In this document: one piece after another, positions 1 through 64,000 of the stretch
How positions within the stretch are numbered: the first letter of the stretch is position 1
Layout of the letters: every line of letters begins with the position of its first letter
Source of the DNA: Natronorubrum sediminis
GTDB taxonomy: Archaea > Halobacteriota > Halobacteria > Halobacteriales > Natrialbaceae
NCBI RefSeq assembly: GCF_900108095.1
Contig: NZ_FNWL01000001.1
Location: forward strand, 1,302,001 to 1,366,000
Length of the DNA stretch: 64,000 nt
Reading direction: 5' to 3'
Notes under the pieces: generated by a model
Seen by the model: the letters and a program-made list of their open reading frames with translations, nothing else
The model's database searches: none
Told to the model about the DNA's origin: nothing
Program-made: the position numbers and the translations under genes

Positions 1-1456
1 GCGCGGGAGCGAGTCGGTCGGCGAGGTCACCGATCAACTCGAGGTCGGTTCTGACGCCAGAGGGCGTCTCCGTCGCCGCGCGAACGCGCGAGACGGTTCG
101 TTCCATGTTCGTCGTCGTGCCCGCCGATTCGCCCCACGTCGCCGCCGGCAGGACGACGTCGGCGAGTTCGACCGTCTCGCTTCGAAAGGCGTCCTGGACG
201 ACGAGGAACGCGTCCTCGAGTTGCTCGCGGACGTGCGTCGTATCCGGCATCCCGGCGAGCGGGTTGGTCGCAACCGCGTAAACGGCGGAGACGTCCTCGC
301 CGATGGCATCCACGATACCGACCGGTCCAGGGCCGGGGTCGGCGGGAAGTCGCGATTCGGGAACGCCCCACGCCTCGGCGACCGCGCTGCGGTGCTCGGC
401 GTCGCCGAAGGGACGGTGACCCGGCCAGGTCCCCTTCGAGGAACAGACGCGCGTTCCCATCGAGTTCGCCTGCCCCGTCAGTGAGAACGGCCCCGAACCG
501 GGGCGAAGGTTGCCCGTCGCCAGACAGAGATCGATCAACGCACCCGACGCGGCGGTTCCGTTGACGCTCTGATTGATCCCCATCCCCCAGTAGAGCAGCG
601 TCGGCGACTCGAGTGCCGTTGCGATTCGGTCGACCATCTCGAGGGTGACGCCGGCGGCCTCGGCCGCGTCGGCGGCGTCCGGAAGCTGGTCGCACAACTC
701 GTCGAATCCGTCGGTCGTGTGGGCGACGAAATGCTCGTCGACGCGGTCGGTTTCGACGATTCGGGCGAGAATCGCCCGCGCGAGGGAAACGTCGCCGCCG
801 GGCTCGAGTGGCACGTGATAGTCCGCGACCTCGACGGTCTCGCTCTCGATGGGGTCGACGACGATCAGTTCGGAGTCCTCGGCGTCCGCGGACTGGTTGA
901 TCCACCGAAACATGACCGGGTGGGCGGCGGCGGGATTGGCTCCCCAGACGAGATGCGTCTCGGCCTCGGGGATGTCGTCGTACGTCGGCGGCGGGGCGTC
1001 GCTACCAAAGGCGTCGTAGTACGCCGTGACGGCCGAGGCCATACACAGCGTCGTGTTGGCGTCGTAGTAGCTGGTTCCGAACCCGCCGCGGGCGAGTTTT
1101 CCGAGCGCGTAGGCCGCCTCGTTGGTCTGTTGGCCACTTCCCAACACGGCGACGCTATCGGGGCCGTCCTCGAGCGCCGTATCGAGGCCTTCAGCCGCGC
1201 GCTCGAGGGCCGTCTCCCAGGTCGTCGCCACCAGTTCGCCGTCTCGTCGGACGAGCGGGCGGGTGAGCCACTTGTCGCCAGGATCGACGGATTCGCTGAT
1301 CCCCCGCTGACAGGCGAGTCCGTTGTTGACCGGGTGGGCGGCGTCGCCACGGACGACGTCGAGGCCGTACCCCTGATCGACGGCTCGATGAACGTGTCCA
1401 CAACCGACGGCACATCGCATGCAGGTCGTCGGCACGAGGTCCGTCACGCACGCCAC
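1..1456 (-). CDS. nasA: Assimilatory nitrate reductase catalytic subunit (molybdopterin oxidoreductase), 3' part outside the window
   Basis: Molybdopterin-dependent oxidoreductase, most likely the cytoplasmic assimilatory nitrate reductase that reduces nitrate to nitrite. About 485 residues are visible. The N terminus carries the [4Fe-4S] cysteines (CMRCAVGC, then GLACQRG about 30 residues on). The molybdopterin-binding region follows with YYDANTTLCMAS, HLVWGANPAAAHP, LLYWGMGINQSVNG and NLRPGSGPFSLTGQANSMG, typical of NasA/NarB/FdhF. No Tat signal is seen, which favours assimilatory over periplasmic-type enzymes. There is an in-frame TAA 45 bases before the first GTG at 1456. A second GTG at 1447 is equally possible, and no ATG exists there. 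The C terminus runs off the left edge. Formate dehydrogenase is the main alternative, but the NasA-like motifs make nitrate reductase more likely. Confidence 0.85.
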   Translation of the reverse strand, partial: MACVTDLVPTTCMRCAVGCGHVHRAVDQGYGLDVVRGDAAHPVNNGLACQRGISESVDPGDKWLTRPLVRRDGELVATTWETALERAAEGLDTALEDGPDSVAVLGSGQQTNEAAYALGKLARGGFGTSYYDANTTLCMASAVTAYYDAFGSDAPPPTYDDIPEAETHLVWGANPAAAHPVMFRWINQSADAEDSELIVVDPIESETVEVADYHVPLEPGGDVSLARAILARIVETDRVDEHFVAHTTDGFDELCDQLPDAADAAEAAGVTLEMVDRIATALESPTLLYWGMGINQSVNGTAASGALIDLCLATGNLRPGSGPFSLTGQANSMGTRVCSSKGTWPGHRPFGDAEHRSAVAEAWGVPESRLPADPGPGPVGIVDAIGEDVSAVYAVATNPLAGMPDTTHVREQLEDAFLVVQDAFRSETVELADVVLPAATWGESAGTTTNMERTVSRVRAATETPSGVRTDLELIGDLADRLAPA

Positions 1457-1758
1457 CTCGAGTCGGCGTCGCCACGACGAGTGTGTGGTTTACAAACACA
1501 CCAATCGAACGGCATTTTGCTCAAACTCATAGACTATTTCACGACGATAGAAAACGTATGAAGCTACTAAACGGTGATCGTTTACAATATCCCACTTTTT
1601 GTCTGAAGAAGTCGCCGATCCAGCAATCTACCGATGGATAGGGAGAATATAAGGACCGAATCGCTCGAGTACTGGCGGGTTTCTGTACGACCATCCACGG
1701 AATTCACCCCACTCGAGCGGGCGAACGATCGAGTTGAAGAAGAATGGTGTGGATGGGC
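1457..1758. other. Intergenic region between convergent-side tatCo and nasA
   Basis: About 300 bases upstream of nasA and downstream of tatCo, with a visibly lower GC content around 1500-1660 than the flanking genes. It presumably carries the nasA promoter. I could not assign a convincing TATA element, terminator or small gene. Confidence 0.4.
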
Positions 1759-2937
1759 CTACTCTTTTCCGAGCCACTTGAGGACGAGCAACGTGCCCTC
1801 GAAGAGCATGATCATCGTGATGGCGACCAGGATGGGGGCCATCATTGTCGGGTCCATGGTAAACATGAACGAGAGGCCGAAGAAGGCCGCCCAGAAGTAC
1901 AGGCGTTTATCGGCCAGCCACCGCCGGGTCGTCACGCCCATCATGATCGCGAGCATGATGAACAGCGGAATCTGGAAGACGATCGCGAGGAAGCCGGTCA
2001 GCGTGATGACGAGATCGAAGGTCTCACCGAGTGCGTACGCGATGTCCGCACTCCCCTCCGCGTAGAACGTGAAGTACTCGAAGAGGATCGGCAAGACGAG
2101 TACGTAGGAAAACAACATTCCGAGCGCGGCGAGGACGACGCTCATCGGCACCGCCGCGAGGTAGTACTTGCGCTCGTTGGGGTAGAGTCCCGGTCGCATG
2201 AACCGGTAACACTGGTAGACGAACACCGGCAGCGCCATCATGATTCCGAGCAGGGCCGAGAATTTGATCCGGGTCAACCACAGCTCGAGTGGATGATAGA
2301 TGTGTGGCGGAGGCGCGTTTTCGGCTGCGCCAGGGAAAATGTCGTCCCAGACGTAGCTGATCCCCTGTGAGGCGAAGAGCAAGCCGATCGCGGTCCCGGC
2401 GGCACCGACGAGTAAGACGACGGCGAATCGAAGGACCATCTCCTCGATGTGATCCGCGAGGGGCATCTCCTCGTCGTCCGGCGGCGTCGAAATGCCGCCG
2501 ACATCGTCCGAGAGAGGATCGACCGGTTCGCCGGCGCTGTCGGGTCGGTCCTGGACGTACCCTTCGCCGTCGGTTTCGATCGATTGATCCGCGTCGTCGG
2601 CTTCAGCGTTGTCCGCGTCGTCGTCAGATTCGTCGTCGGCTTCGTCGTCGGCTTCGGCGTCGGGTTCGTCGTCAGCCTTAGCGTCGTCAGCGTCGTCAGC
2701 TTCGGCGTCAGCATCAACTTCGTCAGCTTCGGCGTCGGCCCCAGCGCCAGAATCGTCGTCTGCTTCACCATCGGACGCAGCGTCGGATTCGGTTGACCGG
2801 TCGGCATCCTCGTCGGCGGACAGGTCTTTCTCGCCATCCGTTTCGGATGGCAGCGGCTCGTCGTCGGTCTCCGTCGACCCCTCGGCGTCGCTAGCGGGAT
2901 CATCGACAGCCATGTCGTCCGCCGGCTCGTCCGACAT
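1759..2937 (-). CDS. tatC: Twin-arginine translocase subunit TatC (TatCo type) with long acidic N-terminal extension
   Basis: Sec-independent Tat translocase core subunit that recognises RR signal peptides of folded substrates in the membrane. The protein has 392 residues. Roughly residues 1-160 form a very acidic low-complexity tail made of Ala/Asp/Glu/Ser. The TatC domain then starts at MPLADHIEEM and contains about six membrane segments and conserved loops such as MRPGLYPNERKY. Haloarchaea carry a single-domain TatCo and a double-domain TatCt, and this gene is divergent from tatCt across about 140 bases, the usual arrangement. The acidic extension is far longer than in bacterial TatC and is presumably cytoplasmic. 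The TatC assignment is secure. The function of the tail is unknown. Confidence 0.95.
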   Translation of the reverse strand: MSDEPADDMAVDDPASDAEGSTETDDEPLPSETDGEKDLSADEDADRSTESDAASDGEADDDSGAGADAEADEVDADAEADDADDAKADDEPDAEADDEADDESDDDADNAEADDADQSIETDGEGYVQDRPDSAGEPVDPLSDDVGGISTPPDDEEMPLADHIEEMVLRFAVVLLVGAAGTAIGLLFASQGISYVWDDIFPGAAENAPPPHIYHPLELWLTRIKFSALLGIMMALPVFVYQCYRFMRPGLYPNERKYYLAAVPMSVVLAALGMLFSYVLVLPILFEYFTFYAEGSADIAYALGETFDLVITLTGFLAIVFQIPLFIMLAIMMGVTTRRWLADKRLYFWAAFFGLSFMFTMDPTMMAPILVAITMIMLFEGTLLVLKWLGKE

Positions 2938-3079
2938 CTATCGGGATATCAAACGGCCACTGGTTATAGGCCTTTTTCTTACGGCCATTCGAAGAGAGCG
3001 ACAAGGTTCCGAAACCGCTCATTGACGCTCGAGCACTCGAAAGGTTGATAACTGGATGTCAGTTAGCCACAGGCAGTAA

Positions 3080-5440
3080 ATGAGTTCTGCCGTCGGTGAG
3101 GATACGGCCAAAGCGATCAATACCGGCCGGGAGACGATCGGAGCGGTATTGTCTGGCGCGCAGACCCATCTGCAGAAGGTGTTCATCGTCTTTACCCTCG
3201 GCTTCGTCGGGTCGTTCTACGCCCTTCGCGTCTGGATCTGGGACTTCCTCGAGGCGACGGCGAAAGCCGAAATGAGCGAGACCGTCGCCGACGCGACGGA
3301 GATCATTACCCGGACGCCCTTCGAAGTGATCCTGTTACAGGCGAAAATCGGGTTACTCGTCGGGATCATCGTCGCGATTCCGGCGCTGCTTTATTTCTCG
3401 CGCGAGGCGCTCAGAGAGCGCGGCGTCGAGTCGGTCGTCCCGGTCTCTCGGGCGTACATGGCCGGGTTCGCGCTGACCTCGATCGTCCTGTTCTGTATCG
3501 GCATCTTCTACGCCTACGCCATCTTCTTCCCGTTCGCGTTCGACTTCCTCGGTGCCGTCGCACACGACGCCGGTGTCAATCCGAGCTGGGGGATCACCGA
3601 GTTCACCGAGTTCATCGCCCTGCTCACCATCTCGTTCGGACTCGCCGCACAGTTGCCGCTGTTGATGAGCGTCCTTTCGTACACCGAAATCGTCTCCTAC
3701 GAGACGTTCCGGGACAAGTGGCGCCACGCCATCGTCGCGATCACCGTCTTCGGCGCGATGTTCTCCCCACCGGACCCGTTCACGCTGATCATGTGGGCGA
3801 TTCCACTCGTCGCACTCTACGTGTTCAGCCTCGGCCTCGCGAAAATCGTCGCGAATATCCGCCGACGCGGTGCCGCCGAACTCGATACCGGAACAGGTCT
3901 CATGAAACGGCGGCTGTACCAGTTCGTCGGCGCGCTCACGCTTGTGAGCGCTGCGGTCACCGTCTTCATCTCAGACGGTGGATTCGACTACCTCGAGGAA
4001 TCCGTCTACCCGGCGTTCCCCGAGGGCTACCGGCCCGAGGGAACGTTGGGACTCGAGGCGTTCGCCGCCGAGTACGGCGTCTTCGGTGACGTCGCCGCCG
4101 GTGTGGTCGTCGCACTCACGCTCGCCGTAGTCGGGCTCATGGTGTACACAGTCCGCGTGCTCCAGGCACCGGTGTACCCGCGAGAAGGCGACATCAGAGC
4201 CGCAGAGGACCCCGACGACATCGACTTCGACACCATCGCAACCAACGACATCGAAGAGATTCCGACGCAGGTCTTCCTCGCGATGGACGAAGAACAGGCC
4301 CTCGAGCACTCTCGGCAGGCCATGTACGACGACAATCGGGACAAGGCCCAGGCCATCCTCGATCGCTTCGACTCGCTGCAAGAACAGCGAGCCAAGGCAA
4401 ACGAAGCGGGCGACGGAAGCGGTGGCGGGGCCACAGCTAGCGGGGCGAGCGCGGGTGCAGCCGAAAGCGGTGGCGATGACGAAGAGAGTGTGTTCTCGAG
4501 CACCGCCGCGGGGATGCTCGATCCGTTCACCGAAGACGAGACGACCGAAGACGACATCGGCGGCTACGCCTACGACCTCGCGTTCATCGTGGACAGCCTG
4601 ACCTCGAAGACGATCTACATCGTCGGCGTCTTCATGGCCGTCCTCGGTGGCACGTTCCTCGCGCTCTATCAGGGCGGCTTCGGCGTGATCCTCGCACAGT
4701 TCGTCGAACGCGTTCCCGAAGAGGTCCTCCTCGAGGTCGCAGAGAGCAACGACGCGAACGTCACCGGCAACGAGTCGACGACGGAGTTGATCGGCGACCT
4801 CGGGCTGGTCATCGCGTTACACCCCGTCGAAGTGCTGATCTTCATGGTGAAGGTGAGTACGATCCTCGCGATCATCGCCATCCTGCCGATGGTCATGTAC
4901 TGGGGCTGGCCAGCAGCCAAGGAACGCGGGCTCGTCAGCGGCGGGGCACAGCGCGTGTTCCTCGTCTGGGGCGGGACGCTGTTCGCCGGCTTCGGGGCCG
5001 GTCTGTTTATCGGCTTCTACTGGCTCGCCCCCGCGGTGATTTCGTATCTCATCACCGACGCCGTCCAAAATGGCATGGAGGTCACCTACCGGATCAACAG
5101 CTTCTCGTGGCTCGTGATCTACACGACTCTCGGCGTCGGCTTCCTGTTCAACATCATCGTTACGATGGCGCTGTTCCACGTCGGCGGTATCGTCAGCTAT
5201 CGGACGATGCTCAAACGCTGGCGGCCGATCGTCGTCGGAATCTTCACCGCTGCTGCGTTCTTCAGCCCGAAAGGCATCCTCACGATGTTGCTGGTCGCGA
5301 TTCCGATCGCACTGACGTATATGCTCGGATTGGCCGTCCTCTACGTCCTCACCGGCGGCGGCAGACTGTTCGGCGGCGGTGGCGGCAGCACCGACCAACC
5401 TGCTGAACCAGAATCAGACGCCGGAACTGCGTCGGACTGA
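3080..5440 (+). CDS. tatC: Double-domain twin-arginine translocase protein TatCt
   Basis: 786-residue protein with two complete TatC domains in tandem, the haloarchaeal TatCt architecture. The first domain covers about residues 20-280 (VIPALLYFSREALRERG, FGAMFSPPDPFTLIM). The second covers about 500-765 (GWPAAKERGLVSGG, TAAAFFSPKGILTML). A linker of about 200 residues between them includes an extra membrane pass and an acidic Gly/Ser-rich stretch. Both repeats keep the late TatC helix motif with FSP. The gene is divergent from tatCo and followed by an antiporter gene. Haloarchaea export a large share of their secretome through Tat, so these two genes are probably essential. Three proteins in this window carry Tat-like signals. 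Confidence 0.95.
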   Translation: MSSAVGEDTAKAINTGRETIGAVLSGAQTHLQKVFIVFTLGFVGSFYALRVWIWDFLEATAKAEMSETVADATEIITRTPFEVILLQAKIGLLVGIIVAIPALLYFSREALRERGVESVVPVSRAYMAGFALTSIVLFCIGIFYAYAIFFPFAFDFLGAVAHDAGVNPSWGITEFTEFIALLTISFGLAAQLPLLMSVLSYTEIVSYETFRDKWRHAIVAITVFGAMFSPPDPFTLIMWAIPLVALYVFSLGLAKIVANIRRRGAAELDTGTGLMKRRLYQFVGALTLVSAAVTVFISDGGFDYLEESVYPAFPEGYRPEGTLGLEAFAAEYGVFGDVAAGVVVALTLAVVGLMVYTVRVLQAPVYPREGDIRAAEDPDDIDFDTIATNDIEEIPTQVFLAMDEEQALEHSRQAMYDDNRDKAQAILDRFDSLQEQRAKANEAGDGSGGGATASGASAGAAESGGDDEESVFSSTAAGMLDPFTEDETTEDDIGGYAYDLAFIVDSLTSKTIYIVGVFMAVLGGTFLALYQGGFGVILAQFVERVPEEVLLEVAESNDANVTGNESTTELIGDLGLVIALHPVEVLIFMVKVSTILAIIAILPMVMYWGWPAAKERGLVSGGAQRVFLVWGGTLFAGFGAGLFIGFYWLAPAVISYLITDAVQNGMEVTYRINSFSWLVIYTTLGVGFLFNIIVTMALFHVGGIVSYRTMLKRWRPIVVGIFTAAAFFSPKGILTMLLVAIPIALTYMLGLAVLYVLTGGGRLFGGGGGSTDQPAEPESDAGTASD

Positions 5441-5608
5441 CGGCGATTTGACTCCGCCGACCGGAGAGCACCCGTTTCTCGAGGGTCTCGGAATTCCCCT
5501 CGAGACGGAGGAAACGGCCCGATTTCGAACGAACATCCACGTGTCATCCGCGAACAGTCAGTAGTTCTTTACGCGATTGCCGTGACTTTCACGTACTCCC
5601 TAATTCGT

Positions 5609-7705
5609 ATGCTCGAGGACCTCTCACTACCGGCACTACCGTTCCAGGACCCGATCATTATCTTCGCGATCGCGATGGTCGTCTTCCTCGTCGCACCGCT
5701 CGTCTTCGAACGCTATCGGCTCCCGGGAATTATCGGCATCATCGTCGTCGGGACGGCGATCGGACCGAACGGCTTCGGATTCCTCGATCGATCCGAGACC
5801 TTCGTCCTGCTCGGCGAGGTCGGATTGGTCTACCTCATGTTCCTAGCCGGCCTCGAGATCGACCTCGGCGAGTTCGTCGCGAATCGCGATAGAAGCCTCG
5901 TCTTCGGTGCGCTGTCGTTTCTCCTTCCCCAGGGGTTAGGGATGGCTGTCGGAGTCTGGTTCCTCGGGTTCGACGTCATGACCGCGGCGCTGTACGCTGC
6001 CATCTTCTCCTCGCACACGCTGCTCGCGTATCCGATCGTCAATAAGCTCGGAATCGTGAAGAACGAGGCCGTGACGGCGGCGATCGGCGGGACGATCTTC
6101 ACCGACACGGCAGCCTTGCTCGTGTTGGCGATCGTCGCTGGGGCGGCAGTGGGCGACCTCACGATCGGCTTCTGGGTGACGCTCGTGGTTGGACTCGTCG
6201 CGTTGTTCGCCGGAATCTGGCTGCTCGTCCCGCGACTGGGCCGGTGGTTCTTCAGAAACGTCAGCGAGGAGAGTTACTTCGAGTTCCTGTTCGTGATGGC
6301 CGTCCTGTTCGTCTGTGCGGCCTTCGCCGAACTCGCCGGCGTCAAGCACATCATCGGGGCGTTCCTCGCCGGATTAGCGCTCAACCGACTCATCCCGACG
6401 ACCAGCACCCTGATGAACCGCATCGAGTTCGTCGGCAACGCCCTCCTTATCCCCTTCTTCCTCATCTCCGTGGGAATGCTGGTCGATCCTGTAGTGGTCG
6501 TCGGCAGCACCGAGACCCTCGTTATCGCAGGGACGATCATCGTGTTGTTGCTCTTCAGTAAGCTCTTCGCGAGTTGGGTTACCGGCGCGATTTACGACTA
6601 CACGACCGACGAACGCATGGCCATGTTCGGGCTTTCCTCGGGGCAAGCCGCGGCGGCGCTCGCGATCACCCTGATCGGCTACGAGGATCTGGGGCTCTTC
6701 GAAGAGCCGATGGTCAACGGCGTCGTCCTAATGATCCTCGTCGTCAGCTTCCTCAGCCCGGCGCTCTCGAAGCGCTACGGCCGCCAGATCGTCGACGCCG
6801 AGGCGGATTCCGAGTACGACCCCGGCGACCAGCCGACGCGCGTCCTCGTCCCCCTCGCGGGTAACCGCGACACCATGGAGCCACTCCTCGACTTCGGCAT
6901 GCTCGTCCGCGAAACCGCGGGCAACGCCGAACCGTTGCGAGCGCTGACGGTCGTCAACCGCCGACCCACGCGGCTCAGAGCGAGTCGAACCGACCAACGC
7001 GAACAGGCCGAAACCGCAACCGCCGTCGCCGACGCCGAAGAGACCCTCGAGCACGCGGCCGAACACGTCGCCGGCGCGGAGGTTCCCGTCGAAACTCACA
7101 CTCGCGTCGAAACGAGCGTCGCCGACGGCATCTCGAAGACGGTGCTCGACGAACGAATTACTACCACCGTCCTCGGCTGGGCGAGTTCCAGACGCTTTGG
7201 TTCCCGGTTCTTCGGGGACATCGTCGAGCAAACCCTCGAGCAAACGACGGTGCAAGTGCTCGTCTCGAGGCTCCGCGAACCGTTGAACGTCACGGAGCGC
7301 GTCGTTTGTGTGTTGCCCGCACACATCGCCTCCCACCCCGGCTTTTACGAGACGATTCACACCGTGAAAACGGTCGCCGACGAACTCGGTGTCGACCTCG
7401 AGTGTTACGTCATCGGTGGCAATCCCGAACGCTACGAACAGCTCGTCGACGCCATCGAGCCCGAGACGACGACGACCGTCGACGTCGTTCCTGTCGGCGA
7501 CGGATTCGACGACGCCATGGACGACCGGATCGACGAGAACGACTTCGTCGTCGCACTCAGTCCGCGTCCCGGCAGTCGCGGTTGGGAAACCCGACTGCAA
7601 TCGCTCCCGCGTCGACTCACGGCACTCGATGCCGAAAACGTCGTCGTCGCCTATCCGTCCGAAGAGGACACCTCGGATAAACGCCGATTCCTCGATATGG
7701 GGTGA
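5609..7705 (+). CDS. Kef-type cation/proton antiporter (CPA2) fused to universal-stress-protein domains
   Basis: Membrane antiporter exchanging a monovalent cation (K+ or Na+) for protons. Residues about 10-390 form a CPA2 transporter domain with 11-13 membrane helices. The signature parts include [29 protein letters not shown] and [12 protein letters not shown]. From about residue 405 a soluble part resembles UspA repeats ([31 protein letters not shown]) and ends near residue 698. Such domains may sense nucleotide or energy state; that is inference. ATG at 5609 is preferred because the conserved hydrophobic N terminus begins just after it. A GTG at 5582 would add nine residues. The gene follows tatCt with a 168-base gap, so it is probably transcribed separately. 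The transported ion cannot be decided from sequence. Confidence 0.88.
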
Positions 7706-7781
7706 AGCAAGCGAATCGGGATGAGGTGAAGTACGGTGGGGAACGCAGACGGTCACGGGCTGTTAAGAATCCCCCCACCCA

Positions 7782-7970
7782 ATGACGACGCATATGCCGA
7801 AGATTAGCGTCGAAATTCCCCAGGAACTGCTCGACGATCTCGACGGGCACGTCGGTGACGACGGCAAGTTCGTCAACCGGAGTGACGCGATCCGCGCGTC
7901 GATCAGAAAGAACCTCGATATTCTCGACGAAATCGACGACCGACACGACCGACTCGAGACCGACGAGTAA
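7782..7970 (+). CDS. Ribbon-helix-helix (CopG/Arc-type) DNA-binding protein
   Basis: Short protein of 62 residues, or 58 if translation starts at the second ATG at 7794. It has the ribbon-helix-helix pattern: a beta strand PKISVEIPQELLDDLD, a turn with NRSDAIRASI, and a final helix rich in charged residues. RHH proteins bind DNA as dimers by inserting the strand into the major groove, usually as repressors or antitoxins. No toxin gene is adjacent, since the next gene (rlmE) is convergent. It is therefore better seen as a stand-alone regulator. Family assignment is good. The target is unknown. Confidence 0.85.
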   Translation: MTTHMPKISVEIPQELLDDLDGHVGDDGKFVNRSDAIRASIRKNLDILDEIDDRHDRLETDE

Positions 7971-8005
7971 CTGGTACTCGCGCTACGCGGCCGTTTTCCT
8001 CACCC

Positions 8006-8791
8006 TCACTCCTCTTCGAGTGGCGCTGCGAATCCGAAGTTCGGCTTGACGTCCTCGATCTCGACGGTGAGAACGTCGCCTTCGGAGGTTCCGGGAACGA
8101 ACAATCGGTAGCCCTCGACCGAAGCGATCCCGTCGCCTTCGCTGCCGACGTCGATAATCTCGACCTCGAGTTCGTCGCCGGGGGCCACGGGGGCCGTGAG
8201 ACGGCCCTTGGCGATGAAATAAATCTCGGAGGATTCCTTGCGGCTGGCTTTCGGTGCGGTGGCGCGGACGTACTGAAACTCGTCTTCGACGTCGGCGCGG
8301 AAGTCGTCGACGTCCGGCCCTTCGAAGACCTTCACGACGAAGTTGCCGCCGGTGTCGAGGATCTCGAGTGCCGTCTCGAAGGCCTGCCTCGCGAGATACA
8401 GCGAACGAGCCTGATCGAGGGAGTACTCGCCGGACATGTTCGGGGCCATGTCCGAAATGACGACGTCGACGGGGCCGTCGGCGGCCTCGACGACGCGCTC
8501 TCGCGTCTTGTCTTCGGTCATGTCCCCGCGAAGCGTTTCGACCTGATCGGTCAACGCGGGGTCTTCGAGGTCCTTGATTCGCTGGAGGTCGACGCCGATG
8601 ACGGTCCCCTTCGGACCGACCTTCTCGGCGGCAACTTGCAGCCAGCCGCCGGGGGCGGCCCCGAGGTCGACGACCGCGTCACGCCCGTCGATGACGTTCT
8701 CGAGATCGTCGAGTTGTTTGAGTTTGTAGGCCGCCCGCGAACGGTAGCCCTCCTGTTTCGCTCTGTTGTAGTAGTCGTCTTTTCGGGCCAT
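8006..8791 (-). CDS. rlmE: 23S rRNA (uridine-2'-O-) methyltransferase RlmE/FtsJ with C-terminal TRAM domain
   Basis: SAM-dependent 2'-O-methyltransferase of the FtsJ/RrmJ family that modifies 23S rRNA. Of 262 residues, about 1-195 hold the Rossmann methyltransferase: the SAM motif DLGAAPGGW, catalytic Lys/Asp/Lys/Glu candidates in AAYKLKQLDD, VISDMAPNMSG, NFVVKVFEGPD and SSEIYFIAKG. Residues about 200-262 are a TRAM RNA-binding domain (DELEVEIIDVGSEGDGIASV), a fusion typical of haloarchaeal FtsJ. ATG at 8791 gives MARKDDYYNRAKQEGYRSRA, the expected N terminus, and the longer upstream reading is rejected. It is convergent with the RHH gene. Confidence 0.95.
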   Translation of the reverse strand: MARKDDYYNRAKQEGYRSRAAYKLKQLDDLENVIDGRDAVVDLGAAPGGWLQVAAEKVGPKGTVIGVDLQRIKDLEDPALTDQVETLRGDMTEDKTRERVVEAADGPVDVVISDMAPNMSGEYSLDQARSLYLARQAFETALEILDTGGNFVVKVFEGPDVDDFRADVEDEFQYVRATAPKASRKESSEIYFIAKGRLTAPVAPGDELEVEIIDVGSEGDGIASVEGYRLFVPGTSEGDVLTVEIEDVKPNFGFAAPLEEE

Positions 8792-8859
8792 AATCGCGTG
8801 TTCTTGAAACAGGGCTAGTGGTCCAGAACGGATAGGTGTGGCGAGATGCGGATTCCGGT

Positions 8860-9609
8860 TCACTCCTCGCTCGAGTCGCCCGAATCGTCGCTGGCCGACC
8901 GGCTGGAGCCCGGTTGATCTCGTCGCCCCACGTCCTCTCCGGGCTCGAGATCCGCCTCAGGGTCGCCCTCGGTCACCTCGTCGGGGTCAACATTCACGTC
9001 GACGCCCTGACTCGAGTCGCCCCCGGATTTGTCGGCCCGCCCCTCGGATTCGTCGGCTGATTCCTCGGATTCGAGAGAGTCCTCCGCAGGAGGGTCCATT
9101 TCCGCGTCGGGGTCGACTCGCGCATCCGCTTCGGGGGTGTCGTAGAACCCGTCGTCTTCGACCATCGGTTCCGATGCGCTGGACACGTCCGGACCAGTGC
9201 CGGCGTTCGAGCCGTCGTCGGGTGCCGACTCCGTTGGATTCGAGGCGACCGACTCACCCGGATCGTAGTCATCGCTTCGCTCGGTCGCGTCTGGGCCACC
9301 GTCCGAATCGGCGGGCTCGCTCCCCGTCTCGTCGTCGGCCGTACTCGCCGACGTGATCGTCTCCGCTGGAAACGCTGACTCGAGAGTGATCGCGTCGTCG
9401 GTACTCTCCTCGACGACGTCGTCGGTGACCGGAATGGTCTCGTCCGTCCCGCGGTCCCACTCGAGGACGGCCCGCGTCGAGTCGGGGACCGATTCCGCAG
9501 GCACGACGTAGGCCGTCTCCGGGTCGGTATCGGCGACGATGCCGAGGACGTCGCCTGCTGCGGTCTCGATCGACTTCCCGATGTCGTCGTCGGTGAACGG
9601 TGGACTCAT
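8860..9609 (-). CDS. Acidic haloarchaeal protein, possible PRC-barrel-like N-terminal domain
   Basis: 249-residue protein. About residues 1-75 are compact and beta-rich (TDDDIGKSIETAAGDVLGIV, AYVVPAESVP, ITLESAFP) and resemble the PRC-barrel-like domains found in many small haloarchaeal proteins. The rest is a low-complexity, extremely acidic tail of Asp, Glu, Ser, Pro and Thr with no predicted fold. Start ATG at 9609 is chosen because the residues upstream of it in the same frame are basic and unlike a haloarchaeal protein. It lies 68 bases upstream of rlmE on the same strand and could be co-transcribed. The function is unknown. Confidence 0.75.
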   Translation of the reverse strand: MSPPFTDDDIGKSIETAAGDVLGIVADTDPETAYVVPAESVPDSTRAVLEWDRGTDETIPVTDDVVEESTDDAITLESAFPAETITSASTADDETGSEPADSDGGPDATERSDDYDPGESVASNPTESAPDDGSNAGTGPDVSSASEPMVEDDGFYDTPEADARVDPDAEMDPPAEDSLESEESADESEGRADKSGGDSSQGVDVNVDPDEVTEGDPEADLEPGEDVGRRDQPGSSRSASDDSGDSSEE

Positions 9610-10277
9610 ACCACGACCTACCGGGACCCGCCGGAAGCGAATCCTGCCTGCATTCCACGGGGCGACTCTGTCGACGCGCTCGGAACGACTACAGGACACT
9701 CTATCGGTGGCCGACACGAACGTACTGTAAGGACTGCCGGACGAGAGTATTCGAACCTTTCCGGAGTGTATTGACGGCTTTCGACGATACCGACCGGTGG
9801 TTCGGAATACGGACGATGTGCCACCAGATCGTGACCGATCGCGGCGTCCGACCCATTTTGTGGCTGAAATTGGGTCGTTGCCAGCCAAACAGCGACTCGT
9901 GTGCCCGTTGATCCCGTGAGTGTTGTCCTCGACGTACATAGCCGATTTAATGAATGTAAAATGATAGAGATCGACACAGAATGGGACGGGAAAACGTGAT
10001 CAATTTCGTATATGAGAAGCCACAGAATTCTCGAGTTGTGTCGCGTGAAACGTACCGTCGACGGAGTGTCTCGAAGCGATATATTTCGGCGTTTCTCGCT
10101 TTACAAGCTCTCCACCCCACATATACAACACATCTATTCGACTCGAGATGGGGTCAGGTCAACATAGTTTCATTACCTAATCGATAGTTCTGTCGAAAGA
10201 TACGTTCATCGCGTACAACAGCCATAACAAGGTGTCACAGAAGCGAGCATACGTCCACCCCGAGCAGTGAGTATCCA
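9610..10277. other. 668-base intergenic region, AT-enriched
   Basis: No convincing gene. GC falls noticeably between about 9930 and 10200, with several TATA-like stretches such as tatatttc near 10080 and acatatac near 10120. These may serve the DUF354 gene at 10278. The short open frames here give basic, non-haloarchaeal-looking proteins. Confidence 0.5.
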
Positions 10278-11354
10278 ATGAATTGCTTGATATTCAATAA
10301 CACACCGGCGCACGTCCATCAGTACAAACACACGGTTACGCGTCTCGAGGAACGAGGCCACGACGTTCTCGTCTTCGCCAGAAGCGACGAGTTCACCGAA
10401 TCGCTCCTCTCGTATCACGACCTGCCCTACGAGACCTACGGCGAACGAAGCGAGTCGCTGCACTCACTCGCCTACGAACTGCCCGCACACCTCTATACGA
10501 TCGCACGCCGCGTTCGGGCGTTCGATCCGGACGTCATCTTCGGGAAAGGACCCTACGCTGCGGCCGCGGGGATGTTCTCGCGGACGCCCGCAATCGCCGT
10601 TCTCGACTCGGAAACCTCCTACGACCACGTCGTCGCGAGACCGTTCGTACGGGCGATTTTGACGCCCTCCGCCTTCCGGAAGGACCTTGGGAGTAAACAC
10701 TACAAGTTCAACGGCGTCGCGGAGTCGGCGTACCTCCATCCCGACGTCTTCGAGCCCGATCCGTCCGTTCGCGACGACCTCGGCGTCGGGGCGGACGAAC
10801 CGTACGCGATCGTCCGATTCAACGCGTTCAACGGCCACCACGACGTCGGCAAGCGCGGCTTCTCGATCGAGCAACGCCGACGGCTGCTCTCCGAGTTGTC
10901 CGAGCACGCGACCGTCTTCGTCTCGGACGAAGCCGGCGACCTCGAGTTCGAGGATCTCCCCGCCGAACGATTCGACCTCCACCCGGCGAAGATGCACGAC
11001 GCGCTCGCCCACGCGGACTTGCTGGTCGCAGACACCCAGACGATGGTGACGGAGGCCGCACTGCTCGGAACCCCGGCGATTCGATCCAACTCGTTCGTCG
11101 GCGAGGAAGACATGGGGAACTTCATCGAACTCGAGGAACACGGACTCGTCCGAAACCTCGAGTCCTTCGAGGACGTCCTCGAGCAGTCCCAGGAGTTGCT
11201 CGCGGACGACTCGACCACCGACCGCTGGGAGCGACGCCGGGACGAGTACGTCGAAGACATGGACAATTTGACGGAACTGCTCTGTAACATCGCGACCGCC
11301 TACGGCGACAGACAACAGCAACCGACCGCGGGAACGGCGACGGGGGTGAACTAG
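10278..11354 (+). CDS. DUF354-family glycosyltransferase-like protein
   Basis: 358-residue protein of the DUF354 family, which has a GT-B-like fold related to UDP-GlcNAc 2-epimerases and glycosyltransferases and is common next to surface-polysaccharide genes in archaea. Visible signatures are the N-terminal FNNTPAHVHQYKHTV, the central DPDVIFGKGPYAAAAG, and a C-terminal nucleotide-binding-like part (ADLLVADTQTMVTEAALLG). Its stop is immediately followed by the ATG of the 2-epimerase, so the two are almost certainly co-transcribed. A role in N-glycan or surface glycan assembly is inferred from this pairing. Sugar specificity is unknown. Confidence 0.85.
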   Translation: MNCLIFNNTPAHVHQYKHTVTRLEERGHDVLVFARSDEFTESLLSYHDLPYETYGERSESLHSLAYELPAHLYTIARRVRAFDPDVIFGKGPYAAAAGMFSRTPAIAVLDSETSYDHVVARPFVRAILTPSAFRKDLGSKHYKFNGVAESAYLHPDVFEPDPSVRDDLGVGADEPYAIVRFNAFNGHHDVGKRGFSIEQRRRLLSELSEHATVFVSDEAGDLEFEDLPAERFDLHPAKMHDALAHADLLVADTQTMVTEAALLGTPAIRSNSFVGEEDMGNFIELEEHGLVRNLESFEDVLEQSQELLADDSTTDRWERRRDEYVEDMDNLTELLCNIATAYGDRQQQPTAGTATGVN

Positions 11355-12452
11355 ATGCGGATCTGTTCGATCGTCGGCGCGCGCCCGCAGTTCGTGAAAG
11401 CCGCCGTCGTCTCGAGTGCGCTGAGAGAAGTCGGCGAGGAGATACTGGTTCACACCGGCCAGCACTACGACGAGGAAATGTCCGACGTGTTCTTCGACGA
11501 ACTGGGAATTCCCGAGCCGGATTACAATCTCGGCGTCAAGTCGGACACCCACGGCCGCCAGACCGCGAAGATGATCGCCGAAATCGAACCGGTCGTCGAG
11601 GAGACCGAGCCGGACGTGATGTTGCTCTACGGCGACACTAACTCCACCCTCGCGGGGGCCATCGTCGGTTCGAAACTCGACATGGAGGTCGCCCACGTCG
11701 AGGCCGGCCTGCGGAGCTACAACCGCGAGATGCCCGAAGAGGTCAATCGGGTGCTAACGGACCACGCCTCCGAGTACTGCTTCGCGCCCAGCGAGAACGC
11801 CGTCGAGACGCTCGCCGGCGAAGGGATCACCGACGGCGTCTACATGACCGGCGACGTGATGTACGACAGCGTCCTCGCCGTCAGAGACCGAGTCGCGGGC
11901 AATACGGCCGTGCTCGAGGATCTCGGGGTCTCCGAGGACGAGTTCATCCTCGCGACCGTTCACCGACAGGGGAACACGGACGACCGCGAGAAACTCGAGT
12001 CAATCCTCGACGGCCTCGCCGCTGCCTCACAGCCCGTCGTGCTCCCGATTCATCCCCGGACCGTCGACCGACTCGAGTCCTACGGCCTCTGGGAGCGCGC
12101 GGACGAGGAACTCGAACTCGTCGACCCCCTCGGCTACCTCGACTTCGTTCGGCTGCTCGACGCCGCAGAGCGCGTCGTCACCGACTCCGGGGGCGTCCAG
12201 AAGGAGGCATTCTTCCTCGAGACGCCCTGCGTGACGCTGCGCGAGGAGACCGAGTGGGTCGAGACCGCCGAATGCGGCTGGAACGAACTCGTCGGTACGG
12301 ACACCGACGCGATTCGGACGGCGCTGAGGAAAGACGAGTGGCCCGAGACGACGCCGAACCCCTACGGCGACGGCAACGCGAGCCAGCAAATCGCCGAAAT
12401 CCTCGAGCGCGAAGTCGAGTCCGTCGAAGCCCAACCGCAGACGAGCGACTAA
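11355..12452 (+). CDS. wecB: UDP-N-acetylglucosamine 2-epimerase (non-hydrolysing)
   Basis: Cytoplasmic enzyme interconverting UDP-GlcNAc and UDP-ManNAc for surface glycan synthesis. The 365 residues match full-length bacterial WecB. Motifs are the N-terminal [46 protein letters not shown], the [10 protein letters not shown] segment, HPRT, and the UDP-binding [14 protein letters not shown] with TEWVE near the C terminus. The start is directly behind the stop of the DUF354 gene (zero spacing). The family is certain. Which glycan it feeds is not visible here; a flippase gene lies far away at 46-48 kb. Confidence 0.95.
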
Positions 12453-12634
12453 CGGCGTTCGATACGGACTCGAGAGCGGGATTCTCGAAACGGTGACTCG
12501 CGAGAACCCACCACCGATTCCCGACGAGGAGCGCCAGCGGGATGAGTGGAACGTTCCCCCGTCTCACGTCACGCCACCCGACCGCCACTCCGTCCCGTCC
12601 TACTGGTGTCTTCCGCCCGCGCGTAAAGGGTGCC

Positions 12635-12641
12635 TTTTTAT
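12635..12641 (+). promoter_or_regulatory. TATA element of the PCNA gene
   Basis: AT-rich element tttttat about 26-32 bases before the ATG at 12667, the spacing expected for a leaderless archaeal transcript starting at or next to the ATG. The flanking DNA is GC-rich, so it stands out. Confidence 0.5.
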
Positions 12642-12666
12642 GCCGACCGTTCGTACCCATTGCTAT

Positions 12667-13410
12667 ATGTTCAAGGCCATCGTGAGCGCGGAAACGCTCA
12701 CCAGTGCGCTCGATTCGATCAGCGTACTGGTCGACGAGTGTAAAATTCACCTCGAGGAAGACGGCCTCGAGATCCGGGCCGTCGACCCCGCCAACGTCGG
12801 CATGGTCGACCTTTCGCTCGATGCCGCGGCGTTCGAATCCTACGAAGCCGACGGCGGACTCATCGGTGTCGACCTCTCTCGCCTCGAGGACATCGCAGGC
12901 ATGGCCGGTTCCGGCCAGCTCATCCAGTTCGAACTCGACGAAGAGACACGTAAACTCCACATCCAGATCGACGGGCTCGAGTACACGCTCGCGCTCATCG
13001 ACCCCGACTCCATCCGCCAGGAGCCGGACATTCCGGACCTCGATCTGCCAGCGGAAGTCGTCCTCGAGGGCAGCGACGTCAACCGCTCGGTCAAGGCAGC
13101 CGACATGGTCTCCGACCACATCGCACTCGGCGTCGACGAGGGTGAGGAGTACTTCTACGTCAACGCGGAAGGCGACACGGACGACGTCCACCTCGAGTTG
13201 ACCCAGGAGGACCTGATCGACCTGCAGGTCGGTCCGGCACACTCGCTGTTCTCGCTCGATTATCTCAAGGACATGGACAAGGCGATCCCCGCCGACACCG
13301 AAGTGACGCTTCAACTCGGCGAGGAGTTCCCGGTCAAGATCTACTTCGGCTTCGCCGAAGCGGACGGACAGGTTACCTACATGCTCGCCCCGCGGATCCA
13401 GAGCGAGTAA
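12667..13410 (+). CDS. pcn: DNA polymerase sliding clamp PCNA
   Basis: Ring-shaped processivity factor for replicative polymerases, ligase, FEN1 and RFC. The 247 residues match the archaeal/eukaryal length. The N terminus [20 protein letters not shown], the [20 protein letters not shown] segment, the interdomain connector and C-terminal YMLAPRI are characteristic. ATG at 12667 gives the correct N terminus, and the open frame further upstream is proline/arginine-rich and not coding. The haloarchaeal clamp is very acidic, as seen here. Nearby priL and hjc are also DNA metabolism genes. Confidence 0.97.
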
Positions 13411-13612
13411 GCGACCGCAATCACTCACCGTTTTCTCCATCTGACCCACGACGCTAGGGCGAGAGTTTCTCTGTCGCCGTTCAACCGCATATCTGTGTGA
13501 AACCTTGTGAGTCAGAATCTCGACTGACGGTCACCGACCGAGACTGGTCAGTACTTAAAAACAACACATAGGAAGGTAACGCCCTACCCGTTCCATCACA
13601 GAATAGACGAGT

Positions 13613-13933
13613 ATGCCCTCCCCAGACGATTCTCACGGTCCCGATAACGAACGGTACGTCTCGACGTTCGACCCCGAAGCCGGCGAACGGGCAAGCGTCG
13701 CCGTCGTTACTGCCGTCGAAACGGTGAGTCAGACCGATCCGCTCGAGTTACCGCCGCTTCACGACGTCGTCGACCCGGACGCACTCGACTCGCTCGTCGA
13801 ACACGCTCGCCGTTCCGGCGAGGCCGGTCAACACGAACTCTGGTTCACCTACGCGGGCTTCGAGGTTGGCGTCCGAAGCGACGGACGGGTACTGATCGAA
13901 GAGTCGACCGTGGCGAATCCAAACCCCGAGTGA
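13613..13933 (+). CDS. HalOD1 output domain protein
   Basis: 106-residue acidic protein matching the HalOD1 output domain, a small haloarchaeal domain found alone or behind sensory domains and thought to act in signalling. Visible parts are SVAVVTAVETVSQTDPLELP, HDVVDPDALDSLVEHA and a beta-hairpin ending DGRVLIEE. It stands alone, 200 bases behind PCNA, with an AT-rich run ttaaaaac near 13555 as a possible promoter element. No partner or ligand is known for stand-alone copies. Confidence 0.85.
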   Translation: MPSPDDSHGPDNERYVSTFDPEAGERASVAVVTAVETVSQTDPLELPPLHDVVDPDALDSLVEHARRSGEAGQHELWFTYAGFEVGVRSDGRVLIEESTVANPNPE

Positions 13934-13992
13934 GCGCTCGAAACCAAGTAGCGAGCGTCTCGAGCGTCTTGAACGTACTGAGCGTCCGTTCG

Positions 13993-14859
13993 TCACTCGT
14001 GTTCCGCGAGGAACGCCAGCAGTTCCTCGTTGACCCGCGGTGCATCCTCGATGAAAAAGAGGTGTGACCCACCCTCGATTTGCTCGAGACGGGCGTCCGG
14101 AATCGCCTCCTTGAGCAACAACCCGTTCGAAGCCGGAACGACCTGGTCGTCGGTACCGTGAAGCACCAGCGTCGGAACGTGAAGTCGCTCGAGTCGGTCG
14201 CTCACGTCGAAGTTCAGGACGGCCGCAGCCTGTGCTTCGCGAGCCGGTTCGCCGGCGTCTTGCTCGAGTCGCCACTCGATAATGCGATCCATCAGGTGTG
14301 GGTTCCGATTCGTAAAGCGCTCGGAGAAGGCCGGACGCATTCGGTGGCGGAGTTTCTCGCGCTCGCTCGCCCCCTTGGGAGTGTCGAAGACGTGTTCTTG
14401 CGTCTCCTCGGGGACTGGAACAGCGTCAGGGCCCCCGTGACTCGTACAACACAGCGTCAGCGTCTTCGCCCGGGAGTACTCGAGGGCGTAGCGTTGGGCG
14501 ATCATCCCCCCCATGCTCGCGCCGACGATGTGCGCCTCGCGGATACCCGCGTCCTCGAGCACGGCCTCGAGGTCGGCCGCCAGTCCGCCGATGGAGTAGC
14601 CGGCCAGTTTGAAGATGAGCGGTGTCCGAATCCGACCAGGCAGTCGAGAAACGAGCGGTGGCAAGCCGACGTCAGAACGCCCAGTTCCTCGATTGTCGGG
14701 GGCGATCACGTCGACGTCGTCGCGAACGGCTTCGCGTTGCCATCGCCACATCCAGCGGCCGTAGCCCAGTCCCTGCACGAAGACGACCGGCGTCCGCGCG
14801 CCGTCACCCACCTCGTGCTCGTAGTAAATCGACACGCCGTCGCTGTTGGCCCGTGGCAT
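13993..14859 (-). CDS. Alpha/beta-fold hydrolase
   Basis: 288-residue serine hydrolase. The oxyanion motif region PVVFVQGLGYGRWMW, the NRGTGRSD loop, the nucleophile elbow GASMGGM, the acid in LHGTDDQVVP and the catalytic His in GGSHLFF are all present in order. The substrate is unknown; related proteins are esterases, haloperoxidase-like or lactone hydrolases. ATG at 14859 (MPRANSDGVSIYYEHEV) is chosen because the longer in-frame upstream part is arginine/proline-rich. The gene is divergent from priL by about 160 bases. Confidence 0.9.
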   Translation of the reverse strand: MPRANSDGVSIYYEHEVGDGARTPVVFVQGLGYGRWMWRWQREAVRDDVDVIAPDNRGTGRSDVGLPPLVSRLPGRIRTPLIFKLAGYSIGGLAADLEAVLEDAGIREAHIVGASMGGMIAQRYALEYSRAKTLTLCCTSHGGPDAVPVPEETQEHVFDTPKGASEREKLRHRMRPAFSERFTNRNPHLMDRIIEWRLEQDAGEPAREAQAAAVLNFDVSDRLERLHVPTLVLHGTDDQVVPASNGLLLKEAIPDARLEQIEGGSHLFFIEDAPRVNEELLAFLAEHE

Positions 14860-15017
14860 ACTCGAGACTGACGTGTCGGACTCCCTTGAATTCGACCCTC
14901 GACTGCAGTGTGAGCATTTCACAGGGACGACGACCGATTTCAATCGTCGATTACTCCCACTCGAGAATCGACGAACAATCAGCGGGTTTAACCTCGCGGA
15001 GTAACACCACATTACCG

Positions 15018-16100
15018 ATGCAGCGACTGCACGCCCGGTACCCGTTCCTCGAGGCCGCCCGCGACGCCGTGGCGACGGAGGCCGTCGATCTGGCCACCAT
15101 CGTCGAACAGGATCGGGCAGTGGTCGACCGCGCCCGCGAGCGCGTCGTGGCGGCACTCGAGGCGGGAGAAACCGGCGAGCCAAGGCGAGAGACCCGAATC
15201 GAGTTACTCTCCTATCCCGTGGCCCGCGTGCTCGTCTCGATGGTCGAAGAGCGCGTGCTCGTCCGAAAGTACGCCCGTGCGGAAGCTGAGAGCGCCTACG
15301 AGCGTTTCACGGCCGATTTCGAGGAGACCACCGAACTCAAGAGCGTCGAATCCGCCGGTCTCGACCTCGAGACAGTCCTCGCGGAGTTCGATCTCCGGGA
15401 GCCGATTCGAGAGACACCGGAGGGGTACCGAGTCGACGTGGGGACGTACCTCGTTTTGGCCGAGGACTGCTGGGGCGACGAGTGGCGACTGGTTAATCGT
15501 GCTCTAGCCGACGGCGAGGTGCCGGTAACCGACGAAGAACTACTGACGCTGTTACAGGAAGCGGTTCGAAGCCGGATCGAAGACGGTCTCCCCTTCGACG
15601 TGCCGACCGAAATCGCGAGCGCGCTCGAGGACGATGCCGACGAGATCCGCGAGGTGCTCTCGGAGTTGGATCTCACTCGAGAAATCGACACTGTGGTCCC
15701 CGACCTCTTCCCGCCGTGTATGAAGGCGCTCCTCGACCAGGTTCAAAAGGGCGAGCACCTGCCCCACCACTCGCGGTTCGCGATCACGGCGTTTCTCGCG
15801 AGTATCGGCATGTCGACGGACGAAATCGTCGACCTCTACCGGGTCAATTCTTCCTTCGGCGAGGAGATGACGCGCTATCAGACGGACCACATCCGCGGCG
15901 ACACCTCGCCGACGGAGTACTCACCACCATCGTGTGCGACCATGAAGTCCTACGGTGACTGCGTGAACAAAGACGACCTCTGTGAGCGCATTCCCCACCC
16001 GATGGCCTACTACGAGGAGCGAATCGACGAGGCCGACGACGACGTCGAAGACTGGCGGGAGACAGACGGCGAGGACGGACAAGAAGCGACTGGCGACTGA
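15018..16100 (+). CDS. priL: DNA primase large subunit PriL
   Basis: Regulatory subunit of the archaeal/eukaryal-type primase that synthesises RNA primers together with PriS. The 360 residues start at MQRLHARYPFLEAARDAV. The C-terminal domain has four cysteines spaced for a [4Fe-4S] cluster: FPPCMKALL, PPSCATMKSYGDC and NKDDLC, with HHSRFAITAFLASIGM between them. The tail is acidic and disordered. ATG at 15018 fits the family N terminus. priS is not in the window. Confidence 0.95.
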   Translation: MQRLHARYPFLEAARDAVATEAVDLATIVEQDRAVVDRARERVVAALEAGETGEPRRETRIELLSYPVARVLVSMVEERVLVRKYARAEAESAYERFTADFEETTELKSVESAGLDLETVLAEFDLREPIRETPEGYRVDVGTYLVLAEDCWGDEWRLVNRALADGEVPVTDEELLTLLQEAVRSRIEDGLPFDVPTEIASALEDDADEIREVLSELDLTREIDTVVPDLFPPCMKALLDQVQKGEHLPHHSRFAITAFLASIGMSTDEIVDLYRVNSSFGEEMTRYQTDHIRGDTSPTEYSPPSCATMKSYGDCVNKDDLCERIPHPMAYYEERIDEADDDVEDWRETDGEDGQEATGD

Positions 16101-16145
16101 CCGGCGAACGTCGCTGACGCCGATGGATTTCAACCCCCTGAACGA

Positions 16146-16540
16146 TCACTTTTGGGACGGATCGTCCGTCAACTCGTCCGCCCGTCGCTGAATGTCCTCG
16201 AGCGCTCGTTCCTGTTCGCCTCGAGCGAGGCCACCGGATTCGACGTGTCGGCCCTCGTACTGCCGCGACGGAATCGCGTTCCAGACGTCCGAGTTCTCGC
16301 CGTCCTCATCGACAGCATCAGAATCGGTGTCGACGAGACCCTTCTGAATCGACGCCAAAGACTGCCCAGAACGAGCACTGCAAGCACGCCCACCAGCCCG
16401 ACGACGAATGGGGCGACACCAGAAACCGAGCGGCGGAGGAAGGAGGACGCGAGGAGGACGAAAATCGTCACAACGGCGAGTGGCCGTACCCGAGATCGCG
16501 TCCGTTGCTCCGAGGCCGAACTCGTCTCACCGCTGTCCAT
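16146..16540 (-). pseudogene. Small membrane protein gene with apparent frameshift
   Basis: Two overlapping frames look like one gene. The upstream frame starts at ATG 16540 and encodes about 60 residues with two hydrophobic helices (AVVTIFVLLASSF, FVVGLVGVLAVLVLG). It then becomes arginine-rich and unlike a haloarchaeal protein. At about 16358 a different frame takes over with an acidic, haloarchaea-like tail of 70 residues (SIQKGLVDTDSDAVDEDGE, WNAIPSRQYEGRHVESGG) ending at 16146. Restoring one T in the TTT run near 16359 would join them. It may be a true frameshift, a sequencing error or two small genes; the coding character change favours one broken gene. The function is unknown. Confidence 0.6.
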
Positions 16541-16584
16541 ACGTCGTATCAGCGATAGAGAGTGGAAAGAATTGCGCCGAGTGC

Positions 16585-16845
16585 TCAAACCGAACTCTGT
16601 GCGTCCGAATCGTCGGCCTCGAGACCGTCGCCGGGTTCGTTCATCACGAACGCGAGGGCAATACCGACGAGCGTCAAGAGGAGGATAAAGCCGATAATTG
16701 CGAAGACGAGCATCTCGCCGCCTTCCGTCGACAAGGCACCGTTGTCTCCCCCGTATTCGGAGCCAATTCCGATCATCGCACCGAGCATCAAGAGGACGGT
16801 AGAGACGGCGACGACGATTTCGATGATTCGGTCACGCTCGAGCAT
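16585..16845 (-). CDS. Small two-helix membrane protein
   Basis: 86-residue protein with two predicted membrane helices (IIEIVVAVSTVLLMLGAMIG and MLVFAIIGFILLLTLVGIAL) separated by a short acidic loop, and an acidic C-terminal tail. It is read in the same direction as, and 44 bases upstream of, the frameshifted membrane gene, so the two may form one transcription unit. It belongs to no family I can name with confidence. Confidence 0.7.
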   Translation of the reverse strand: MLERDRIIEIVVAVSTVLLMLGAMIGIGSEYGGDNGALSTEGGEMLVFAIIGFILLLTLVGIALAFVMNEPGDGLEADDSDAQSSV

Positions 16846-17134
16846 TATCGGATCGATTTCGGCGGCCCGGCAAAAAGCGCTTCGAAGGACGTGGGACGGG
16901 CGAGAGAAGCCGGCAGAAACACCCGATCGGAACCCGTGTTCGGGGCCGAATTTAGGGTGAGGCCTCGGAAAATGGCATATAATATCCGTGCCAGCACTCG
17001 CCGGCGCGGCCGTTATTTTGCTCGAGGCCCTACCACTATCGAATAGCCAGCCGACTGCCTGCTGTCAGATCACGACGCCGGAAGCCATCGCGCGCTGCCG
17101 GTCGTCGCTGATCGTCCCATCACTTCGACGCACT

Positions 17135-17767
17135 ATGAACACAACAGCGTCACCGAAAACGCCACTGCCAGTACCGTCACGCGAGCACCTCGACGGACGG
17201 TCCCGCCGCGCTCGATCCGAGGCGATGTCCGTCCGTTCACTCGGGAGAGGACTCTACGAGGTCGAATCGGCGAGCGACCACACCTACCTCGTCGACCTCG
17301 AGAGCGGCCGCTGTACCTGCCCGGATCACATCTTCCGCGAGGCTCGCTGTAAGCACATCCGCCGCGTTGCCATCGAGATTACCGACGGCCGGACGCCGCC
17401 ACCCGGCGAACTCGCCGTCGAATGTCACGACTGCGGAAAGATGTTCTTCGTCCCCGAAGACGACGACGCCGTCCACGGACCCGCCTACTGCTCGAGACAC
17501 ACCGTCTGGCCGGGCGATACGGTCGTCGACCGCGAGACGGGTGATCGACTCACCGTCGTCGACGTCTCCGACCTTCGAGCCGACGCCGTCGAGATCGGGG
17601 CCGTCGACACCTCCGTCGCCGAGTACGCCACGAACGAGCGCTACGAGCCGGACGTGCCCGTCGTCGGGGCTATCTACCCCCACGCGACGGTCGCCACGAA
17701 CGGCGTCATCCCGGACTCGTTGAAGGTCTACGTCTTCCCGCGGACGAGACTCGAGAAAGCGGACTGA
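17135..17767 (+). CDS. SWIM zinc-finger domain protein
   Basis: 210-residue protein. Residues about 30-80 contain a SWIM finger (CxC then CxH: SGRCTCPDHIFREARCKHI), a zinc-binding module in DNA-repair and nuclease-linked proteins. A second cysteine/histidine set follows (VECHDCGKMFFVPEDDD, then YCSRH), suggesting a second zinc ribbon. The C-terminal 90 residues are beta-rich. ATG at 17135 is preferred; the frame before it is not haloarchaeal in composition. It lies next to hjc, convergently, so a role in nucleic acid handling is plausible but unproven. Confidence 0.85.
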   Translation: MNTTASPKTPLPVPSREHLDGRSRRARSEAMSVRSLGRGLYEVESASDHTYLVDLESGRCTCPDHIFREARCKHIRRVAIEITDGRTPPPGELAVECHDCGKMFFVPEDDDAVHGPAYCSRHTVWPGDTVVDRETGDRLTVVDVSDLRADAVEIGAVDTSVAEYATNERYEPDVPVVGAIYPHATVATNGVIPDSLKVYVFPRTRLEKAD

Positions 17768-17829
17768 GAACGCCGACGCGAGCCTCGAGGGCGCTCGAGG
17801 CTCGCCTTCGGTGACGACGCCGTCGTGAG

Positions 17830-18351
17830 TTACTCGAGCACCTCGGCGGCTTCTTCGACGTCCATCACACCCTGTTCGACCGCGTTGAGCACGCGGAGGA
17901 TGTCTTCGTCCGGGCCGTCGTCCGACTCGTCGCCGACTTGCTCGAGCGTGACCTTCTCGGAGCGACCGACGAACTCCGCGAAATCGGTGCCCTCAGCGAT
18001 AGCCGTCTCCTTTTTGACTCGGTAGTTGCCGCCGTCGGTCACGTAGAGGTCGCCGGGGTGAAAGAAGTACCAGTCCTCGCGATCGAATCGAACGCCGATA
18101 CGGGGCTTCGCGCCGAAGTTCTGTGCGAAGTAGATCAGTGCTTCGACCTCTTCGCCGGTGAGATAGATCGGGTCGCCTGAACTCGATTTCGCCTCGACCG
18201 CGTAGAAGTCCTCGCCGTCACCGGCGAGTACGTCGGGAAGTTCTCGTTCCGTCGCAGAACCGCTTGCGGGTGCACGCATCACCGCGAATCCGGACTCGTC
18301 GAGTTCGTTGACGAGTTCCCGTTCGCGCCGGTCACCCTTCGCCTGAGACAT
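17830..18351 (-). CDS. hjc: Holliday junction resolvase Hjc
   Basis: Structure-specific endonuclease that cuts four-way DNA junctions during recombination. The 173 residues begin [20 protein letters not shown] and contain the Hjc active-site elements: an early Glu in the first helix, [19 protein letters not shown], and [16 protein letters not shown] (E-x-K). The C-terminal 50 residues are an acidic haloarchaeal extension. ATG at 18351 is three codons after an in-frame upstream ATG and matches the family N terminus. Confidence 0.95.
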
Positions 18352-18422
18352 ACACCGCACTCACGTGCGGCCCCTAATAAAGTGATGGACAGCGTCGCGC
18401 TCGCGGAAAACGGAGTGTGGCA

Positions 18423-19247
18423 CTACAGGAGTGGAACAGCCGTGACCGCCTCGAGGAGCATCGACGGGGCAGGTTCCGCTTCGTCGATCTCGAACTCGAT
18501 GGCGAGATACAAGATGGCGAACTGGAAGGCGTTGAGCGCGGCGTGGGCCGCGGTGGGAACGAGGAGGTTGTCCGTTTTCGCGTAGAGGTAGCCGAAGATG
18601 ACCGAGCCACCGAACATGATGGTCAGCGACGCGAACGTCGCGACGAGTTCGCCGGCGAGCAAGTACATCGGGAGGTGAACGAGCGCGAAGATGACGCTCG
18701 TGACGATGACCGCATGCATTCGGGTGAACGCCGCGTACAGACGTTTCTGGATGACGTTCCGGAAGAGGAACTCCTCTGCGGGCGCGTTGAAGAAGAAGAC
18801 GATGAAGATCATAATCAGGATCATCGTCTGGTCCTCACCGACGATGTCCATGACGTTGCTCTCGGCGGCGGGAACGTTGAGGAGGGTAAAGAGCAGACTG
18901 ACGACGTAGAGGAAGACGATCGTCCCGATACTGCCGCCAATCAGGTACTTCCAGTCGTTCTTCGTCGGCACGTGGAGGTCGATCCACGACAGGCCACGAC
19001 CGGTCGCGACCAGATAGATCACGCCGGCGAGTGCCATGCCGACGAAGTTGAGGATCAACAGGAGCGCCCGCCCTTCGATCGAGGCGTCCCCGAGTCCCTC
19101 GAGTAATGCTGGGTCGTACAAAAAGGCCGGAAGCGTCGAGAACTCGGCAACGAGAAGACCGAAGACCGTCAGACCGATGGCGACGAGCGTCGATCGAAGC
19201 GGTGCACCATCTCGATCGGTGTCAGTTGAGCGGGAAGGCGTCTCCAT
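18423..19247 (-). CDS. CPBP-family intramembrane glutamic/metallo-protease
   Basis: 274-residue protein with about eight membrane helices. The CPBP (Abi/CaaX-like) signatures are present: EExxxR in PAEEFLFRNVIQKRL, FxxxH in VIFALVHLPMYLL, and HxxxN in PTAAHAALNAFQF. Family members cleave membrane or prenylated proteins, or act in bacteriocin immunity. In archaea the roles are mostly unknown. A signal-like N terminus is not visible; about 20 polar residues precede the first helix. Confidence 0.9.
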   Translation of the reverse strand: METPSRSTDTDRDGAPLRSTLVAIGLTVFGLLVAEFSTLPAFLYDPALLEGLGDASIEGRALLLILNFVGMALAGVIYLVATGRGLSWIDLHVPTKNDWKYLIGGSIGTIVFLYVVSLLFTLLNVPAAESNVMDIVGEDQTMILIMIFIVFFFNAPAEEFLFRNVIQKRLYAAFTRMHAVIVTSVIFALVHLPMYLLAGELVATFASLTIMFGGSVIFGYLYAKTDNLLVPTAAHAALNAFQFAILYLAIEFEIDEAEPAPSMLLEAVTAVPLL

Positions 19248-19324
19248 ACCCCAGCGTACGGGTGGGGCCTCCTTGGGTGTTCCTTCTTCGGGTCACCGTC
19301 CGTCGGTGGGGCTACCGACGGAGT

Positions 19325-20614
19325 CTACGTCCCGTGATCCCACGAGCCCATGTACTCCTGTTGAGTATCCGTCAGCGAATCGAACTCGACACCCTCGGCC
19401 TCGAGTTTGATCTCGGCGATCTCCTTGTCGAGTTCGTCGGGCACGTCGTGAACACCGGCATCGTACGCCTCACCGTTCTCGAGCATCTCACGGACGCAGA
19501 CGGCTTGAATGCCGAAACTCTGGTCCATGACCTCGACGGGGTGGCCGAGCGAGACGGGGGCGGCGAGGTTGACGAGACGGCCTTCCGCGATGACGTTCAG
19601 TCGACGGCCGTCCTCGAGTTCGTAGGCTTCGACGCCGTCGCGGGCTTCGTAGCGATCGACGGCGAGGTCGTCTAAGGCCTCGAGGTCGATTTCGATGTCG
19701 AAGTGACCCGCGTTGGCGAGCAAGACACCGTCTTGCATCGACTCGAAGTGCTCCTCGACGACGACGTCGCGGTTGCCCGTCGTGGTGAGGAAGACGTCGC
19801 CCACCTCGGCGGCGTCGGCCATCGGGAGGACCTCGTAGCCCTCCATGTGGGCCTCGAGAGCGCGGCGGGGCTCGACTTCGGTGACGACGACGTTCGCGTT
19901 CTGTCCGGCGGCCTTCTTCGCGACGCCTTTGCCACAGTAGCCGAAGCCAGCGACAACGACGGTCTTGCCGGCCCACGAGAGGTTCGTGGTCATGGCGATG
20001 GAGGCGAGAGAAGACTCGCCCGTGCCGTGGACGTTGTCGAAGAGGCGCTTCATCGGCGTGTCGTTGACGGCGAAGACGGGGTACTCGAGTGCGCCGTCGT
20101 CGTCCATCGCGCGCAGGCGGTGGACGCCGGTCGTGGTCTCTTCGGCCCCGCCGACGATGCCGTCGATCAGTTCGGGGTAGTCCTCGTGGATCGCCGCGAC
20201 GAGGTCCATCCCGTCGTCGACGGTGACGGTCGGCTCGTGGGCGATGACGGCCTCGATAGCGTCGTAGTACTCTTCGTCGTCGACGCCGCGTTTGGCGTAG
20301 CTCGTGATGTTCTCGTGGGTGTCGAGTGCCGCAGAGACGTCGTCGTGCGTGGAAAGCGGGTTGCAGCCCGTCACTGCGACCTCCGCGCCACCCTCTGCGA
20401 GCGTCTCGACGAGAACCGCCGTCTTCGCCTCGACGTGCATCGCCATCGCGATGATCTCGCCCTCGAAGGGCTGTTCCGCGACGAATTCCTCGCGGACGCG
20501 CTCGAGGATGGGCATGTGCTGGGTCGCCCAATCCATCTTCCGTCGGCCCTCTTCGCGTGCGGACTCGAGGTCCGCCAGTTGCTCGCTGATCGGCGGATAC
20601 GCAGTCTCGGTCAT
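19325..20614 (-). CDS. ahcY: Adenosylhomocysteinase (S-adenosylhomocysteine hydrolase)
   Basis: NAD-dependent enzyme splitting S-adenosylhomocysteine to adenosine and homocysteine, which removes the inhibitor of SAM-dependent methyltransferases. The 429 residues match the shorter archaeal form. Motifs include [34 protein letters not shown], the NAD-binding [17 protein letters not shown] and FGIQAVC near the C terminus. ATG at 20614 ([15 protein letters not shown]) is chosen over an upstream in-frame continuation. An SAH/MTA deaminase-type gene lies one gene away (22032-23330), a possible functional link. Confidence 0.96.
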
Positions 20615-20894
20615 ACGGTGAGTGAGTGCAAGCGCCGTCAAAACCCTACCGAAGCGATGGCGTCGGACTCGGGGCGAACGGTCCGAATCATCGCGGTCTG
20701 TCGTGTGCTTGAAAAGGAGTTTTCGACGATCGAAACGCCCGCAATCACGGGCGCTCGAGTGCACGAACGACACGACGGGGACGTGCCCCTGACAGCCTCA
20801 CTCGAGTCGTCGGTCGCCGTTCGTCTTCACGGAATCGCTCAGCGTCGTTCGATCACTGTTCAGCGTGCTGGAAATACGGTCCAACGTGAGAGGA

Positions 20895-21863
20895 TTACGG
20901 TCCAGCGTGGTTCGGTGGGCCGCTGTCGTCATCGTCCTCGTCGGCTTCAGCTTCGTCGTCGTCGCTCTCATCGCCGCCGTCCTCCTCGTCTTCATCGTCT
21001 TCGTCATCGTCCGCTGGGCCAGCGTGGGCCGGTGGGCCCTGTCCGTCGTCGTCATCGTCACCAGATGGACCGGCGTGGTCCGGCGGGCCGGCGTGGTCGG
21101 GTGCGTTACCCGGGTTGTTCTCGACTGCGAAGCTCGCAATCGAGAGGCCTGGTGGGCCATCGGAGTCGTTGTCCTGGGCGAACGAAGAGACGAGCGAGCC
21201 GAAGTTGTCGGCGTCAGCGTCCTCGTCCTCGTCGACCGGCTCGAGCGTTGTCGTCTCCTCGACGGACTCGTCGTCGACGGTCGTCTCGAGTGTGAGTTCG
21301 ACGCTCTCGTTCCCGTCCGGAGCCTCGAGGGCGACCGTGCCGTTCTCGTCGGTCGTGTGCGTGCCGACGTCCGCGTAGGAGTCGTTGTCGTCGACGGTAT
21401 CGACCGTCACGTTCGTGTCGGCGACGCCGTCGCCGTCTGCGCTGACCGTCGCGGTGACGTTCTCACCGTCCTGATCGACCTCGATGGATGGGGCCTCCTC
21501 GTCATCGTCGGACGCCTCGAGCGTCGCGGTCTTCGTCTCCGTCGTCGCGTCGTCGGCCGTCACTTCGAGACCGATGTCGACGTCGGAGTCAGGTGCGGGG
21601 AGTTCGACCAACCCATCGTCGTCGGTCGTGTGCTCGCTCGTACCGTCGTAGGAGTCGTTGTCGTCAGTGGTCGTCACGTCGACGGTCGCGTTCGCGACCG
21701 CGCTCTCGTTCGATTCGACCGTCACGACGTACTGTTCTTCGTCGACGTCGACTACGAGGTCATCTCCATTCTCTTCGTCTGTCGCCGCTGCCCCCAGTGG
21801 AGCCAGCGCAGACACGACCATGATCATCGCCAGTGTCGCTGCAAGCAATCGGTACCTGTTCAT
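20895..21863 (-). CDS. Secreted acidic repeat protein with Ig-like repeats and HAGP tail
   Basis: 322-residue predicted exported protein. A Sec-type signal peptide covers about residues 1-27 (MNRYRLLAATLAMIMVV, cleavage near GAAATDE). Two tandem repeats of about 85 residues follow, each with a DDNDSY core, HTTDxxG and a xAPD turn, suggesting two beta-sandwich (Big or carboxypeptidase-regulatory-like) domains. Several N-x-S/T sequons are present. The C-terminal 90 residues are extremely acidic, with four copies of a PxHAGP motif, the last one at the very C terminus. No PGF-CTERM or lipobox was seen. Surface or extracellular location is inferred; the function is unknown. Confidence 0.85.
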   Translation of the reverse strand: MNRYRLLAATLAMIMVVSALAPLGAAATDEENGDDLVVDVDEEQYVVTVESNESAVANATVDVTTTDDNDSYDGTSEHTTDDDGLVELPAPDSDVDIGLEVTADDATTETKTATLEASDDDEEAPSIEVDQDGENVTATVSADGDGVADTNVTVDTVDDNDSYADVGTHTTDENGTVALEAPDGNESVELTLETTVDDESVEETTTLEPVDEDEDADADNFGSLVSSFAQDNDSDGPPGLSIASFAVENNPGNAPDHAGPPDHAGPSGDDDDDGQGPPAHAGPADDDEDDEDEEDGGDESDDDEAEADEDDDDSGPPNHAGP

Positions 21864-22031
21864 TCTACTCGGGACATTCAGGGTTTTGTGAATAAACCCC
21901 CGAGGCAGTTCTCGACAGTTGCCCGCAGTTGAAACGGTAGTAGAACAGTTTGTAGCGTTTATAACGAAATCTAGACGTTCAGATTTCGTTTTCGACTGTG
22001 AGGAGTGGCCGTCGCGAATGGGCGTCGGTCG

Positions 22032-23330
22032 TCAGTTTGCTGCGCGGTCGACGAGCGCCATCGCGGCCTCTCCCGCTGCCGTTCGAACCGACTCCTCCTC
22101 GAGCGTGAGGACGTCGCGATCACGCATGAGCACCTGCCCGTCACAGATCGTGTGGCGAACGTCGGCCGCCGCCGTGGCGTACGCGAGGTGACTCACGAGG
22201 TCGTGGTGTGGCGTGAGGTGGGGTTGCTCGAGGTCGATCACGGCGAGGTCGGCGGGGGCCCCTTCCTCGAGTCGGCCGGACTCGAGGCCGATGGCGTCGG
22301 CGCTTCCCTGCGTCATCATGTGGACGGCTGATTCGGCGTCGACGGCGCTCGCGTCGCCGTCTTTGAGTTTGCCGATCATGGCCGCGTCGCGTGTCTCGTC
22401 GAGCATCGAGAGATCGTTGTTCGAGGCCGCGCCGTCGGTGCCGATGCCGACGGTGACACCGGCGTCGAGCATCCGTTGGACGGGGGCGATGCCACTCGCC
22501 AGTTTCATGTTCGAGGCGGGACAGTGGATGACGCTCGTGCCGGCCTCCGCGAGCAGTCCGATCTCGCTTTCATCGAGGTGGACGCCGTGGGCGAGGAAGT
22601 CTCCCTCCTCGAGCATCCCGCGCTCGGCGGCGTAGGCCATCGGCCGCACGCCGCGTTCCTCGACGATGGGCGTCACTTCGTTTGTGGTCTCGTTGCCGTG
22701 GAAGTGGATCGGGACGCCGAGGTCGCGAGCCTTCGGGACGAATTCCTCGAGGTACTCGCTTCCGACCGTCGTCAGCGAGTGGGGCATGAAGGCCGTCGAG
22801 ATCCGACCGTCGGCGCGCCCGTCGAGGGCTTCGGCGACCTCGAGTCCTTCCTGAGCGTCCGCGCGGGCTTCCTCCTCGTCGGACGCCACGGTGACGATTC
22901 CGTGGCCGAGTCGTGCGCGGAGGCCGGCCTCCTCGACGGCGTCGGCAATCTGGGGGACCATGAAGTACATGTCCGCGAAGGCGGTCGTCCCGGATTTGAT
23001 CATCTCGAGCAGGCCGAGTTTCGCGCCGATGTGGACGTCCTCGGGGGTCAATTCGGCTTCGGTCGGCCAGATATCCTCCTGGAGCCACGCGTCGAGTGGC
23101 TTGTCGTCGGCGTACCCGCGGAGGAGCGTCATGGCGACGTGTGAGTGGCCGTTGACGAAGCCGGGCGTGACGAACGACCCCGTCGCGTCGATCGTTTCGT
23201 CGGCGTCGCCCGCCAGATTGTCGCCGATCTCGAGAATCTTTCCGCTGTCCTGATCGATCAGTACGTCCGCTCGCGTCACCGAAATGTCGGGTAACAGCAC
23301 CTGCCCGCCGGTGATCGCCAGTGTCGTCAT
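22032..23330 (-). CDS. mtaD: Amidohydrolase of the 5'-methylthioadenosine/S-adenosylhomocysteine deaminase family
   Basis: 432-residue metal-dependent hydrolase of the TrzN/MtaD/SAH-deaminase group. Metal and substrate motifs: GHSH in TPGFVNGHSHVAMTLLRG, a His in PIHFHGNETTNEV, HGVHLDESE, and the GTDGAASNNDLSMLDE signature. Archaeal members deaminate SAH, MTA, 5'-deoxyadenosine or adenosine. ATG at 23330 gives the family N terminus MTTLAITGGQVLLPDISV. Proximity to ahcY supports a role in recycling SAM by-products, but substrate preference cannot be read from the sequence. Confidence 0.92.
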   Translation of the reverse strand: MTTLAITGGQVLLPDISVTRADVLIDQDSGKILEIGDNLAGDADETIDATGSFVTPGFVNGHSHVAMTLLRGYADDKPLDAWLQEDIWPTEAELTPEDVHIGAKLGLLEMIKSGTTAFADMYFMVPQIADAVEEAGLRARLGHGIVTVASDEEEARADAQEGLEVAEALDGRADGRISTAFMPHSLTTVGSEYLEEFVPKARDLGVPIHFHGNETTNEVTPIVEERGVRPMAYAAERGMLEEGDFLAHGVHLDESEIGLLAEAGTSVIHCPASNMKLASGIAPVQRMLDAGVTVGIGTDGAASNNDLSMLDETRDAAMIGKLKDGDASAVDAESAVHMMTQGSADAIGLESGRLEEGAPADLAVIDLEQPHLTPHHDLVSHLAYATAAADVRHTICDGQVLMRDRDVLTLEEESVRTAAGEAAMALVDRAAN

Positions 23331-23385
23331 GCACGTGCGTTTCTCCCGAGACGGCGTTATACTGTCGAATGAGATTCTAACATGG

Positions 23386-24195
23386 TTACGATGAGTATCG
23401 CGGCGAACACCGCCAGTACCCGTCCCGCTCGTCGATTTCGTAGCCGACCGACTCGAGTGCCGTCGCCGTCTCGGCCGGCACGTCACCCGCCAGCCCCTCG
23501 TCGTGTGTCTCGACGAAAACGGTCGGTTCGTGACACTCGAGCGTCGCTCGAGCCCCGCGAAGGACATCGGGAGCCGCCCCTTCGACGTCGATTTTGAGCA
23601 CGTCCGGCGGCGAGAGCGCGTCGTCCTCGCGGACGAGGTCGTCCAGTCGATAGCTCGAGACGGAACGCACGTCCGTGACGCTAGCTCCCCAGCGAGTTGC
23701 GCTCTCGCGGTCGAACGCCGACAGTTCGGGGTACGTCGAGACGTAGAACGGCCGGGTTCGGGTTTCCGCGCCGAGTCCGCAGGGACGGACGTCGATTCGG
23801 TTCTCGAGCGCGTTTGCCCGGATATTCGCCTGGAGACGCTCGCATGTGGACGGCGACGGTTCGAACGCGACGACGCGGCGGTCGGGCGATCCACTCGCGA
23901 GCGCGAGGGCGTAGATACCGACGTTCGCGCCGATATCGTAGATGACGTCCGTCGAGCCACAGCGAGCGGCCACTTCCTCGAGCATCGAATCATCCGCGTG
24001 GCGAGTCAGCGGTTCGTAACAACGTACCGTGCCTGCGGCCGTTCGGTTGGTTCGCGCGAGCAGTTCGTACTCGTAATTCGCCCAGGCGACTCGGTCGTAC
24101 GTCCGATAGCCGACGCTCCGGGCGAGCGAGCGTGCCCGACTCACGACCCTGTCGGCGGACTCGAGCGGGCGCACGTGCTCACTGACACGAGCCAC
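23386..24195 (-). CDS. FkbM-family SAM-dependent methyltransferase
   Basis: 269-residue methyltransferase. The SAM motif IYDIGANVGIYALAL, the FEPSPSTCERLQANI segment and the family motif VLKIDVEGAAPDVLRGAR are all present. FkbM enzymes O-methylate sugars, lipids or natural products, and in archaea are common in glycan clusters. Here it is isolated: it runs in the same direction as the amidohydrolase, 55 bases upstream of it. The substrate is unknown. Confidence 0.9.
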   Translation of the reverse strand: MARVSEHVRPLESADRVVSRARSLARSVGYRTYDRVAWANYEYELLARTNRTAAGTVRCYEPLTRHADDSMLEEVAARCGSTDVIYDIGANVGIYALALASGSPDRRVVAFEPSPSTCERLQANIRANALENRIDVRPCGLGAETRTRPFYVSTYPELSAFDRESATRWGASVTDVRSVSSYRLDDLVREDDALSPPDVLKIDVEGAAPDVLRGARATLECHEPTVFVETHDEGLAGDVPAETATALESVGYEIDERDGYWRCSPRYSS

Positions 24196-24538
24196 GCAGT
24201 TGATCTTTCGTCCGGGTGTCGATGTGTGAAGAGGCGAGACGAATACGACAGCGAGGGCCCAACATCGAATTCTCGAGCGATTCAGGCACCGACAGAAGCG
24301 AAGCGGGAGTGAGTCAACGAGTCGAGTTGAGATGTCAACACGAGATTACGGTGACAGACAGTGGTGGTGTCGATATCGCGTTGGCTGCTGTCGACCGTGG
24401 CGAGAGAACGGCTCTCGCTGTCGTTTTTCGCACTTGCTGAGCGAACGTACGACGATTCCAGCCACTCGAACAGTTTCATATCGTGAATGTATCGGGCGGT
24501 ATATATCACCGAAGCCTGTCATCGAGATTCGATGATAC
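24196..24538. promoter_or_regulatory. Divergent intergenic region with carboxypeptidase promoter
   Basis: 343 bases between the FkbM gene (minus) and the carboxypeptidase gene (plus). A TATA-like tatatat lies at 24500-24506, 33-39 bases before the ATG at 24539, flanked by cggt and accg arms. A short perfect inverted repeat CATCGA-gat-TCGATG occupies 24520-24534, between TATA and start codon, and could be an operator. No gene is seen in the rest. Confidence 0.45.
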
Positions 24539-25981
24539 ATGTCAACAAATAACTCAGAGGGTGATGGAAACGTCGACCACGTCGAGTACGGCACCGTCGA
24601 ACACGACGATCCAGGCCCGGCGAGCGACGACACGTGGAACACCGTCGAGGCGGACAGCGCATCCGTCGCGTTCGACTGGGGGTTCGAAGACCCGCCTGCT
24701 GTCATCGTCGAACCGGCCGAAGAGACCTCGGTGGGTCTCCACCGAGCGATCAACGTCTCCGCGACGGGGTTCGAAACGCGGTGGATGGTCTACGACGACG
24801 ACTCCGAAGCCGTCGACGCCGACTGGGCCGCATTCGGCGAAGCAGCCCAGAGTCGCGGCCACGAACCCAGCGCGAGCGAGACGCACATCCGACCCGGCGG
24901 CCCCTGGCCGACCGAGACCCAGCAGTTGAACATCAACTCGTTACACGACTACGAGCAACTCGAGCGATCCCTCGAGCGAATCGAACGGAAGGGCAGCGGC
25001 GAGGTGACCGTCGAGTCCGTCGGGGAATCGAACGAGGGTCGCGACATCTACCTCGCGACGGCGGGATCGGGCGACACGGACGTGTTCCTCTTCGCCGAGC
25101 AACACGCGGACGAGGCGACGGGTTGTGAGGCGTTGTTGAACCTGCTCGACGAACTCGCTGCCGGGGGCAGGTGGAACGACCTGCTTTCGGAGTTAACGAT
25201 CCACGTGATGCCCCGAGCGAACCCGGACGGCACCGAGGTCGGCGAGTTGCGCCACCGGTTCAACGTCGATCCGGACGCCCCCGCGAGGGACGAATCGGTG
25301 GGAATCTACACCGACTACGACGACGCCGGCGTCGGCTGGGACGTCAATCGCTACCACTGGTTCGACTGGACCGAGAGCGAACTCTACCAGAACCTGCCCG
25401 AGGAGTACCCCGAGAATCCCGTTCCAGAGGCCCAGATTCTCGTCGATACCATCGAGGAGATCGACCCCCTCTGGGTCGCCGATTTCCACAACCAGTATCA
25501 CTACATCAGTGACGACGGCGAGAACATCACCGGCTCGGTCTACTGGCCGACATCACCCGGTGCCGACGACGACGCGGTCGACCTCTCGAAACAGCTCTGT
25601 CGTGGCATCTACGACGACGTCGACTCGCAGGGGAACACGACGCTCACCCAGTTCCCCGGCGGCGACGGCCGGGGCATCGCTCGAAACAGCTACGGCGAGG
25701 AGGGCATCGCCTGCGTCCTCATCGAGATGCGCGGCCAGACCGACGAGTTCGGCCAGAAATCCGGCGGCCAACTCATCAGAACCGCCTACGAGATGACGGT
25801 AAGCATGCTCGAGCGAACGGCCGACGAGTCCGTCTTCGACATCGACCCCGAGGCGGCCGACGAGATGCCAGAACGCGGCGAGCGCTACCAGCGAACGTTT
25901 CACCCCTCCGAGGAACTGGAAGCCGAACTCGAGGAGGATGAGGCGGAACTGGACGACGACTACTTCGAATGTACCTGCTAA
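24539..25981 (+). CDS. M14-family zinc carboxypeptidase with N-terminal H-type-lectin-like domain
   Basis: 480-residue protein. Residues about 12-95 form a small beta-rich domain (DDTWNTVEADSASVAFDWGF, PPAVIVEP, GFETRWMVY) resembling H-type lectin domains. It closely matches the C-terminal domain of the next gene product. Residues about 130-440 are a peptidase M14 domain. The zinc ligands H189 and E192 are in the motif HADE, H317 is in ADFHNQYHY, and catalytic E396 is in VLIEMRG. NPDGTE and NRYHW are also typical. No signal peptide is visible, so the protein is either cytoplasmic or exported unconventionally. It is followed after six bases by a gene for a Tat-signal protein sharing the lectin-like domain, so they form an operon. 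Specificity (peptide, amide or cell-wall-like substrate) is unknown. Confidence 0.85.
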   Translation: MSTNNSEGDGNVDHVEYGTVEHDDPGPASDDTWNTVEADSASVAFDWGFEDPPAVIVEPAEETSVGLHRAINVSATGFETRWMVYDDDSEAVDADWAAFGEAAQSRGHEPSASETHIRPGGPWPTETQQLNINSLHDYEQLERSLERIERKGSGEVTVESVGESNEGRDIYLATAGSGDTDVFLFAEQHADEATGCEALLNLLDELAAGGRWNDLLSELTIHVMPRANPDGTEVGELRHRFNVDPDAPARDESVGIYTDYDDAGVGWDVNRYHWFDWTESELYQNLPEEYPENPVPEAQILVDTIEEIDPLWVADFHNQYHYISDDGENITGSVYWPTSPGADDDAVDLSKQLCRGIYDDVDSQGNTTLTQFPGGDGRGIARNSYGEEGIACVLIEMRGQTDEFGQKSGGQLIRTAYEMTVSMLERTADESVFDIDPEAADEMPERGERYQRTFHPSEELEAELEEDEAELDDDYFECTC

Positions 25982-25987
25982 GCAGCC

Positions 25988-26578
25988 ATGACCAACGACA
26001 CACACTCCACGGCGGACGACCCGAAGCGGACTGACGAATCGAAATCGATCAACGAATCAAAGCCGGTCGATGGGAAGCAACCAGACGAGGCGACGAGCGA
26101 GCGCGAGCGGTCCTCGAGCAGCGCCCAATCGTCGAGCGGGGCGATCGATCCGACGAGCGATTCCGGGCTGGGCCTGGCACTCGAGCGCCGACACGTCATC
26201 GCGAGCACCCTCGCGGCAGTTGGCCTCGCCGGCGCGGGCACGGCACAGGCGAGACACGAAACCAGCGATCAGGACAATGAGCAGGGTCAGGGCCAGGGCG
26301 ATATCGACGTGAAGACGGGTCACATCTCCCACGAAAGTCCCGGAGCGGCCGACGACGGCACGTGGAACACGTACGAAGTCGACCAACAGACGGTCGAGTT
26401 CGAGCAATCGTTCGAAGCGCCGCCGGTCGTCTTCATCGGCGCAGCCGACTACACGACCATCGGCATGTTCCGAGCCATCGACGTCACGGAAAGCGGGTTC
26501 GAGTCCCGGTGGATGGTCTATCAGAGCGAGTCGTTCGCCCCGCCGGACGCACAGTGGGTCGCCGTGGGGCAATCATGA
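25988..26578 (+). CDS. Putative Tat-exported protein with H-type-lectin-like C-terminal domain
   Basis: 196-residue protein. Residues 1-66 are a long polar Ser/Asp/Glu stretch. A twin-arginine-like signal follows (RR at 67-68 in LERRHVIASTLAAVGLAGAG), ending near AQARHE. A Gln/Gly linker leads to an 80-residue domain at the C terminus (DDGTWNTYEVDQQTVEFEQS, PPVVFIGA, GFESRWMVYQ) that is clearly homologous to the N-terminal domain of the preceding carboxypeptidase. The start lies six bases behind that gene's stop. The Tat motif sits unusually deep in the chain, so export is plausible but not certain. The domain could bind glycans or form oligomers. Confidence 0.78.
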   Translation: MTNDTHSTADDPKRTDESKSINESKPVDGKQPDEATSERERSSSSAQSSSGAIDPTSDSGLGLALERRHVIASTLAAVGLAGAGTAQARHETSDQDNEQGQGQGDIDVKTGHISHESPGAADDGTWNTYEVDQQTVEFEQSFEAPPVVFIGAADYTTIGMFRAIDVTESGFESRWMVYQSESFAPPDAQWVAVGQS

Positions 26579-26910
26579 ACGTCGAGTACCGCGAAATCGC
26601 CAGTTCGAGCGATCCCTCCGATTCCCACCCCTGGTACGACATCGCCGTCGACGAGGAAGCCGGCACGCTACGGATCGAAGACGAAGCCGACGGCGGACTG
26701 GACGCGACGCTCTCGAGCGGCGAGGAGACCATCGGCGAGGGGAGCGACGTCGACACCGACAGCGACCTGATCGTCGCGTTGACCCAGGAGGGCGACCTCA
26801 TCACCTACAACACGGACGAGACCGAGGTGCCACCGCTTCGCGCGCATCTGGCCTGGTACGACGCGGCGACGGACACCCTCGAGGTGCTCGAGTTCGTCGA
26901 ACCTGCGTAG
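26575..26910 (+). CDS. Small acidic protein of unknown function, third gene of the carboxypeptidase locus
   Basis: 111-residue acidic protein starting with an ATG that overlaps the stop of the previous gene by four bases (ATGA), which strongly implies translational coupling. It has no signal peptide or membrane helix. Recognisable parts are HPWYDIAVDEEAGTLRIEDE, a Gly/Ser loop, and a beta-rich C-terminal half (LIVALTQEGDLITYN, HLAWYDAATDTLEVLEF). No family is recognised. Coupling suggests a shared function with the lectin-like protein, for example a subunit, chaperone or inhibitor; this is inference. Confidence 0.75.
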   Translation: MNVEYREIASSSDPSDSHPWYDIAVDEEAGTLRIEDEADGGLDATLSSGEETIGEGSDVDTDSDLIVALTQEGDLITYNTDETEVPPLRAHLAWYDAATDTLEVLEFVEPA

Positions 26911-27002
26911 AACCCCACGCTCGCGGAGACCGTAGAGACAACTCACGACGGCCAAACACCTTCGGCGAACGGCGTCGTTGCTCGAGCGTGGGTAGTAAAT
27001 CG

Positions 27003-27959
27003 ATGCCAACCGACCCGCTCGAGCGAATCGTCGAAACGGCGTTCGACGCCGACGTTCGCTCCTGCCGGCGACCACACTCCGGCTCGGTCGCCGAAACTGC
27101 AGTACTCGAACTCGAGAACGCTCGCGGCGACGTTCCCCGGCGACTCGTCTGCAAACGCGGCGGAGCCAGCATCTGGACCGGCGACGCGATCGAATCCGCC
27201 GTCCTCAGGGTACTCGAGCAGCGGAGCGACCTGCCCGTTCCGGGCGTGCTGGCGTCCGGGAAAATTGTGGGTGAGAGAGGGTCGGCGCGCGAGACCGACC
27301 CACTCGAGCGATGGGCGTGTTACGAGTTTCTCGAGGGGACCAATCCCGGCCCTGGGTACGCTACTCTCGAGCCCACCGTACGCCGGCGACTGGTGGCCGA
27401 CGCGGGAGCGCACCTGGGGCGACTGCACGGAACGCCGGGACTCGAGTTCGACCGCGTCGGCGGGCTGGCCCGCGGAGAGAACGGCACCGACCTCGTCCTG
27501 TGCGAGCCGACGGGATGGCACGCCGTCGATTCGGATACACTCCGCGAGCAGCTCCCGATCTCGGTTCCGCCGACCGGCGATAGCGGCCGTCGGCCAGTGT
27601 TGACACACGGCGACTACCAGCCCAGCAACCTGCTGGTCGACGATAGCGGCGCGATCACGGCCGTCCTCGACTGGGGCAACGCTCACGTCACCCACGCCGA
27701 GTACGCCCTCGCGCGAGCGGAGGTGCGGTTCGTCGACAGCTACGTGGGGCGACTGTCTCGAGCGGAGCGGCGACGACTTCGATCACTGTTTCGAGCGGCG
27801 TACGCCCGGTACGCGCCACTCGAGGCGGGCTTCGATCGACGGGCCCCACTCGAGAAGCTGCGATGGGTGGCGCAGTCGGGGTCAAATTACGCCCGACTCC
27901 TCGGCGATTCTCGCGGGCGACGCCAACTGTGGCGACAGTTCCGTCGGCTCCTCGAGTGA
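27003..27959 (+). CDS. Aminoglycoside-phosphotransferase-family kinase (APH/ChoK-like)
   Basis: 318-residue kinase-like protein. The catalytic loop HGDYQPSNLL and the metal-binding LDWGNAHVTHAEYALAR are intact, and the N-terminal half has the expected nucleotide-binding lobe (RRLVCKRGG as candidate Lys, CYEFLEGTNPGPG as hinge). In archaea these proteins usually phosphorylate small molecules such as sugars, amino acids or choline-like substrates rather than antibiotics. ATG at 27003 is chosen; a GTG at 26988 would add five residues. Confidence 0.88.
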   Translation: MPTDPLERIVETAFDADVRSCRRPHSGSVAETAVLELENARGDVPRRLVCKRGGASIWTGDAIESAVLRVLEQRSDLPVPGVLASGKIVGERGSARETDPLERWACYEFLEGTNPGPGYATLEPTVRRRLVADAGAHLGRLHGTPGLEFDRVGGLARGENGTDLVLCEPTGWHAVDSDTLREQLPISVPPTGDSGRRPVLTHGDYQPSNLLVDDSGAITAVLDWGNAHVTHAEYALARAEVRFVDSYVGRLSRAERRRLRSLFRAAYARYAPLEAGFDRRAPLEKLRWVAQSGSNYARLLGDSRGRRQLWRQFRRLLE

Positions 27960-28024
27960 GTCGAATAGTGGCGAGCGTGTACGGAGTCGGCGGATTTATC
28001 CTCGCTTTCGTCGACAGGTCAGGT

Positions 28025-29053
28025 ATGAACGGGAGCGATGACGACCGTGACGGCTGGGCCGAGACGGAATCGGAGCGTCGCGAGGAGTACGGCGTCGCGA
28101 CCGACAGGGAGTCCGAACGCGACGACTCGTGGGAGTCGGACCGTCCGACCGTCGACCTCGCCGACGACGATGGGAAGCGACGGTCCTCGAGTCCGACCCC
28201 GGCCGGTGAGCCAGGAGAAGGTCGTGATCCGTCGCCGGCGGATCCGCCCGATTCGGCGGCAATTCGCAACTGGACGCTGCTCTCGGCTGCGCTCGCGGTG
28301 ATCTCGCTGGCGACCGCAGCGGCGATTTTCGGCACCTACGAGGCCCCGACAGCTACGGCCGGGGCCGTCGTCCTCGGCGCGGGATTCGGGCTGATCGCCA
28401 TCGCCGGCCGGTCGTTCCCGCTGATTTTCGGCTACCTCGACGACGCGTGGTCCGAGCACCGACGGTACGTCGGGTTTTCGGCTGGGTTGTTCGCCTTCGG
28501 GATCCTCGTCGGAGCCCTGCTCTACGCCGCCGGGATCAACCTGATCGATCTGTTGCTCGAGATCGTCGCCGAGGAGTTAGGCGAGGAGGAACTCCCCGGC
28601 GGCGAGGGTGAACTAGCCGACGAGGAGACCATCGACCTCTCGGCAACGTTTTTCATCGTCAACAACACGCCGCCGTTTCTCGCGGCGATTTTCGGCGCGC
28701 TCACGTTCGGCTTCTTCACGTTCGTCATCATGGTCTTCAACGGCATCGTCGTCGGGAATATCGCCGCGTTCACCGGCATGGAAAGCGGGTTCGGGATCGT
28801 CATCGCCCTGCTCGCCCCCCACGGCATCTTCGAGTTGACGGCGCTGTTCGTCGCCGCCGGCGTGGGCTTTCGGTTCCTCTATCGCGCCGGGGAGCGAATC
28901 GCGGGGACTCGAGACGCCCTGTTCACGAAACGATATCTCGTGGGGACGCTCGCGTTAGTCATCTTCGCCTGGCTGGTGCTCGTACTCGCCGCGTTCGTCG
29001 AGGCCTACGTAACGTTCCTGGTTGCGGAGGCGTTGTTCCCGGACGCTGTGTAG
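28025..29053 (+). CDS. SpoIIM-family (DUF95) membrane protein with disordered acidic N terminus
   Basis: 342-residue membrane protein. Residues 1-80 are acidic and disordered (Ser/Asp/Glu/Arg/Pro). About seven hydrophobic segments follow. The second half matches the stage II sporulation protein M family (SATFFIVNNTPPFLAAIFGA, FNGIVVGNIAAF, LAPHGIFELTALFVAAGVGF), a family widespread outside spore formers. Its archaeal function is unknown; a role in membrane remodelling or transport is guessed from the family. ATG at 28025 is the first in-frame start that yields haloarchaeal composition. Confidence 0.85.
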   Translation: MNGSDDDRDGWAETESERREEYGVATDRESERDDSWESDRPTVDLADDDGKRRSSSPTPAGEPGEGRDPSPADPPDSAAIRNWTLLSAALAVISLATAAAIFGTYEAPTATAGAVVLGAGFGLIAIAGRSFPLIFGYLDDAWSEHRRYVGFSAGLFAFGILVGALLYAAGINLIDLLLEIVAEELGEEELPGGEGELADEETIDLSATFFIVNNTPPFLAAIFGALTFGFFTFVIMVFNGIVVGNIAAFTGMESGFGIVIALLAPHGIFELTALFVAAGVGFRFLYRAGERIAGTRDALFTKRYLVGTLALVIFAWLVLVLAAFVEAYVTFLVAEALFPDAV

Positions 29054-29149
29054 CGCAATGAAAGTCCTGTTCGATCCCGACACTCGTTGTCTTCGGTACG
29101 ATGACCTCGCGGAGTGAGTGGAATTGCAACAGGACGGATCGAAATCAGT

Positions 29150-29599
29150 TCACTCGTTCCAGAAACCGCGTTGTCGAATTTCGATTTCAGTGAGCACCGC
29201 CGAGAGAACATCACGCCAATCGAGCGGGTGTGAAGCGTCGACGCCTGGCGTCGGTGCATCAGGTCCAGGATGAACGTGATTACGTTCGTTGTGGTCCGAT
29301 GGATGTCGGTCCCACTGATGGTCGAACGTTCCTTCGACGTGTTCTTCGTGATAGTGAAGGGTGAAATCACCGTTCTCGAACCAAACAACTTCCAACTGGG
29401 CCGTTCGAACGGTGCTCGGGTAGAATCCGGTGTTGTATACGCAGATCACTCGATCTGGTGCAAATTCGGGTTGTGCTTCGATCCGTTCGAAACGATCGTC
29501 AGTAGAAAGTCGTTCCACGATGACGTCGAGTTGGTCAAAGTCAACCGGTGCACCGGAATCGGTGTCAGGCGTCTCCGTTTCGTCCCCGTTCCCCGTCAT
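29150..29599 (-). CDS. Haloarchaeal protein of unknown function, partner of the winged-helix regulator
   Basis: 149-residue acidic protein that overlaps the upstream regulator gene by four bases (ATGA), implying translational coupling. It has no membrane helix. Recognisable parts: VDFDQLDVIVERLSTDDRFE, VICVYNTGFYPSTVRTAQ, VVWFENGDFTLHYHEEHVEG and a C-terminal helix (WRDVLSAVLTEIEIRQRGFW). The beta-rich core with several His residues could bind a ligand, metal or nucleic acid. I think this type of pair recurs in haloarchaea, but I cannot name the family. A toxin-antitoxin arrangement is possible but unproven. Confidence 0.8.
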   Translation of the reverse strand: MTGNGDETETPDTDSGAPVDFDQLDVIVERLSTDDRFERIEAQPEFAPDRVICVYNTGFYPSTVRTAQLEVVWFENGDFTLHYHEEHVEGTFDHQWDRHPSDHNERNHVHPGPDAPTPGVDASHPLDWRDVLSAVLTEIEIRQRGFWNE

Positions 29600-30171
29600 A
29601 CGGCGCTTCGTTCGCCAGCAAAATCACCAGATTCGATCGTCAATGCCCGCTCGAGGAGGGAGAGACGACGCCGAGTCGTCTGCCACGCCGACACGTCTTC
29701 CCACACGTCTGAAACCGAGCGATCGGTCTCGGCTGCGTGCCTCGAGACCGACACGGCAGTGGGGGTGGTTACGTCGAACCGCTCGGCAAAATCTTCGTCA
29801 CGAGCAGCCTCAGCGTCCAGGTGAGAACGCAACTCCTCGGTCGTGTACTCGTCTCGAAGGTGTTGAACGCGACGCCAGCGAAGGTACGACTGGTTTCGGT
29901 TGTACGTCGCCGGCGAGTCGGTGACCTTTCGCACGATACCCATTCGTTCGAACCACTCGAGGTACTCCCTCGCGGCGTCGACGCCGTGGTCAGCACGGTC
30001 AGCCACCTCACGAACCGTTGCTGGGGAGTTCAGGCCGAGAACTGCGTCGAGGAAATCATCGCGCGTGCGCTCGCTACGAACGAGTTCGGTTGGAGACATC
30101 AGTGCGTCAAAATCCGGTGGTTCCGCACCCTCGTCGTCGTTCGCCGTCAGTTCAGCGCGTGGTTCCTCCAT
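29596..30171 (-). CDS. Winged-helix transcriptional regulator, coupled to the downstream gene
   Basis: 191-residue protein. Residues about 30-105 form a winged helix-turn-helix (RDDFLDAVLGLNSPATVREV, ADRADHGVDAAREYLEWFER, MGIVRKVTDSPATYNRN). The C-terminal half is helical (YTTEELRSHLDAEAARDEDF, ALTIESGDFAG). ATG at 30171 is preferred over an upstream in-frame start at 30237 because the extension lacks acidic character. The downstream gene starts within its stop codon. Regulators of this type usually bind their own promoter; the likely operator region is the AT-rich DNA just upstream. Confidence 0.85.
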   Translation of the reverse strand: MEEPRAELTANDDEGAEPPDFDALMSPTELVRSERTRDDFLDAVLGLNSPATVREVADRADHGVDAAREYLEWFERMGIVRKVTDSPATYNRNQSYLRWRRVQHLRDEYTTEELRSHLDAEAARDEDFAERFDVTTPTAVSVSRHAAETDRSVSDVWEDVSAWQTTRRRLSLLERALTIESGDFAGERSAV

Positions 30172-30542
30172 GGCTAGTGTCTCGACTCGAGACGGAATAA
30201 ATCTTCCCAGCGCGGAATATTCCGTAATCGGTGGCATCTCCGGGACCGGTAATGAAGAACGAGAGATGATCGCTGAAACCGGTGCTTCGGCTCAAGCGCG
30301 TCGCCTCGAGCCCATATTCGCAGTAATTTCCCGCCACTTGTCGGTAGATATAAGCAACAGTAGTGCAACAATTAGCACGGAAGCCGTCTCCGACGGGGGT
30401 CTCGAAACGCCCCGGGTGTCATAGCACCCGAGACTGGCTTCCAACCCGAGAGGGTCAAAGCCATGATTACATCACTCCTCGCGGGATATAAACATCCCGG
30501 CACCCAGTCGTATCGACGGCGAGTACCGACAGCGGCCCCGAA
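30172..30542. other. Intergenic region with hairpin and TATA element
   Basis: 371 bases. A perfect hairpin CGGGTG-tcatag-CACCCG lies at 30413-30430, inside longer gtctcg/cgagac arms, and could be a terminator or regulator site. A TATA element tataaa at 30487-30492 sits inside a CGGGA/TCCCG inverted repeat and points toward the CPxCG mini-gene at 30543. No gene is seen. Confidence 0.45.
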
Positions 30543-30719
30543 ATGGTGGTCTGCGTGAGCGTGGACGACGACGCCGAAGACGGATTGGTCGGATCGGCGT
30601 TCCCCGACTGCCCGCGCTGTGGCGACCCCATCCTCGCGACGGTCGTCACCGGGCCGAGCGAGGCCACGGCAACACCCTGTGGCTGTCGCGTTGCGCCGCC
30701 CCACCTCGAGCGCGAGTAA
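30543..30719 (+). CDS. CPxCG-type small zinc-finger protein (58 residues)
   Basis: Small protein with two zinc-knuckle halves: CPRCG at about residue 25 and CGCRV at about residue 49, the arrangement of the CPxCG-related mini zinc-finger proteins that are abundant in haloarchaea. The N terminus is acidic (VDDDAEDG). The ATG at 30543 is about 55 bases behind the tataaa element, leaving a short leader; in-frame GTG codons just after it are alternative starts. Members of this group affect biofilm, swarming or stress traits in Haloferax; the role here is unknown. Confidence 0.7.
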   Translation: MVVCVSVDDDAEDGLVGSAFPDCPRCGDPILATVVTGPSEATATPCGCRVAPPHLERE

Positions 30720-31033
30720 CGTTCCGGAGGCCTCGAGTTTCGGCGGCCAGCCGACTCCTCGGTATTTCGAACGCCGGCACGTCGCACCACCCTGACAACC
30801 ACCATCCGTCGGCCGGAGAATACGAGGAGTCGGCCCGTACGCGTGACTCGAGAGAGCAACGGAAACGGCGAAAAGACGAGAGTTGTTTGCAGACGATCGA
30901 TCGACCCACGTATCGTTCACAAATTCGAACGAGACGGTCCGGAGACGGGCAGGCGAACTCGACTATCGGGCCAGCTTGTCGGTATTAGCAGTAACTAGTA
31001 GCACGGTATCGGTAGTCAGAAACAGGATGGATG
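30720..31033. other. Intergenic region, no feature recognised
   Basis: 314 bases between the mini zinc-finger gene and vapC. Overlapping open frames exist on the minus strand but give basic, serine/arginine-rich translations unlike haloarchaeal proteins. A slightly AT-rich stretch lies at 30980-31040, just behind vapC. Confidence 0.4.
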
Positions 31034-31435
31034 TCAATAGCTCTCTACAGAGACGCCATCGAATAGCTGGAAGTCGTCCGTATTTTTCGTGACAACTGTC
31101 GCGCCTACTTCTTTCGCAACGGCGGCAATCAACAAATCCCCAGAAAGAGAGTTTATCTTGTCCCGGTTCACAGTTTCATCCCGGTGAAATTCAGCTTCTA
31201 ACTCACCAGCAATGACGGCGTGTTCAACCCGAAACGGGAGGATAGTCGTCCACTCGAATTGTGACTCGATCTCAACTGGGTCGAGTACCCCTTGAATCTC
31301 CCTCCCGACTGCAATTTCTTTGATGTTCAGTGTCGTCGTTACAAACTCCTCTTCGTCGTGCGTTTCAAGGTAGTCTCCAACCGCTTCCCGCCCCGCCCAA
31401 TAATGGATGAGAAACGTTGTATCAAGCAGTTTCAT
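31034..31435 (-). CDS. vapC: VapC-family PIN-domain ribonuclease toxin
   Basis: 133-residue PIN domain protein, the toxin of a type II toxin-antitoxin pair that cleaves RNA, usually tRNA or rRNA. The acidic active-site residues appear in order: D in MKLLDTTFLIHYW, E in TTTLNIKEIAVG, and the pair in SLSGDLLIAAVAKE and VTKNTDDFQLF. Its start overlaps the antitoxin gene by 14 bases, typical of vapBC. The lower-GC codon use compared with neighbours suggests recent acquisition. Confidence 0.93.
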   Translation of the reverse strand: MKLLDTTFLIHYWAGREAVGDYLETHDEEEFVTTTLNIKEIAVGREIQGVLDPVEIESQFEWTTILPFRVEHAVIAGELEAEFHRDETVNRDKINSLSGDLLIAAVAKEVGATVVTKNTDDFQLFDGVSVESY

Positions 31436-31700
31436 CGTCTGCCTCTGTCTCCGCAAACTCATCGAGAGCCTCTTGTTGCCGTGTGGAAAGCCCGTCACTC
31501 GTTTGCTCACGGGAGTCCGCAACGATCTGCTCGAGTTCGTCGGCTTCCCCTTCGGAGAGTGTTCCGAATCCCTCACGCCAATCGACAGTCGTGTCATCCA
31601 ACAGACGGTCCATGAGGTCCGTAAAGCTCTCATCCTCTCGTTTTCGTGCCTTTAACCGCTCGTATACGTCCTCTCGGATGCCGATGGTTTTCGCCCCCAT
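31422..31700 (-). CDS. vapB: VapB-family antitoxin
   Basis: 92-residue antitoxin. The N-terminal 35 residues (MGAKTIGIREDVYERLKARK) form a ribbon-helix-helix-like DNA-binding part, and the following helices (SFTDLMDRLLDDT, DELEQIVADSRE) would embrace the VapC active site. It is translated just before vapC with a 14-base overlap. A perfect palindrome GTGTATACAC and flanking GTTTGTG/CACAAAC arms lie directly upstream of its ATG and are the likely autoregulatory operator. Confidence 0.9.
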   Translation of the reverse strand: MGAKTIGIREDVYERLKARKREDESFTDLMDRLLDDTTVDWREGFGTLSEGEADELEQIVADSREQTSDGLSTRQQEALDEFAETEADDETA

Positions 31701-31701
31701 A

Positions 31702-31723
31702 GTTTGTGTATACACGCACAAAC
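31702..31723. promoter_or_regulatory. Palindromic operator upstream of vapB
   Basis: Inverted repeat with arms GTTTGTG (31702-31708) and CACAAAC (31717-31723), containing an inner palindrome GTGTATACAC. It ends two bases from the vapB ATG (31700, minus strand), a position where VapBC binding would block transcription initiation. Operator function is inferred from position and symmetry. Confidence 0.6.
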
Positions 31724-31877
31724 ACAAAGTGCTTGTCGGTGTTTTCAACGCAGAACGAAATGAAGGAAGCGTACCACCTTTTTTCGCTCGAGTCCGCTTC
31801 ATTCATCTCTCGCGCAAAAATCCGTCTGGCGAGAGCAGAGTTCTCGCTGACCGTCGCTCACGCCGTTCGCGAAGAGA

Positions 31878-31945
31878 CCAAAAAAGCCGCTCGCTTCCGG
31901 TGGTCGCTCGCGATCTTACTTCTCAACCGTTTCTTCGACGATCTC
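31878..31945. repeat. 68-bp direct repeat, distal copy
   Basis: Matches 32003-32070 with three mismatches over 68 bases, 125 bases apart. On the minus strand it reads the last codons of the restriction-modification gene's former 3' end (EIVEETVEK then stop) plus the following non-coding bases. It is therefore a duplicated gene end, not a free-standing repeat. Confidence 0.8.
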
Positions 31946-32002
31946 AGATCCACCTTTTTCCGCTCGGGTTCACTTCGCTCACCCGTCGCGCAAAAACCTG
32001 GG

Positions 32003-32070
32003 CCAAAAAAGCCGCTCGCTTCCGGTGGTCGCTCGCGGTCCTACTTCTCAACCGCTTCTTCGACGATCTC
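32003..32070. repeat. 68-bp direct repeat, proximal copy
   Basis: Partner of 31878-31945. It contains the last codons (EIVEEAVEK) and stop of the orphaned restriction-modification 3' end and continues past the stop, so the duplication spans the gene boundary. Confidence 0.8.
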
Positions 32071-32565
32071 GATTTCTTCCTCCGTCAACCCGTACAGTTC
32101 GTAGACGATTTCGTCGATCAGTTCGTCCGTTTTCTCGATTTTCGCTTCGAGTTCCTCGGCTCGCTCTTTCGTCTCGAGATAGCTTTCCAACCCGTCCCGA
32201 ACGTCGTCGACGGCGGGGAGGGTGAGCTTTCGCAAGCGATCCACGAGCGAGTTGGTCTTCGTGGCGGTTTCGCGGAAGTTTGCAAAGCCGCCGGCTTCGT
32301 CCACCGCGACGGGGACGAACGCCTCGATCAGGTCGGCTTCGGTTTCCGTCAGGTCGGAAATCTCGAGGGCGGGTTCGGGGTCGGTTTCGGTGTAGCCCCA
32401 GCGGTCGGTTTCGAACTCGTCCTCGTTTTCGGGTTTGTACCGGGCTGTGAGATGAATCTCGAGGGACGTGGGTGACTCGCGTTCGATTTCGACGGTGCCG
32501 ACGCGGAGGTTCTCGCGGTCCTCGGCGGTGTCGGTGAGGATGGAGTCAGCGGCTCCTTCTGGTGG
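32041..32565 (-). pseudogene. Orphaned 3' end of an older Eco57I-like restriction-modification gene
   Basis: 174 codons, open and in the same reading frame as the intact gene upstream, beginning directly after its TAA stop. There is no start codon of its own at the beginning. The translation reads as the C-terminal part of a type IIG/IIL enzyme: a beta-rich part (NLRVGTVEIERESPTSLEIH), then a coiled-coil end (TKERAEELEAKIEKTDELID) and ELYGLTEEEIEIVEEA, a signature of the C terminus in Eco57I-type proteins. GC is high like the chromosome, unlike the AT-rich DNA just before it. It is best read as what remains of the previous specificity end after replacement by a foreign segment. Translation from an internal GTG at 32304 cannot be excluded. 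Confidence 0.75.
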
Positions 32566-35500
32566 TTAGTTAAGTCCCATATCTGACAAACTCATGCCAT
32601 CATTATATGAACCAAAATGATCTCGTATGTCAAGATTTAACGACTTGTGTTTCTGATTTGCGTTCAATATCTTCCTGGCAGATTTGGAGAGTAGTTCATT
32701 TGCTGATGTCTTCTTGTCAATATCCGAACTTAAGCTCATATCAAGTTGCATCTTAATATCTCGAGCTATTTCCTCTTCAGACGGTATTCCAAATGGATAG
32801 AGGTAGTCTCGCTTAAATGTAAAGTATCCTCCCCGGAGTGCATACCCTGTTCGTGAAATGAAGAACCAAAGTAAATTGCTATTCAATATGGCTAATAATG
32901 CTTCTAGCCTGATATTCGAATTCTCTCTTAGGAGAATTCCGTAAACCTTAGTTTTATGATAGTTTTCATCTTCATCTATAGTGAAACTACCGCCATAACC
33001 TATTTCCGGGGTTAATATCTTGTCCTGTTCAAACTTTACTAAATTTTTTGGATAAACATAGTCGTACCACCGTTTATTGTCCATTTTCCCTCCTTCTCTC
33101 CCCCGTAATGAATCTTCATGCTTCTTCAAATATTGATATGCATTAGGGTACCTATTGCTTAGAGTGTTTTCAGGTATGAAATCTGCGTCTTTCTCGTTGT
33201 CTTCTCCTGCAGTTAGCTCATATGGGAAAATAACTCTGCGATCAGTGTCAATAGGATCATACCGTCCAACATCTTCACCCTTTAGGAACGGTTCTAAGAT
33301 TTCCGACTCTAATTTGTGAACTTCACCATCTTCTTGACTTTTTACAAGCTCATGTTTCCCTTCTGACCCTATATGTTCCATAAGGTAGATACTATCAGCA
33401 CTGGTCTGAAGGCCCACATATACCTCTGAAATGTCTTTGAGGGATCGTTCTTGAGAATCAATCTGTTCAAGAACTTGTGTGACGTCAATGGAGTTGAATA
33501 TCCACTGAGATTCATCATAGTCAGATATTTTCCTAAAGTCAAGATCAGTAATAGAGGCCAATTCGCTTGGCGAAAAGCGAGCATAGGAGAAGTCATCAGA
33601 CCTCTTACCAGAAAGGATTAGAATGCAAGTATAAACAGAAGCTCCTTCAAATACCTGCTCATGGCCAAATGAAATTATTTCATGTAACGCACTCTTATCT
33701 GATATGAACTTTCTTAGTCCTTTTCCAGAACGGTTCCTAAAGAATTTATGTGGCTCAATAAACCCGACCAATCCGTCTTTATTTATTAGTTCATATGACT
33801 TTTCGCTAAAGGACATATAGAGGTCAAAGTTTCCAGTGGACGAGTCGTACTTTTCAGACAGGTAAGCGGCCTGTTTTGGTGTATTGGATTTTAGCGACTG
33901 TATCCGGACATATGGCGGATTCCCAATAACCGCATCAAACCCAGCATCCTCACGTTTCTCCCCATCCTGATCGAAGAACACCTCGGGATACTCGAGTTCC
34001 CAGTGGAAAAACGCCTCCTCGGTACACATCGCCTGTGCGCTCTGGAACCAGCCCTTTTCGCGCACCTCGAGCCACTCGTCTTCGTCGTCGATCGCTCGAG
34101 CCATGCGTTCGTAGGCCCCTTCGGGCACGTCCAGATCGAACCGTTCGGCCGTGTGCACGTTGGTCAACTCGAACAGGCGCTGATAGAACGGATCAGCCCG
34201 CACCTCGTCGTACAACTCCTCCATCGACTTGATGTCCTCGAGCGTCTCGTTGTCGATCTCGAGTAACTCCTGCATCCGCTCCATGACGTGCTCTAAGGTA
34301 TCCTGTCGGACTCGAGCCAACGCCTGCTGGAGGGTCAACTGTCCGTCGTTGGTTTCGGTGTCACTCGAGAGCACGTCCGTCACGTCCGAGCCGACCAACG
34401 AGTTGCCCGCCTTGAGGTGGTGATCCAGAAACGCCAGTGGCTGATCCGCCGCGAGCGTCTCGAGCCACATCGACAGCTTCGCGAGTTCGACGGCCATCCC
34501 GTTCAGGTCGACGCCGTAGATACACTCCTTCGCGACGTCCCGACGAACCCGCTGCTCGTCGAACGCCGTCGCCTCCTCGATCTCGCGCACCTCGCTCATC
34601 AACTGCTCTGCGAGGTACTCCGTCGCCCGCGTCAGGAAGTGCCCACTCCCCATCGCCGGATCGAGAATCTTCAGATCGGTCACCCGCCGATAGAACGCCC
34701 CCAGATACTCGTGGGTACCGGGCTCGAAGCCTTGCTCGGTGAGATCCGCTTTGATTTCCTCGACCAGCGGCCCCACCGTCTCCTCGACGATGTAGGTCAC
34801 CACGTAGTCCGGCGTGTAGTACGCCCCCGTCGCCTTTCGCTCACCTTCGTCGTTGACCACGTAGAGCCCACCCTCGGAAACGGTTTCGACCGCATCCGCC
34901 ACCGACACCTCCGTGGCCGGTTTCCAAACCTCGCCGCCGTCGTCCGTCACCGCGGCGTACTCCGCCGGCGCGATCCGAAACTGGTGCTCGAGCAACCCCT
35001 CGTAGACGCTCCCGAGGTGTCGCGTATCGAGATCCGCGTAGTCGGCCAACACGTACCGACCCTCGTCGTTCTCGGTCGTCGAAATTCGATAGATGACCTC
35101 CGCGAGGTGCCGGTTGCTCACCTCGTGGTCCGTCAGAAACCCGTGTTTCTCGGTGTTGAATAGCCCGCCGTTGTACGGCGGAATGCCGAGTGACTCCTCG
35201 CCCTCGTCGACCAACCGAAACAGGTCCTCGAGACGACTCCACATCGTCGTGGAGTGCTCGCTATAGGTGTCGAACCCGTCGTCGACCTCGCCGATCTCCT
35301 CGTGAATCTCGAGACGCAGTTCGTCCAGACTGAAGTTCTCCTCGTACTCCTCGACTGCGTCTGCCCCTTCGGGATGGATCAGGCCCCGTGATTCTGCATA
35401 GAGGACGAACATCAACCGGTAGAGCAACACGAGCGACTGCTCTTTGAGTTCCCCCAACCCGTCCTCGTCGTCGGGGTCGATGTCGAGGTCGTTCGTCTCG

Positions 35501-36282
35501 ACGAACCCGCGTCCGAGCACTCGCACCGCGGTGAAGACGTTGTCCTGTAGATCCTCACCTAGCTCCTGGGCGACCGTCTCGCTCTCCGACCAGACCGAAT
35601 CGAGGAACGTCGTCCCGCCACTCGCCTGAAACGCCGCCGGCCGGAAAAACAGATAGAAGTATTTGAACGCCTCGAGATCACCACGTTCGAGCAGTTCCGG
35701 CAAGTCGATCTCGTAGTACGTCTGCGTCTCGTAATCCTTGGTCCCGTAGAGTCGCCACTTCCGACCGTTCGTCAAGACACCCCACTGGATCGACTCGGGC
35801 GTCCGCTCGAGGTAGTGTTTGACCTGATGGGAGGCGTTTCGATACGGCCGTTGTTCACTGAAACGAGTCGAGAAGTCGGCGTCCCACTGTTTAGCTTCGA
35901 CGAGACCGATCCCGCGATCGAACAGATCCGACGATTCTTCGGTTCGCAGATAGACCTCTGCGGCATCGCGTCGGGCCTCCGGATCGTCGAACAGCAGTAC
36001 GTCGACGTAGCCCCCACCGTCGGGTAGCGTCGTCTCCACGTTCGTCCCGAAACCGAGCACGTCGAGTACCTCGTCGATCCAGTTGTCGATCAGCGGATCT
36101 TCCTTGTACCCCTCGACTAACCCCGACTCGAGGTCGTACAGTGATTGAAGCGCAGCCATCGCCTCCCCCGCAGCCTCATCACAGTCCCACTCCTCGCGAT
36201 CCTGAATCCGCTCGTCGAGATAGTGCCCGGAGAAGAGATTCGAGTTCGCATACGGACGATCTGACAGCGTCGCCTGACTCAT
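32566..36282 (-). CDS. Eco57I-like type IIG/IIL restriction-modification enzyme with AT-rich specificity end
   Basis: 1238-residue single-chain enzyme expected to methylate adenine and cut DNA. The N-terminal region about 60-140 holds a candidate PD-(D/E)xK nuclease (D94 in GGYVDVLLF, E129-x-K131 in GLVEAKQW). A helical part leads to the methyltransferase: SAM motif DPAMGSGHFL at 541-550 and catalytic NPPY at 788-791. The C-terminal 400 residues resemble a TaqI-like target recognition domain (WFFISRTGYALRGGYFTFK). From about 33930 downwards, that is just after NPPY, base composition drops to roughly 35-40 percent GC by eye and codon use changes completely, showing the C-terminal part came from a different donor. 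A pure methylase (BREX PglX-like) is the main alternative, but no BREX genes are nearby. Confidence 0.9.
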   Translation of the reverse strand: MSQATLSDRPYANSNLFSGHYLDERIQDREEWDCDEAAGEAMAALQSLYDLESGLVEGYKEDPLIDNWIDEVLDVLGFGTNVETTLPDGGGYVDVLLFDDPEARRDAAEVYLRTEESSDLFDRGIGLVEAKQWDADFSTRFSEQRPYRNASHQVKHYLERTPESIQWGVLTNGRKWRLYGTKDYETQTYYEIDLPELLERGDLEAFKYFYLFFRPAAFQASGGTTFLDSVWSESETVAQELGEDLQDNVFTAVRVLGRGFVETNDLDIDPDDEDGLGELKEQSLVLLYRLMFVLYAESRGLIHPEGADAVEEYEENFSLDELRLEIHEEIGEVDDGFDTYSEHSTTMWSRLEDLFRLVDEGEESLGIPPYNGGLFNTEKHGFLTDHEVSNRHLAEVIYRISTTENDEGRYVLADYADLDTRHLGSVYEGLLEHQFRIAPAEYAAVTDDGGEVWKPATEVSVADAVETVSEGGLYVVNDEGERKATGAYYTPDYVVTYIVEETVGPLVEEIKADLTEQGFEPGTHEYLGAFYRRVTDLKILDPAMGSGHFLTRATEYLAEQLMSEVREIEEATAFDEQRVRRDVAKECIYGVDLNGMAVELAKLSMWLETLAADQPLAFLDHHLKAGNSLVGSDVTDVLSSDTETNDGQLTLQQALARVRQDTLEHVMERMQELLEIDNETLEDIKSMEELYDEVRADPFYQRLFELTNVHTAERFDLDVPEGAYERMARAIDDEDEWLEVREKGWFQSAQAMCTEEAFFHWELEYPEVFFDQDGEKREDAGFDAVIGNPPYVRIQSLKSNTPKQAAYLSEKYDSSTGNFDLYMSFSEKSYELINKDGLVGFIEPHKFFRNRSGKGLRKFISDKSALHEIISFGHEQVFEGASVYTCILILSGKRSDDFSYARFSPSELASITDLDFRKISDYDESQWIFNSIDVTQVLEQIDSQERSLKDISEVYVGLQTSADSIYLMEHIGSEGKHELVKSQEDGEVHKLESEILEPFLKGEDVGRYDPIDTDRRVIFPYELTAGEDNEKDADFIPENTLSNRYPNAYQYLKKHEDSLRGREGGKMDNKRWYDYVYPKNLVKFEQDKILTPEIGYGGSFTIDEDENYHKTKVYGILLRENSNIRLEALLAILNSNLLWFFISRTGYALRGGYFTFKRDYLYPFGIPSEEEIARDIKMQLDMSLSSDIDKKTSANELLSKSARKILNANQKHKSLNLDIRDHFGSYNDGMSLSDMGLN

Positions 36283-36342
36283 CTTGTCCCCTACCTCGAA
36301 TTGTCACGACAAGAATCCACTGGTAGGGACGGTTCGAATTAC

Positions 36343-39024
<2,682 letters not shown>

Positions 39025-39414
39025 TAGAGATAGATACGTGGTGCACGTTCAAGCGAATTGTGACTCAGAAACCATGAATTACTCTCTAGTCGACTTTCGA
39101 AAGTAAAGTGCGAAGCTGCCGATCCGGTAGTTGCCAAACTTATCGGACGAGAGTCGGGCGCGATCCTGTGAACGCACGTCCCGCCATCCTACCGACCACC
39201 GTCGTGATGTGCGGGCTGAGAGGTACGTTGTCTGACAACGTCGACGCCGAGGGCGACGATTGCCTTGCGGTCACGGCGACGACGGCATCGAGTGGCGTTC
39301 GGATCACAGCTCTCGAGTCGACCATCGTTCGGTACTTTCCTCGGTCCGTCGGTTCTTCCAGTGTGACGGGAAGTGTGGCTAACCACTAAGCATGATGGTC
39401 AATAACTAGCATGT
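39025..39414. promoter_or_regulatory. Divergent control region between copA and the SHOCT-copB pair
   Basis: 390 bases without a gene. A perfect 12-base palindrome ACTTTCGAAAGT lies at 39093-39104, about 70 bases upstream of copA, inside an AT-rich stretch, and is the best candidate operator. No other strong symmetry was found. The two transcription units presumably share metal-dependent regulation. Confidence 0.45.
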
Positions 39415-39777
39415 ATGTCGGCCGACGATTCCCTCGCACGAACGCTCCTGTTCGTAATCGTGGCAGTCGTTCTCGTCACGATACTCCTTCCACTGGTCGT
39501 GATGATCTTCCTGATGCCACTGACTGGCTTCGGGCACATGGGAACCTGGAACGGAACGACTGGAACGGGCTGGTCGTGGCTCCTCCCGTGGGTCGTGCTC
39601 ATCGGGCTCGTCCTCGGAATCGGCTACGTCCTGTCCCGAACACTCCGCGCCTCGAGCGCAAACCGACCCGATCCTGCGCTCGAAGAACTCCGTCGCGCCT
39701 ATGCCCGCGGCGACCTTTCGACCGAAGAGTTCGACGAACGCCGCGAGCGACTCGAGCAAAGCCGTGATCGGCGATGA
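39415..39777 (+). CDS. SHOCT-domain membrane protein
   Basis: 120-residue protein with two membrane helices ([20 protein letters not shown] and [17 protein letters not shown]) and a C-terminal SHOCT motif ([20 protein letters not shown]). SHOCT segments are short helical modules often found at the ends of membrane-associated proteins and thought to aid oligomerisation. The stop overlaps the start of the downstream P-type ATPase by four bases (ATGA), so the two are translated together. It may be an accessory factor for that pump; this is inference from coupling. Confidence 0.88.
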
Positions 39778-42134
39778 GCGAATCAGGCACCGACCGCGAT
39801 CAGGAAAACGGTTCGACTCGCTCGAGTGTCGACGAGACGCACCAAAAAAAGCCGACGGACCGCTACTGCTCGTGTTGTCGAGTCTGTGAGTGCTACCGGG
39901 ATCTTCCGGAGGCTGGTGAGAAGCCAACCGAACGTCGCGCTGACGACGGGCGGGAAGCAGACGATGACGTGGCCGACGAAAGCAGTACAGACGACCACAG
40001 CGGCCCCGATCACGACCACGCAGACAATCGAGCAGACGATCACGACCACGAGAACCATCGGGCGGACGATCACGACCACGGTGAGCACGTCGACCACTCG
40101 GATCACGAGGACATGTTCCGAACGCGGTTTTTCGTCTGTCTCGTGCTCTCGATTCCGGTGTTGTACTTCAGCCCGATGCTCCAGGAGTGGTTCGGGTACG
40201 CCGCAGTGACGTTCCCCGGCAGCGAGTTCGTCGGCCCCGTCCTCGGCGTCGCCGTTTTCGCCTACGGCGGGATTCCGTTCCTCCGGATGGGCGCCGTCGA
40301 AGCCCGTAACCGTGAGCCCGGGATGATGCTCCTGATCTCGCTCGCGATCACCGTCGCGTTCGGCTACAGCCTCGCAGCAGTCGCGTTCGACATCGGCGAA
40401 CCGTTCTTTTGGGAACTCGTGACGCTGATCGTCATCTTTCTGCTGGGCCACTGGATCGAGATGCGAAGCGTCAGGCGCGCGTCGGGTGCACTCGACGAAC
40501 TCGCCGAGTTACTCCCTGACACCGCCGAACGGATCGACGAGGACGGCGAGACGACGGAGGTGTCGACTGACGACCTCGAGGAAGACGACCTCGTGCTCGT
40601 CCGACCCGGAGCGAACGTCCCCGCCGACGGCGTCGTCGAGGATGGCGAGTCGAACGTCGCCGAGGCGATGATCACCGGCGAGTCGAAGCCGGTGAAGAAG
40701 GAACCGGGAGACGAGGTCATCGGAGGGACGACCAACCACGACGGCAGCCTCCGCGTTCGAATCGCTGCGACCGGCGAGGAGACGACGCTCTCGGGCATCA
40801 TGCGACTGGTCGAAGAAGCCCAGGAGAGTCGCTCGAGGACGCAGGTGCTTGCCGACCGGGCTGCGGGTTGGCTCTTCTACGCAGCACTCGGCGTCGCGGC
40901 TGTCACCGCGGTCGGCTGGACCACGGCCGTCGGCTTCGGGCTGCCAGTCGTCGAACGCGTCGTCACCGTGCTCGTGATCGCCTGCCCGCACGCGCTCGGG
41001 CTGGCCGTCCCGCTCGTCGTCGCGATCAATACCTCGATGGCCGCCCGGAGCGGGATGCTCGTCCGCGACCGCATCGCCATGGAGCAAGCGCGGAACCTCG
41101 ATACGGTCGTCTTCGATAAAACCGGGACGCTGACGGCGGGAGAACAGGGAATCGTCGACGTGACGACCGTCGATGACTGGGACGAAGACGACGTGCTGGC
41201 GCTCGCGGCCGCCGCCGAGGGCGACTCCGAGCACATGATCGCACAGGCCATCCGCGAGGAAGCCGACGTGCGCGGTCTCTCGGTTCCCGACGTCAGTCGC
41301 TTCGAAGCACTCGAGGGCCGCGGCGTTCGCGCGACGGTCGAATCCGACGTCGTTCCAGCCGTCGCACCCGGCGGGTCAGGTGACGAGAGCGCCACAGCGA
41401 CCTCGAGCGCTCGCGACGGCTACACTGTCTCTGTGGGCGGGCCGAACCTCCTTCGCCACCTCGAGATCGACCCGTCCCCCGACCTCGAGCGCTTCGCCGA
41501 CGAGGCCGGCGCTCGAGGCGAGGGCGTCGTCTACGTCCTCGCGGCGGAGCACGCGGTGGGTGCAATCGCACTGGCGGACGTGATCCGCGAGGAGAGTTTC
41601 GCAGCGATCGACGCCCTCCACGAGATGGGCGTCTCGGTGGCCATGCTGACCGGCGACGACGAGGACGTCGCCCACAGCGTCGCCGACGAACTCGGCATTG
41701 ACACCGTCTTCGCGGAGGTGTTGCCCGAAGATAAAGACGAGAAAATACTCGAGTTACAGGACGAGGGCCACCTCGTGGCGATGGTCGGCGACGGCGTCAA
41801 CGACGCCCCCGCGCTCACTCGCTCGGACGTCGGCATCGCCATCGGCTCGGGCACCGACGTCGCCGTCGAGTCCGCCGACGTGGTGCTCGTGGAGAACGAT
41901 CCTCGAGACGTCGCCAGTCTCGTCAGATTGAGCGCGAAGAGCTATCGAAAGATGCAAGAGAACATCGCCTGGGCCGCGGGCTACAACGTGTTCGCACTCC
42001 CGCTCGCCGCGGGAATCCTCGCGCCGGTCGGAATCCTGCTCTCACCCGCCGTCGGCGCGGTGCTCATGTCCGCGAGTACGGTGATCGTGGCGATCAACGC
42101 GCAGTTGCTCCGGCGGGCGGATCTATCCGTTTGA
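39774..42134 (+). CDS. copB: CopB-like heavy-metal P-type ATPase with His-rich N terminus
   Basis: 786-residue P1B-type ATPase. In place of CPC it has CPH ([15 protein letters not shown]), which marks the CopB group (Cu2+ or Cu+/Ag+). Catalytic parts are complete: [21 protein letters not shown]-type region [21 protein letters not shown]. The N-terminal 120 residues contain a Cys cluster ([11 protein letters not shown]) and then Asp/His repeats (DDHDHENH and similar) encoded by imperfect 27-30 base tandem DNA repeats. HMA domains are absent. The start is coupled to the SHOCT gene. Together with copA it forms a two-pump metal resistance locus. Confidence 0.92.
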
Positions 42135-42509
42135 GTCGATATCCGTCTCCGATACGCCATGTCCGATGCTCCGTCTCCGATACGCCGTTTCTTTTCGTTC
42201 TGCGCGGGCCGAGGGGCCCGTCGTCTCGGTGGCGCACGCTGGCGAGCGCCTGAGCGAGTGCGAAGGCGCTCGTCGATAGCGTGCGAGGGATGAGTGAGTG
42301 AGCGCAGCGAGCGAACGAATCGGGTGGGGAGGACGTGGAAATCACCGTTGCCAGTGCGAGCGGTTCGCTCCTCGTCCGGCCAGTTCGCCCTCATCCGACC
42401 AGTTCGCCCTCGTCTAACCAGTTCGCTCATCGTTTGGGTTCTCGAGTCAGCGACCACGACCGTACCCGGATGAAAAGACAATTGCCAGACGGCCACTAAT
42501 ACGGACCAA
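42135..42509. other. Intergenic region with short tandem repeats before hisG
   Basis: 375 bases. It contains three tandem copies of a 19-base unit at 42371-42427 (core ccagttcgcc) and several clustered gcgagc-type words around 42225-42320, typical degenerate haloarchaeal intergenic DNA. No gene or clear promoter is assigned, though the hisG promoter must lie at its right end. Confidence 0.4.
42371..42427. repeat. 19-bp tandem repeat, three copies
   Basis: Units at 42371-42389, 42390-42408 and 42409-42427 share ccagttcgcc with a few differences. They lie about 80 bases upstream of hisG. Too few and too short for a CRISPR. Confidence 0.75.
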
Positions 42510-43388
42510 ATGCGAATCGCCGTTCCCAACAAGGGCCGCCTGCACGAGCCGACGATCGACCTCTTAGAGCGGGCCGGCCTCCATCTCGAGAACGGTGCCG
42601 ACCGGAAGCTCTACGCCGATACCGTCGATCCGGACGTCTCCGTGCTCTTCGCCCGCGCGGCGGACATTCCGGAGTACGTCGCCGACGGGGCGGCGGACCT
42701 CGGAATCACGGGTTACGATCAGGTTCAGGAAGCGCGCGTCGAGACTGTCTCCGAACTGTTGGACCTCGAGTTCGGTCGCTGTCGACTCGTCCTCGCGGCA
42801 CCCGAAGACGGCGACATCGAACGAATCGACCAACTGGCCGGCAAGACCGTCGCCACGGAGTTCCCGAACATCACCGAGGATTTCTTCGCGGACACGGGCG
42901 TCGACCCCGCAATCGTCGAAGTCACGGGAGCGACGGAGCTGACGCCCCACGTCGAGATGGCCGACGCCATCGTCGACATCACGAGCACGGGAACCACGCT
43001 CAAGATGAACCGCCTCGCCGTCGTCGAGGAGGTACTCTCGAGTTCGGTTCGGCTCTTCGGGCGCGAGGACGTCGTTTCGAACCCGAAAGTCGACGAAGTG
43101 CGGACCGCACTCGCCTCGGTCAAACAGGCCGAAGGGAAGCGGTACCTGATGATGAACGTTCCTCGTACGGAACTCGAGGCCGTGCGGGACGTGATCCCCG
43201 GCCTCGGCGGCCCGACGGTGATGGATATCGCTGGCGAGGACGGAGAGAACGGATCGGAAGACGGTGACGACAAGGTCGCCGTTCACGCCGTCGTCGACGA
43301 GCAGGACGTGTTCGAGACGATTACGGACGTGAAAAACGCGGGCGCGAGCGACATTCTGGTCACCGAAATCGAGCGACTGGTCGAGTAA
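42510..43388 (+). CDS. hisG: ATP phosphoribosyltransferase HisG (long form)
   Basis: First enzyme of histidine biosynthesis, joining ATP and PRPP. The 292 residues include the N-terminal [28 protein letters not shown], the [13 protein letters not shown] segment, the PRPP-binding [16 protein letters not shown] and a C-terminal ACT-like regulatory domain of about 85 residues, so it is the long, histidine-inhibited form that needs no HisZ. An acidic insertion ([10 protein letters not shown]) lies in the C-terminal domain. The end of hisB is at the right edge of the window, so the his genes are scattered, as is usual in haloarchaea. Confidence 0.96.
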
Positions 43389-43573
43389 CGTCGAGTAAGC
43401 AACAGAGCGAGCGCGAGTCGACTGCCCGCGAGGGCGACCGTCACCGGATGTTACCCGGATTCGGACGCCGCCGAGTCGTCGACTCAGACGGTCTGCTGTG
43501 CCAATCTACGGCACAAGCGCAAAACGATTCGCGGTTGCGCCGGGAAACGGATAGCAGACCGTCTCACTGCGGG

Positions 43574-43996
43574 TCACGACTGGAGGTCTAACCGAGTCGT
43601 GATCGGTCGCTCGAGGTCACACTCGAGTGTGGATTCGAACGCCGAGAGCGAGACGTCCGGCGCGACGAGTCCACACGCCCGGTCGTACGAGAGGAGTTCG
43701 TGTCGCTCGAGTAGCGGAAGGTGGGTTCGACACAGCGAGACGTGGACGCGTTGGCGAACGTCCAGTAGCGACGTGATAGCCGTCGCGTCGTGTTCTGCGT
43801 CCGCGACTCGCGCGACGAGGGTGCGCACCTGTAGTGGCCCCTCCTCGGCGAGCAGACAGCGCAGTACCTCGCGTCGACGGTCGCTGTCGAGGACGCGACG
43901 GACGGCCTCACGCGGAAGCGCGTGCTCGAGGTGGTCGCGAGTGCCGGGTGCGTGTCGGTCCAGCACGGTCGCCAGTCTGTCTGTGTGAATGGGCAT
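43574..43996 (-). CDS. DUF7344-like winged-helix regulator
   Basis: 140-residue protein with the pattern of haloarchaeal DUF7344-type regulators: an N-terminal helix with REAVRRVLDSDRRREVLRCL, a central winged helix (QVRTLVARVAD, AITSLLDVRQRVHVSLCRTH, LPLLERHELLSYDRA) and a C-terminal beta strand. ATG at 43996 is preferred to an upstream in-frame ATG because the extension is not conserved-looking. Such proteins are believed to be transcription regulators; the target is unknown. Confidence 0.8.
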   Translation of the reverse strand: MPIHTDRLATVLDRHAPGTRDHLEHALPREAVRRVLDSDRRREVLRCLLAEEGPLQVRTLVARVADAEHDATAITSLLDVRQRVHVSLCRTHLPLLERHELLSYDRACGLVAPDVSLSAFESTLECDLERPITTRLDLQS

Positions 43997-44466
43997 CGAT
44001 AACTGACACTCAGCGAGGACCCAATAAACGGGGTCGGTCGTTCTGTTCGCTACCCGTCGATTCACCCCACTATGGATCGTTCAATCGTTCATCACGACGG
44101 TGAAACCGCGATTACTGAACCGTTTCACCGAATTCCATGGATGGATTTGATCCGCTCCGAGCAACCGACGCTAAACGATCGCTAATTCGAGCGAAGTAAA
44201 CGAGACAGATAGCCGAACAGGACTACCATCGAGTATTAACTGACAGGAAGGGCTGAACGTACCGTTTTGGTGAACGTATATCGAGTATCTGATACCGTCG
44301 GCCGGGCGAGGAGACGACACCGACTCGAGACGAGAGAATTCGGTGAACGAGATGAGAGAATTCGGTGAACGAGATGAGAGAATTCGGTGAACGAGACCAC
44401 ACGATTCGGCAAACGAGACGAAAAATCCGGTGTTCGAACGGGAGTCGACGAAAACGAACCGAGTTG
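43997..44466. other. Intergenic region with a 22-bp tandem repeat array
   Basis: 470 bases between tbp and the DUF7344-like gene. It holds the 22-bp tandem repeats listed separately and an AT-richer zone at 44090-44290. Both flanking genes are on the minus strand, so the repeats lie downstream of tbp and upstream of the regulator. No gene was found. Confidence 0.5.
44332..44420. repeat. 22-bp tandem repeat, three near-perfect copies plus a degenerate one
   Basis: The unit begins gagagaattcggtgaacg and repeats at 44332, 44354 and 44376 with one change in the last copy. A degenerate fourth copy (acgattcggcaaacgagac) ends near 44420. It starts within the 135 bases downstream of the tbp stop. 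There are no spacers, so it is not a CRISPR. Confidence 0.85.
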
Positions 44467-45027
44467 TTACTCGAGTAAGCCGAGATCCTCGAGTCGGGAG
44501 ACGATCTTGTCGACGGCGTGTTCGGCGTCTTCTGGCTTCTTCCCGCCGGTGATGACGAGTTTCCCGGAACCGAAGAGCAGGGCGACGACTTCGGGGTCGT
44601 CGAGACGGTAGACGAGGCCGGGGAACTGCTCGGGTTCGTACTCGATGTTCTCGAGGCCCAGACCGATCGCGATCGCGTTCAGGTTGAGGTTGCGACCGAG
44701 GTCGGCGGAGGTAACAATATTCTGGACGACGATTTCTGGGTCCTCGTTGACCTGAATCTGGAGTTCACGGAGTTTGTCGAAGACGATACGGAGGCTCTCG
44801 TGAACGTCGTCGGTCGATTTTGCGCCGGTGCAGACGATCTTCCCCGAGCGGAAGATCAGTGCAGCGGACTTGGGATTTTGTGTTCGGTAGACGAGACCGG
44901 GGAACTGCTCTGGGTCGTAGTCAGCACCCTCCAGATCCATCGCAACGCTCTGAAGGTCGAGTTCCTGTCCAATGCCGGTCGACGCCACCACGTTTTCGAT
45001 GTTGATGGTGTCCTTGGGATCCGTCAT
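44467..45027 (-). CDS. tbp: TATA-box-binding protein TBP
   Basis: General transcription factor that binds promoter TATA elements with TFB and recruits RNA polymerase. The 186 residues contain the two imperfect direct repeats of the saddle: INIENVVASTGIGQELDL with DPEQFPGLVYRTQNPKSAAL, and IVVQNIVTSADLGRNLNL with EPEQFPGLVYRLDDPEVVAL. Each repeat keeps the KxVxTGxK-type strand (SGKIVCTGAKS, SGKLVITGGKK). Haloarchaea often have several TBPs; this one has the standard length and an acidic surface. Confidence 0.97.
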   Translation of the reverse strand: MTDPKDTINIENVVASTGIGQELDLQSVAMDLEGADYDPEQFPGLVYRTQNPKSAALIFRSGKIVCTGAKSTDDVHESLRIVFDKLRELQIQVNEDPEIVVQNIVTSADLGRNLNLNAIAIGLGLENIEYEPEQFPGLVYRLDDPEVVALLFGSGKLVITGGKKPEDAEHAVDKIVSRLEDLGLLE

Positions 45028-45043
45028 AAGTCGCTTAAAAAGA

Positions 45044-45060
45044 CGTATTTAAGGTTTATA
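45044..45060 (-). promoter_or_regulatory. tbp promoter, TATA region
   Basis: On the minus strand a TATA element (tataaa, 45055-45060) followed by a second AT-rich word (cttaaatac, to 45044) lies about 28-33 bases before the tbp ATG at 45027. This fits a leaderless or near-leaderless transcript. An inverted CCGGCA/TGCCGG pair at about 45071-45102 flanks further AT-rich DNA on the side of the divergent trm gene. Confidence 0.6.
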
Positions 45061-45232
45061 AAGGTTGGTACCGGCACCTGATATATCCGGTATATATGCC
45101 GGATTCCGCGAGCGCCCACCCTTCGGTTTCGAGATGGAGCGTAGTCGACACCGACACTCACGACTCGAGGAAGACAGTCCGAGAGTCACCGAAAGCGGTA
45201 GGCTCATTGTATCCCCACGGTGAGACAAAGGC

Positions 45233-46279
45233 GTGTATCTCCTCGAGCTCGGCGGCGAAGACGACGCGTTCGCAGCGCGCGAAGCCGCCAGCGCGGCGAG
45301 TGGCATTCGTCGTCTCGCCCCCGGACTCGCCCTCGCGAACGCAATCGCACCCGACCGGATTCGCGGGCTCGCGTACACCCACCGGGCGAGCGACCTGCTC
45401 GGGCGCACGGACGCCAGCCTCGACAGCGCCCGCAGACTCCTCGAGGCGGCCTCGCTCGATCGCGAGGGAACGGTCGCCGTTCGTGCAACCGACGTCCACG
45501 GCTCGAGCGGCGTCGACACCGCGCAGGCAGAACGCGACCTCGGCGGAATTCTCGTCGAGCGCGGGTTCGACGTCGACCTCGACGACCCCGATCACGTCCT
45601 CCGGGCCGCGTTTTCGATCGGCAGACTCGAGGACGACGCGAGTGAGGACGGGACGGACGAAGAGGATGTCTGTGCGCTGGGCTGGCTCGCAGCCCAGAGC
45701 GTCCGGGATTTCGGCTCGCGCGCCCCCACCGATAAACCCTTCTTCCAGCCGGGGAGCATGGACCCGCTGCTCGCCCGGGCCGTCGCGAACCTCGCCGGTG
45801 CGCGCCCCGGCGCGACGATTCTGGACCCGATGTGTGGGACCGGCGGCGGCCTCGTCGAAGCCGGACTCGTCGGCGCGGACGTGATCGGCACGGACGCGCA
45901 GGCGAAGATGGTCCAGGGCGCACGAGAGAATCTAGCCCACTTCCTCGAGCCCGACGAACCGTCCCCGACTGGCGTCTCGCGAGGGAGTTGGCACGTCGCT
46001 CGCGGCGATGGGACGCGACTGGCGCTCGCGGACGACGCCGTCGACGGCGTGGTCTTCGACGCCCCCTACGGGCGACAGTCCAAGATCGAGACCCACCGAC
46101 TCGATGATCTCGTCTCTGGTGCCCTCGCCGAAGCGCGACGAGTTGCCCCGAGAGCCGTGATGGTCGCCGACCGACCGTGGGTGACCGAGGCGCGTGCGGC
46201 GGGGTGGGAGATCGACGCCTCGTTCGAGCGGCGAGTGCATCGCTCGCTGACGCGGTACGTACTGGTTCTCGAGCGCTGA
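45233..46279 (+). CDS. trmG10: tRNA (guanine(10)-N(2))-methyltransferase TrmG10-like
   Basis: 348-residue RNA methyltransferase of the archaeal TrmG10/Trm11 type, which methylates G10 of tRNA. The N-terminal 150 residues correspond to the THUMP-containing part (EDDVCALGWLAAQSV region precedes the catalytic domain). FGSRAPTDKPFFQPGSMDP is the family motif. The SAM site is TILDPMCGTGGGLVEAGL, and the catalytic motif is DAPYGRQS, a variant of the usual DPPY. The start is GTG at 45233. The gene is divergent from tbp. Confidence 0.9.
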   Translation: MYLLELGGEDDAFAAREAASAASGIRRLAPGLALANAIAPDRIRGLAYTHRASDLLGRTDASLDSARRLLEAASLDREGTVAVRATDVHGSSGVDTAQAERDLGGILVERGFDVDLDDPDHVLRAAFSIGRLEDDASEDGTDEEDVCALGWLAAQSVRDFGSRAPTDKPFFQPGSMDPLLARAVANLAGARPGATILDPMCGTGGGLVEAGLVGADVIGTDAQAKMVQGARENLAHFLEPDEPSPTGVSRGSWHVARGDGTRLALADDAVDGVVFDAPYGRQSKIETHRLDDLVSGALAEARRVAPRAVMVADRPWVTEARAAGWEIDASFERRVHRSLTRYVLVLER

Positions 46280-46342
46280 CGCGTTAGACGAGTGTAAAGT
46301 GAAAACGCGAGTTTCCGAGGAGTCTCTCCCCACAGCGACGGC

Positions 46343-47842
46343 TCACCGAAGTGCGGACGGAATCGAATCGGTCGGCAGCGGGACGCTCTCGAGGAACTCG
46401 CGAACTTCGTCGATATCGACCGCGCCGAAGGCGATCGAGAGCGCGAAGAAGATCACCGCACCGGCGGGTGGCACAACGATCAGCGAGAGGAACGAGTCGC
46501 CGAAGAACTGTGCGAGCAGGAAGATCGGAACGGCGGCGAACGACCCCACGAGAATGGCCCGCAGAACACGCGCGTCGGCGACCGGATAGAATCCAATCTC
46601 CCTCGCGCTCCAGATGTGAAACACGAACATGAGCCCGTAGCTGATACTGGTCGCGACTGCCGCGCCGTGCATGCCATAGCGGGGAATCAACGCCGCGTTG
46701 AGGACGACGTTGGCGAGCGCCGCTGCACCGGTCGAGACGATCAGAACGCGAAGGTCCCCTTTCCCCTGCCCGATCGCGAGAATCGGCCGTGCCAGCGCGA
46801 ACCCGACACAGCCCGGGAGCAACAGGAGAATCGGCACGTAGCTCGCGATATAGTCGTCGGGATAGATAATCGGTAACGCAACCGGCGCGAGCGCAGCGAG
46901 CCCGATTCCGAGCAACAGCGTGAACAACAGCGTATACCGAGTCACGCGGGCCGCGATCGTGTTGATCCGCTCGCGATCGTGGTTCGACCAGATGTTCGAG
47001 GTTGAGTGCAAAAGCACGTTCTGGAGCGCCAGCGGAACGATCCAGAGGAACTCCGCGATCGTGAGCGCGATGCGGTAGTACGCGGTTTCCTGGGTCGTTC
47101 CGAGGAGACCGAGCATCATGACGTCGAGTTCGTAGAGGGACGTCAAACAGAGAATCAACACGATGCTGAGCGCGTTGAACGCGAAGAGATCCCGCCGAGG
47201 AAACTCTCTCGAGGGGATGTGAGTGAACGCACGGAACAGCGACACCTCGCGGTTGACCAGCGCGAGGCCGATGACCGTCGTCGTGACCGCGCCGGCCATG
47301 TGCCCGATCAGGACGCCGGGAATGCCGTAACCGAGATAGGCGAGGCCGACGCCGACGGTGATGAACAGGACCTTATCGAGAAAGAGCAGCGGCTCGGAGT
47401 ATCGCTCGAGGCCGAATCCCATGAGCGTCCGTCGGGTGTATTCGCGAAACTGCGACGTGAAGACGACCAGCGAGAGGAGGTAGAAGTACGTCTGATAGGA
47501 CGCGCCCAACTGAGAGGTGACGATCCCCGCTCGAGCGGCGAGCGCGAGGAAGAAACACCCGATCGCGGCGAGCAACAGCGCCAGACGGAGGTAGAAGCCG
47601 ACGACGTCTCTATCCCAGTTATCGCGCTCGCGATCTTCCGCGACGTACTTTCGCACGCCGTCGCCGACCCCCGTGCTGACGAAGATCATGTAGATGGCGA
47701 AGACCGACATCAAAAACGCGTAGTCACCGTACCCTTCGCCCAGGAATCGGGTGAGCAGTGGCGATGAGAGGAAGTCGAGGCTAATGAGGAGAAACTTGAT
47801 GCTGACGATCGAGAGAAAACCGCTCGTGATGCTCCGTTTCAT
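46343..47842 (-). CDS. Polysaccharide/oligosaccharide flippase (MATE-like, Wzx type)
   Basis: 499-residue membrane protein with about 14 hydrophobic helices. The N terminus MKRSITSGFLSIVSIKFLLI and RFLGEGYGDYAFLMSVFAIY are typical of Wzx/RfbX-type flippases that move lipid-linked glycans across the membrane, as in S-layer N-glycosylation. No glycosyltransferase genes are adjacent. The DUF354 and epimerase genes are about 34 kb away. A short open frame upstream ends in an ATGA overlap but is not convincing as a gene. Confidence 0.88.
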   Translation of the reverse strand: MKRSITSGFLSIVSIKFLLISLDFLSSPLLTRFLGEGYGDYAFLMSVFAIYMIFVSTGVGDGVRKYVAEDRERDNWDRDVVGFYLRLALLLAAIGCFFLALAARAGIVTSQLGASYQTYFYLLSLVVFTSQFREYTRRTLMGFGLERYSEPLLFLDKVLFITVGVGLAYLGYGIPGVLIGHMAGAVTTTVIGLALVNREVSLFRAFTHIPSREFPRRDLFAFNALSIVLILCLTSLYELDVMMLGLLGTTQETAYYRIALTIAEFLWIVPLALQNVLLHSTSNIWSNHDRERINTIAARVTRYTLLFTLLLGIGLAALAPVALPIIYPDDYIASYVPILLLLPGCVGFALARPILAIGQGKGDLRVLIVSTGAAALANVVLNAALIPRYGMHGAAVATSISYGLMFVFHIWSAREIGFYPVADARVLRAILVGSFAAVPIFLLAQFFGDSFLSLIVVPPAGAVIFFALSIAFGAVDIDEVREFLESVPLPTDSIPSALR

Positions 47843-48363
47843 GGCTGAGTAGTGTCCTCGGCCGGCACTCGAGCGAGTCGTGTCTCGAGCGTTCCGAGAA
47901 CGTTCGGACCCAATTTACCCGAGCCGTCAGCGATGGACCCCCCGCCGGTTACGATGGCGTAATCGACGGTTCGGGGTCGTCCCTCGGTCCCGTCGGCTCG
48001 GACAGAGACGCACGCACAGCGTCGATCGAGTGGCCCGTGCACGCTCTGTACACGATGGTCTCGAGCACACGTGTTCACAACTCAGGGATATCGAAAATGT
48101 GCATATATGACTTGCGATCGGCTATATTTATCAACCATCGGACAACGTGATAAATACATTCATAAGGACGGGTTCGATGGGCGCGAGTCGCCACAACACA
48201 GGTCGTACGCGGCGCTTGGGCGGAGAGTGGTCGATTGCGAGTCTTCTCGAACGCGAAAATGCTTGCATCCGGGATTTAATAGACGGATAAGGCCTCGAGC
48301 GGCCCACAACGAGGGTCGAAGAAGAACCGAAAAGCCGGCACGCGGAGAAACGAGCGAAAACGG
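47843..48363. other. 521-base intergenic region with an AT-rich inverted repeat
   Basis: No convincing gene. A perfect 9-base inverted repeat TATTTATCA/TGATAAATA (48125-48133 and 48148-48156, 14-base spacer) sits in an AT-rich island at 48090-48170. Because the flanking genes are both on the minus strand, it lies upstream of the flippase gene by about 280 bases and could be its distal control site. Confidence 0.5.
48125..48156. promoter_or_regulatory. AT-rich perfect inverted repeat, possible operator
   Basis: Arms TATTTATCA and TGATAAATA match perfectly over nine bases with a 14-base spacer. The arms resemble TATA elements on both strands, so it may be a bidirectional promoter or a repressor site. 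No bound factor is known. Confidence 0.4.
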
Positions 48364-49095
48364 TTACGCCCGGCGGCCGTCGACGAGTCCCTCGAGTTCT
48401 CGAGCGACTGTCGGCGGAACGGCGATCCGTCGCGGACCCGCGACGTACTGGCCGTCGGGTTGGGCATACGCGAGTTTCAGAATCGTCACGTCGCCGATTT
48501 CGCGAGCAGAGGTTGCCTCGATGTGTTCGAGGTCGACGCGCTGGTCCGGGTCGTGGAGGTAAACAACGCGTTCCTCGCGATCCAGCGTGCCGACGGAGCG
48601 CAAGAACGACGCGAGCGCGAGCGCGACGAGCGCGAGTGGCAACAACAGGGCCGCCATGCCGGTGAAGGGGCCGGCCCCAACTGCGAGCAGTTCGCGCTGG
48701 GACACGTACCGGCCGATTCCCATGAGGGTCCCGATGATGGCCATCATCACGATCGTGCCGACGGCGGCGTCGACCGCCCTCGAGAGGGTCGCCTCGGACG
48801 GTTGATCCATCGGGAGCCGACGGGCGATCACCTGAAGTCGGGCTTCGGTGTTCGGTGCGAGTGCCAGCGCGAGAACCGTCGCAACGAGTGCCAAGAACAC
48901 CGCGACGACGACCATCCCGGCACCGCCCTGTGCGGCGAAATCGTAGAATCGCCACGTGAGAACGATCATCGCCATCGCGAAGAACGTGCCGACGCCGAGT
49001 GACCACAGGAGACGAACGGTTCGAGACGTCGAGGCGTCGCGTCGCCACTGAATCGTCTCGGAACCGACTGCATCCGCGGGCGCATCCTCGTCCAT
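48364..49095 (-). CDS. Four-helix membrane protein of unknown function
   Basis: 243-residue protein with four hydrophobic helices: VGTFFAMAMIVLTWRFY, MVVVAVFLALVATVLALALA, TIVMMAIIGTLMGIG and MAALLLPLALVALALASF. A soluble beta-rich C-terminal part (REERVVYLHDPDQRVDLEHI, VTILKLAYAQPDGQYVAG) resembles PH-like (bPH) domains attached to membrane anchors, but the assignment is tentative. ATG at 49095 is used; an upstream in-frame start would add five residues. Confidence 0.8.
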   Translation of the reverse strand: MDEDAPADAVGSETIQWRRDASTSRTVRLLWSLGVGTFFAMAMIVLTWRFYDFAAQGGAGMVVVAVFLALVATVLALALAPNTEARLQVIARRLPMDQPSEATLSRAVDAAVGTIVMMAIIGTLMGIGRYVSQRELLAVGAGPFTGMAALLLPLALVALALASFLRSVGTLDREERVVYLHDPDQRVDLEHIEATSAREIGDVTILKLAYAQPDGQYVAGPRRIAVPPTVARELEGLVDGRRA

Positions 49096-49461
49096 ACCTA
49101 CACTCCTCACCCGTCCCTCAAAGACCGTTCGATCCTCGAGAATCCGGACCTCGCGGTGACTGTGGTTCGCTCGAGCGTCTAGAGCAGACGCTCACGGGAT
49201 CCGGTGTTGGTTCGTGACCGAACTGACGGATGTCTCACTCCAGAAAGGGGTCGAAAAAACCGCAGAGAGAGATGCTCGGTAGGGCTGACCGACCTTCGCG
49301 GTCGGATCACAGGGCATGATGGTTGGTTGGTGTGCCGTGCGCTACTGTCGCGTGGTGGGACGCGACGTGTAGTACATTCGATTCGGGAAGAATCAACCCC
49401 CTCACGATTCCCAACGCGTTGGAATCTGATATGGGAAATCAGTGACAGTACACGGGCGGTG
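49096..49461. other. 366-base intergenic region, no feature recognised
   Basis: Between the membrane protein gene and the phosphate transporter, both on the minus strand. GC drops slightly at 49370-49450. It follows the transporter gene and precedes the membrane protein gene, so it would hold the latter's promoter; none is evident. Confidence 0.4.
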
Positions 49462-50655
49462 TCAAAAGCGGATCAGGTCGATGAGGACGTAGCCGCCGTA
49501 GGCGATGATGATCGAACCGACCAGCGAGAGGACCCACGCGAGAACGGTGAGTCCCATCTTCCGAGCGCTCACCCCACCACCGCCGGCACCGGCCGCCGCG
49601 TAGCCACTTCCGATGATCGAACTGACGACGATTTCGTTGAACGAGACGGGGATGCCAAAGAGCACCGCGGCCTGTGCGATAGCGAAGGACGGAATCAACG
49701 CGGCGATCGATCGCCGCGGCCCGAGCGAAGAGTAATCCTGCGAGATCGCTTTGATCATCCGCGGAGCGCCGGTCCACGAGCCGATCAACAGCCCGACGCC
49801 GCCACCGACCAGCAAGGCGGTGATCGGAAGCCCGACGTCACCCGACATCGGAATCAACGGTCCGATCGCGAGACCGACCTGACTCCCGCCGGCCGAGAAG
49901 GCGACGAGGCCGCCCATCACGAGGAGAAACCGTCGTTGGGCGCGCGCCGGATCGTTTCGAACGGCGAGTGCGGTCGGAACCATCCAGAGGATGACCATCG
50001 CGAGAGAGCCCGCGACGACCCCCGCAAGCACCGATCCGGGGAGCAGAGCGCTTGCAGTTTCGGCGAGCGACGCACCGCCGTCCGGCGGGCCGAGGATGGC
50101 GAACTCGATATTCGCGATCAACAGCCCGACGACGCCCGCGAGACCGATAATTACGTACCGTTCGGGAATCGGCTCCTCGCGCAGCGCTCGAGCGATCACG
50201 TACGCGAAGAAGCTGCCGACGAACGGCGTCAAGATCCACATCGCGGCGATTTCGGTGTACGTCCCCCACGCCGGCGTCCCGCCCATCGCGAGTCCGGCAC
50301 CGATGACGGCACCGGTCGACGTGAACGCCGTCGCGATGGGATAGCCAAGGAAGACGCCGGTTGCGACCAGCGTCGCCGCGATGATGAGCGCAATCGTCGC
50401 CGCCATCGGCGACAGCGTCACGCCGCCGATCAAGTCCCCGCCCATCGTCTCGGAGACGTTCGCACCCTGTAACACCGCACCGGCAAAACCCAGAATACCG
50501 ACGAGAAATCCGGCTCGCATCACCGAAATCGCGTTCGCCCCGACCGCCGGAGCGAACGGCGTCGATCCGCTCGAGCCCGCACCGATCGACCAGGCCATAA
50601 AGAGGCTAGCGAGTGCGGCCACCAGAAACGTCGCGACCGTCACGAACTCGACCAT
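49462..50655 (-). CDS. pitA: Inorganic phosphate transporter (PiT family)
   Basis: 397-residue membrane protein of the PiT/PHO4 family that takes up phosphate with Na+ or H+. The two inverted halves each carry a family signature: SVMRAGFLVGILGFAGAVL with MGGDLIG near the N terminus, and IPVSFNEIVVSSIIGSGYAA near the C terminus. About ten membrane helices are visible. No PhoU gene is adjacent in this window. Confidence 0.93.
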   Translation of the reverse strand: MVEFVTVATFLVAALASLFMAWSIGAGSSGSTPFAPAVGANAISVMRAGFLVGILGFAGAVLQGANVSETMGGDLIGGVTLSPMAATIALIIAATLVATGVFLGYPIATAFTSTGAVIGAGLAMGGTPAWGTYTEIAAMWILTPFVGSFFAYVIARALREEPIPERYVIIGLAGVVGLLIANIEFAILGPPDGGASLAETASALLPGSVLAGVVAGSLAMVILWMVPTALAVRNDPARAQRRFLLVMGGLVAFSAGGSQVGLAIGPLIPMSGDVGLPITALLVGGGVGLLIGSWTGAPRMIKAISQDYSSLGPRRSIAALIPSFAIAQAAVLFGIPVSFNEIVVSSIIGSGYAAAGAGGGGVSARKMGLTVLAWVLSLVGSIIIAYGGYVLIDLIRF

Positions 50656-50781
50656 CTATGGCGACCTTCCAGCTAGCCCTACAAGTGTGTGCCGACCTGT
50701 ATCGAATCGGAGACTGTGCCGTTCAGTGGGTGCGTCTGTCATCGACACGCTCGCGTCGTCGTCACCGTTCGTGAACATCAA

Positions 50782-50884
50782 TTTCGGTCGTGAGTGTCGG
50801 TCTCGGTTGTGTGCGCTGGCCTCGGTCGTGAGCGTCGGTCTCGGTTGTGTGCGCTGGCCTCGGTCGTGAGCGCTGGTCTCGTGG
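50782..50884. repeat. 38-bp tandem repeat, about 2.7 copies
   Basis: Copies at about 50782-50820 and 50821-50858, plus a partial copy to about 50884. Each copy is itself built from two related halves of about 19 bases (cggtcgtgagcg and cggttgtgtgcg). It lies between the phosphate transporter gene, read away from it, and the DUF5828 gene's 3' end. No gene is present in 50656-50945. Confidence 0.8.
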
Positions 50885-50945
50885 AAATCGGAGTGCTCGA
50901 GTTACCATCGGTTGCGATCCCTGTCAGTGAGTGAGCCGACGATCG

Positions 50946-51668
50946 TCAGTTCGTCGTCGACTTCGAGTTGTCTTCGGGATCGGGCGGTGTTTCAGCGCCT
51001 TCGATCGCTTCGGCGGCGCCTGTGTCTTTCTCGACTTCGACGTGCCAGCGGTCGACCTCGTCCTCGTACTCGGCGAGTCGCTCGGAGACGTCGTCTTTGA
51101 GCACGTCGTCGTTGACGTTGACCTCGAAGACGAACTGCTCGCCGTTGTCGACGCCTCTGGCCGACTGCTGGATGTTCGCGCTGACGAGTTCGTTGTCGAA
51201 GTAATACGGTGCGAGTTGCGTCATCACGTTCTGGTACACCGTATCCTCGACGCGACGAAACGCCTTCCGCCCGGCGGAGTCGGCCGCTCGAGCGACGTAA
51301 TCGATCGATTCGCGCCAGTTTCCCATCGCCGCCTCCGCGTCGTCGTGCTCGAGTCGTTCGTAGGATTCGGAGAGTTTCTCACCGGCCGTTTTGATGTCCT
51401 CGTCGGGCTCCTTGCCCGCTCTTTCGCCCTTTCCCTCCTCGATGCTCGCTTGCTCTGAGGTCTTCTCGCTGACGTCCGCCTCGAGGGTTTCGTGGGCTTT
51501 CGGACGCCACTCGTCCCACTCTTCGAACGCGCGAGTGAATCGTGCGTGGGAGTCGGTTTTCGGGTCGTGGACACCGGAATCGCGAAGCGCGCGCGTGATG
51601 CGTTCGCCGTGCTCGACGACGTCGCCCCAATCACCGCGGACTTTGAATCCCGAGATGCTCTCTTCCAT
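50946..51668 (-). CDS. DUF5828-family protein
   Basis: 240-residue acidic protein starting at MEESISGFKVRGDWGDVVEH. It is mostly helical (DSHARFTRAFEEWDEWRPKA, ESYERLEHDDAEAAMGNWRE) with a C-terminal beta-rich part (VSANIQQSARG, FVFEVNVNDDVLKDDVSERL) and an acidic tail. It matches the haloarchaeal DUF5828 family, of unknown function. ATG at 51668 is used; the much longer in-frame upstream reading is a shadow. It is divergent from upp. Confidence 0.85.
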   Translation of the reverse strand: MEESISGFKVRGDWGDVVEHGERITRALRDSGVHDPKTDSHARFTRAFEEWDEWRPKAHETLEADVSEKTSEQASIEEGKGERAGKEPDEDIKTAGEKLSESYERLEHDDAEAAMGNWRESIDYVARAADSAGRKAFRRVEDTVYQNVMTQLAPYYFDNELVSANIQQSARGVDNGEQFVFEVNVNDDVLKDDVSERLAEYEDEVDRWHVEVEKDTGAAEAIEGAETPPDPEDNSKSTTN

Positions 51669-51887
51669 CGGCTGGCGAGGGCTAAGCGATGGACGGCTAT
51701 AAACTTCCGTGCTGCGACCCCCGGTACTCGCGGCGACGACACCGAGTAGGGTCAATACCGGAGGCGGTACCAGGGACGATAGAGGTCGAAATCGGTTTCG
51801 AGACGGTCCGAAACGGTGGACGCGTCGATCACATTGCGTTCGCGGGTGATCGATACTGTGAACTATCCGGCGACAGGCTGTAGAGAT

Positions 51888-52565
51888 ATGCCCATCGAAG
51901 ACCGGGACAACGCGTATCTCGTTACCCACGCACTGGCGAAAGACACGCTCTCGCGGCTTCGCGACGTCGAAACCGAGCAGGTAAGCTTCCGGAAAGGACT
52001 CGTCAAACTCGGCCGCATCTGTGGCTACGAGATCATCGACGGTCGCATGGAAACCGAGTACGTCGAGATCGAGACGCCCCTCGAGCCCACGATGGGCGAG
52101 CGCGTCCGCGGGCTCGACGACGTCGTCATCATCAACGTGCTCCGCGCGGCGACGCCGTTCGTCGAGGGGCTGTTGAAGGCGTTCCCCCGCGCACGACAGG
52201 GCGTCATCAGCGCCAGTCGCGACGAAGAGGCTGGACGCGACGAAGACGGTTCGTTTCCGATTACGGTCGACTACGTCAAGCTCCCAGAAATTCACGAGGA
52301 AGACACCGTGATCGTCGCAGACCCGATGCTCGCGACGGGTAGTACGATGTGTACCGTCCTCGAGCACGTCATCGAGAACTCGCCCGATCCGGAGAACCTG
52401 ATCGTCCTCTCGGCGGTCTCGGCTCCCGAGGGGCTGCTCCGCGTCGACGAGGAGTGCCCCGAAGCCGACTTGCTGACGGTCTCGATCGACGACTACCTCG
52501 ACGACGACGGCTTCATCGTCCCCGGACTGGGCGACGCTGGCGACCGAGCCTTCCGGACGACCTGA
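51888..52565 (+). CDS. upp: Uracil phosphoribosyltransferase
   Basis: 225-residue salvage enzyme converting uracil and PRPP to UMP. Motifs: [36 protein letters not shown], the PRPP loop [16 protein letters not shown] and the uracil-binding [16 protein letters not shown]. Length and order agree with the family. ATG at 51888 gives [18 protein letters not shown]. Confidence 0.96.
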
Positions 52566-52633
52566 GGTTCCGACGAATCGACATCGTTGACCCTCGCCGC
52601 CGGATTTTTGCTGGCTGGTGAACAGTCTCTCAC

Positions 52634-53011
52634 ATGGAATACACGCACGTGGATCCAGACGACCTCGAGCCAGTCGCGGACCGACCCTGTGACATGCGCC
52701 GGGTGAGCGAACCGACCGGACTCGAGCACGTCGCGATCAACCGATTTCGCGCGGAGCCGGGAGAACAGGTACCGCTGGCGTATCACTACCACGAAACCCA
52801 GGAGGAGGCGTTTTTCGTCTGTTCGGGGACGCTGCGCGTCGAGACGCCAGAAGGGGAGTTTACGGTCCCCGAGGGATCGCTATTTTCGGCCCGTCCCAAA
52901 GCACCACACCGGGCGTACAACCCCGCAGACGCGGAGTCGACCGTCGAAGTGATCGCCATCGGCGCTCCGCCCGTCGACGGCGACGCCGTTCACTACGATC
53001 CCGACGAGTAA
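52634..53011 (+). CDS. Cupin-domain protein
   Basis: 125-residue single-domain cupin with the two metal-binding motifs: AYHYHETQEEAFFVCSG (two His and a Glu) and the second motif around PKAPHRAYNPAD. Such proteins are small-molecule enzymes or binding proteins; the substrate is unknown. It follows upp after 68 bases and may be co-transcribed. Confidence 0.88.
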   Translation: MEYTHVDPDDLEPVADRPCDMRRVSEPTGLEHVAINRFRAEPGEQVPLAYHYHETQEEAFFVCSGTLRVETPEGEFTVPEGSLFSARPKAPHRAYNPADAESTVEVIAIGAPPVDGDAVHYDPDE

Positions 53012-53056
53012 ATCCCCGACTCGATCCGAACGGCCACTCGGGTCAGAGAGCACCCA

Positions 53057-53263
53057 TCACGAGGATTCTGACCCGCACGTGTCGATACCGAGGAGGGCGT
53101 TCACAGGACAGCGCTGGATAACGGCCGTCGCGAAAATATCGCTTCCGGCGATGAAGGCGAGCGTGCCCGTCGTCCGATCGCGATTTCGGTAGCCGAACGC
53201 GAGCAACGCGACTCCGAGGACGATCCGAAGAATCCGATCCATCCCGCCAACGTTTCGATCCAT
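53057..53263 (-). CDS. DUF2892-type small membrane protein
   Basis: 68-residue protein (MDRNVGGMDRILRIVLGVAL) with two hydrophobic helices and the ending CPVNALLGIDTCG, which is the DUF2892 / YgaP-C-terminal membrane module. In bacteria this module accompanies rhodanese or sulfide-related proteins; here it stands alone. ATG at 53263 is preferred to a slightly longer upstream start. Confidence 0.85.
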   Translation of the reverse strand: MDRNVGGMDRILRIVLGVALLAFGYRNRDRTTGTLAFIAGSDIFATAVIQRCPVNALLGIDTCGSESS

Positions 53264-53472
53264 ACTCGAGCGAATGTGAGCGAGCACCGTAGGCGTTTTT
53301 CTGCTTGTCGACTCCAGCCGAGTGCGGAACTCGAGGCGAAATCGCTCGTCGCCCGGCAGCCGGGGATGAACCCCTTCATTTCGGTTCGAGACAGCTCATT
53401 CCCCCGAAAAGGGGCGTCCCATCGGCCGTCGGTCCAGTCGAAACGGTGCCTTCGTGGCATTCGAGTGACTAT

Positions 53473-55572
53473 TCAGTGGTCGCTCGCTGACTCTCCGTCG
53501 CGACTCGAGAGTCCCGCGTCTCGGTCACGCTCGAGGGCAGGCGGAGCGTCGTGAGAACTCGAGTAGCCGTCGAACCAGCGGGCGATACGCTCGAGGCGGT
53601 CAACGATGTGAGCCGGTTCGCCCGACCGAGAGAGTTCGTGACCCTCTCGCGGGTAGCGAACGAGGCGGGTGTCGACGCCGTGTTTCTTCAGTCCGAGGTA
53701 GAACAGTTCGGCCGTGTTGGCGGGCGTGCGATAGTCCAAATCCGAGTGCACCACGAGCGTCGGCGTGTCGACGTTCGGCACGTGGGCCGCTGGAGACTGC
53801 TCCCAGAGGAAGGCGGGGTCGTCCCACGGAGTCACCCCGAAGTCGCCCTCGATCAGCTTGAACGCGTCCGTCGAGCCGTAGAAACTGGTGAGGTCGTAGA
53901 CGCCACGCTGGGAGACGGCGGCGCGAAAGCGGTCCGTCTGGGTGACCGCCCACGCGGTCATGAAGCCGCCGAAGCTCCCGCCCGTGAGGAACACCTGCTC
54001 GTCGTCGACGTACTCGCGCTCGCAGGCGGTCTCGACGCCTGCAAGGACGTCGGTCAGGGTGATCGACCCCCAGTCGCGCTCGATCGCCATCGCGTGATCC
54101 TCGCCGTACCCCGTCGAGCCACGCGGGTTACACCAGAAGACGACGTACCCCCGTGCCGCGAGGGTCTGGAACTCGTGCCACATCGTCCCCGCGGTCGTCC
54201 ACTGTGCGTGGGGTCCGCCGTGGATCTCCACCGCGAGCGGGTACGTTTCGTCGGTGGCGTCCGCGTCGAATTCTGGCGGAGTGAGGAGCCAGCCCTGAAT
54301 CCGGTGTGTGTCCTCGTCGCCCTCAACCGTGAACCACACCTCCTCCGGTTGCCGGACTGCTCGATCGGCCAGATAGTCGTCGTTGACTCGAGTCAGCCGG
54401 TGGCACTCGTTGCCGCCGCGGGTGGTGACGAACACGTCGCCCGGGTGATCCCACTCGCTGTAGGTGTACGCGACGGCGTTCGATCCCACCGAGAAGCCGT
54501 CGATGTCGACGCCGTCACCGTACACCAGCGCGGGTTCGGCGCTCTCGTCCGCCGGGATCGACCAGAGAACCCGCGAGCCTTCGTCCGGCGTCGAGACGTA
54601 CACGGCCTCGCCGTCGGGAGCCCACTCGAACGAACAGCGACTGCCGACTGTGCGGTCGAGCGGGGCCGTCGGCGTCCACTCGTCACCGCTCTCGCGGTCG
54701 TGGACACGAACGTCGGTCTGGCGCATCGAAGCGCGGTCCTCTGGAGTGTACTCGAAGGCGACTCGGCCGTCCTCGGTCGCCTCGAGCGACGTGACCCAGC
54801 CCGTCGTCTGCGTGAACACCTCGACGGCGTCGGACTCGTTCGCCTCGTCGCCCTCGAGTCGGTGTTCGGAGAGGTCGTAGGTGAGCGAATCGTCCGGTTC
54901 CGGCCCCGTCTTGGCGGCGTAGTAGATCGTCTCGGAATTGCCCCAGGTGGGGGAGACGTAGTCGGTCTCCCAGCCGTCGGTGAGTCGCGTAATCGCGTCG
55001 TCGTCGGGTTCGTCGGCCGTCTCGAGAGCCACAGCGACGTCGACGACGTAGACGTGGCTTCGGTTCCCATCGTGATACTCGGTTCCGGCGCGGTAGATCG
55101 GCCGATCGATCACGCGCGGATCCGGCTCCGCTGGCTCGTACTCGGGATCGACCGCGGTGTCTCGGTTCGCTTCACAGTCGGCTTCCGTGACCCGTTGGGT
55201 GAAGCACAATCGGGAGCCGTCCGGACTCCACTCGAGGTCCGCAATTCCTCCGACGACGGACGTGAGGCGTCGGGCTTCGCCGCCGTCGGTCGGGACGACC
55301 CAGAGTTGCTGGCGGTCGGTCTCACCGCGGGTGCTGGCGAACGCGAGCCAGTCGCCGTCGGGGCTCCAGCGGGGCTGGCTGTCGACGCCGTCGCTCGCGG
55401 TGAACTGGGTGTGCCCGTCGCCGCCGACCGGGACGACGTGAATCGTCGCTACGTCGGATTCGTCGTCCTCGGCCGTGCGACGAACGAACGCGACACGCTC
55501 GTCGTCGGGAGAGAGTTGCGGGTCGGCTACGTGTGCGAGTTCGTGATAATCGGCTGCTCGTATCGTTCGCAT
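53473..55572 (-). CDS. S9-family serine peptidase (acylaminoacyl/prolyl-oligopeptidase type)
   Basis: 699-residue protein. The N-terminal two thirds are beta-propeller/TolB-like repeats (SPDDERVAFVRR, QPRWSPDGDWLAFASTRGE, DLEWSPDGSRLCFTQ). The C-terminal hydrolase carries the catalytic serine in TGGSFGGFMTAW, Asp in HSDLDYRTP and His in REGHELSRSG. ATG at 55572 (MRTIRAADYHELAHVADPQ) matches the family; the longer upstream reading is not used. No signal peptide, so cytoplasmic peptide turnover is likely. Confidence 0.93.
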   Translation of the reverse strand: MRTIRAADYHELAHVADPQLSPDDERVAFVRRTAEDDESDVATIHVVPVGGDGHTQFTASDGVDSQPRWSPDGDWLAFASTRGETDRQQLWVVPTDGGEARRLTSVVGGIADLEWSPDGSRLCFTQRVTEADCEANRDTAVDPEYEPAEPDPRVIDRPIYRAGTEYHDGNRSHVYVVDVAVALETADEPDDDAITRLTDGWETDYVSPTWGNSETIYYAAKTGPEPDDSLTYDLSEHRLEGDEANESDAVEVFTQTTGWVTSLEATEDGRVAFEYTPEDRASMRQTDVRVHDRESGDEWTPTAPLDRTVGSRCSFEWAPDGEAVYVSTPDEGSRVLWSIPADESAEPALVYGDGVDIDGFSVGSNAVAYTYSEWDHPGDVFVTTRGGNECHRLTRVNDDYLADRAVRQPEEVWFTVEGDEDTHRIQGWLLTPPEFDADATDETYPLAVEIHGGPHAQWTTAGTMWHEFQTLAARGYVVFWCNPRGSTGYGEDHAMAIERDWGSITLTDVLAGVETACEREYVDDEQVFLTGGSFGGFMTAWAVTQTDRFRAAVSQRGVYDLTSFYGSTDAFKLIEGDFGVTPWDDPAFLWEQSPAAHVPNVDTPTLVVHSDLDYRTPANTAELFYLGLKKHGVDTRLVRYPREGHELSRSGEPAHIVDRLERIARWFDGYSSSHDAPPALERDRDAGLSSRDGESASDH

Positions 55573-55716
55573 TACCACAATGACACCGTCGCCGACCCTA
55601 TATCTGGTTCGGCTTCGGCTGTCGTGGGGGCGATACCCGACAAATTCGACTCCTCGAGTAAACGATGAGTGACGAAACAACAGATTCAGTTACTGTAATT
55701 AGAAATTATATTTTTC

Positions 55717-55745
55717 ACTCATTACCTCAAATGAGTAAGTATAAG
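55717..55745 (+). promoter_or_regulatory. TAXI operon promoter with perfect inverted repeat
   Basis: An inverted repeat ACTCATT-acctca-AATGAGT (55717-55736) lies immediately upstream of a TATA element tataag (55740-55745), itself about 30 bases before the ATG at 55773. The region 55680-55760 is much more AT-rich than its surroundings. Symmetry next to TATA suggests an operator controlling the transporter operon. Confidence 0.6.
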
Positions 55746-55772
55746 TTCTATAATAAGGTGCGTTTGGTTGTC

Positions 55773-56765
55773 ATGCAGAAGAAAATACCACGACGACGAT
55801 TCGTCGCAGCGAGTGGTGCCTTGGGACTCGCAGCGACCGCCGGCTGTATCGGCGAAGATGCCGAACCGGACGACGACGACGATGACGACGACGAAATCGG
55901 CGAGCCAGATCCGGACGGAGGCGAAATTCTCGAGTGGGACGCCGGTGGACAGAGTGGGACCTACTACCCGCTGTCGGGTGACTTCAAGAGTATCATCGAG
56001 TCGCAGACGTCACACGGGTTGCAGGTGCAATCTACCGGAGCGAGCGTCGAGAACGTCGGTCGCCTCGAGCGCGGCGAGTCCGACTTCGCCCTGATTCAAA
56101 ACGACGTCGGCTACTTCGCGTACAACGGCGTCGGGATCGACGAAATCGACGACGAGATGACGAGCCTTCGCGCCGTCGGCTCGTTGTACCCCGAAACAAT
56201 CCACATCGTCGCGGATGCCGACGCCGACGTCGAATCGATCGAAGACCTCGACGGCGCGACGGTCAACGTGGGCGACGAGGGGAGTGGGACCGAGGTCAAC
56301 GCCCAGCAGATCCTCGAAACGGCGGGCGTCGAGGCCGACGAGCAGACCGGAGACTTCGCCACGGCGGCCGACCAGATCCGAGACGGGGGCATCGACGCCG
56401 CCGTCATCGTCGGCGGCTGGCCAGTCGGCGCGGTCGACGAACTTGCAGAGACGACGGACATCACGTTGGTCGAGGTTCCCGAAGACATTCGGGCGGACTT
56501 GATGGACGAAGCCGAGTGGTTCTCCGAGGACGAGATCCCCGGTGGTACCTACGAGGGAGCCGACGACGACGTACAGACCGTGTCGGTCGAGGCGATGATC
56601 GCCACTCACGAAGGCGTCGACGACGAAATCGTCGAGGAAGTGACCGAGGCCATCTTCGAGAACACGGACGACGTCACCCAGAAAGAAGAGTACATCGACG
56701 CAGAATCGGCGCAGGACGCCATTCCGATCGACTTCCACCCCGGCGCTGGAGCGTACTTCGACTGA
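55773..56765 (+). CDS. TAXI-family TRAP transporter solute-binding lipoprotein
   Basis: 330-residue substrate-binding protein. The N terminus is a twin-arginine lipoprotein signal (PRRRFVAASGALGLAATAGC, lipidated Cys25), followed by an acidic linker. The mature part has the TAXI pattern: WDAGGQSGTYYPLSGDFKSI, TGASVENVGRLERGESDFAL, DLDGATVNVGDEGSGTEVNA, IVGGWPVGAVDELAE. It delivers an unknown solute (organic acids or amino acids are typical) to the fused permease two genes on. ATG at 55773 is chosen over an in-frame start at 55665 because it places the Tat motif at the N terminus. Confidence 0.93.
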   Translation: MQKKIPRRRFVAASGALGLAATAGCIGEDAEPDDDDDDDDEIGEPDPDGGEILEWDAGGQSGTYYPLSGDFKSIIESQTSHGLQVQSTGASVENVGRLERGESDFALIQNDVGYFAYNGVGIDEIDDEMTSLRAVGSLYPETIHIVADADADVESIEDLDGATVNVGDEGSGTEVNAQQILETAGVEADEQTGDFATAADQIRDGGIDAAVIVGGWPVGAVDELAETTDITLVEVPEDIRADLMDEAEWFSEDEIPGGTYEGADDDVQTVSVEAMIATHEGVDDEIVEEVTEAIFENTDDVTQKEEYIDAESAQDAIPIDFHPGAGAYFD

Positions 56766-56873
56766 TAGCGACGGCCGATCGAGGTCGACGCCTACCGCCG
56801 ACTCGCGTTTCTGTCGAACTCGAGTCGCTGGTTGATCGACTCACCGACCGACTCACTTCACCCACTCTCTATC

Positions 56874-57389
56874 GTGGTTCGACTGACCCGTCGACGCGCG
56901 CTCGCCCTTACCGCGGCCACTGGAGCCACGGCTATCGGGACGATTGGGGCCGTCGCGACGAGCGCGTCGGCCGACCGAACCCTGATCGTCGCCGACGCCG
57001 CCGACGGTGACGCCCTCCTCGAGATTCCGGTCGACGACGGAGAAGAACTAACCCTTTCGTACACCCACAGCGTCGAAAAGACGCCCGTCGAAGACGTCTA
57101 CGTCGTCGATGGAGACGTGCTCCGGATGGATCGGATGGTCTTTCAGTCGTTCGGCGCGGGCCTCCCCACCGACGATATCGAGCGAACCGACGAGGGGTAC
57201 GTCCGCGAGAGCGACGAATCGACCGAGGAACTGCGCGTCACACCGGGATCGATCGCCGGCCACGAACTGGTCGTCGGGGCCGAACGGTACGATCTGGTGG
57301 AGCGATCTGACGGACGGACCGTCACGCTCTCGGTGACCGACCGAACGCTGCGAGACGCGCTCGAAACGACCGTCGACCACGAGCGATAG
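56874..57389 (+). CDS. DUF1850 protein of the TAXI-TRAP operon
   Basis: 171-residue protein with a Tat-like N terminus (LTRRRALALTAATGATAIG), an expected cleavage near ATSASA, and a beta-rich mature domain (LTLSYTHSVEKTPVEDVYVV, FQSFGAGLPTD). DUF1850 proteins occur next to TAXI-TRAP permeases in bacteria and archaea and probably act outside the membrane with the transporter. The start is taken as GTG 56874. It lies between the binding protein and the permease genes. Confidence 0.85.
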   Translation: MVRLTRRRALALTAATGATAIGTIGAVATSASADRTLIVADAADGDALLEIPVDDGEELTLSYTHSVEKTPVEDVYVVDGDVLRMDRMVFQSFGAGLPTDDIERTDEGYVRESDESTEELRVTPGSIAGHELVVGAERYDLVERSDGRTVTLSVTDRTLRDALETTVDHER

Positions 57390-57411
57390 CGACGCGCTCC
57401 CTACTGCCACT

Positions 57412-60129
57412 ATGAGCGAAGATCACCACGACGAAAACGCACTCTCTGAGGACGAACAGGACGAACTGCTCCAGGAAGTTCAACGGCGTCGAACGCTCAG
57501 CGGACTCGCGGCCGCGCTCGTCGCCCTGATCGGCATCTCGTTTTCGGCGTTCCAGATGTGGATCGCCGCCCGCAGTTATTACTTCGGCGCGACACTGCCA
57601 CTGGTCGGCGAAATCGAACTGGGATCGCTCGAGCCCCTACAGATATACACGGTCCACGTGACGTTCGCGCTGGTCCTGGCATTTCTCCTCTTTCCGGCCA
57701 GTCGCGGCGAGGGCTTCGTCGCCCGCTCTCTCGGCCGAATCGAACCCGCCGTCAGTCGTCGAACTGGACCGGATTCGACGCTCGAGAGACTCGTCACTCG
57801 ACTCGGTGACGCCGTGCGTTGGGTGTTCGTCGACCCGTCGATGAGTCGCGTGACGCCCATCGACGTCGTCTGTATCGTCCTCTCGATACTTCCCGCGCAC
57901 TTCATCGTCACCAACTACGACCAACGACAGGATATGGCGATCGTCGGTATCGGCGACGTCGACGCGCTGCACGAGATCTATCCGTGGCTCGAGCCAGTCG
58001 TGATGGCCGTCGCCACGCTCGGGATCCCGCTCGACGAGGTGCCGTTCGGCTTCGTAATTGGGGCACTCGGCCTCCTGTTAGTGCTCGAGGCGACACGACG
58101 GACCCTCGGCGTGCTCCTCATGTCGCTCGTGGCGTCGTTCATCGTCTACGCGCGGTGGGGCCACTTCATCCCGCGAGACTCGCTGCTCGGTCCGCTCGCA
58201 ATTACGCCCGAAACCTGGGGGAACATCGTCTACAACCTCTGGTTCACCACGGAAGCGGGCGTCATGAGCACGCCCGTCAGCGTCAGCGTCCGGTTCATCT
58301 TCATCTTCATCCTCTTCGGCGCGTTCCTCGAGATGAGCGGCGCTGGCAAGTGGTTCATCGATCTCGCGTACTCGCTGACGGGAACCCGAAAGGGCGGCCC
58401 GGCGAAAGCGAGCACCGTCTCGAGTGGCTTCATGGGAATGCTTTCGGGGTCGTCGATCGCGAACACGGTGACGACCGGCGCGTTCACGATTCCGCTGATG
58501 AAGCGCTCGGGGTACTCACCCGAGTTCTCCGGGGCCGTCGAGTCGTCGGCCTCCTCGGGCGGCCAGATGCTCCCGCCGGTGATGGGTGCGGCCGCCTTCC
58601 TGATCATGGAGTTCACGGGCACTCCCTTCGACGAGGTGATCATCGCCGCCACGCTTCCAGCGATCGCCTTCTTCTTCGGCATGTGGGTGATGGTCCACTT
58701 CGAGGCCGTCAAGAGCGGAGTCGGTGGCCTCCCGCGGTCGAAGCTTCCGGACGCGTCCGACGCGTTACGAACCGGCTGGTTCTACCTCATTCCCGTCTTG
58801 CTCCTCCTGTATTACCTCGTGATCGCTCGCCTCTCGGTCAACCGCGCCGGCTGGTTGACGATCGTCGCCGTCATCGCCGTCATCGCGCTCGTCGCCGCTT
58901 ACGACGAACGGACGGGAATTCCGTTGCTCACGACGATCGTCGCGATTGCTCTCGCACAGGTCGGTGCGTACGCGACCGTCGGCGGCGGATTGGTCGACGC
59001 GGGACAGGTCTTCGCGGGCCTCGAGAGCGCCGCCGAGCCCTATGCCATCGGTGCCGCCGTCTCCGCCGCGGTGTCTGACCTCGGCGTGATCACGATCCTC
59101 GTTAGCGTCGCGTTCGTACTGGCTCGGCCGCTCGCCGACGCGCCGCTGCTCGACTTCGACGACGCCGTCGACAGCTCGGCCGAGCGCACCGCGAAGGCGA
59201 TTGGCCGACCGAGTATGGCCTCGAGCAGGGCCTACCAGTTCGGTACCTTCGTGTTGAAGTCGATGGACTCCGGCGCGCGTACCGCGACGACGGTGGTCAT
59301 CGCCGTCGCCGCGGCGGGCGTGGTTCCGGGCGTCATCAGCGTCTCCGGACTCGGGCCGAATCTCGCGTCGCTCATCGAGAGCGTCAGCGGGGGGTCGATG
59401 TTGCTCTTGCTCGTCCTGACCGGCGTCGCGTCGATCATCTTCGGGATGGGGATGCCGACGACCGCGATGTACATCATCCTGGTCGCGATGCTCGAGACAC
59501 CGCTCGTCGAAGCCGGAATCGGACTCCTGGCGGCGCACCTCTTCATCCTCTACTTCGGGCTGATGGCGGACGTGACCCCGCCGGTCGCCGTCGCCGCCTT
59601 CGCCGGCGCGGGGGTCGCTAAAGCCGACGAGATGGCGACGGCAGTGACTGCGTTCTTGCTCTCGCTCAACAAGGTGCTCGTGCCGTTCGCGTTCGTCTTT
59701 TCGCCGGGAATCCTCCTCCTGCGCGAAGGAGAGGACGGCTGGGGGATGATCGGCTGGGCAGACGTCGCCGACCTCGGCTTCTTCGTCCCCGACGTGATGA
59801 TCCCGGTGCTCGGGATGTTCCTCGGCGTCTACGCCCTCGCCGTCACGATCATCGGCTACCAGTACACGCGCGTCGACACCGTCGACCGGGCGCTGTACTC
59901 GGTCGCGTCGATCCTGCTCATGGTGCCGGAACTATCCCTGCTCGTCGTCGAGTTACTCCTCACCCTCCTCGGTATCCCCTCGCACCTGACCATCTTCGTG
60001 ATCACCTTCCCGCTTCGCGTCATCGGCCTCGTTCTGCTCGCCGGCCTCACCTATCGCAACCGGGCTCGAGCGGACGAAGGTGAGTCGGCCGAGTCCACCG
60101 TGTCGACGCCGACGGTGAGTGACGCCTGA
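57412..60129 (+). CDS. Fused TRAP transporter permease (4TM/12TM)
   Basis: 905-residue membrane protein fusing the small (DctQ-like) and large (DctM-like) TRAP subunits, the form used with TAXI binding proteins. Key stretches: GSSIANTVTTGAFTIPLMKR with SGGQMLPPVMGAAAFLI, and IFGMGMPTTAMYIILVAMLE with GLMADVTPPVAVAAFAGAG. A C-terminal extension of about 150 residues with further helices is present. It is coupled with the lipoprotein and DUF1850 genes, spaced 22 bases behind the latter. Transport is driven by Na+ or proton gradients; the substrate is not predictable. Confidence 0.95.
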   Translation: MSEDHHDENALSEDEQDELLQEVQRRRTLSGLAAALVALIGISFSAFQMWIAARSYYFGATLPLVGEIELGSLEPLQIYTVHVTFALVLAFLLFPASRGEGFVARSLGRIEPAVSRRTGPDSTLERLVTRLGDAVRWVFVDPSMSRVTPIDVVCIVLSILPAHFIVTNYDQRQDMAIVGIGDVDALHEIYPWLEPVVMAVATLGIPLDEVPFGFVIGALGLLLVLEATRRTLGVLLMSLVASFIVYARWGHFIPRDSLLGPLAITPETWGNIVYNLWFTTEAGVMSTPVSVSVRFIFIFILFGAFLEMSGAGKWFIDLAYSLTGTRKGGPAKASTVSSGFMGMLSGSSIANTVTTGAFTIPLMKRSGYSPEFSGAVESSASSGGQMLPPVMGAAAFLIMEFTGTPFDEVIIAATLPAIAFFFGMWVMVHFEAVKSGVGGLPRSKLPDASDALRTGWFYLIPVLLLLYYLVIARLSVNRAGWLTIVAVIAVIALVAAYDERTGIPLLTTIVAIALAQVGAYATVGGGLVDAGQVFAGLESAAEPYAIGAAVSAAVSDLGVITILVSVAFVLARPLADAPLLDFDDAVDSSAERTAKAIGRPSMASSRAYQFGTFVLKSMDSGARTATTVVIAVAAAGVVPGVISVSGLGPNLASLIESVSGGSMLLLLVLTGVASIIFGMGMPTTAMYIILVAMLETPLVEAGIGLLAAHLFILYFGLMADVTPPVAVAAFAGAGVAKADEMATAVTAFLLSLNKVLVPFAFVFSPGILLLREGEDGWGMIGWADVADLGFFVPDVMIPVLGMFLGVYALAVTIIGYQYTRVDTVDRALYSVASILLMVPELSLLVVELLLTLLGIPSHLTIFVITFPLRVIGLVLLAGLTYRNRARADEGESAESTVSTPTVSDA

Positions 60130-60159
60130 CACGGCCGGCGTCGTTCAAACTTTTGTAAG

Positions 60160-61050
60160 ATGGCAGAGAACAAGGTGATCGTGGCCGCCCACAACGCCCC
60201 CGATTCCGCCGGGAGTATCGATCGGACGCCCGAACGACCAGATAGAGTGTTTCAGGTCGCAAGCGGCGTCTACGGTGGCGTCCTCCTCGCCGGTCTCGCC
60301 ACGATACTCGCCGGAGCGATCGACGGCTGGCCAGCCAGCCTCGAGTCCACGAGCGCGGGCGGGTTCGTCGCCGGTGCACTCGGCGGCATCCTCCTCGCTC
60401 GAGTCGATCAGCGCCTGCCGATTCGACTCGGTCGGTCGGCCGTTCGCCGCGTCGCGCTCGCGCTCCCGGCGCTCGTGTTTCTCGGGACGTGGTTCGCACC
60501 GTTCGACACGCCTGCGAATCACGTCACGCTCGTCATCGCGTTGCTCGTGTTTGCGACGGGGTACGCCCTCTCACAACTCGCCGGAAACCGCTACGTCGAC
60601 GCGATGACCCCCGGCAGTCCCGACCGAACGTGGGAGTGGGAGCCCGTCGGCACGCCGGCCGCCGATATCGTCATCGCGATCATGTGGGCGGTGCTCGCGG
60701 TCGGCAACGCCGCCGTCGGCAACTGGCTCGCGGGACTCGGCTGGCTCACCATCGCCGGCTTCTGGGCTGTCAGCTGTCTCGTCGAGGGACGCTGGTCGTT
60801 CGGTCCCGGACGAGAACGGTGTGAAGTACAGTGCTACGACGGCGGACTCGTCAGGCGACGGCCGTACACGAAGGGCTTCGTCGCGTGGGACGACGTCGAC
60901 CACGTCCGCCTCCGCGGCGGTGAACTCGTCCTCGATTCCGGGCTTCGCGACGTGCGATTCGATCGCGACGAACTCGCGGACCCGGACGCGTTTCTCGACG
61001 CAGTCGACAAACGCCTAGCGAGTGGAACCGAACCGAGCGACGGTCGGTGA
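60160..61050 (+). CDS. Membrane protein with C-terminal PH-like domain
   Basis: 296-residue protein with about six helices (VYGGVLLAGLATILAGAI, FVAGALGGILLARV, LPALVFLGTWFAPF, VTLVIALLVFATGYALSQLA, IVIAIMWAVLAVGNAAVG, WLTIAGFWAVSCLVE). The C-terminal 80 residues are beta-rich (CYDGGLVRRRPYTKGFVAWD, VDHVRLRGGELVLDSG) and resemble bacterial PH domains. It starts 30 bases after the TRAP permease stop and could be in the same transcript. The function is unknown. Confidence 0.82.
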   Translation: MAENKVIVAAHNAPDSAGSIDRTPERPDRVFQVASGVYGGVLLAGLATILAGAIDGWPASLESTSAGGFVAGALGGILLARVDQRLPIRLGRSAVRRVALALPALVFLGTWFAPFDTPANHVTLVIALLVFATGYALSQLAGNRYVDAMTPGSPDRTWEWEPVGTPAADIVIAIMWAVLAVGNAAVGNWLAGLGWLTIAGFWAVSCLVEGRWSFGPGRERCEVQCYDGGLVRRRPYTKGFVAWDDVDHVRLRGGELVLDSGLRDVRFDRDELADPDAFLDAVDKRLASGTEPSDGR

Positions 61051-61053
61051 CCC

Positions 61054-61743
61054 TCACTCGAGGTCGACGCGGCCGCTGGTCGCGCTTCGAAGTCGATCGC
61101 GGAACCCCTCGGCCGCCTCGAGTGGCACGCGAACGTCGAACGCGACGGCCTCCTGGTACTCCGCGTCGAACTCGTAGCCTTCGCTCTCGAGGATGCTCCG
61201 AACGGTTCCCGAGTCGTCGTACGCGACGCCGATCGAGACCGTTTCGTGGGGTCGTTCTTCGACGACGCCCGCCGCGTCGACGGCGTCCTTGACTGCGCGG
61301 GAATACGCCCGGACGAGTCCGCCAACGCCGAGATTCGTCCCGCCGTAGTAGCGCGTGACGACGACCGCACAGTTTTCGATCTCTCGCTGGGTGAGGACGT
61401 TCAGCGCCGGCTTCCCCGCAGAGCCGGAGGGCTCGCCGTCGTCGCTCGAGTACTCGCGAAGAAAGCCGCTGTCTGCGACGTCGCTCGAGTCCTCGTCACT
61501 TCGCCCGGCGTCGCCACCGACGCGGACGCGATACGCGGGGACGTTGTGGGTCGCGTCGGCGTACTCCTCGCTGACGGTCTCGACGAACGATTCGGCGGCG
61601 GCGACCGAGTCGACGGGCCGAACGTGGCCGAGAAACTCGGACCCCTGCACGACGAACTCGGCGGTCGCAGGCTCGGAAACGGTCAGGTACGTTCGGCTCA
61701 CGGACGGCCACCTTCCGCGTTTCGCCCCCGCCGTCTCGACCAT
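61054..61743 (-). CDS. YigZ/IMPACT-family protein
   Basis: 229-residue protein of the YigZ (IMPACT) family. The N-terminal domain has FVVQGSEFLGHVRPVDSV, NVPAYRVRVGGDAG, DDGEPSGSAGKPALNVL and VVVTRYYGGTNLGVGGLVRA; the C-terminal ferredoxin-like domain (DUF1949) follows. Members bind nucleic acid or ribosomes in eukaryotes; the archaeal role is unknown. ATG at 61743 is preferred, with GTG 61764 as an alternative. Confidence 0.9.
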   Translation of the reverse strand: MVETAGAKRGRWPSVSRTYLTVSEPATAEFVVQGSEFLGHVRPVDSVAAAESFVETVSEEYADATHNVPAYRVRVGGDAGRSDEDSSDVADSGFLREYSSDDGEPSGSAGKPALNVLTQREIENCAVVVTRYYGGTNLGVGGLVRAYSRAVKDAVDAAGVVEERPHETVSIGVAYDDSGTVRSILESEGYEFDAEYQEAVAFDVRVPLEAAEGFRDRLRSATSGRVDLE

Positions 61744-61944
61744 CGCCAGCGTCTTCGGTTCCACCGCTCACACATGGTGATGCGTACACCCGCCCGCGAA
61801 AAGAGCGCGTCGGTCCGAGCGGCGTCAGTTCTCGACGGCCGACCGAACGGCGTCGGTCTCGGCCCTCACTCCACCGTCTCGAGGGGGTGGCAATCGAAGT
61901 GGCCGACCATCACGTTCTTACACCCCTCTATCGTCCATGTGTCT

Positions 61945-62334
61945 ATGACCAACGATACCATTGACCAGACACTCGCCGAAGAACTCGAGAGCGTTTGTCG
62001 AACGGCAGTCGGCGACGAACTGCGAAGTATCACGTACTTCACCGAAGACGACGTCGACCAGCTCTATCTCCGTTCGGATCTCGATCAAACCGCCGATCTG
62101 GTCGGCTTCGCAGACCACGAGCGACTGGGCTTTCGCTCCCAGTCGGCGTACCGAAATACGCAACTCGGGGCGTACGAAGCCACGATCCGAATGTTCGAAA
62201 ATGGCTACCTCTCGCGGGTGATCCGCGGCGAACACGGCGTCTGGGTGACGACCGATTCCATGTCGATGAATCGATTCGAGGAACTGACGAGCGCACTCGA
62301 GACGGTCCTCGACGAGTTCGACGACACCGAGTAA
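61945..62334 (+). CDS. Haloarchaeal small protein of unknown function
   Basis: 129-residue acidic protein: TIDQTLAEELESVCRTAVGD, LRSITYFTEDDVDQLYLRSD, GAYEATIRMFENGYLSRVIR, GVWVTTDSMSMNRFEE. It has an alpha-beta architecture, no membrane helix and no signal. It probably belongs to a haloarchaeal DUF family (DUF7522-like), but I am not sure. The gene stands alone between convergent neighbours, with yigZ divergent. Confidence 0.78.
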   Translation: MTNDTIDQTLAEELESVCRTAVGDELRSITYFTEDDVDQLYLRSDLDQTADLVGFADHERLGFRSQSAYRNTQLGAYEATIRMFENGYLSRVIRGEHGVWVTTDSMSMNRFEELTSALETVLDEFDDTE

Positions 62335-62347
62335 AACAGCCGACCGC

Positions 62348-62851
62348 TCACTGAATTTCGATCTTCCGAACGAACTCGAGTTCGCGAATCGCGGTGAACA
62401 CGTCGCCCGGGAGTTCTTGGTCGGTGACCAAGTAGAGCTGTGGTTCGTCGGTAAACTCCGGATCCTCGCTGATCGTCTGGCGAATCGAGATATCGTGTTC
62501 GGCGAGCGTCCCCGTCACCTGCGCGACGATCCCTTTCTGGTCGGCGTCGTCGACGGCGATCGCGAGCACCGTCAGGTCGAGAACGGGTGCAAGGTCCATG
62601 AGACTCGGCACCTGCGAGATGTTTTGGAAGATCCGACGCAGTTCCGGATCCTCGAGGATGACGTCCGTCGTCGAGTCGACGACGCGACGGTCGACGCCGA
62701 TTTCGCGCGCGATTCCCGTGTTCGGGATCTCGATGCCGCCCGAGACGACGCGGCCGTCGTCGTTGACGGAGAATCCGCGCTCTAAGAGCAAGCGAATAAC
62801 CGCCTGCTGGCTCGGCGATCCCTCGAACTTTTCCATGATTTCGTCGAACAT
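62348..62851 (-). CDS. HTH plus ACT-domain regulatory protein
   Basis: 167-residue protein. The N-terminal 70 residues form a helix-turn-helix-like part (SPSQQAVIRLLLERGFSVND, IPNTGIAREIGVDRRVVDST). The C-terminal 85 residues are an ACT domain (LTVLAIAVDDADQKGIVAQV, DISIRQTISEDPEF). ACT domains bind amino acids, so it probably regulates amino acid metabolism. It faces the unknown protein at 61945 convergently. Confidence 0.9.
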   Translation of the reverse strand: MFDEIMEKFEGSPSQQAVIRLLLERGFSVNDDGRVVSGGIEIPNTGIAREIGVDRRVVDSTTDVILEDPELRRIFQNISQVPSLMDLAPVLDLTVLAIAVDDADQKGIVAQVTGTLAEHDISIRQTISEDPEFTDEPQLYLVTDQELPGDVFTAIRELEFVRKIEIQ

Positions 62852-63049
62852 TCGTTCTCATCTCAATGCGCGCCGGGCTATAATGGTCGGTGTTCGACGC
62901 CAGTGCGTCCTCGAGCCACAATAGTCACAAAAATCCCACCATGGGACCGCCACTGTCCGGACGGATCACACGCTCGACGACTCTCGCCGGCACTGACGTG
63001 TCCGTCGTCTGACGGGCGATTTTTGACGGTCCAGCAACTACCAAAGCGC

Positions 63050-63832
63050 ATGCGAGAACTCCGGACCTGTGACTTCTGTGGTGGCGACGCCGCCGGCACG
63101 TTCGAAGTCCTGCCACCCGAACTCGAGCCGACAGAAAGCGAACAACGGCGCGTCGTGCTCTGTGCTGGCTGTAAGCCGACGCTCGAGGAACTCCTCGAAC
63201 CGCTCCTCACCCGCGCCGGTCTCGGCGAGGCGGCGACCGCCTCGAGCACCGAAGAAACCACCGCGGCCCCAGACCACGATCCCGCCACCACGTCGAATGC
63301 CGACTCAGCGACACGACAGGGACGAGAGACGACGGCAGAGTCGAGTGACGCTCCCCACGTAGATGACCGAACGGACACCGTTGGATCCGACGAATCCGAC
63401 GAATCCGACGACGAGAGACACGCATCGACCGCCGAACTCGAGTCATCACACCGAGATGGCATCACCTTCGACGAGGTCGAATCCACAGACGCAGTCGACG
63501 CGACCGGCGACGAGGCGGCGGCTCCCGCGATCGAGACGAGCGACGACGCAGCGGCCAACTCGAGTGATGACACACCAGCCGACTCGAGCGACAAGACACC
63601 AGTCGACACACAACCATTACAGCAGTCGAAATCGGCGAGGAAACCGCCTGCAGCCTACGGGAAGGTTATTCGACTGCTGCAAAACCGCGAGTTCCCGATG
63701 AAACGGACGACCGTCGAAAACCTGGCTGCCGGTGCGTACGATCTCGAGGGAGACGAAGTCGAAGCGATCGTCGACTACGCGCTCGAGACGGGCGAGTTCG
63801 TCGAATCGGACGGAACACTGCAACGCGAGTAG
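63050..63832 (+). CDS. Zinc-ribbon protein with long acidic linker and C-terminal helical domain
   Basis: 260-residue protein. Residues 1-45 contain a zinc ribbon (RTCDFCGGDAAG, then VVLCAGCK). A Thr/Ser/Asp/Glu-rich linker of about 130 residues contains repeated SDESDES-type motifs. The C-terminal 70 residues (GKVIRLLQNREFPMKRTTVE, YDLEGDEVEAIVDYALETGE) look like a winged-helix or helical DNA-binding module. The composition suggests a transcription regulator or nucleic-acid adaptor; the function is unknown. It is convergent with hisB. Confidence 0.85.
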   Translation: MRELRTCDFCGGDAAGTFEVLPPELEPTESEQRRVVLCAGCKPTLEELLEPLLTRAGLGEAATASSTEETTAAPDHDPATTSNADSATRQGRETTAESSDAPHVDDRTDTVGSDESDESDDERHASTAELESSHRDGITFDEVESTDAVDATGDEAAAPAIETSDDAAANSSDDTPADSSDKTPVDTQPLQQSKSARKPPAAYGKVIRLLQNREFPMKRTTVENLAAGAYDLEGDEVEAIVDYALETGEFVESDGTLQRE

Positions 63833-63833
63833 C

Positions 63834-64000
63834 TCAGAGCGTTCCTTTCGTACTGGGCGTTCCCGTCCGTCGCTCGTCGACTCGCGTCGCATCGTCGAGC
63901 GACCGCGCGAGCGCTTTGAACAACGCCTCGACCTCGTGGTGCGCGTTTTCACCCGAGACCTCCGCGTGGACGGTGAGCCCCGCATTCATCGCCAGCGACT
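63834..64000 (-). CDS. hisB: Imidazoleglycerol-phosphate dehydratase HisB, C-terminal end
   Basis: Last 55 codons of hisB, cut by the right edge. The visible part contains the second metal/substrate region [20 protein letters not shown] (HHxxE) and the conserved ending [10 protein letters not shown]. HisB dehydrates imidazoleglycerol phosphate in histidine synthesis. hisG is 20 kb to the left, on the opposite strand, so the pathway genes are scattered. Confidence 0.92.

What the first reader, a model, noticed from the sequence alone, without database searches (positions are those of the whole stretch)
24539..26910. Three-gene operon: M14 carboxypeptidase and Tat protein sharing a lectin-like domain, plus a coupled small protein
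The carboxypeptidase N terminus (about residues 12-95) and the C terminus of the next protein (about 115-196) are clearly homologous (DDxTWNTxE, FExPPxV, GFExRWMVY), and the domain resembles H-type lectins. One protein has the full zinc-peptidase site but no signal; the other has a Tat-like signal but no enzyme. The third gene overlaps the second by ATGA. A shared domain on an intracellular and a putatively exported partner suggests a common ligand or hetero-oligomer, possibly a surface glycoprotein-processing or competition system. I know of no description of it.
Basis: partly seen in the sequence, partly recalled or inferred. Interest (0 to 1): 0.7.

Follow-up and report, generated by a model that had tools for sequence, protein, structure and literature searches.

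The report
Carboxypeptidase possibly exported by lectin partner
In a salt-loving archaeon, an enzyme that has lost its own export tag carries the same rare lectin domain as the tagged protein encoded next to it, which suggests that the two assemble inside the cell and leave together; no such arrangement turned up in the papers searched, and nothing has been shown at the bench.

Summary
Three co-directional genes (24539-25981, 25988-26578, 26575-26910) encode a signal-less M14 metallocarboxypeptidase with an N-terminal lectin domain, a Tat-signal protein ending in a 46%-identical lectin domain, and a 111-residue protein with no detectable relatives. The domain is an H-type lectin: profile hits to Helix agglutinins and discoidins, and a predicted six-strand model whose best solved matches are those same lectins. 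The three genes occur together or not at all: in 3 of 392 genomes sampled from the order, including Halostagnicola sp. A-GB9-2, where identity covers the genes but not the flanks. All three genes are under purifying selection. The new point: 42 of 44 M14 relatives without the lectin carry a Tat signal. The lectin-bearing enzymes are one clade nested among them, and the lectin sits where the signal was. Other haloarchaeal H-lectin proteins with a readable N terminus are nearly all Tat-exported hydrolases. Best explanation (inferred): the enzyme is exported as a Tat hitchhiker, through hetero-oligomerisation of the paralogous lectin domains, and the lectins then hold it at a glycan-bearing surface. 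Rival: the enzyme simply became cytosolic. The complex could not be modelled (pLDDT 28). New variant of a known kind.

The parts
24500..24505 (+). TATATA element about 35 bp before the first ATG: the likely single archaeal promoter of the unit (near-leaderless transcript)
   Evidence: read by eye; also present in the same-genus genome G200, not evident in G318; not tested
24539..25981 (+). Gene 1: 480-aa M14 zinc carboxypeptidase with an N-terminal H-type lectin domain and no export signal
   Evidence: orthologues in G200 (98%) and Halostagnicola G318 (87%)
24578..24847 (+). Lectin domain 1 (residues about 14-103), lying where the Tat signal lies in the relatives of gene 1
   Evidence: 46% identical to lectin domain 2
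24962..25738 (+). Peptidase_M14 catalytic domain (residues 142-400); H189, E192, H317 as presumed zinc ligands, N270-R271 as presumed carboxylate site, E396 as presumed catalytic Glu
   Evidence: Pfam; residues invariant among relatives; roles assigned by motif analogy
25964..25978 (+). C-terminal FECTC tail, identical in all three operons and absent from the relatives
   Evidence: role unknown
25988..26578 (+). Gene 2: 196-aa protein with a long hydrophilic N region, a Tat-type signal, a Gly/Gln-rich linker and a lectin domain
26177..26251 (+). Tat-type signal (ALERRHVIASTLAAVGLAGAGTAQA, about residues 64-88)
   Evidence: block conserved in G200 and G318
26297..26575 (+). Lectin domain 2 (residues 104-196), H-type lectin fold
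   Evidence: Pfam; AlphaFold2 model pLDDT 81.6, pTM 0.72; Foldseek best solved matches are Helix agglutinins, with discoidins further down the list
26575..26910 (+). Gene 3: 111-aa acidic protein, start codon inside ATGA (translationally coupled), no relatives outside this operon
   Evidence: dN/dS about 0.20 against G318

Best explanation
The three genes make one secreted, lectin-armed carboxypeptidase complex. Shown from sequence: an ancestrally Tat-exported M14 carboxypeptidase lost its signal peptide and carries in its place an H-type lectin domain; the next gene supplies a Tat signal joined to a paralogous copy of the same domain; the genes travel together. Inferred: the two lectin domains co-assemble in the cytoplasm (H-type lectins are trimers), the folded heteromer is exported by Tat on the signal of protein 2 (hitchhiker export), and outside the lectin ring holds the zinc carboxypeptidase at a glycan such as the S-layer or exopolysaccharide, where it trims peptide C termini. 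Most speculative: the coupled 111-residue protein stays inside as a dedicated assembly or proofreading factor, as HybE and PaoD are thought to do for bacterial hitchhiker pairs.
For: (1) 42 of 44 lectin-free M14 relatives begin with a Tat-like signal (39 by a strict rule, 3 near-variants by eye), whereas all three lectin-bearing ones have none. (2) In a maximum-likelihood tree the lectin-bearing enzymes are one clade (100/100) nested among Tat carriers, so signal loss is derived. (3) The domain occupies the place of the signal, just before the shared mature start H(I/V)xPxGPW. (4) The partner's domain groups with the enzyme's domain to the exclusion of every other haloarchaeal H-lectin found (100/99). 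(5) Of 24 haloarchaeal H-lectin matches, most carry a Tat signal by rule or by eye and the rest have a cut or unreadable N terminus; they are mostly hydrolases. (6) Genes 1, 2 and 3 are all present or all absent: 3 of 125 family genomes, 3 of 392 order genomes, one of them with unrelated flanks. (7) dN/dS 0.09, 0.23 and 0.20 against G318. (8) The fold is that of trimeric lectins (PMC5712786). (9) Hitchhiker Tat export is a real mechanism (HybOC, PaoABC; PMC4273604), and an H-type-lectin-like domain trimer is known to capture a secreted protein (TcpB-TcpF, PMC9565799).
Against: No direct evidence of contact between the two proteins: the joined-chain model failed (pLDDT 28, pTM 0.19). A second M14 lineage (L012, L077) also lost its signal without a lectin domain or an evident Tat partner nearby, so plain return to the cytosol can happen. 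The N region before the twin arginines of gene 2 is unusually long (66 residues). The amino-acid make-up of the catalytic domain does not tell exported from cytosolic. Only three operons are known, two of them in one genus.
Confidence: 0.5

Rival explanations
1. Cytosolic enzyme: gene 1 lost its signal and now works inside the cell. Its lectin domain only makes a homotrimer or binds a cytosolic sugar precursor, and gene 2 is a separate secreted lectin for the same sugar.
For: No signal and no hydrophobic segment in gene 1; another M14 lineage also lost its signal (L012, L077); the Arg aligned with the sugar-side Arg of Helix agglutinin is kept in both domains (its role is recalled from memory).
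Against: Does not explain why the loss coincides with gaining the very domain of an adjacent Tat protein, nor the strict three-gene linkage.
Confidence: 0.22
2. Receptor and cargo without Tat co-export: protein 2 is an exported surface anchor, and protein 1 gets out another way (lysis or vesicles) and is recaptured through lectin-lectin pairing.
For: Shared domain and linked genes; H-type-lectin-like trimers can capture secreted proteins (PMC9565799).
Against: Needs an extra unknown export route; Tat export as a folded complex needs none.
Confidence: 0.1
3. Regulatory or competition system: protein 1 is an effector-like peptidase, protein 3 its cytosolic inhibitor or immunity protein, protein 2 the targeting part.
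For: Coupled small protein found only in this operon; sporadic distribution and unrelated flanks suggest a mobile cassette.
Against: No toxin, immunity or delivery features found; protein 3 matches nothing; family members look like ordinary secreted peptidases.
Confidence: 0.1
4. Chance or artefact: misannotated start, or a stop codon read through so that genes 1 and 2 form one fused protein.
For: Genes 1 and 2 are in the same frame 6 bases apart in the window and, by coordinates, in G200.
Against: In G318 the two genes are in different frames (1448 bases between starts); an in-frame stop lies just before the ATG of gene 1; the start MSTxxS is conserved.
Confidence: 0.03

Closest known systems
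Tat hitchhiker complexes: hydrogenase-2 HybOC and aldehyde oxidoreductase PaoABC of E. coli (PMC4273604)
   Same: A signal-less enzyme subunit is encoded beside a Tat-signal partner; a small coupled protein fits the place of a dedicated chaperone (HybE, PaoD).
   Different: Here the partners share a paralogous lectin domain that would serve as the pairing module; the enzyme is a zinc peptidase without redox cofactors; archaeal; co-export not shown.
H-type lectins: Helix pomatia and Helix aspersa agglutinins, discoidin I and II
   Same: Fold (Foldseek probability 1.00, TM mostly 0.72-0.77) and sequence profile (E 6e-4 for the Helix lectins, 0.013 and 0.04 for the discoidins).
   Different: About 16-19% identity; the His and Trp recalled for the Helix sugar site are replaced by Gln or Asp and Tyr in the alignment; split over two genes, one fused to an enzyme.
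Haloarchaeal Tat-exported H-lectin hydrolases (subtilase L046, polysaccharide deacetylase L060, GH-like L042 and L045, AstE-like peptidases L048 and L051)
   Same: H-lectin domains attached to secreted hydrolases.
   Different: Signal and lectin are in the same chain there; usually several lectin copies, not one domain in place of the signal; domains only about 21-26% identical.
Type IVb minor pilin TcpB with TcpF (PMC9565799)
   Same: An H-type-lectin-like domain trimer acts as a protein-recognition module in secretion.
   Different: Pilus-based bacterial secretion; not Tat; no lectin domain shared between cargo and carrier is described.

Membership tests
Peptidase family M14 (PF00246) | Profile match above the curated cut-off | tested here: met
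   70.3 bits against 21.6; 75.4 and 69.1 bits in the orthologues
Peptidase family M14 (PF00246) | Zinc ligands HxxE and H, catalytic Glu, Asn-Arg carboxylate site | tested here: met
   H189, E192, N270-R271, H317, E396 invariant among five sequences; roles by analogy
Peptidase family M14 (PF00246) | Carboxypeptidase activity | not testable with these tools
   needs an assay
H-type lectin (PF09458) | Profile match above the curated cut-off | tested here: inconclusive
   gene 2: 22.4 bits against 24, at the cut-off in the genome search (24.0); orthologue 23.6; gene 1 domain not matched itself, only through gene 2
H-type lectin (PF09458) | Six-strand antiparallel sandwich like Helix agglutinin | tested here: met
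   model pLDDT 81.6, six strands; best solved matches 2ce6, 2ccv, 4q56, E about 1e-4, TM 0.73
H-type lectin (PF09458) | Trimeric assembly and sugar binding | not testable with these tools
   no complex prediction available; no assay
Tat substrate (gene 2) | Twin arginine, uncharged hydrophobic stretch, AxA | tested here: met
   ERRHVIASTLAAVGLAGAGTAQA, rule; conserved in three orthologues
Tat hitchhiker pair | Enzyme without any export signal beside a Tat-signal partner in one operon | tested here: met
Tat hitchhiker pair | Partners form a complex before export | tested here: inconclusive
   joined-chain prediction failed, pLDDT 28
Tat hitchhiker pair | Export of the signal-less partner depends on the other's signal | not testable with these tools
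   needs fractionation in a genetic host

The most novel reading that the evidence does not exclude
A signal peptide supplied in trans through a duplicated lectin domain: an exported enzyme exchanged its own Tat signal for a copy of its neighbour's H-type lectin domain, so that hetero-trimer formation licenses export. This would be the first archaeal, cofactor-free, lectin-mediated Tat hitchhiker known to me.
Probability: 0.45. Interest if true: 0.72.

Novelty: new variant of a known kind. Interest (0 to 1): 0.55.

Why it matters
Haloarchaea send much of their secretome through Tat in folded form, yet secretome predictors score single chains, so signal-less partners are called cytosolic. A short, three-gene, cofactor-free case in which pairing is done by an identifiable module would make Tat export of archaeal heteromers directly testable in Haloferax volcanii and would give a sequence rule (a shared domain on a signal-less and a Tat-tagged neighbour) for finding more.

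Tried and rejected
Fused read-through protein: genes 1 and 2 are in one frame in the window but not in G318, so rejected. AlphaFold2 of the two joined chains: unusable, pLDDT 28 with a three-row alignment, so no contact claim is made. Amino-acid composition as a test of location: lectin-bearing, Tat and signal-less enzymes overlap. Phage origin: no relatives in IMG/VR contigs or PHROGs; the best viral fold match is a Halorubrum virus BJ1 protein, fold level only. Structured RNA: none in the 23-28 kb stretch. Relatives of protein 3: only the two operon orthologues; the weak hits near E=0.002-0.009 lie mostly in long unrelated frames and are taken as chance. A viral-contig scan with the wider lectin alignment could not run because no stretch was conserved enough. 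Loci taken only through the whole-genome tools were not handed to structure prediction because its stated rule does not name them.

Full report
What is there. The window is haloarchaeal. Protein 1 is an M14 peptidase (E=2.8e-19) with the presumed zinc ligands H189, E192, H317, the Asn-Arg pair N270-R271 and the Glu E396 conserved among relatives. Protein 2 carries a twin-arginine signal after a 66-residue hydrophilic N region and an H_lectin match at its C terminus. Protein 3 matches no family in Pfam or PHROGs and no solved structure.

The shared domain. Residues 14-103 of protein 1 and 105-196 of protein 2 are 46% identical (E=4e-26). Pfam places protein 2 just below its H_lectin cut-off (22.4 against 24 bits). 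A profile of these domains with other haloarchaeal H-lectins finds the Helix agglutinins and discoidins at the top of the PDB (Helix E=6e-4, discoidins 0.013 and 0.04). AlphaFold2 gives the domain six strands with pLDDT 81.6 and pTM 0.72, and Foldseek returns Helix agglutinins as the best solved matches and discoidins further down (probability 1.00, TM mostly 0.72-0.77). Discoidin II is a trimer and Helix agglutinin a hexamer (PMC5712786).

Distribution. The window's genome and a same-genus genome (G200) share the unit with their flanks (98%, 92% and 93% identity for protein 1, lectin domain 2 and protein 3). Halostagnicola sp. A-GB9-2 (G318, NZ_JASJOC010000011.1) has the same three genes in the same order with the same overlap (87, 60 and 72%), and DNA similarity covers the three genes (window 24531-26903) without any matching flank. 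No genome searched has one without the others: 3 of 125 genomes of the family for the lectin type, 3 of 392 of the order for convincing protein 3. A scan of about 85,000 species genomes found only the Halostagnicola locus; records of the window's own genome or ones very near it may be left out there. dN/dS against Halostagnicola is 0.09, 0.23 and 0.20 (ratios of the values), so all three genes are maintained.

What became of the signal. DNA for 47 M14 relatives was read. Of the 44 without a lectin domain, 39 have a Tat signal by a fixed rule and three more a near-variant (QR, KR, or a Lys in the hydrophobic stretch; L010, L020, L025). Only L012 and L077, a separate long branch, have none. None of the three lectin-bearing enzymes has a signal, and in the window no alternative upstream start is possible because a stop lies one codon upstream. 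In the tree they form one clade with full support, nested among Tat carriers. Their lectin domain ends just before the segment (HIRPGGPW) that opens the mature part of the closest relatives. So a signal was lost where a lectin domain was gained. The 47 are those whose DNA was fetched, not an exhaustive set.

The other haloarchaeal H-lectins. PF09458 is found in 14 of 392 genomes of the order. Reading the frames shows lectin domains joined to a subtilase, a polysaccharide deacetylase, glycosidase-like proteins and AstE-like peptidases (assigned by eye), nearly always behind a Tat signal when the N terminus is readable. The domains of the present operon form their own clade against all of these (100/99), consistent with one duplication inside the operon ancestor before the G000-G318 split.

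Mechanism. The simplest reading that uses all of this is export in trans: the enzyme traded its signal for a domain that pairs with the Tat-tagged neighbour, and the folded pair leaves together, as HybOC and PaoABC do in E. coli (PMC4273604). That H-type-lectin-like trimers can act as protein-recognition modules in secretion is known from TcpB-TcpF (PMC9565799). Outside, the lectin ring would keep the carboxypeptidase on a glycan surface. Shown: anatomy, homology, fold, linkage, selection, derived loss of signal. Inferred: pairing, co-export, glycan binding, role of protein 3. The main rival, a cytosolic enzyme, is kept alive by the second signal loss in L012 and L077 and by the failure of the joined-chain model.

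Literature. Searches for H-type lectins with haloarchaea or archaea and for Halostagnicola carboxypeptidases returned nothing on such a system. Only open-licence papers are held, so absence there is weak evidence.

Noticed in passing
L062:14571-14715: A decayed fragment of a second copy of gene 1 (its first about 50 residues) lies 3 kb downstream of the intact operon in Halostagnicola, suggesting past duplication or mobility.
   Followed up: partly
25964-25978: C-terminal FECTC of gene 1, identical in all three operons and absent from the relatives; possible metal, disulphide or modification site.
   Followed up: no
L048, L051: Tat-exported AstE/AspA-like peptidases (by eye) with about three C-terminal H-lectin domains: an independent joining of an M14-superfamily enzyme with H-type lectins in the same order.
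   Followed up: no
L042, L045, L046, L058, L060: H-type lectin arrays in Tat-exported subtilase, deacetylase, parallel-beta-helix-like and glycosidase-like proteins of haloarchaea; no paper on haloarchaeal H-type lectins was found.
   Followed up: partly
L006, L007, L070, L071: Closest Tat-type M14 relatives carry two extra C-terminal repeats (WxxLNDxxACSV...RxRMGxxARSRFY) of unknown type.
   Followed up: no
55800-60060: In two family genomes (G150, G117) the Tat-type M14 gene sits beside homologues of this window stretch, 30 kb from the operon here.
   Followed up: no
L012, L077: A second M14 lineage without signal peptide, next to a gene whose frame resembles heparinase-type proteins by eye.
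   Followed up: partly

Follow-up and report, generated by a model that had tools for sequence, protein, structure and literature searches.

An AT-rich target recognition domain and an in-frame stop codon at its border in an Eco57I-like Type IIG gene of Natronorubrum sediminis

Introduction

In the window, a 64,000-nucleotide stretch of the Natronorubrum sediminis genome, an Eco57I-like restriction-modification gene turns abruptly from high to low GC content and ends in a stop codon, behind which GC-rich sequence continues in the same frame. Does the stop mark the end of a foreign segment that orphaned the old C terminus, as an earlier note on this DNA proposed, or did it arise independently of that segment? 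Our best explanation, in which our confidence is about 0.8, is that the whole locus forms a single 1413-codon gene encoding a haloarchaeal Eco57I-like Type IIG restriction-modification enzyme, that its target recognition domain (TRD) was exchanged, and that a nonsense change followed, leaving the enzyme lost or crippled.

Results and Discussion

Gene structure and base composition

The minus-strand frame 36282-32041 comprises 1413 codons and is interrupted by TAA at codon 1239. The resulting ORF (32566-36282, minus strand) encodes 1238 amino acids and ends with TAA at 32566-32568, past which the same frame is open for exactly 174 codons up to TAG at 32041-32043; the translation of this stretch contains ELYGLTEEEIEIVE. 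The N-terminal part (residues 1-790; 33913..36282, minus strand), a conserved putative homology arm, includes a nuclease-like segment and the methyltransferase motifs up to GNPP, and matches Pfam Eco57I (140.8 bits, cut-off 25.3) and N6_Mtase (60.8 bits, cut-off 20.4); the GNPPY motif at 33924-33910 (minus strand) belongs to an N6-adenine methyltransferase domain with NPPY. The AT-rich block that was probably exchanged (residues 791-1238; 32569..33912, minus strand) encodes the remaining methyltransferase fold and, within the same chain, a TaqI-like TRD (TaqI_C, 40.3 bits, cut-off 26.5, residues 1050-1163). It is followed by the in-frame TAA (32566..32568, minus strand), which according to the alignment and the comparison of C modules occupies the place of a conserved Gln, and by the C-terminal module, the supposed orphan (residues 1240-1413 and TAG; 32041..32565, minus strand), which has a long predicted helix and is the second putative homology arm. 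MmeI_N scores 24.1 bits, under its cut-off of 27, and a VEAK stretch, relevant to the question of a PD-(D/E)XK nuclease, was read by eye. With TAA at codon 1239 of 1413 the ORF is incomplete for a Type IIG gene, and we describe the family as Type IIG-like and this allele as interrupted.

The GC content of 200-bp windows is 0.57-0.67 across 33900-36300, 0.36-0.42 for windows starting at 32600-33700, and 0.55-0.65 for those starting at 32000-32400. By part, GC and GC3 are 0.60 and 0.78 for residues 1-500, 0.61 and 0.80 for residues 501-790, 0.39 and 0.36 for the TRD (residues 795-1190), and 0.60 and 0.76 for the C part. The frame and these values agree with the earlier description of a gene that is GC-rich to NPPY and AT-rich to the TAA, with 174 GC-rich codons in frame behind it. 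The first border, previously placed at about 33930 just after NPPY, needs correction: composition breaks at the NPP of this motif and the GNPP codons occupy 33924-33913, so that 33930 lies just before the motif on the minus strand. In all 30 full-length relatives (defined below) the TRD has a lower GC content than the N part, and in 29 it also lies below the C part; an AT-rich TRD is thus a family trait, and composition alone is no mark of a recent event.

The stop codon and the C-terminal module

The full-length relatives were selected by requiring more than 1100 open codons ahead of the C module. L006 (same sequence as L026) and L032 (start cut) were left out, and neither genes truncated at contig ends nor L011, whose frame is broken, were included. 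All loci compared are best-scoring matches, at most the best 30 loci per genome search, and form a non-random sample.

Among 64 distinct C modules from the best-scoring loci, 57 have a Gln codon (CAA or CAG) at the TAA position and the window alone has a stop; in four the residue differs or the joint is shifted, and two are solo copies without a joint. Gln also occupies this position in 28 of the 30 full-length relatives and at least 90% of the stop-site column in a 42-row alignment. The C module is conserved at 55-95% identity in these relatives, in which its fusion holds by selection of the sample; the count of 57 among 64 is less selected, as is that of the nearly complete C-module matches in 199 genomes, 82 of 100 of which belong to open frames 1200 amino acids or more in length. 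Frames shorter than 800 amino acids contain 11 C-module matches, and those inspected, apart from that of the window, were one close to a contig end (G057), one with an insertion (G084), one at a contig start (G113), and G142 and G152, solo copies that begin at codon 11-13. As a separate gene the C module was rejected, its earliest possible start codon being codon 88. The earlier note had named two observations that would speak against its own reading: homologs of the orphan as separate genes, of which none covering the entire C module with its own start was found among the loci compared, and relatives with the same composition and the same stop, of which the former is present and the latter absent.

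Judged by its homologs, the supposed orphan forms the usual C-terminal end of a Type IIG enzyme of roughly 1400 amino acids. Since Gln stands at the joint in 57 of 64 modules and a stop in the window alone, the TAA is most simply read as a single-letter nonsense change from CAA to TAA, or as a sequencing error, rather than as the stop of a donor. Compared with the congeneric genome G001, the C module has 30 synonymous and 12 other differences, a ratio in line with that of residues 1-790 (116 and 56), which indicates no relaxed constraint; together with the lack of a start before codon 88, this suggests that the stop is recent.

The TAA falls exactly on the cassette joint, which is a point against a later nonsense change. 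Seventy-four codons of the gene can be, or have been, converted to a stop by one transition, and in the segments inspected near the two joints, some 20-30 codons each, only codons 1239 and 795 are of this kind, so that the odds of pure coincidence are a few percent, which counts against our best explanation.

A sequencing or assembly error in an intact gene is unlikely but has to be taken seriously, as a single transition in a Gln codon would suffice and the 1413-codon frame is otherwise open and constrained. However, the assembly consists of six contigs and is 99.2% complete, substitution errors are less usual than indels, and the related gene of G303 has an internal TAA at a different place, which means that broken alleles occur.

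Structure of the truncated product

In the structural model a long helix is predicted near the end of the C module (residues 1358-1396), with a beta-rich insert between the TRD helix and this last helix; folded alone, without relatives, the C module reaches an uninformative pLDDT of 55.8. Among the matches listed, the best structural matches of residues 787-1413 are CamA and M.BseCI (Z about 26, 373-398 residues), and both reach the last C-module helix, which aligns with the ends of the two proteins. As truncation removes this predicted helix, the 1238-residue allele is probably inactive.

It is improbable that a real stop leaves a functional product, be it only a methyltransferase, with the loss made tolerable by the module border or undone by the next TRD exchange. 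Every Pfam domain found lies upstream of the stop and CamA aligns by sequence to residues 776-1190 only, but the structural matches extend into the last helix, the C module is kept in all 30 relatives, and no second genome with TAA at the joint was seen among the 64 distinct C modules from the best-scoring loci.

Probable exchange of the target recognition domain

At the same locus of G001 the DNA is 93.7% identical over 33914-39165, the match beginning at 33914, and 93.2% identical over 31932-32565; across 32566-33913 this syntenic comparison gave no DNA match to G001. Protein identity to G001 is 96% for residues 1-500, 94% for residues 501-790 and 95% for the C part, versus 21% for the TRD. 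Identity to 29 of the 30 full-length relatives is 61-96% in residues 1-790 and 66-95% in the C part, paralogue L002 (44-55%) being the sole exception. In these alignments frame continuity and flank conservation are far beyond chance.

The TRD block has its best relative in another family (G303, 62% identical), and its lineage occurs mostly in other haloarchaeal families. In AU tests, with groups chosen after the identities were known and with quick trees, the N-part data reject the TRD clade (p 1.06e-5) and the TRD data reject the grouping of the window with G001 (p 5.5e-61). Twelve TRD types were found among 14 genes whose N parts share at least 84% identity with that of the window. The exchange of the catalytic-to-recognition half, which the earlier note had proposed, is well supported by the different TRD of the syntenic congener and by the conflict between the N and TRD trees.

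Homologous recombination is the most likely route for the exchange of residues 791-1238. Its two conserved arms would be the stretch that runs up to GNPP and the C module, which starts at GLxQ/PPEG (the slash marks the joint), and both may have served as crossover sites. As the exchanged block ends at this conserved joint, the C module would have stayed in place. The recognition sequence would have changed along with the TRD; a later, recent CAA-to-TAA change would then have cut off the C module, and the loss of this module, whose long helix may pack on the TRD, would inactivate or cripple the enzyme.

The proposal that a donor segment brought its own stop and left the old C terminus orphaned fares poorly. 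The TAA does lie exactly where the AT-rich block ends, but the TRD relatives G303 and G043 (CAG) and G174, G161 and G061 (CAA) carry Gln at the joint and run on into the same C module, there is no joint stop among the other distinct C modules (64 in all, best-scoring loci), and no donor ending at the joint was seen, though the donor itself was not found (best TRD match 62%, G303). No donor was found in phage records (the best 20 of 22 matches are 24-29% identical) or by a plasmid search with residues 1-1238, including the TRD (best whole-query match 62%), and a pattern scan of viral contigs gave seven stretches, none of them a relative. A fast-evolving, AT-biased domain that was never exchanged would fit the AT-rich TRD of 30 out of 30 relatives, but is hardly credible given that the TRDs are 21% identical at a syntenic locus whose DNA is 93% identical, that the window's TRD is closer to that of other families (62%, G303) and that the trees conflict strongly.

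Silent TRD cassettes 3' of the gene were rejected for the three loci inspected (L075, L084 and L079); TBLASTN showed no TRD match for the additional C-terminal copies of L075 and L084. L079 is split by a stretch whose ORFs appear transposase-like by eye, from the letters only.

The 3' neighborhood

Positions 32003-32073, which hold the gene's final codons and the sequence downstream of them, have a second, partial copy at 31878..31949 (minus strand), a 72-bp duplication with 94% identity by self-comparison; the region is single-copy in G001. A neighboring pair outside the enzyme (31034..31802, minus strand) consists of a VapB-like antitoxin ORF (31422-31802; Pfam VAPB_antitox) and a PIN-domain ORF (within 31034-31633; Pfam PIN). 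No G001 match was found between 30853 and 31878, the pair being absent from the same place there. This pair beside the duplication, and the locus L075, prompted the idea that toxin-antitoxin modules accrete via duplicated 3' ends of the gene family. A Pfam scan of the surroundings of 28 solo C-terminal stretches (24 loci, 145 ORFs), 10 long ORFs being scanned separately, matched 41 families; the best 25 of them include VAPB_antitox with two members and PIN, PIN_10, DUF433 and DUF5615 with one each, some of the members listed being L075 ORFs placed by hand for overlapping ones. The idea was rejected as not general among the families listed.

Comparison with known systems

Enzymes of the Type IIG or Type IIC class (Eco57I, MmeI, BpuSI and TaqII) likewise combine a methyltransferase, a TaqI_C-type TRD and a nuclease-like N part in a single chain, whereas the window allele is interrupted and has a beta-rich insert before the last helix in its model. 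TaqII and TaqIII are described as twins differing mainly in the TRD (PMC5587805). For Type I S subunits and Helicobacter pylori methyltransferases, recognition domains are reported to swap between conserved regions, and mutations are reported to truncate many of the Type III M and Type IIG genes of H. pylori (PMC3874165, PMC3983042). The cases described there involve either separate two-TRD S subunits or exchange within a species, unlike the window gene with one TRD inside a single-chain enzyme and relatives in other families. In Haloferax volcanii, HVO_A0006 and HVO_A0237 are described as broken pieces of Type IIG genes, an N-terminal fragment and a protein without the N-terminal part (PMC4389544), whereas the window has a near-complete gene cut by one codon.

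CamA and M.BseCI are stand-alone methyltransferases without the N-terminal part and are 20-22% identical. The best PADLOC model for the gene is DISARM DrmMI (E 5e-102), but neither a DISARM partner (drmA, drmB or drmC) nor any PADLOC match was found in eight neighboring ORFs between 26943 and 43388. The match to BREX PglX is weak (BREX_1_MTaseX, 103.8 bits versus a cut-off of 500), and BREX neighbors are absent from the same eight ORFs.

Implications

Our survey suggests that specificity-domain exchange is not a one-off event and is the rule in this Type IIG family. More tentatively, the family may be an exchange platform across Halobacteria, with the GC-rich arms (up to GNPP and from GLxQPP) as homology arms, a separate pool of AT-rich TRD cassettes circulating between families, and the joint stop as an off-state that the next exchange would reverse; in that case nearly every species' copy would have its own specificity. 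A stop codon located where base composition changes does not have to arrive with foreign DNA, which corrects a tempting misreading, and the constantly AT-rich exchanged block within GC-rich genes poses a testable question. With the same position and flanks and a different TRD, the locus offers a clear natural example of how a single-chain archaeal restriction enzyme exchanges its specificity domain.

An interrupted Type IIG gene

The frame of the Type IIG gene runs on the minus strand from an ATG at 36282 to a TAA at 32566-32568 (1238 aa), and behind this stop the same frame stays open for 174 more codons, up to a TAG at 32041-32043. The GC content is about 0.60 as far as the NPPY motif, 0.39 between there and the TAA, and 0.60 again beyond the stop. 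Frame and GC readout thus agree with the AT-rich stretch between GC-rich parts and the in-frame tail described in the earlier note, the upstream border being slightly offset.

The note's specificity-domain exchange is real (see below), while its explanation of the stop, a donor's terminator that orphaned the old terminus, is not needed: a change in one codon suffices, and the tail (C module, residues 1240-1413) is normally fused to the target recognition block (TRD, residues 791-1238). TBLASTN finds both pieces head to tail in one frame in relatives. Thirty relatives were picked for their long open frames (1343-1445 aa); 28 of them carry Gln (CAA or CAG) at the TAA site, the exceptions being Glu in locus L027 and Pro in locus L037. 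When all loci in hand were counted without this selection (matches beginning near the module's first residue), the joint codon of 64 distinct C modules was Gln in 57 (CAA 30, CAG 27) and TAA in one, the window's; in four others the residue differs or the joint is displaced (L027, L037, L095, L103), and two are solo modules with no joint (L069, L132). A 42-row alignment has Gln in at least 90% of rows at this position, followed by an invariant Pro. Near-complete C-module matches in 199 genomes numbered 100, with host frames of at least 1200 aa in 82 cases, 800-1199 aa in seven and shorter in 11, including the window's, whose C module has its earliest start codon at its codon 88. Given Gln at the joint, the long host frames and the lack of an early start codon, the pieces on both sides of the TAA are one gene, and the simplest account of the TAA is a C-to-T transition that hit a Gln codon.

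Compared with the syntenic gene of G001, a genome that appears to be of the same genus, the C module has 30 synonymous differences and 12 in residue-changing codons, and residues 1-790 (N part) have 116 and 56, respectively. By this comparison the codons behind the stop are not enriched in amino-acid changes, as fits a TAA that arose by recent mutation and, equally, one that is a sequencing error. For a purely chance event the location of the TAA is a little unusual, because among 74 codons of the gene one transition away from a stop (the TAA counted) only the TAA and codon 795 fall within the joint stretches considered (780-800 and 1225-1255).

All Pfam domains were detected upstream of the stop, and by sequence CamA aligned to residues 776-1190 only. 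When residues 787-1413 are modelled with AlphaFold2 (pLDDT 89.1, pTM 0.80), the structure matches CamA (7lni_A; Z about 26, rmsd 3.7, 393 residues; model 1..613 on chain 164..577) and M.BseCI (Z about 26; match reaching model 617-620), these ranges giving the first and last residue only. The last long C-module helix (model 572-610) may therefore be the counterpart of the CamA and M.BseCI C-terminal ends and support the TRD; as it lies behind the stop, the truncated protein is probably crippled. A Type I specificity-subunit model gives a weak hit to the tail as well (E 3.4e-4).

Surroundings and solo C-terminal pieces

None of eight neighbouring ORFs matched a defence model, which rules out BREX and, despite a good DrmMI model score, DISARM. 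Neighbours with Pfam matches are two P-type ATPases, HisG, SpoIIM, DUF7342 and a VapB/PIN pair. The latter lies behind the gene together with a 72-bp second copy of its 3' end (31034-31949); both are missing from G001 at the same locus.

Short solo 3' ends of the gene, counted as 31 partial C-module matches in 23 of the 199 genomes and lying in frames no longer than 200 aa, are frequent across the order, and most look like decayed remnants. In G143, three extra short C-terminal-end copies follow the gene (L075:7578-13528), with ORFs resembling toxin-antitoxin genes between them; in G106, a remnant (L078:8536-8901) joins the first 37 residues to C-module residues 76-162, an internal deletion within this gene.

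A family of ORFs of about 450 aa (49-74% mutual identity) directly precedes a solo C-terminal piece in six genomes (L080:6793-8148, L085:6189-7547, L118:2617-3963, L125:2721-4064 and L132:986-2350, plus strand; L124:4463-5836, minus strand). Neither Pfam nor PADLOC models match it, and its end was read by eye as a PD-(D/E)XK-like stretch. Relatives at E 1e-20 occur in 71 of 199 genomes, and one of ten inspected loci, in the query's own genome (G055), has a C-terminal scar.

Exchange of the TRD

The locus is present in G001 at 93.7% DNA identity over 33914-39165 and 93.2% over 31932-32565, and 32566-33913 has no DNA match there at E 1e-5. Protein identity is 96% for residues 1-500, 94% for 501-790, 21% for the TRD and 95% for the C module, being lost past GNPP and regained around GLxQ/PPEG. 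Among 392 genomes of the order, the best TRD matches besides the window's own are in G303 (f4, 62%), G373 (f4, 50%) and G257 (f5, 49%), all from other families. The N-part and TRD trees conflict: N-part data reject the TRD clade (10 of 38 rows; p 1.06e-5) and TRD data reject the grouping of the window's gene with that of G001 (p 5.5e-61), in quick trees with groups chosen after the identities were known and one long branch flagged. The unlike TRD within a syntenic locus and the conflicting trees support the proposed replacement of the recognition half; on this sequence evidence the exchange is real, and either the window's lineage or that of G001 may have changed last. In G021, G043 and G174 the gene matches and its surroundings do not align to the window, therefore the gene itself also moves.

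Mean GC in N part, TRD and C part of the 30 relatives is 0.61, 0.44 and 0.58, the TRD being below the N part in 30/30 and below the C part in 29/30; third-position GC is 0.80, 0.44 and 0.71 (TRD lower in 30/30 and 27/30, respectively). As the TRD is GC-poor throughout the relatives, the window's low TRD GC is ordinary for the family and by itself no mark of recent transfer. TRDs might stay AT-rich because they come from a donor pool of their own that is AT-rich, because codon selection on them is relaxed, or because conversion raises the GC of the arms. An intact paralogue in the window's genome (L002, contig 5, 182073-185819; 1433 aa, 42% identical) has a GC-rich TRD (0.61 vs 0.37-0.55 in the other 29 relatives). 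The gene with the closest TRD (L087 in G303) has an internal TAA at about 2500, elsewhere within the TRD.

According to the cited papers, TRD exchange is classical in Type I S subunits (PMC3874165) and in H. pylori, a species in which mutations have also truncated many Type III M and Type IIG genes (PMC3983042); TaqII and TaqIII differ mainly in the TRD (PMC5587805); in Halobacteria Type IIG systems are relatively abundant (PMC10609329), and a survey of this class concludes that its RM genes undergo transfer and show poor conservation (PMC6471742). Among the literature matches listed, which cover the field in part, none that we noticed deals with the exchange of TRD cassettes in this haloarchaeal Type IIG family, a weak sign of novelty. 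Twelve TRD types, defined at a 50% identity threshold, occur among the 14 genes, the window's included, whose N part shares at least 84% identity with that of the window; median pairwise identity in this set is 0.88 in the N part, 0.23 in the TRD and 0.78 in the C part. Specificity-domain exchange is ordinary in this family.
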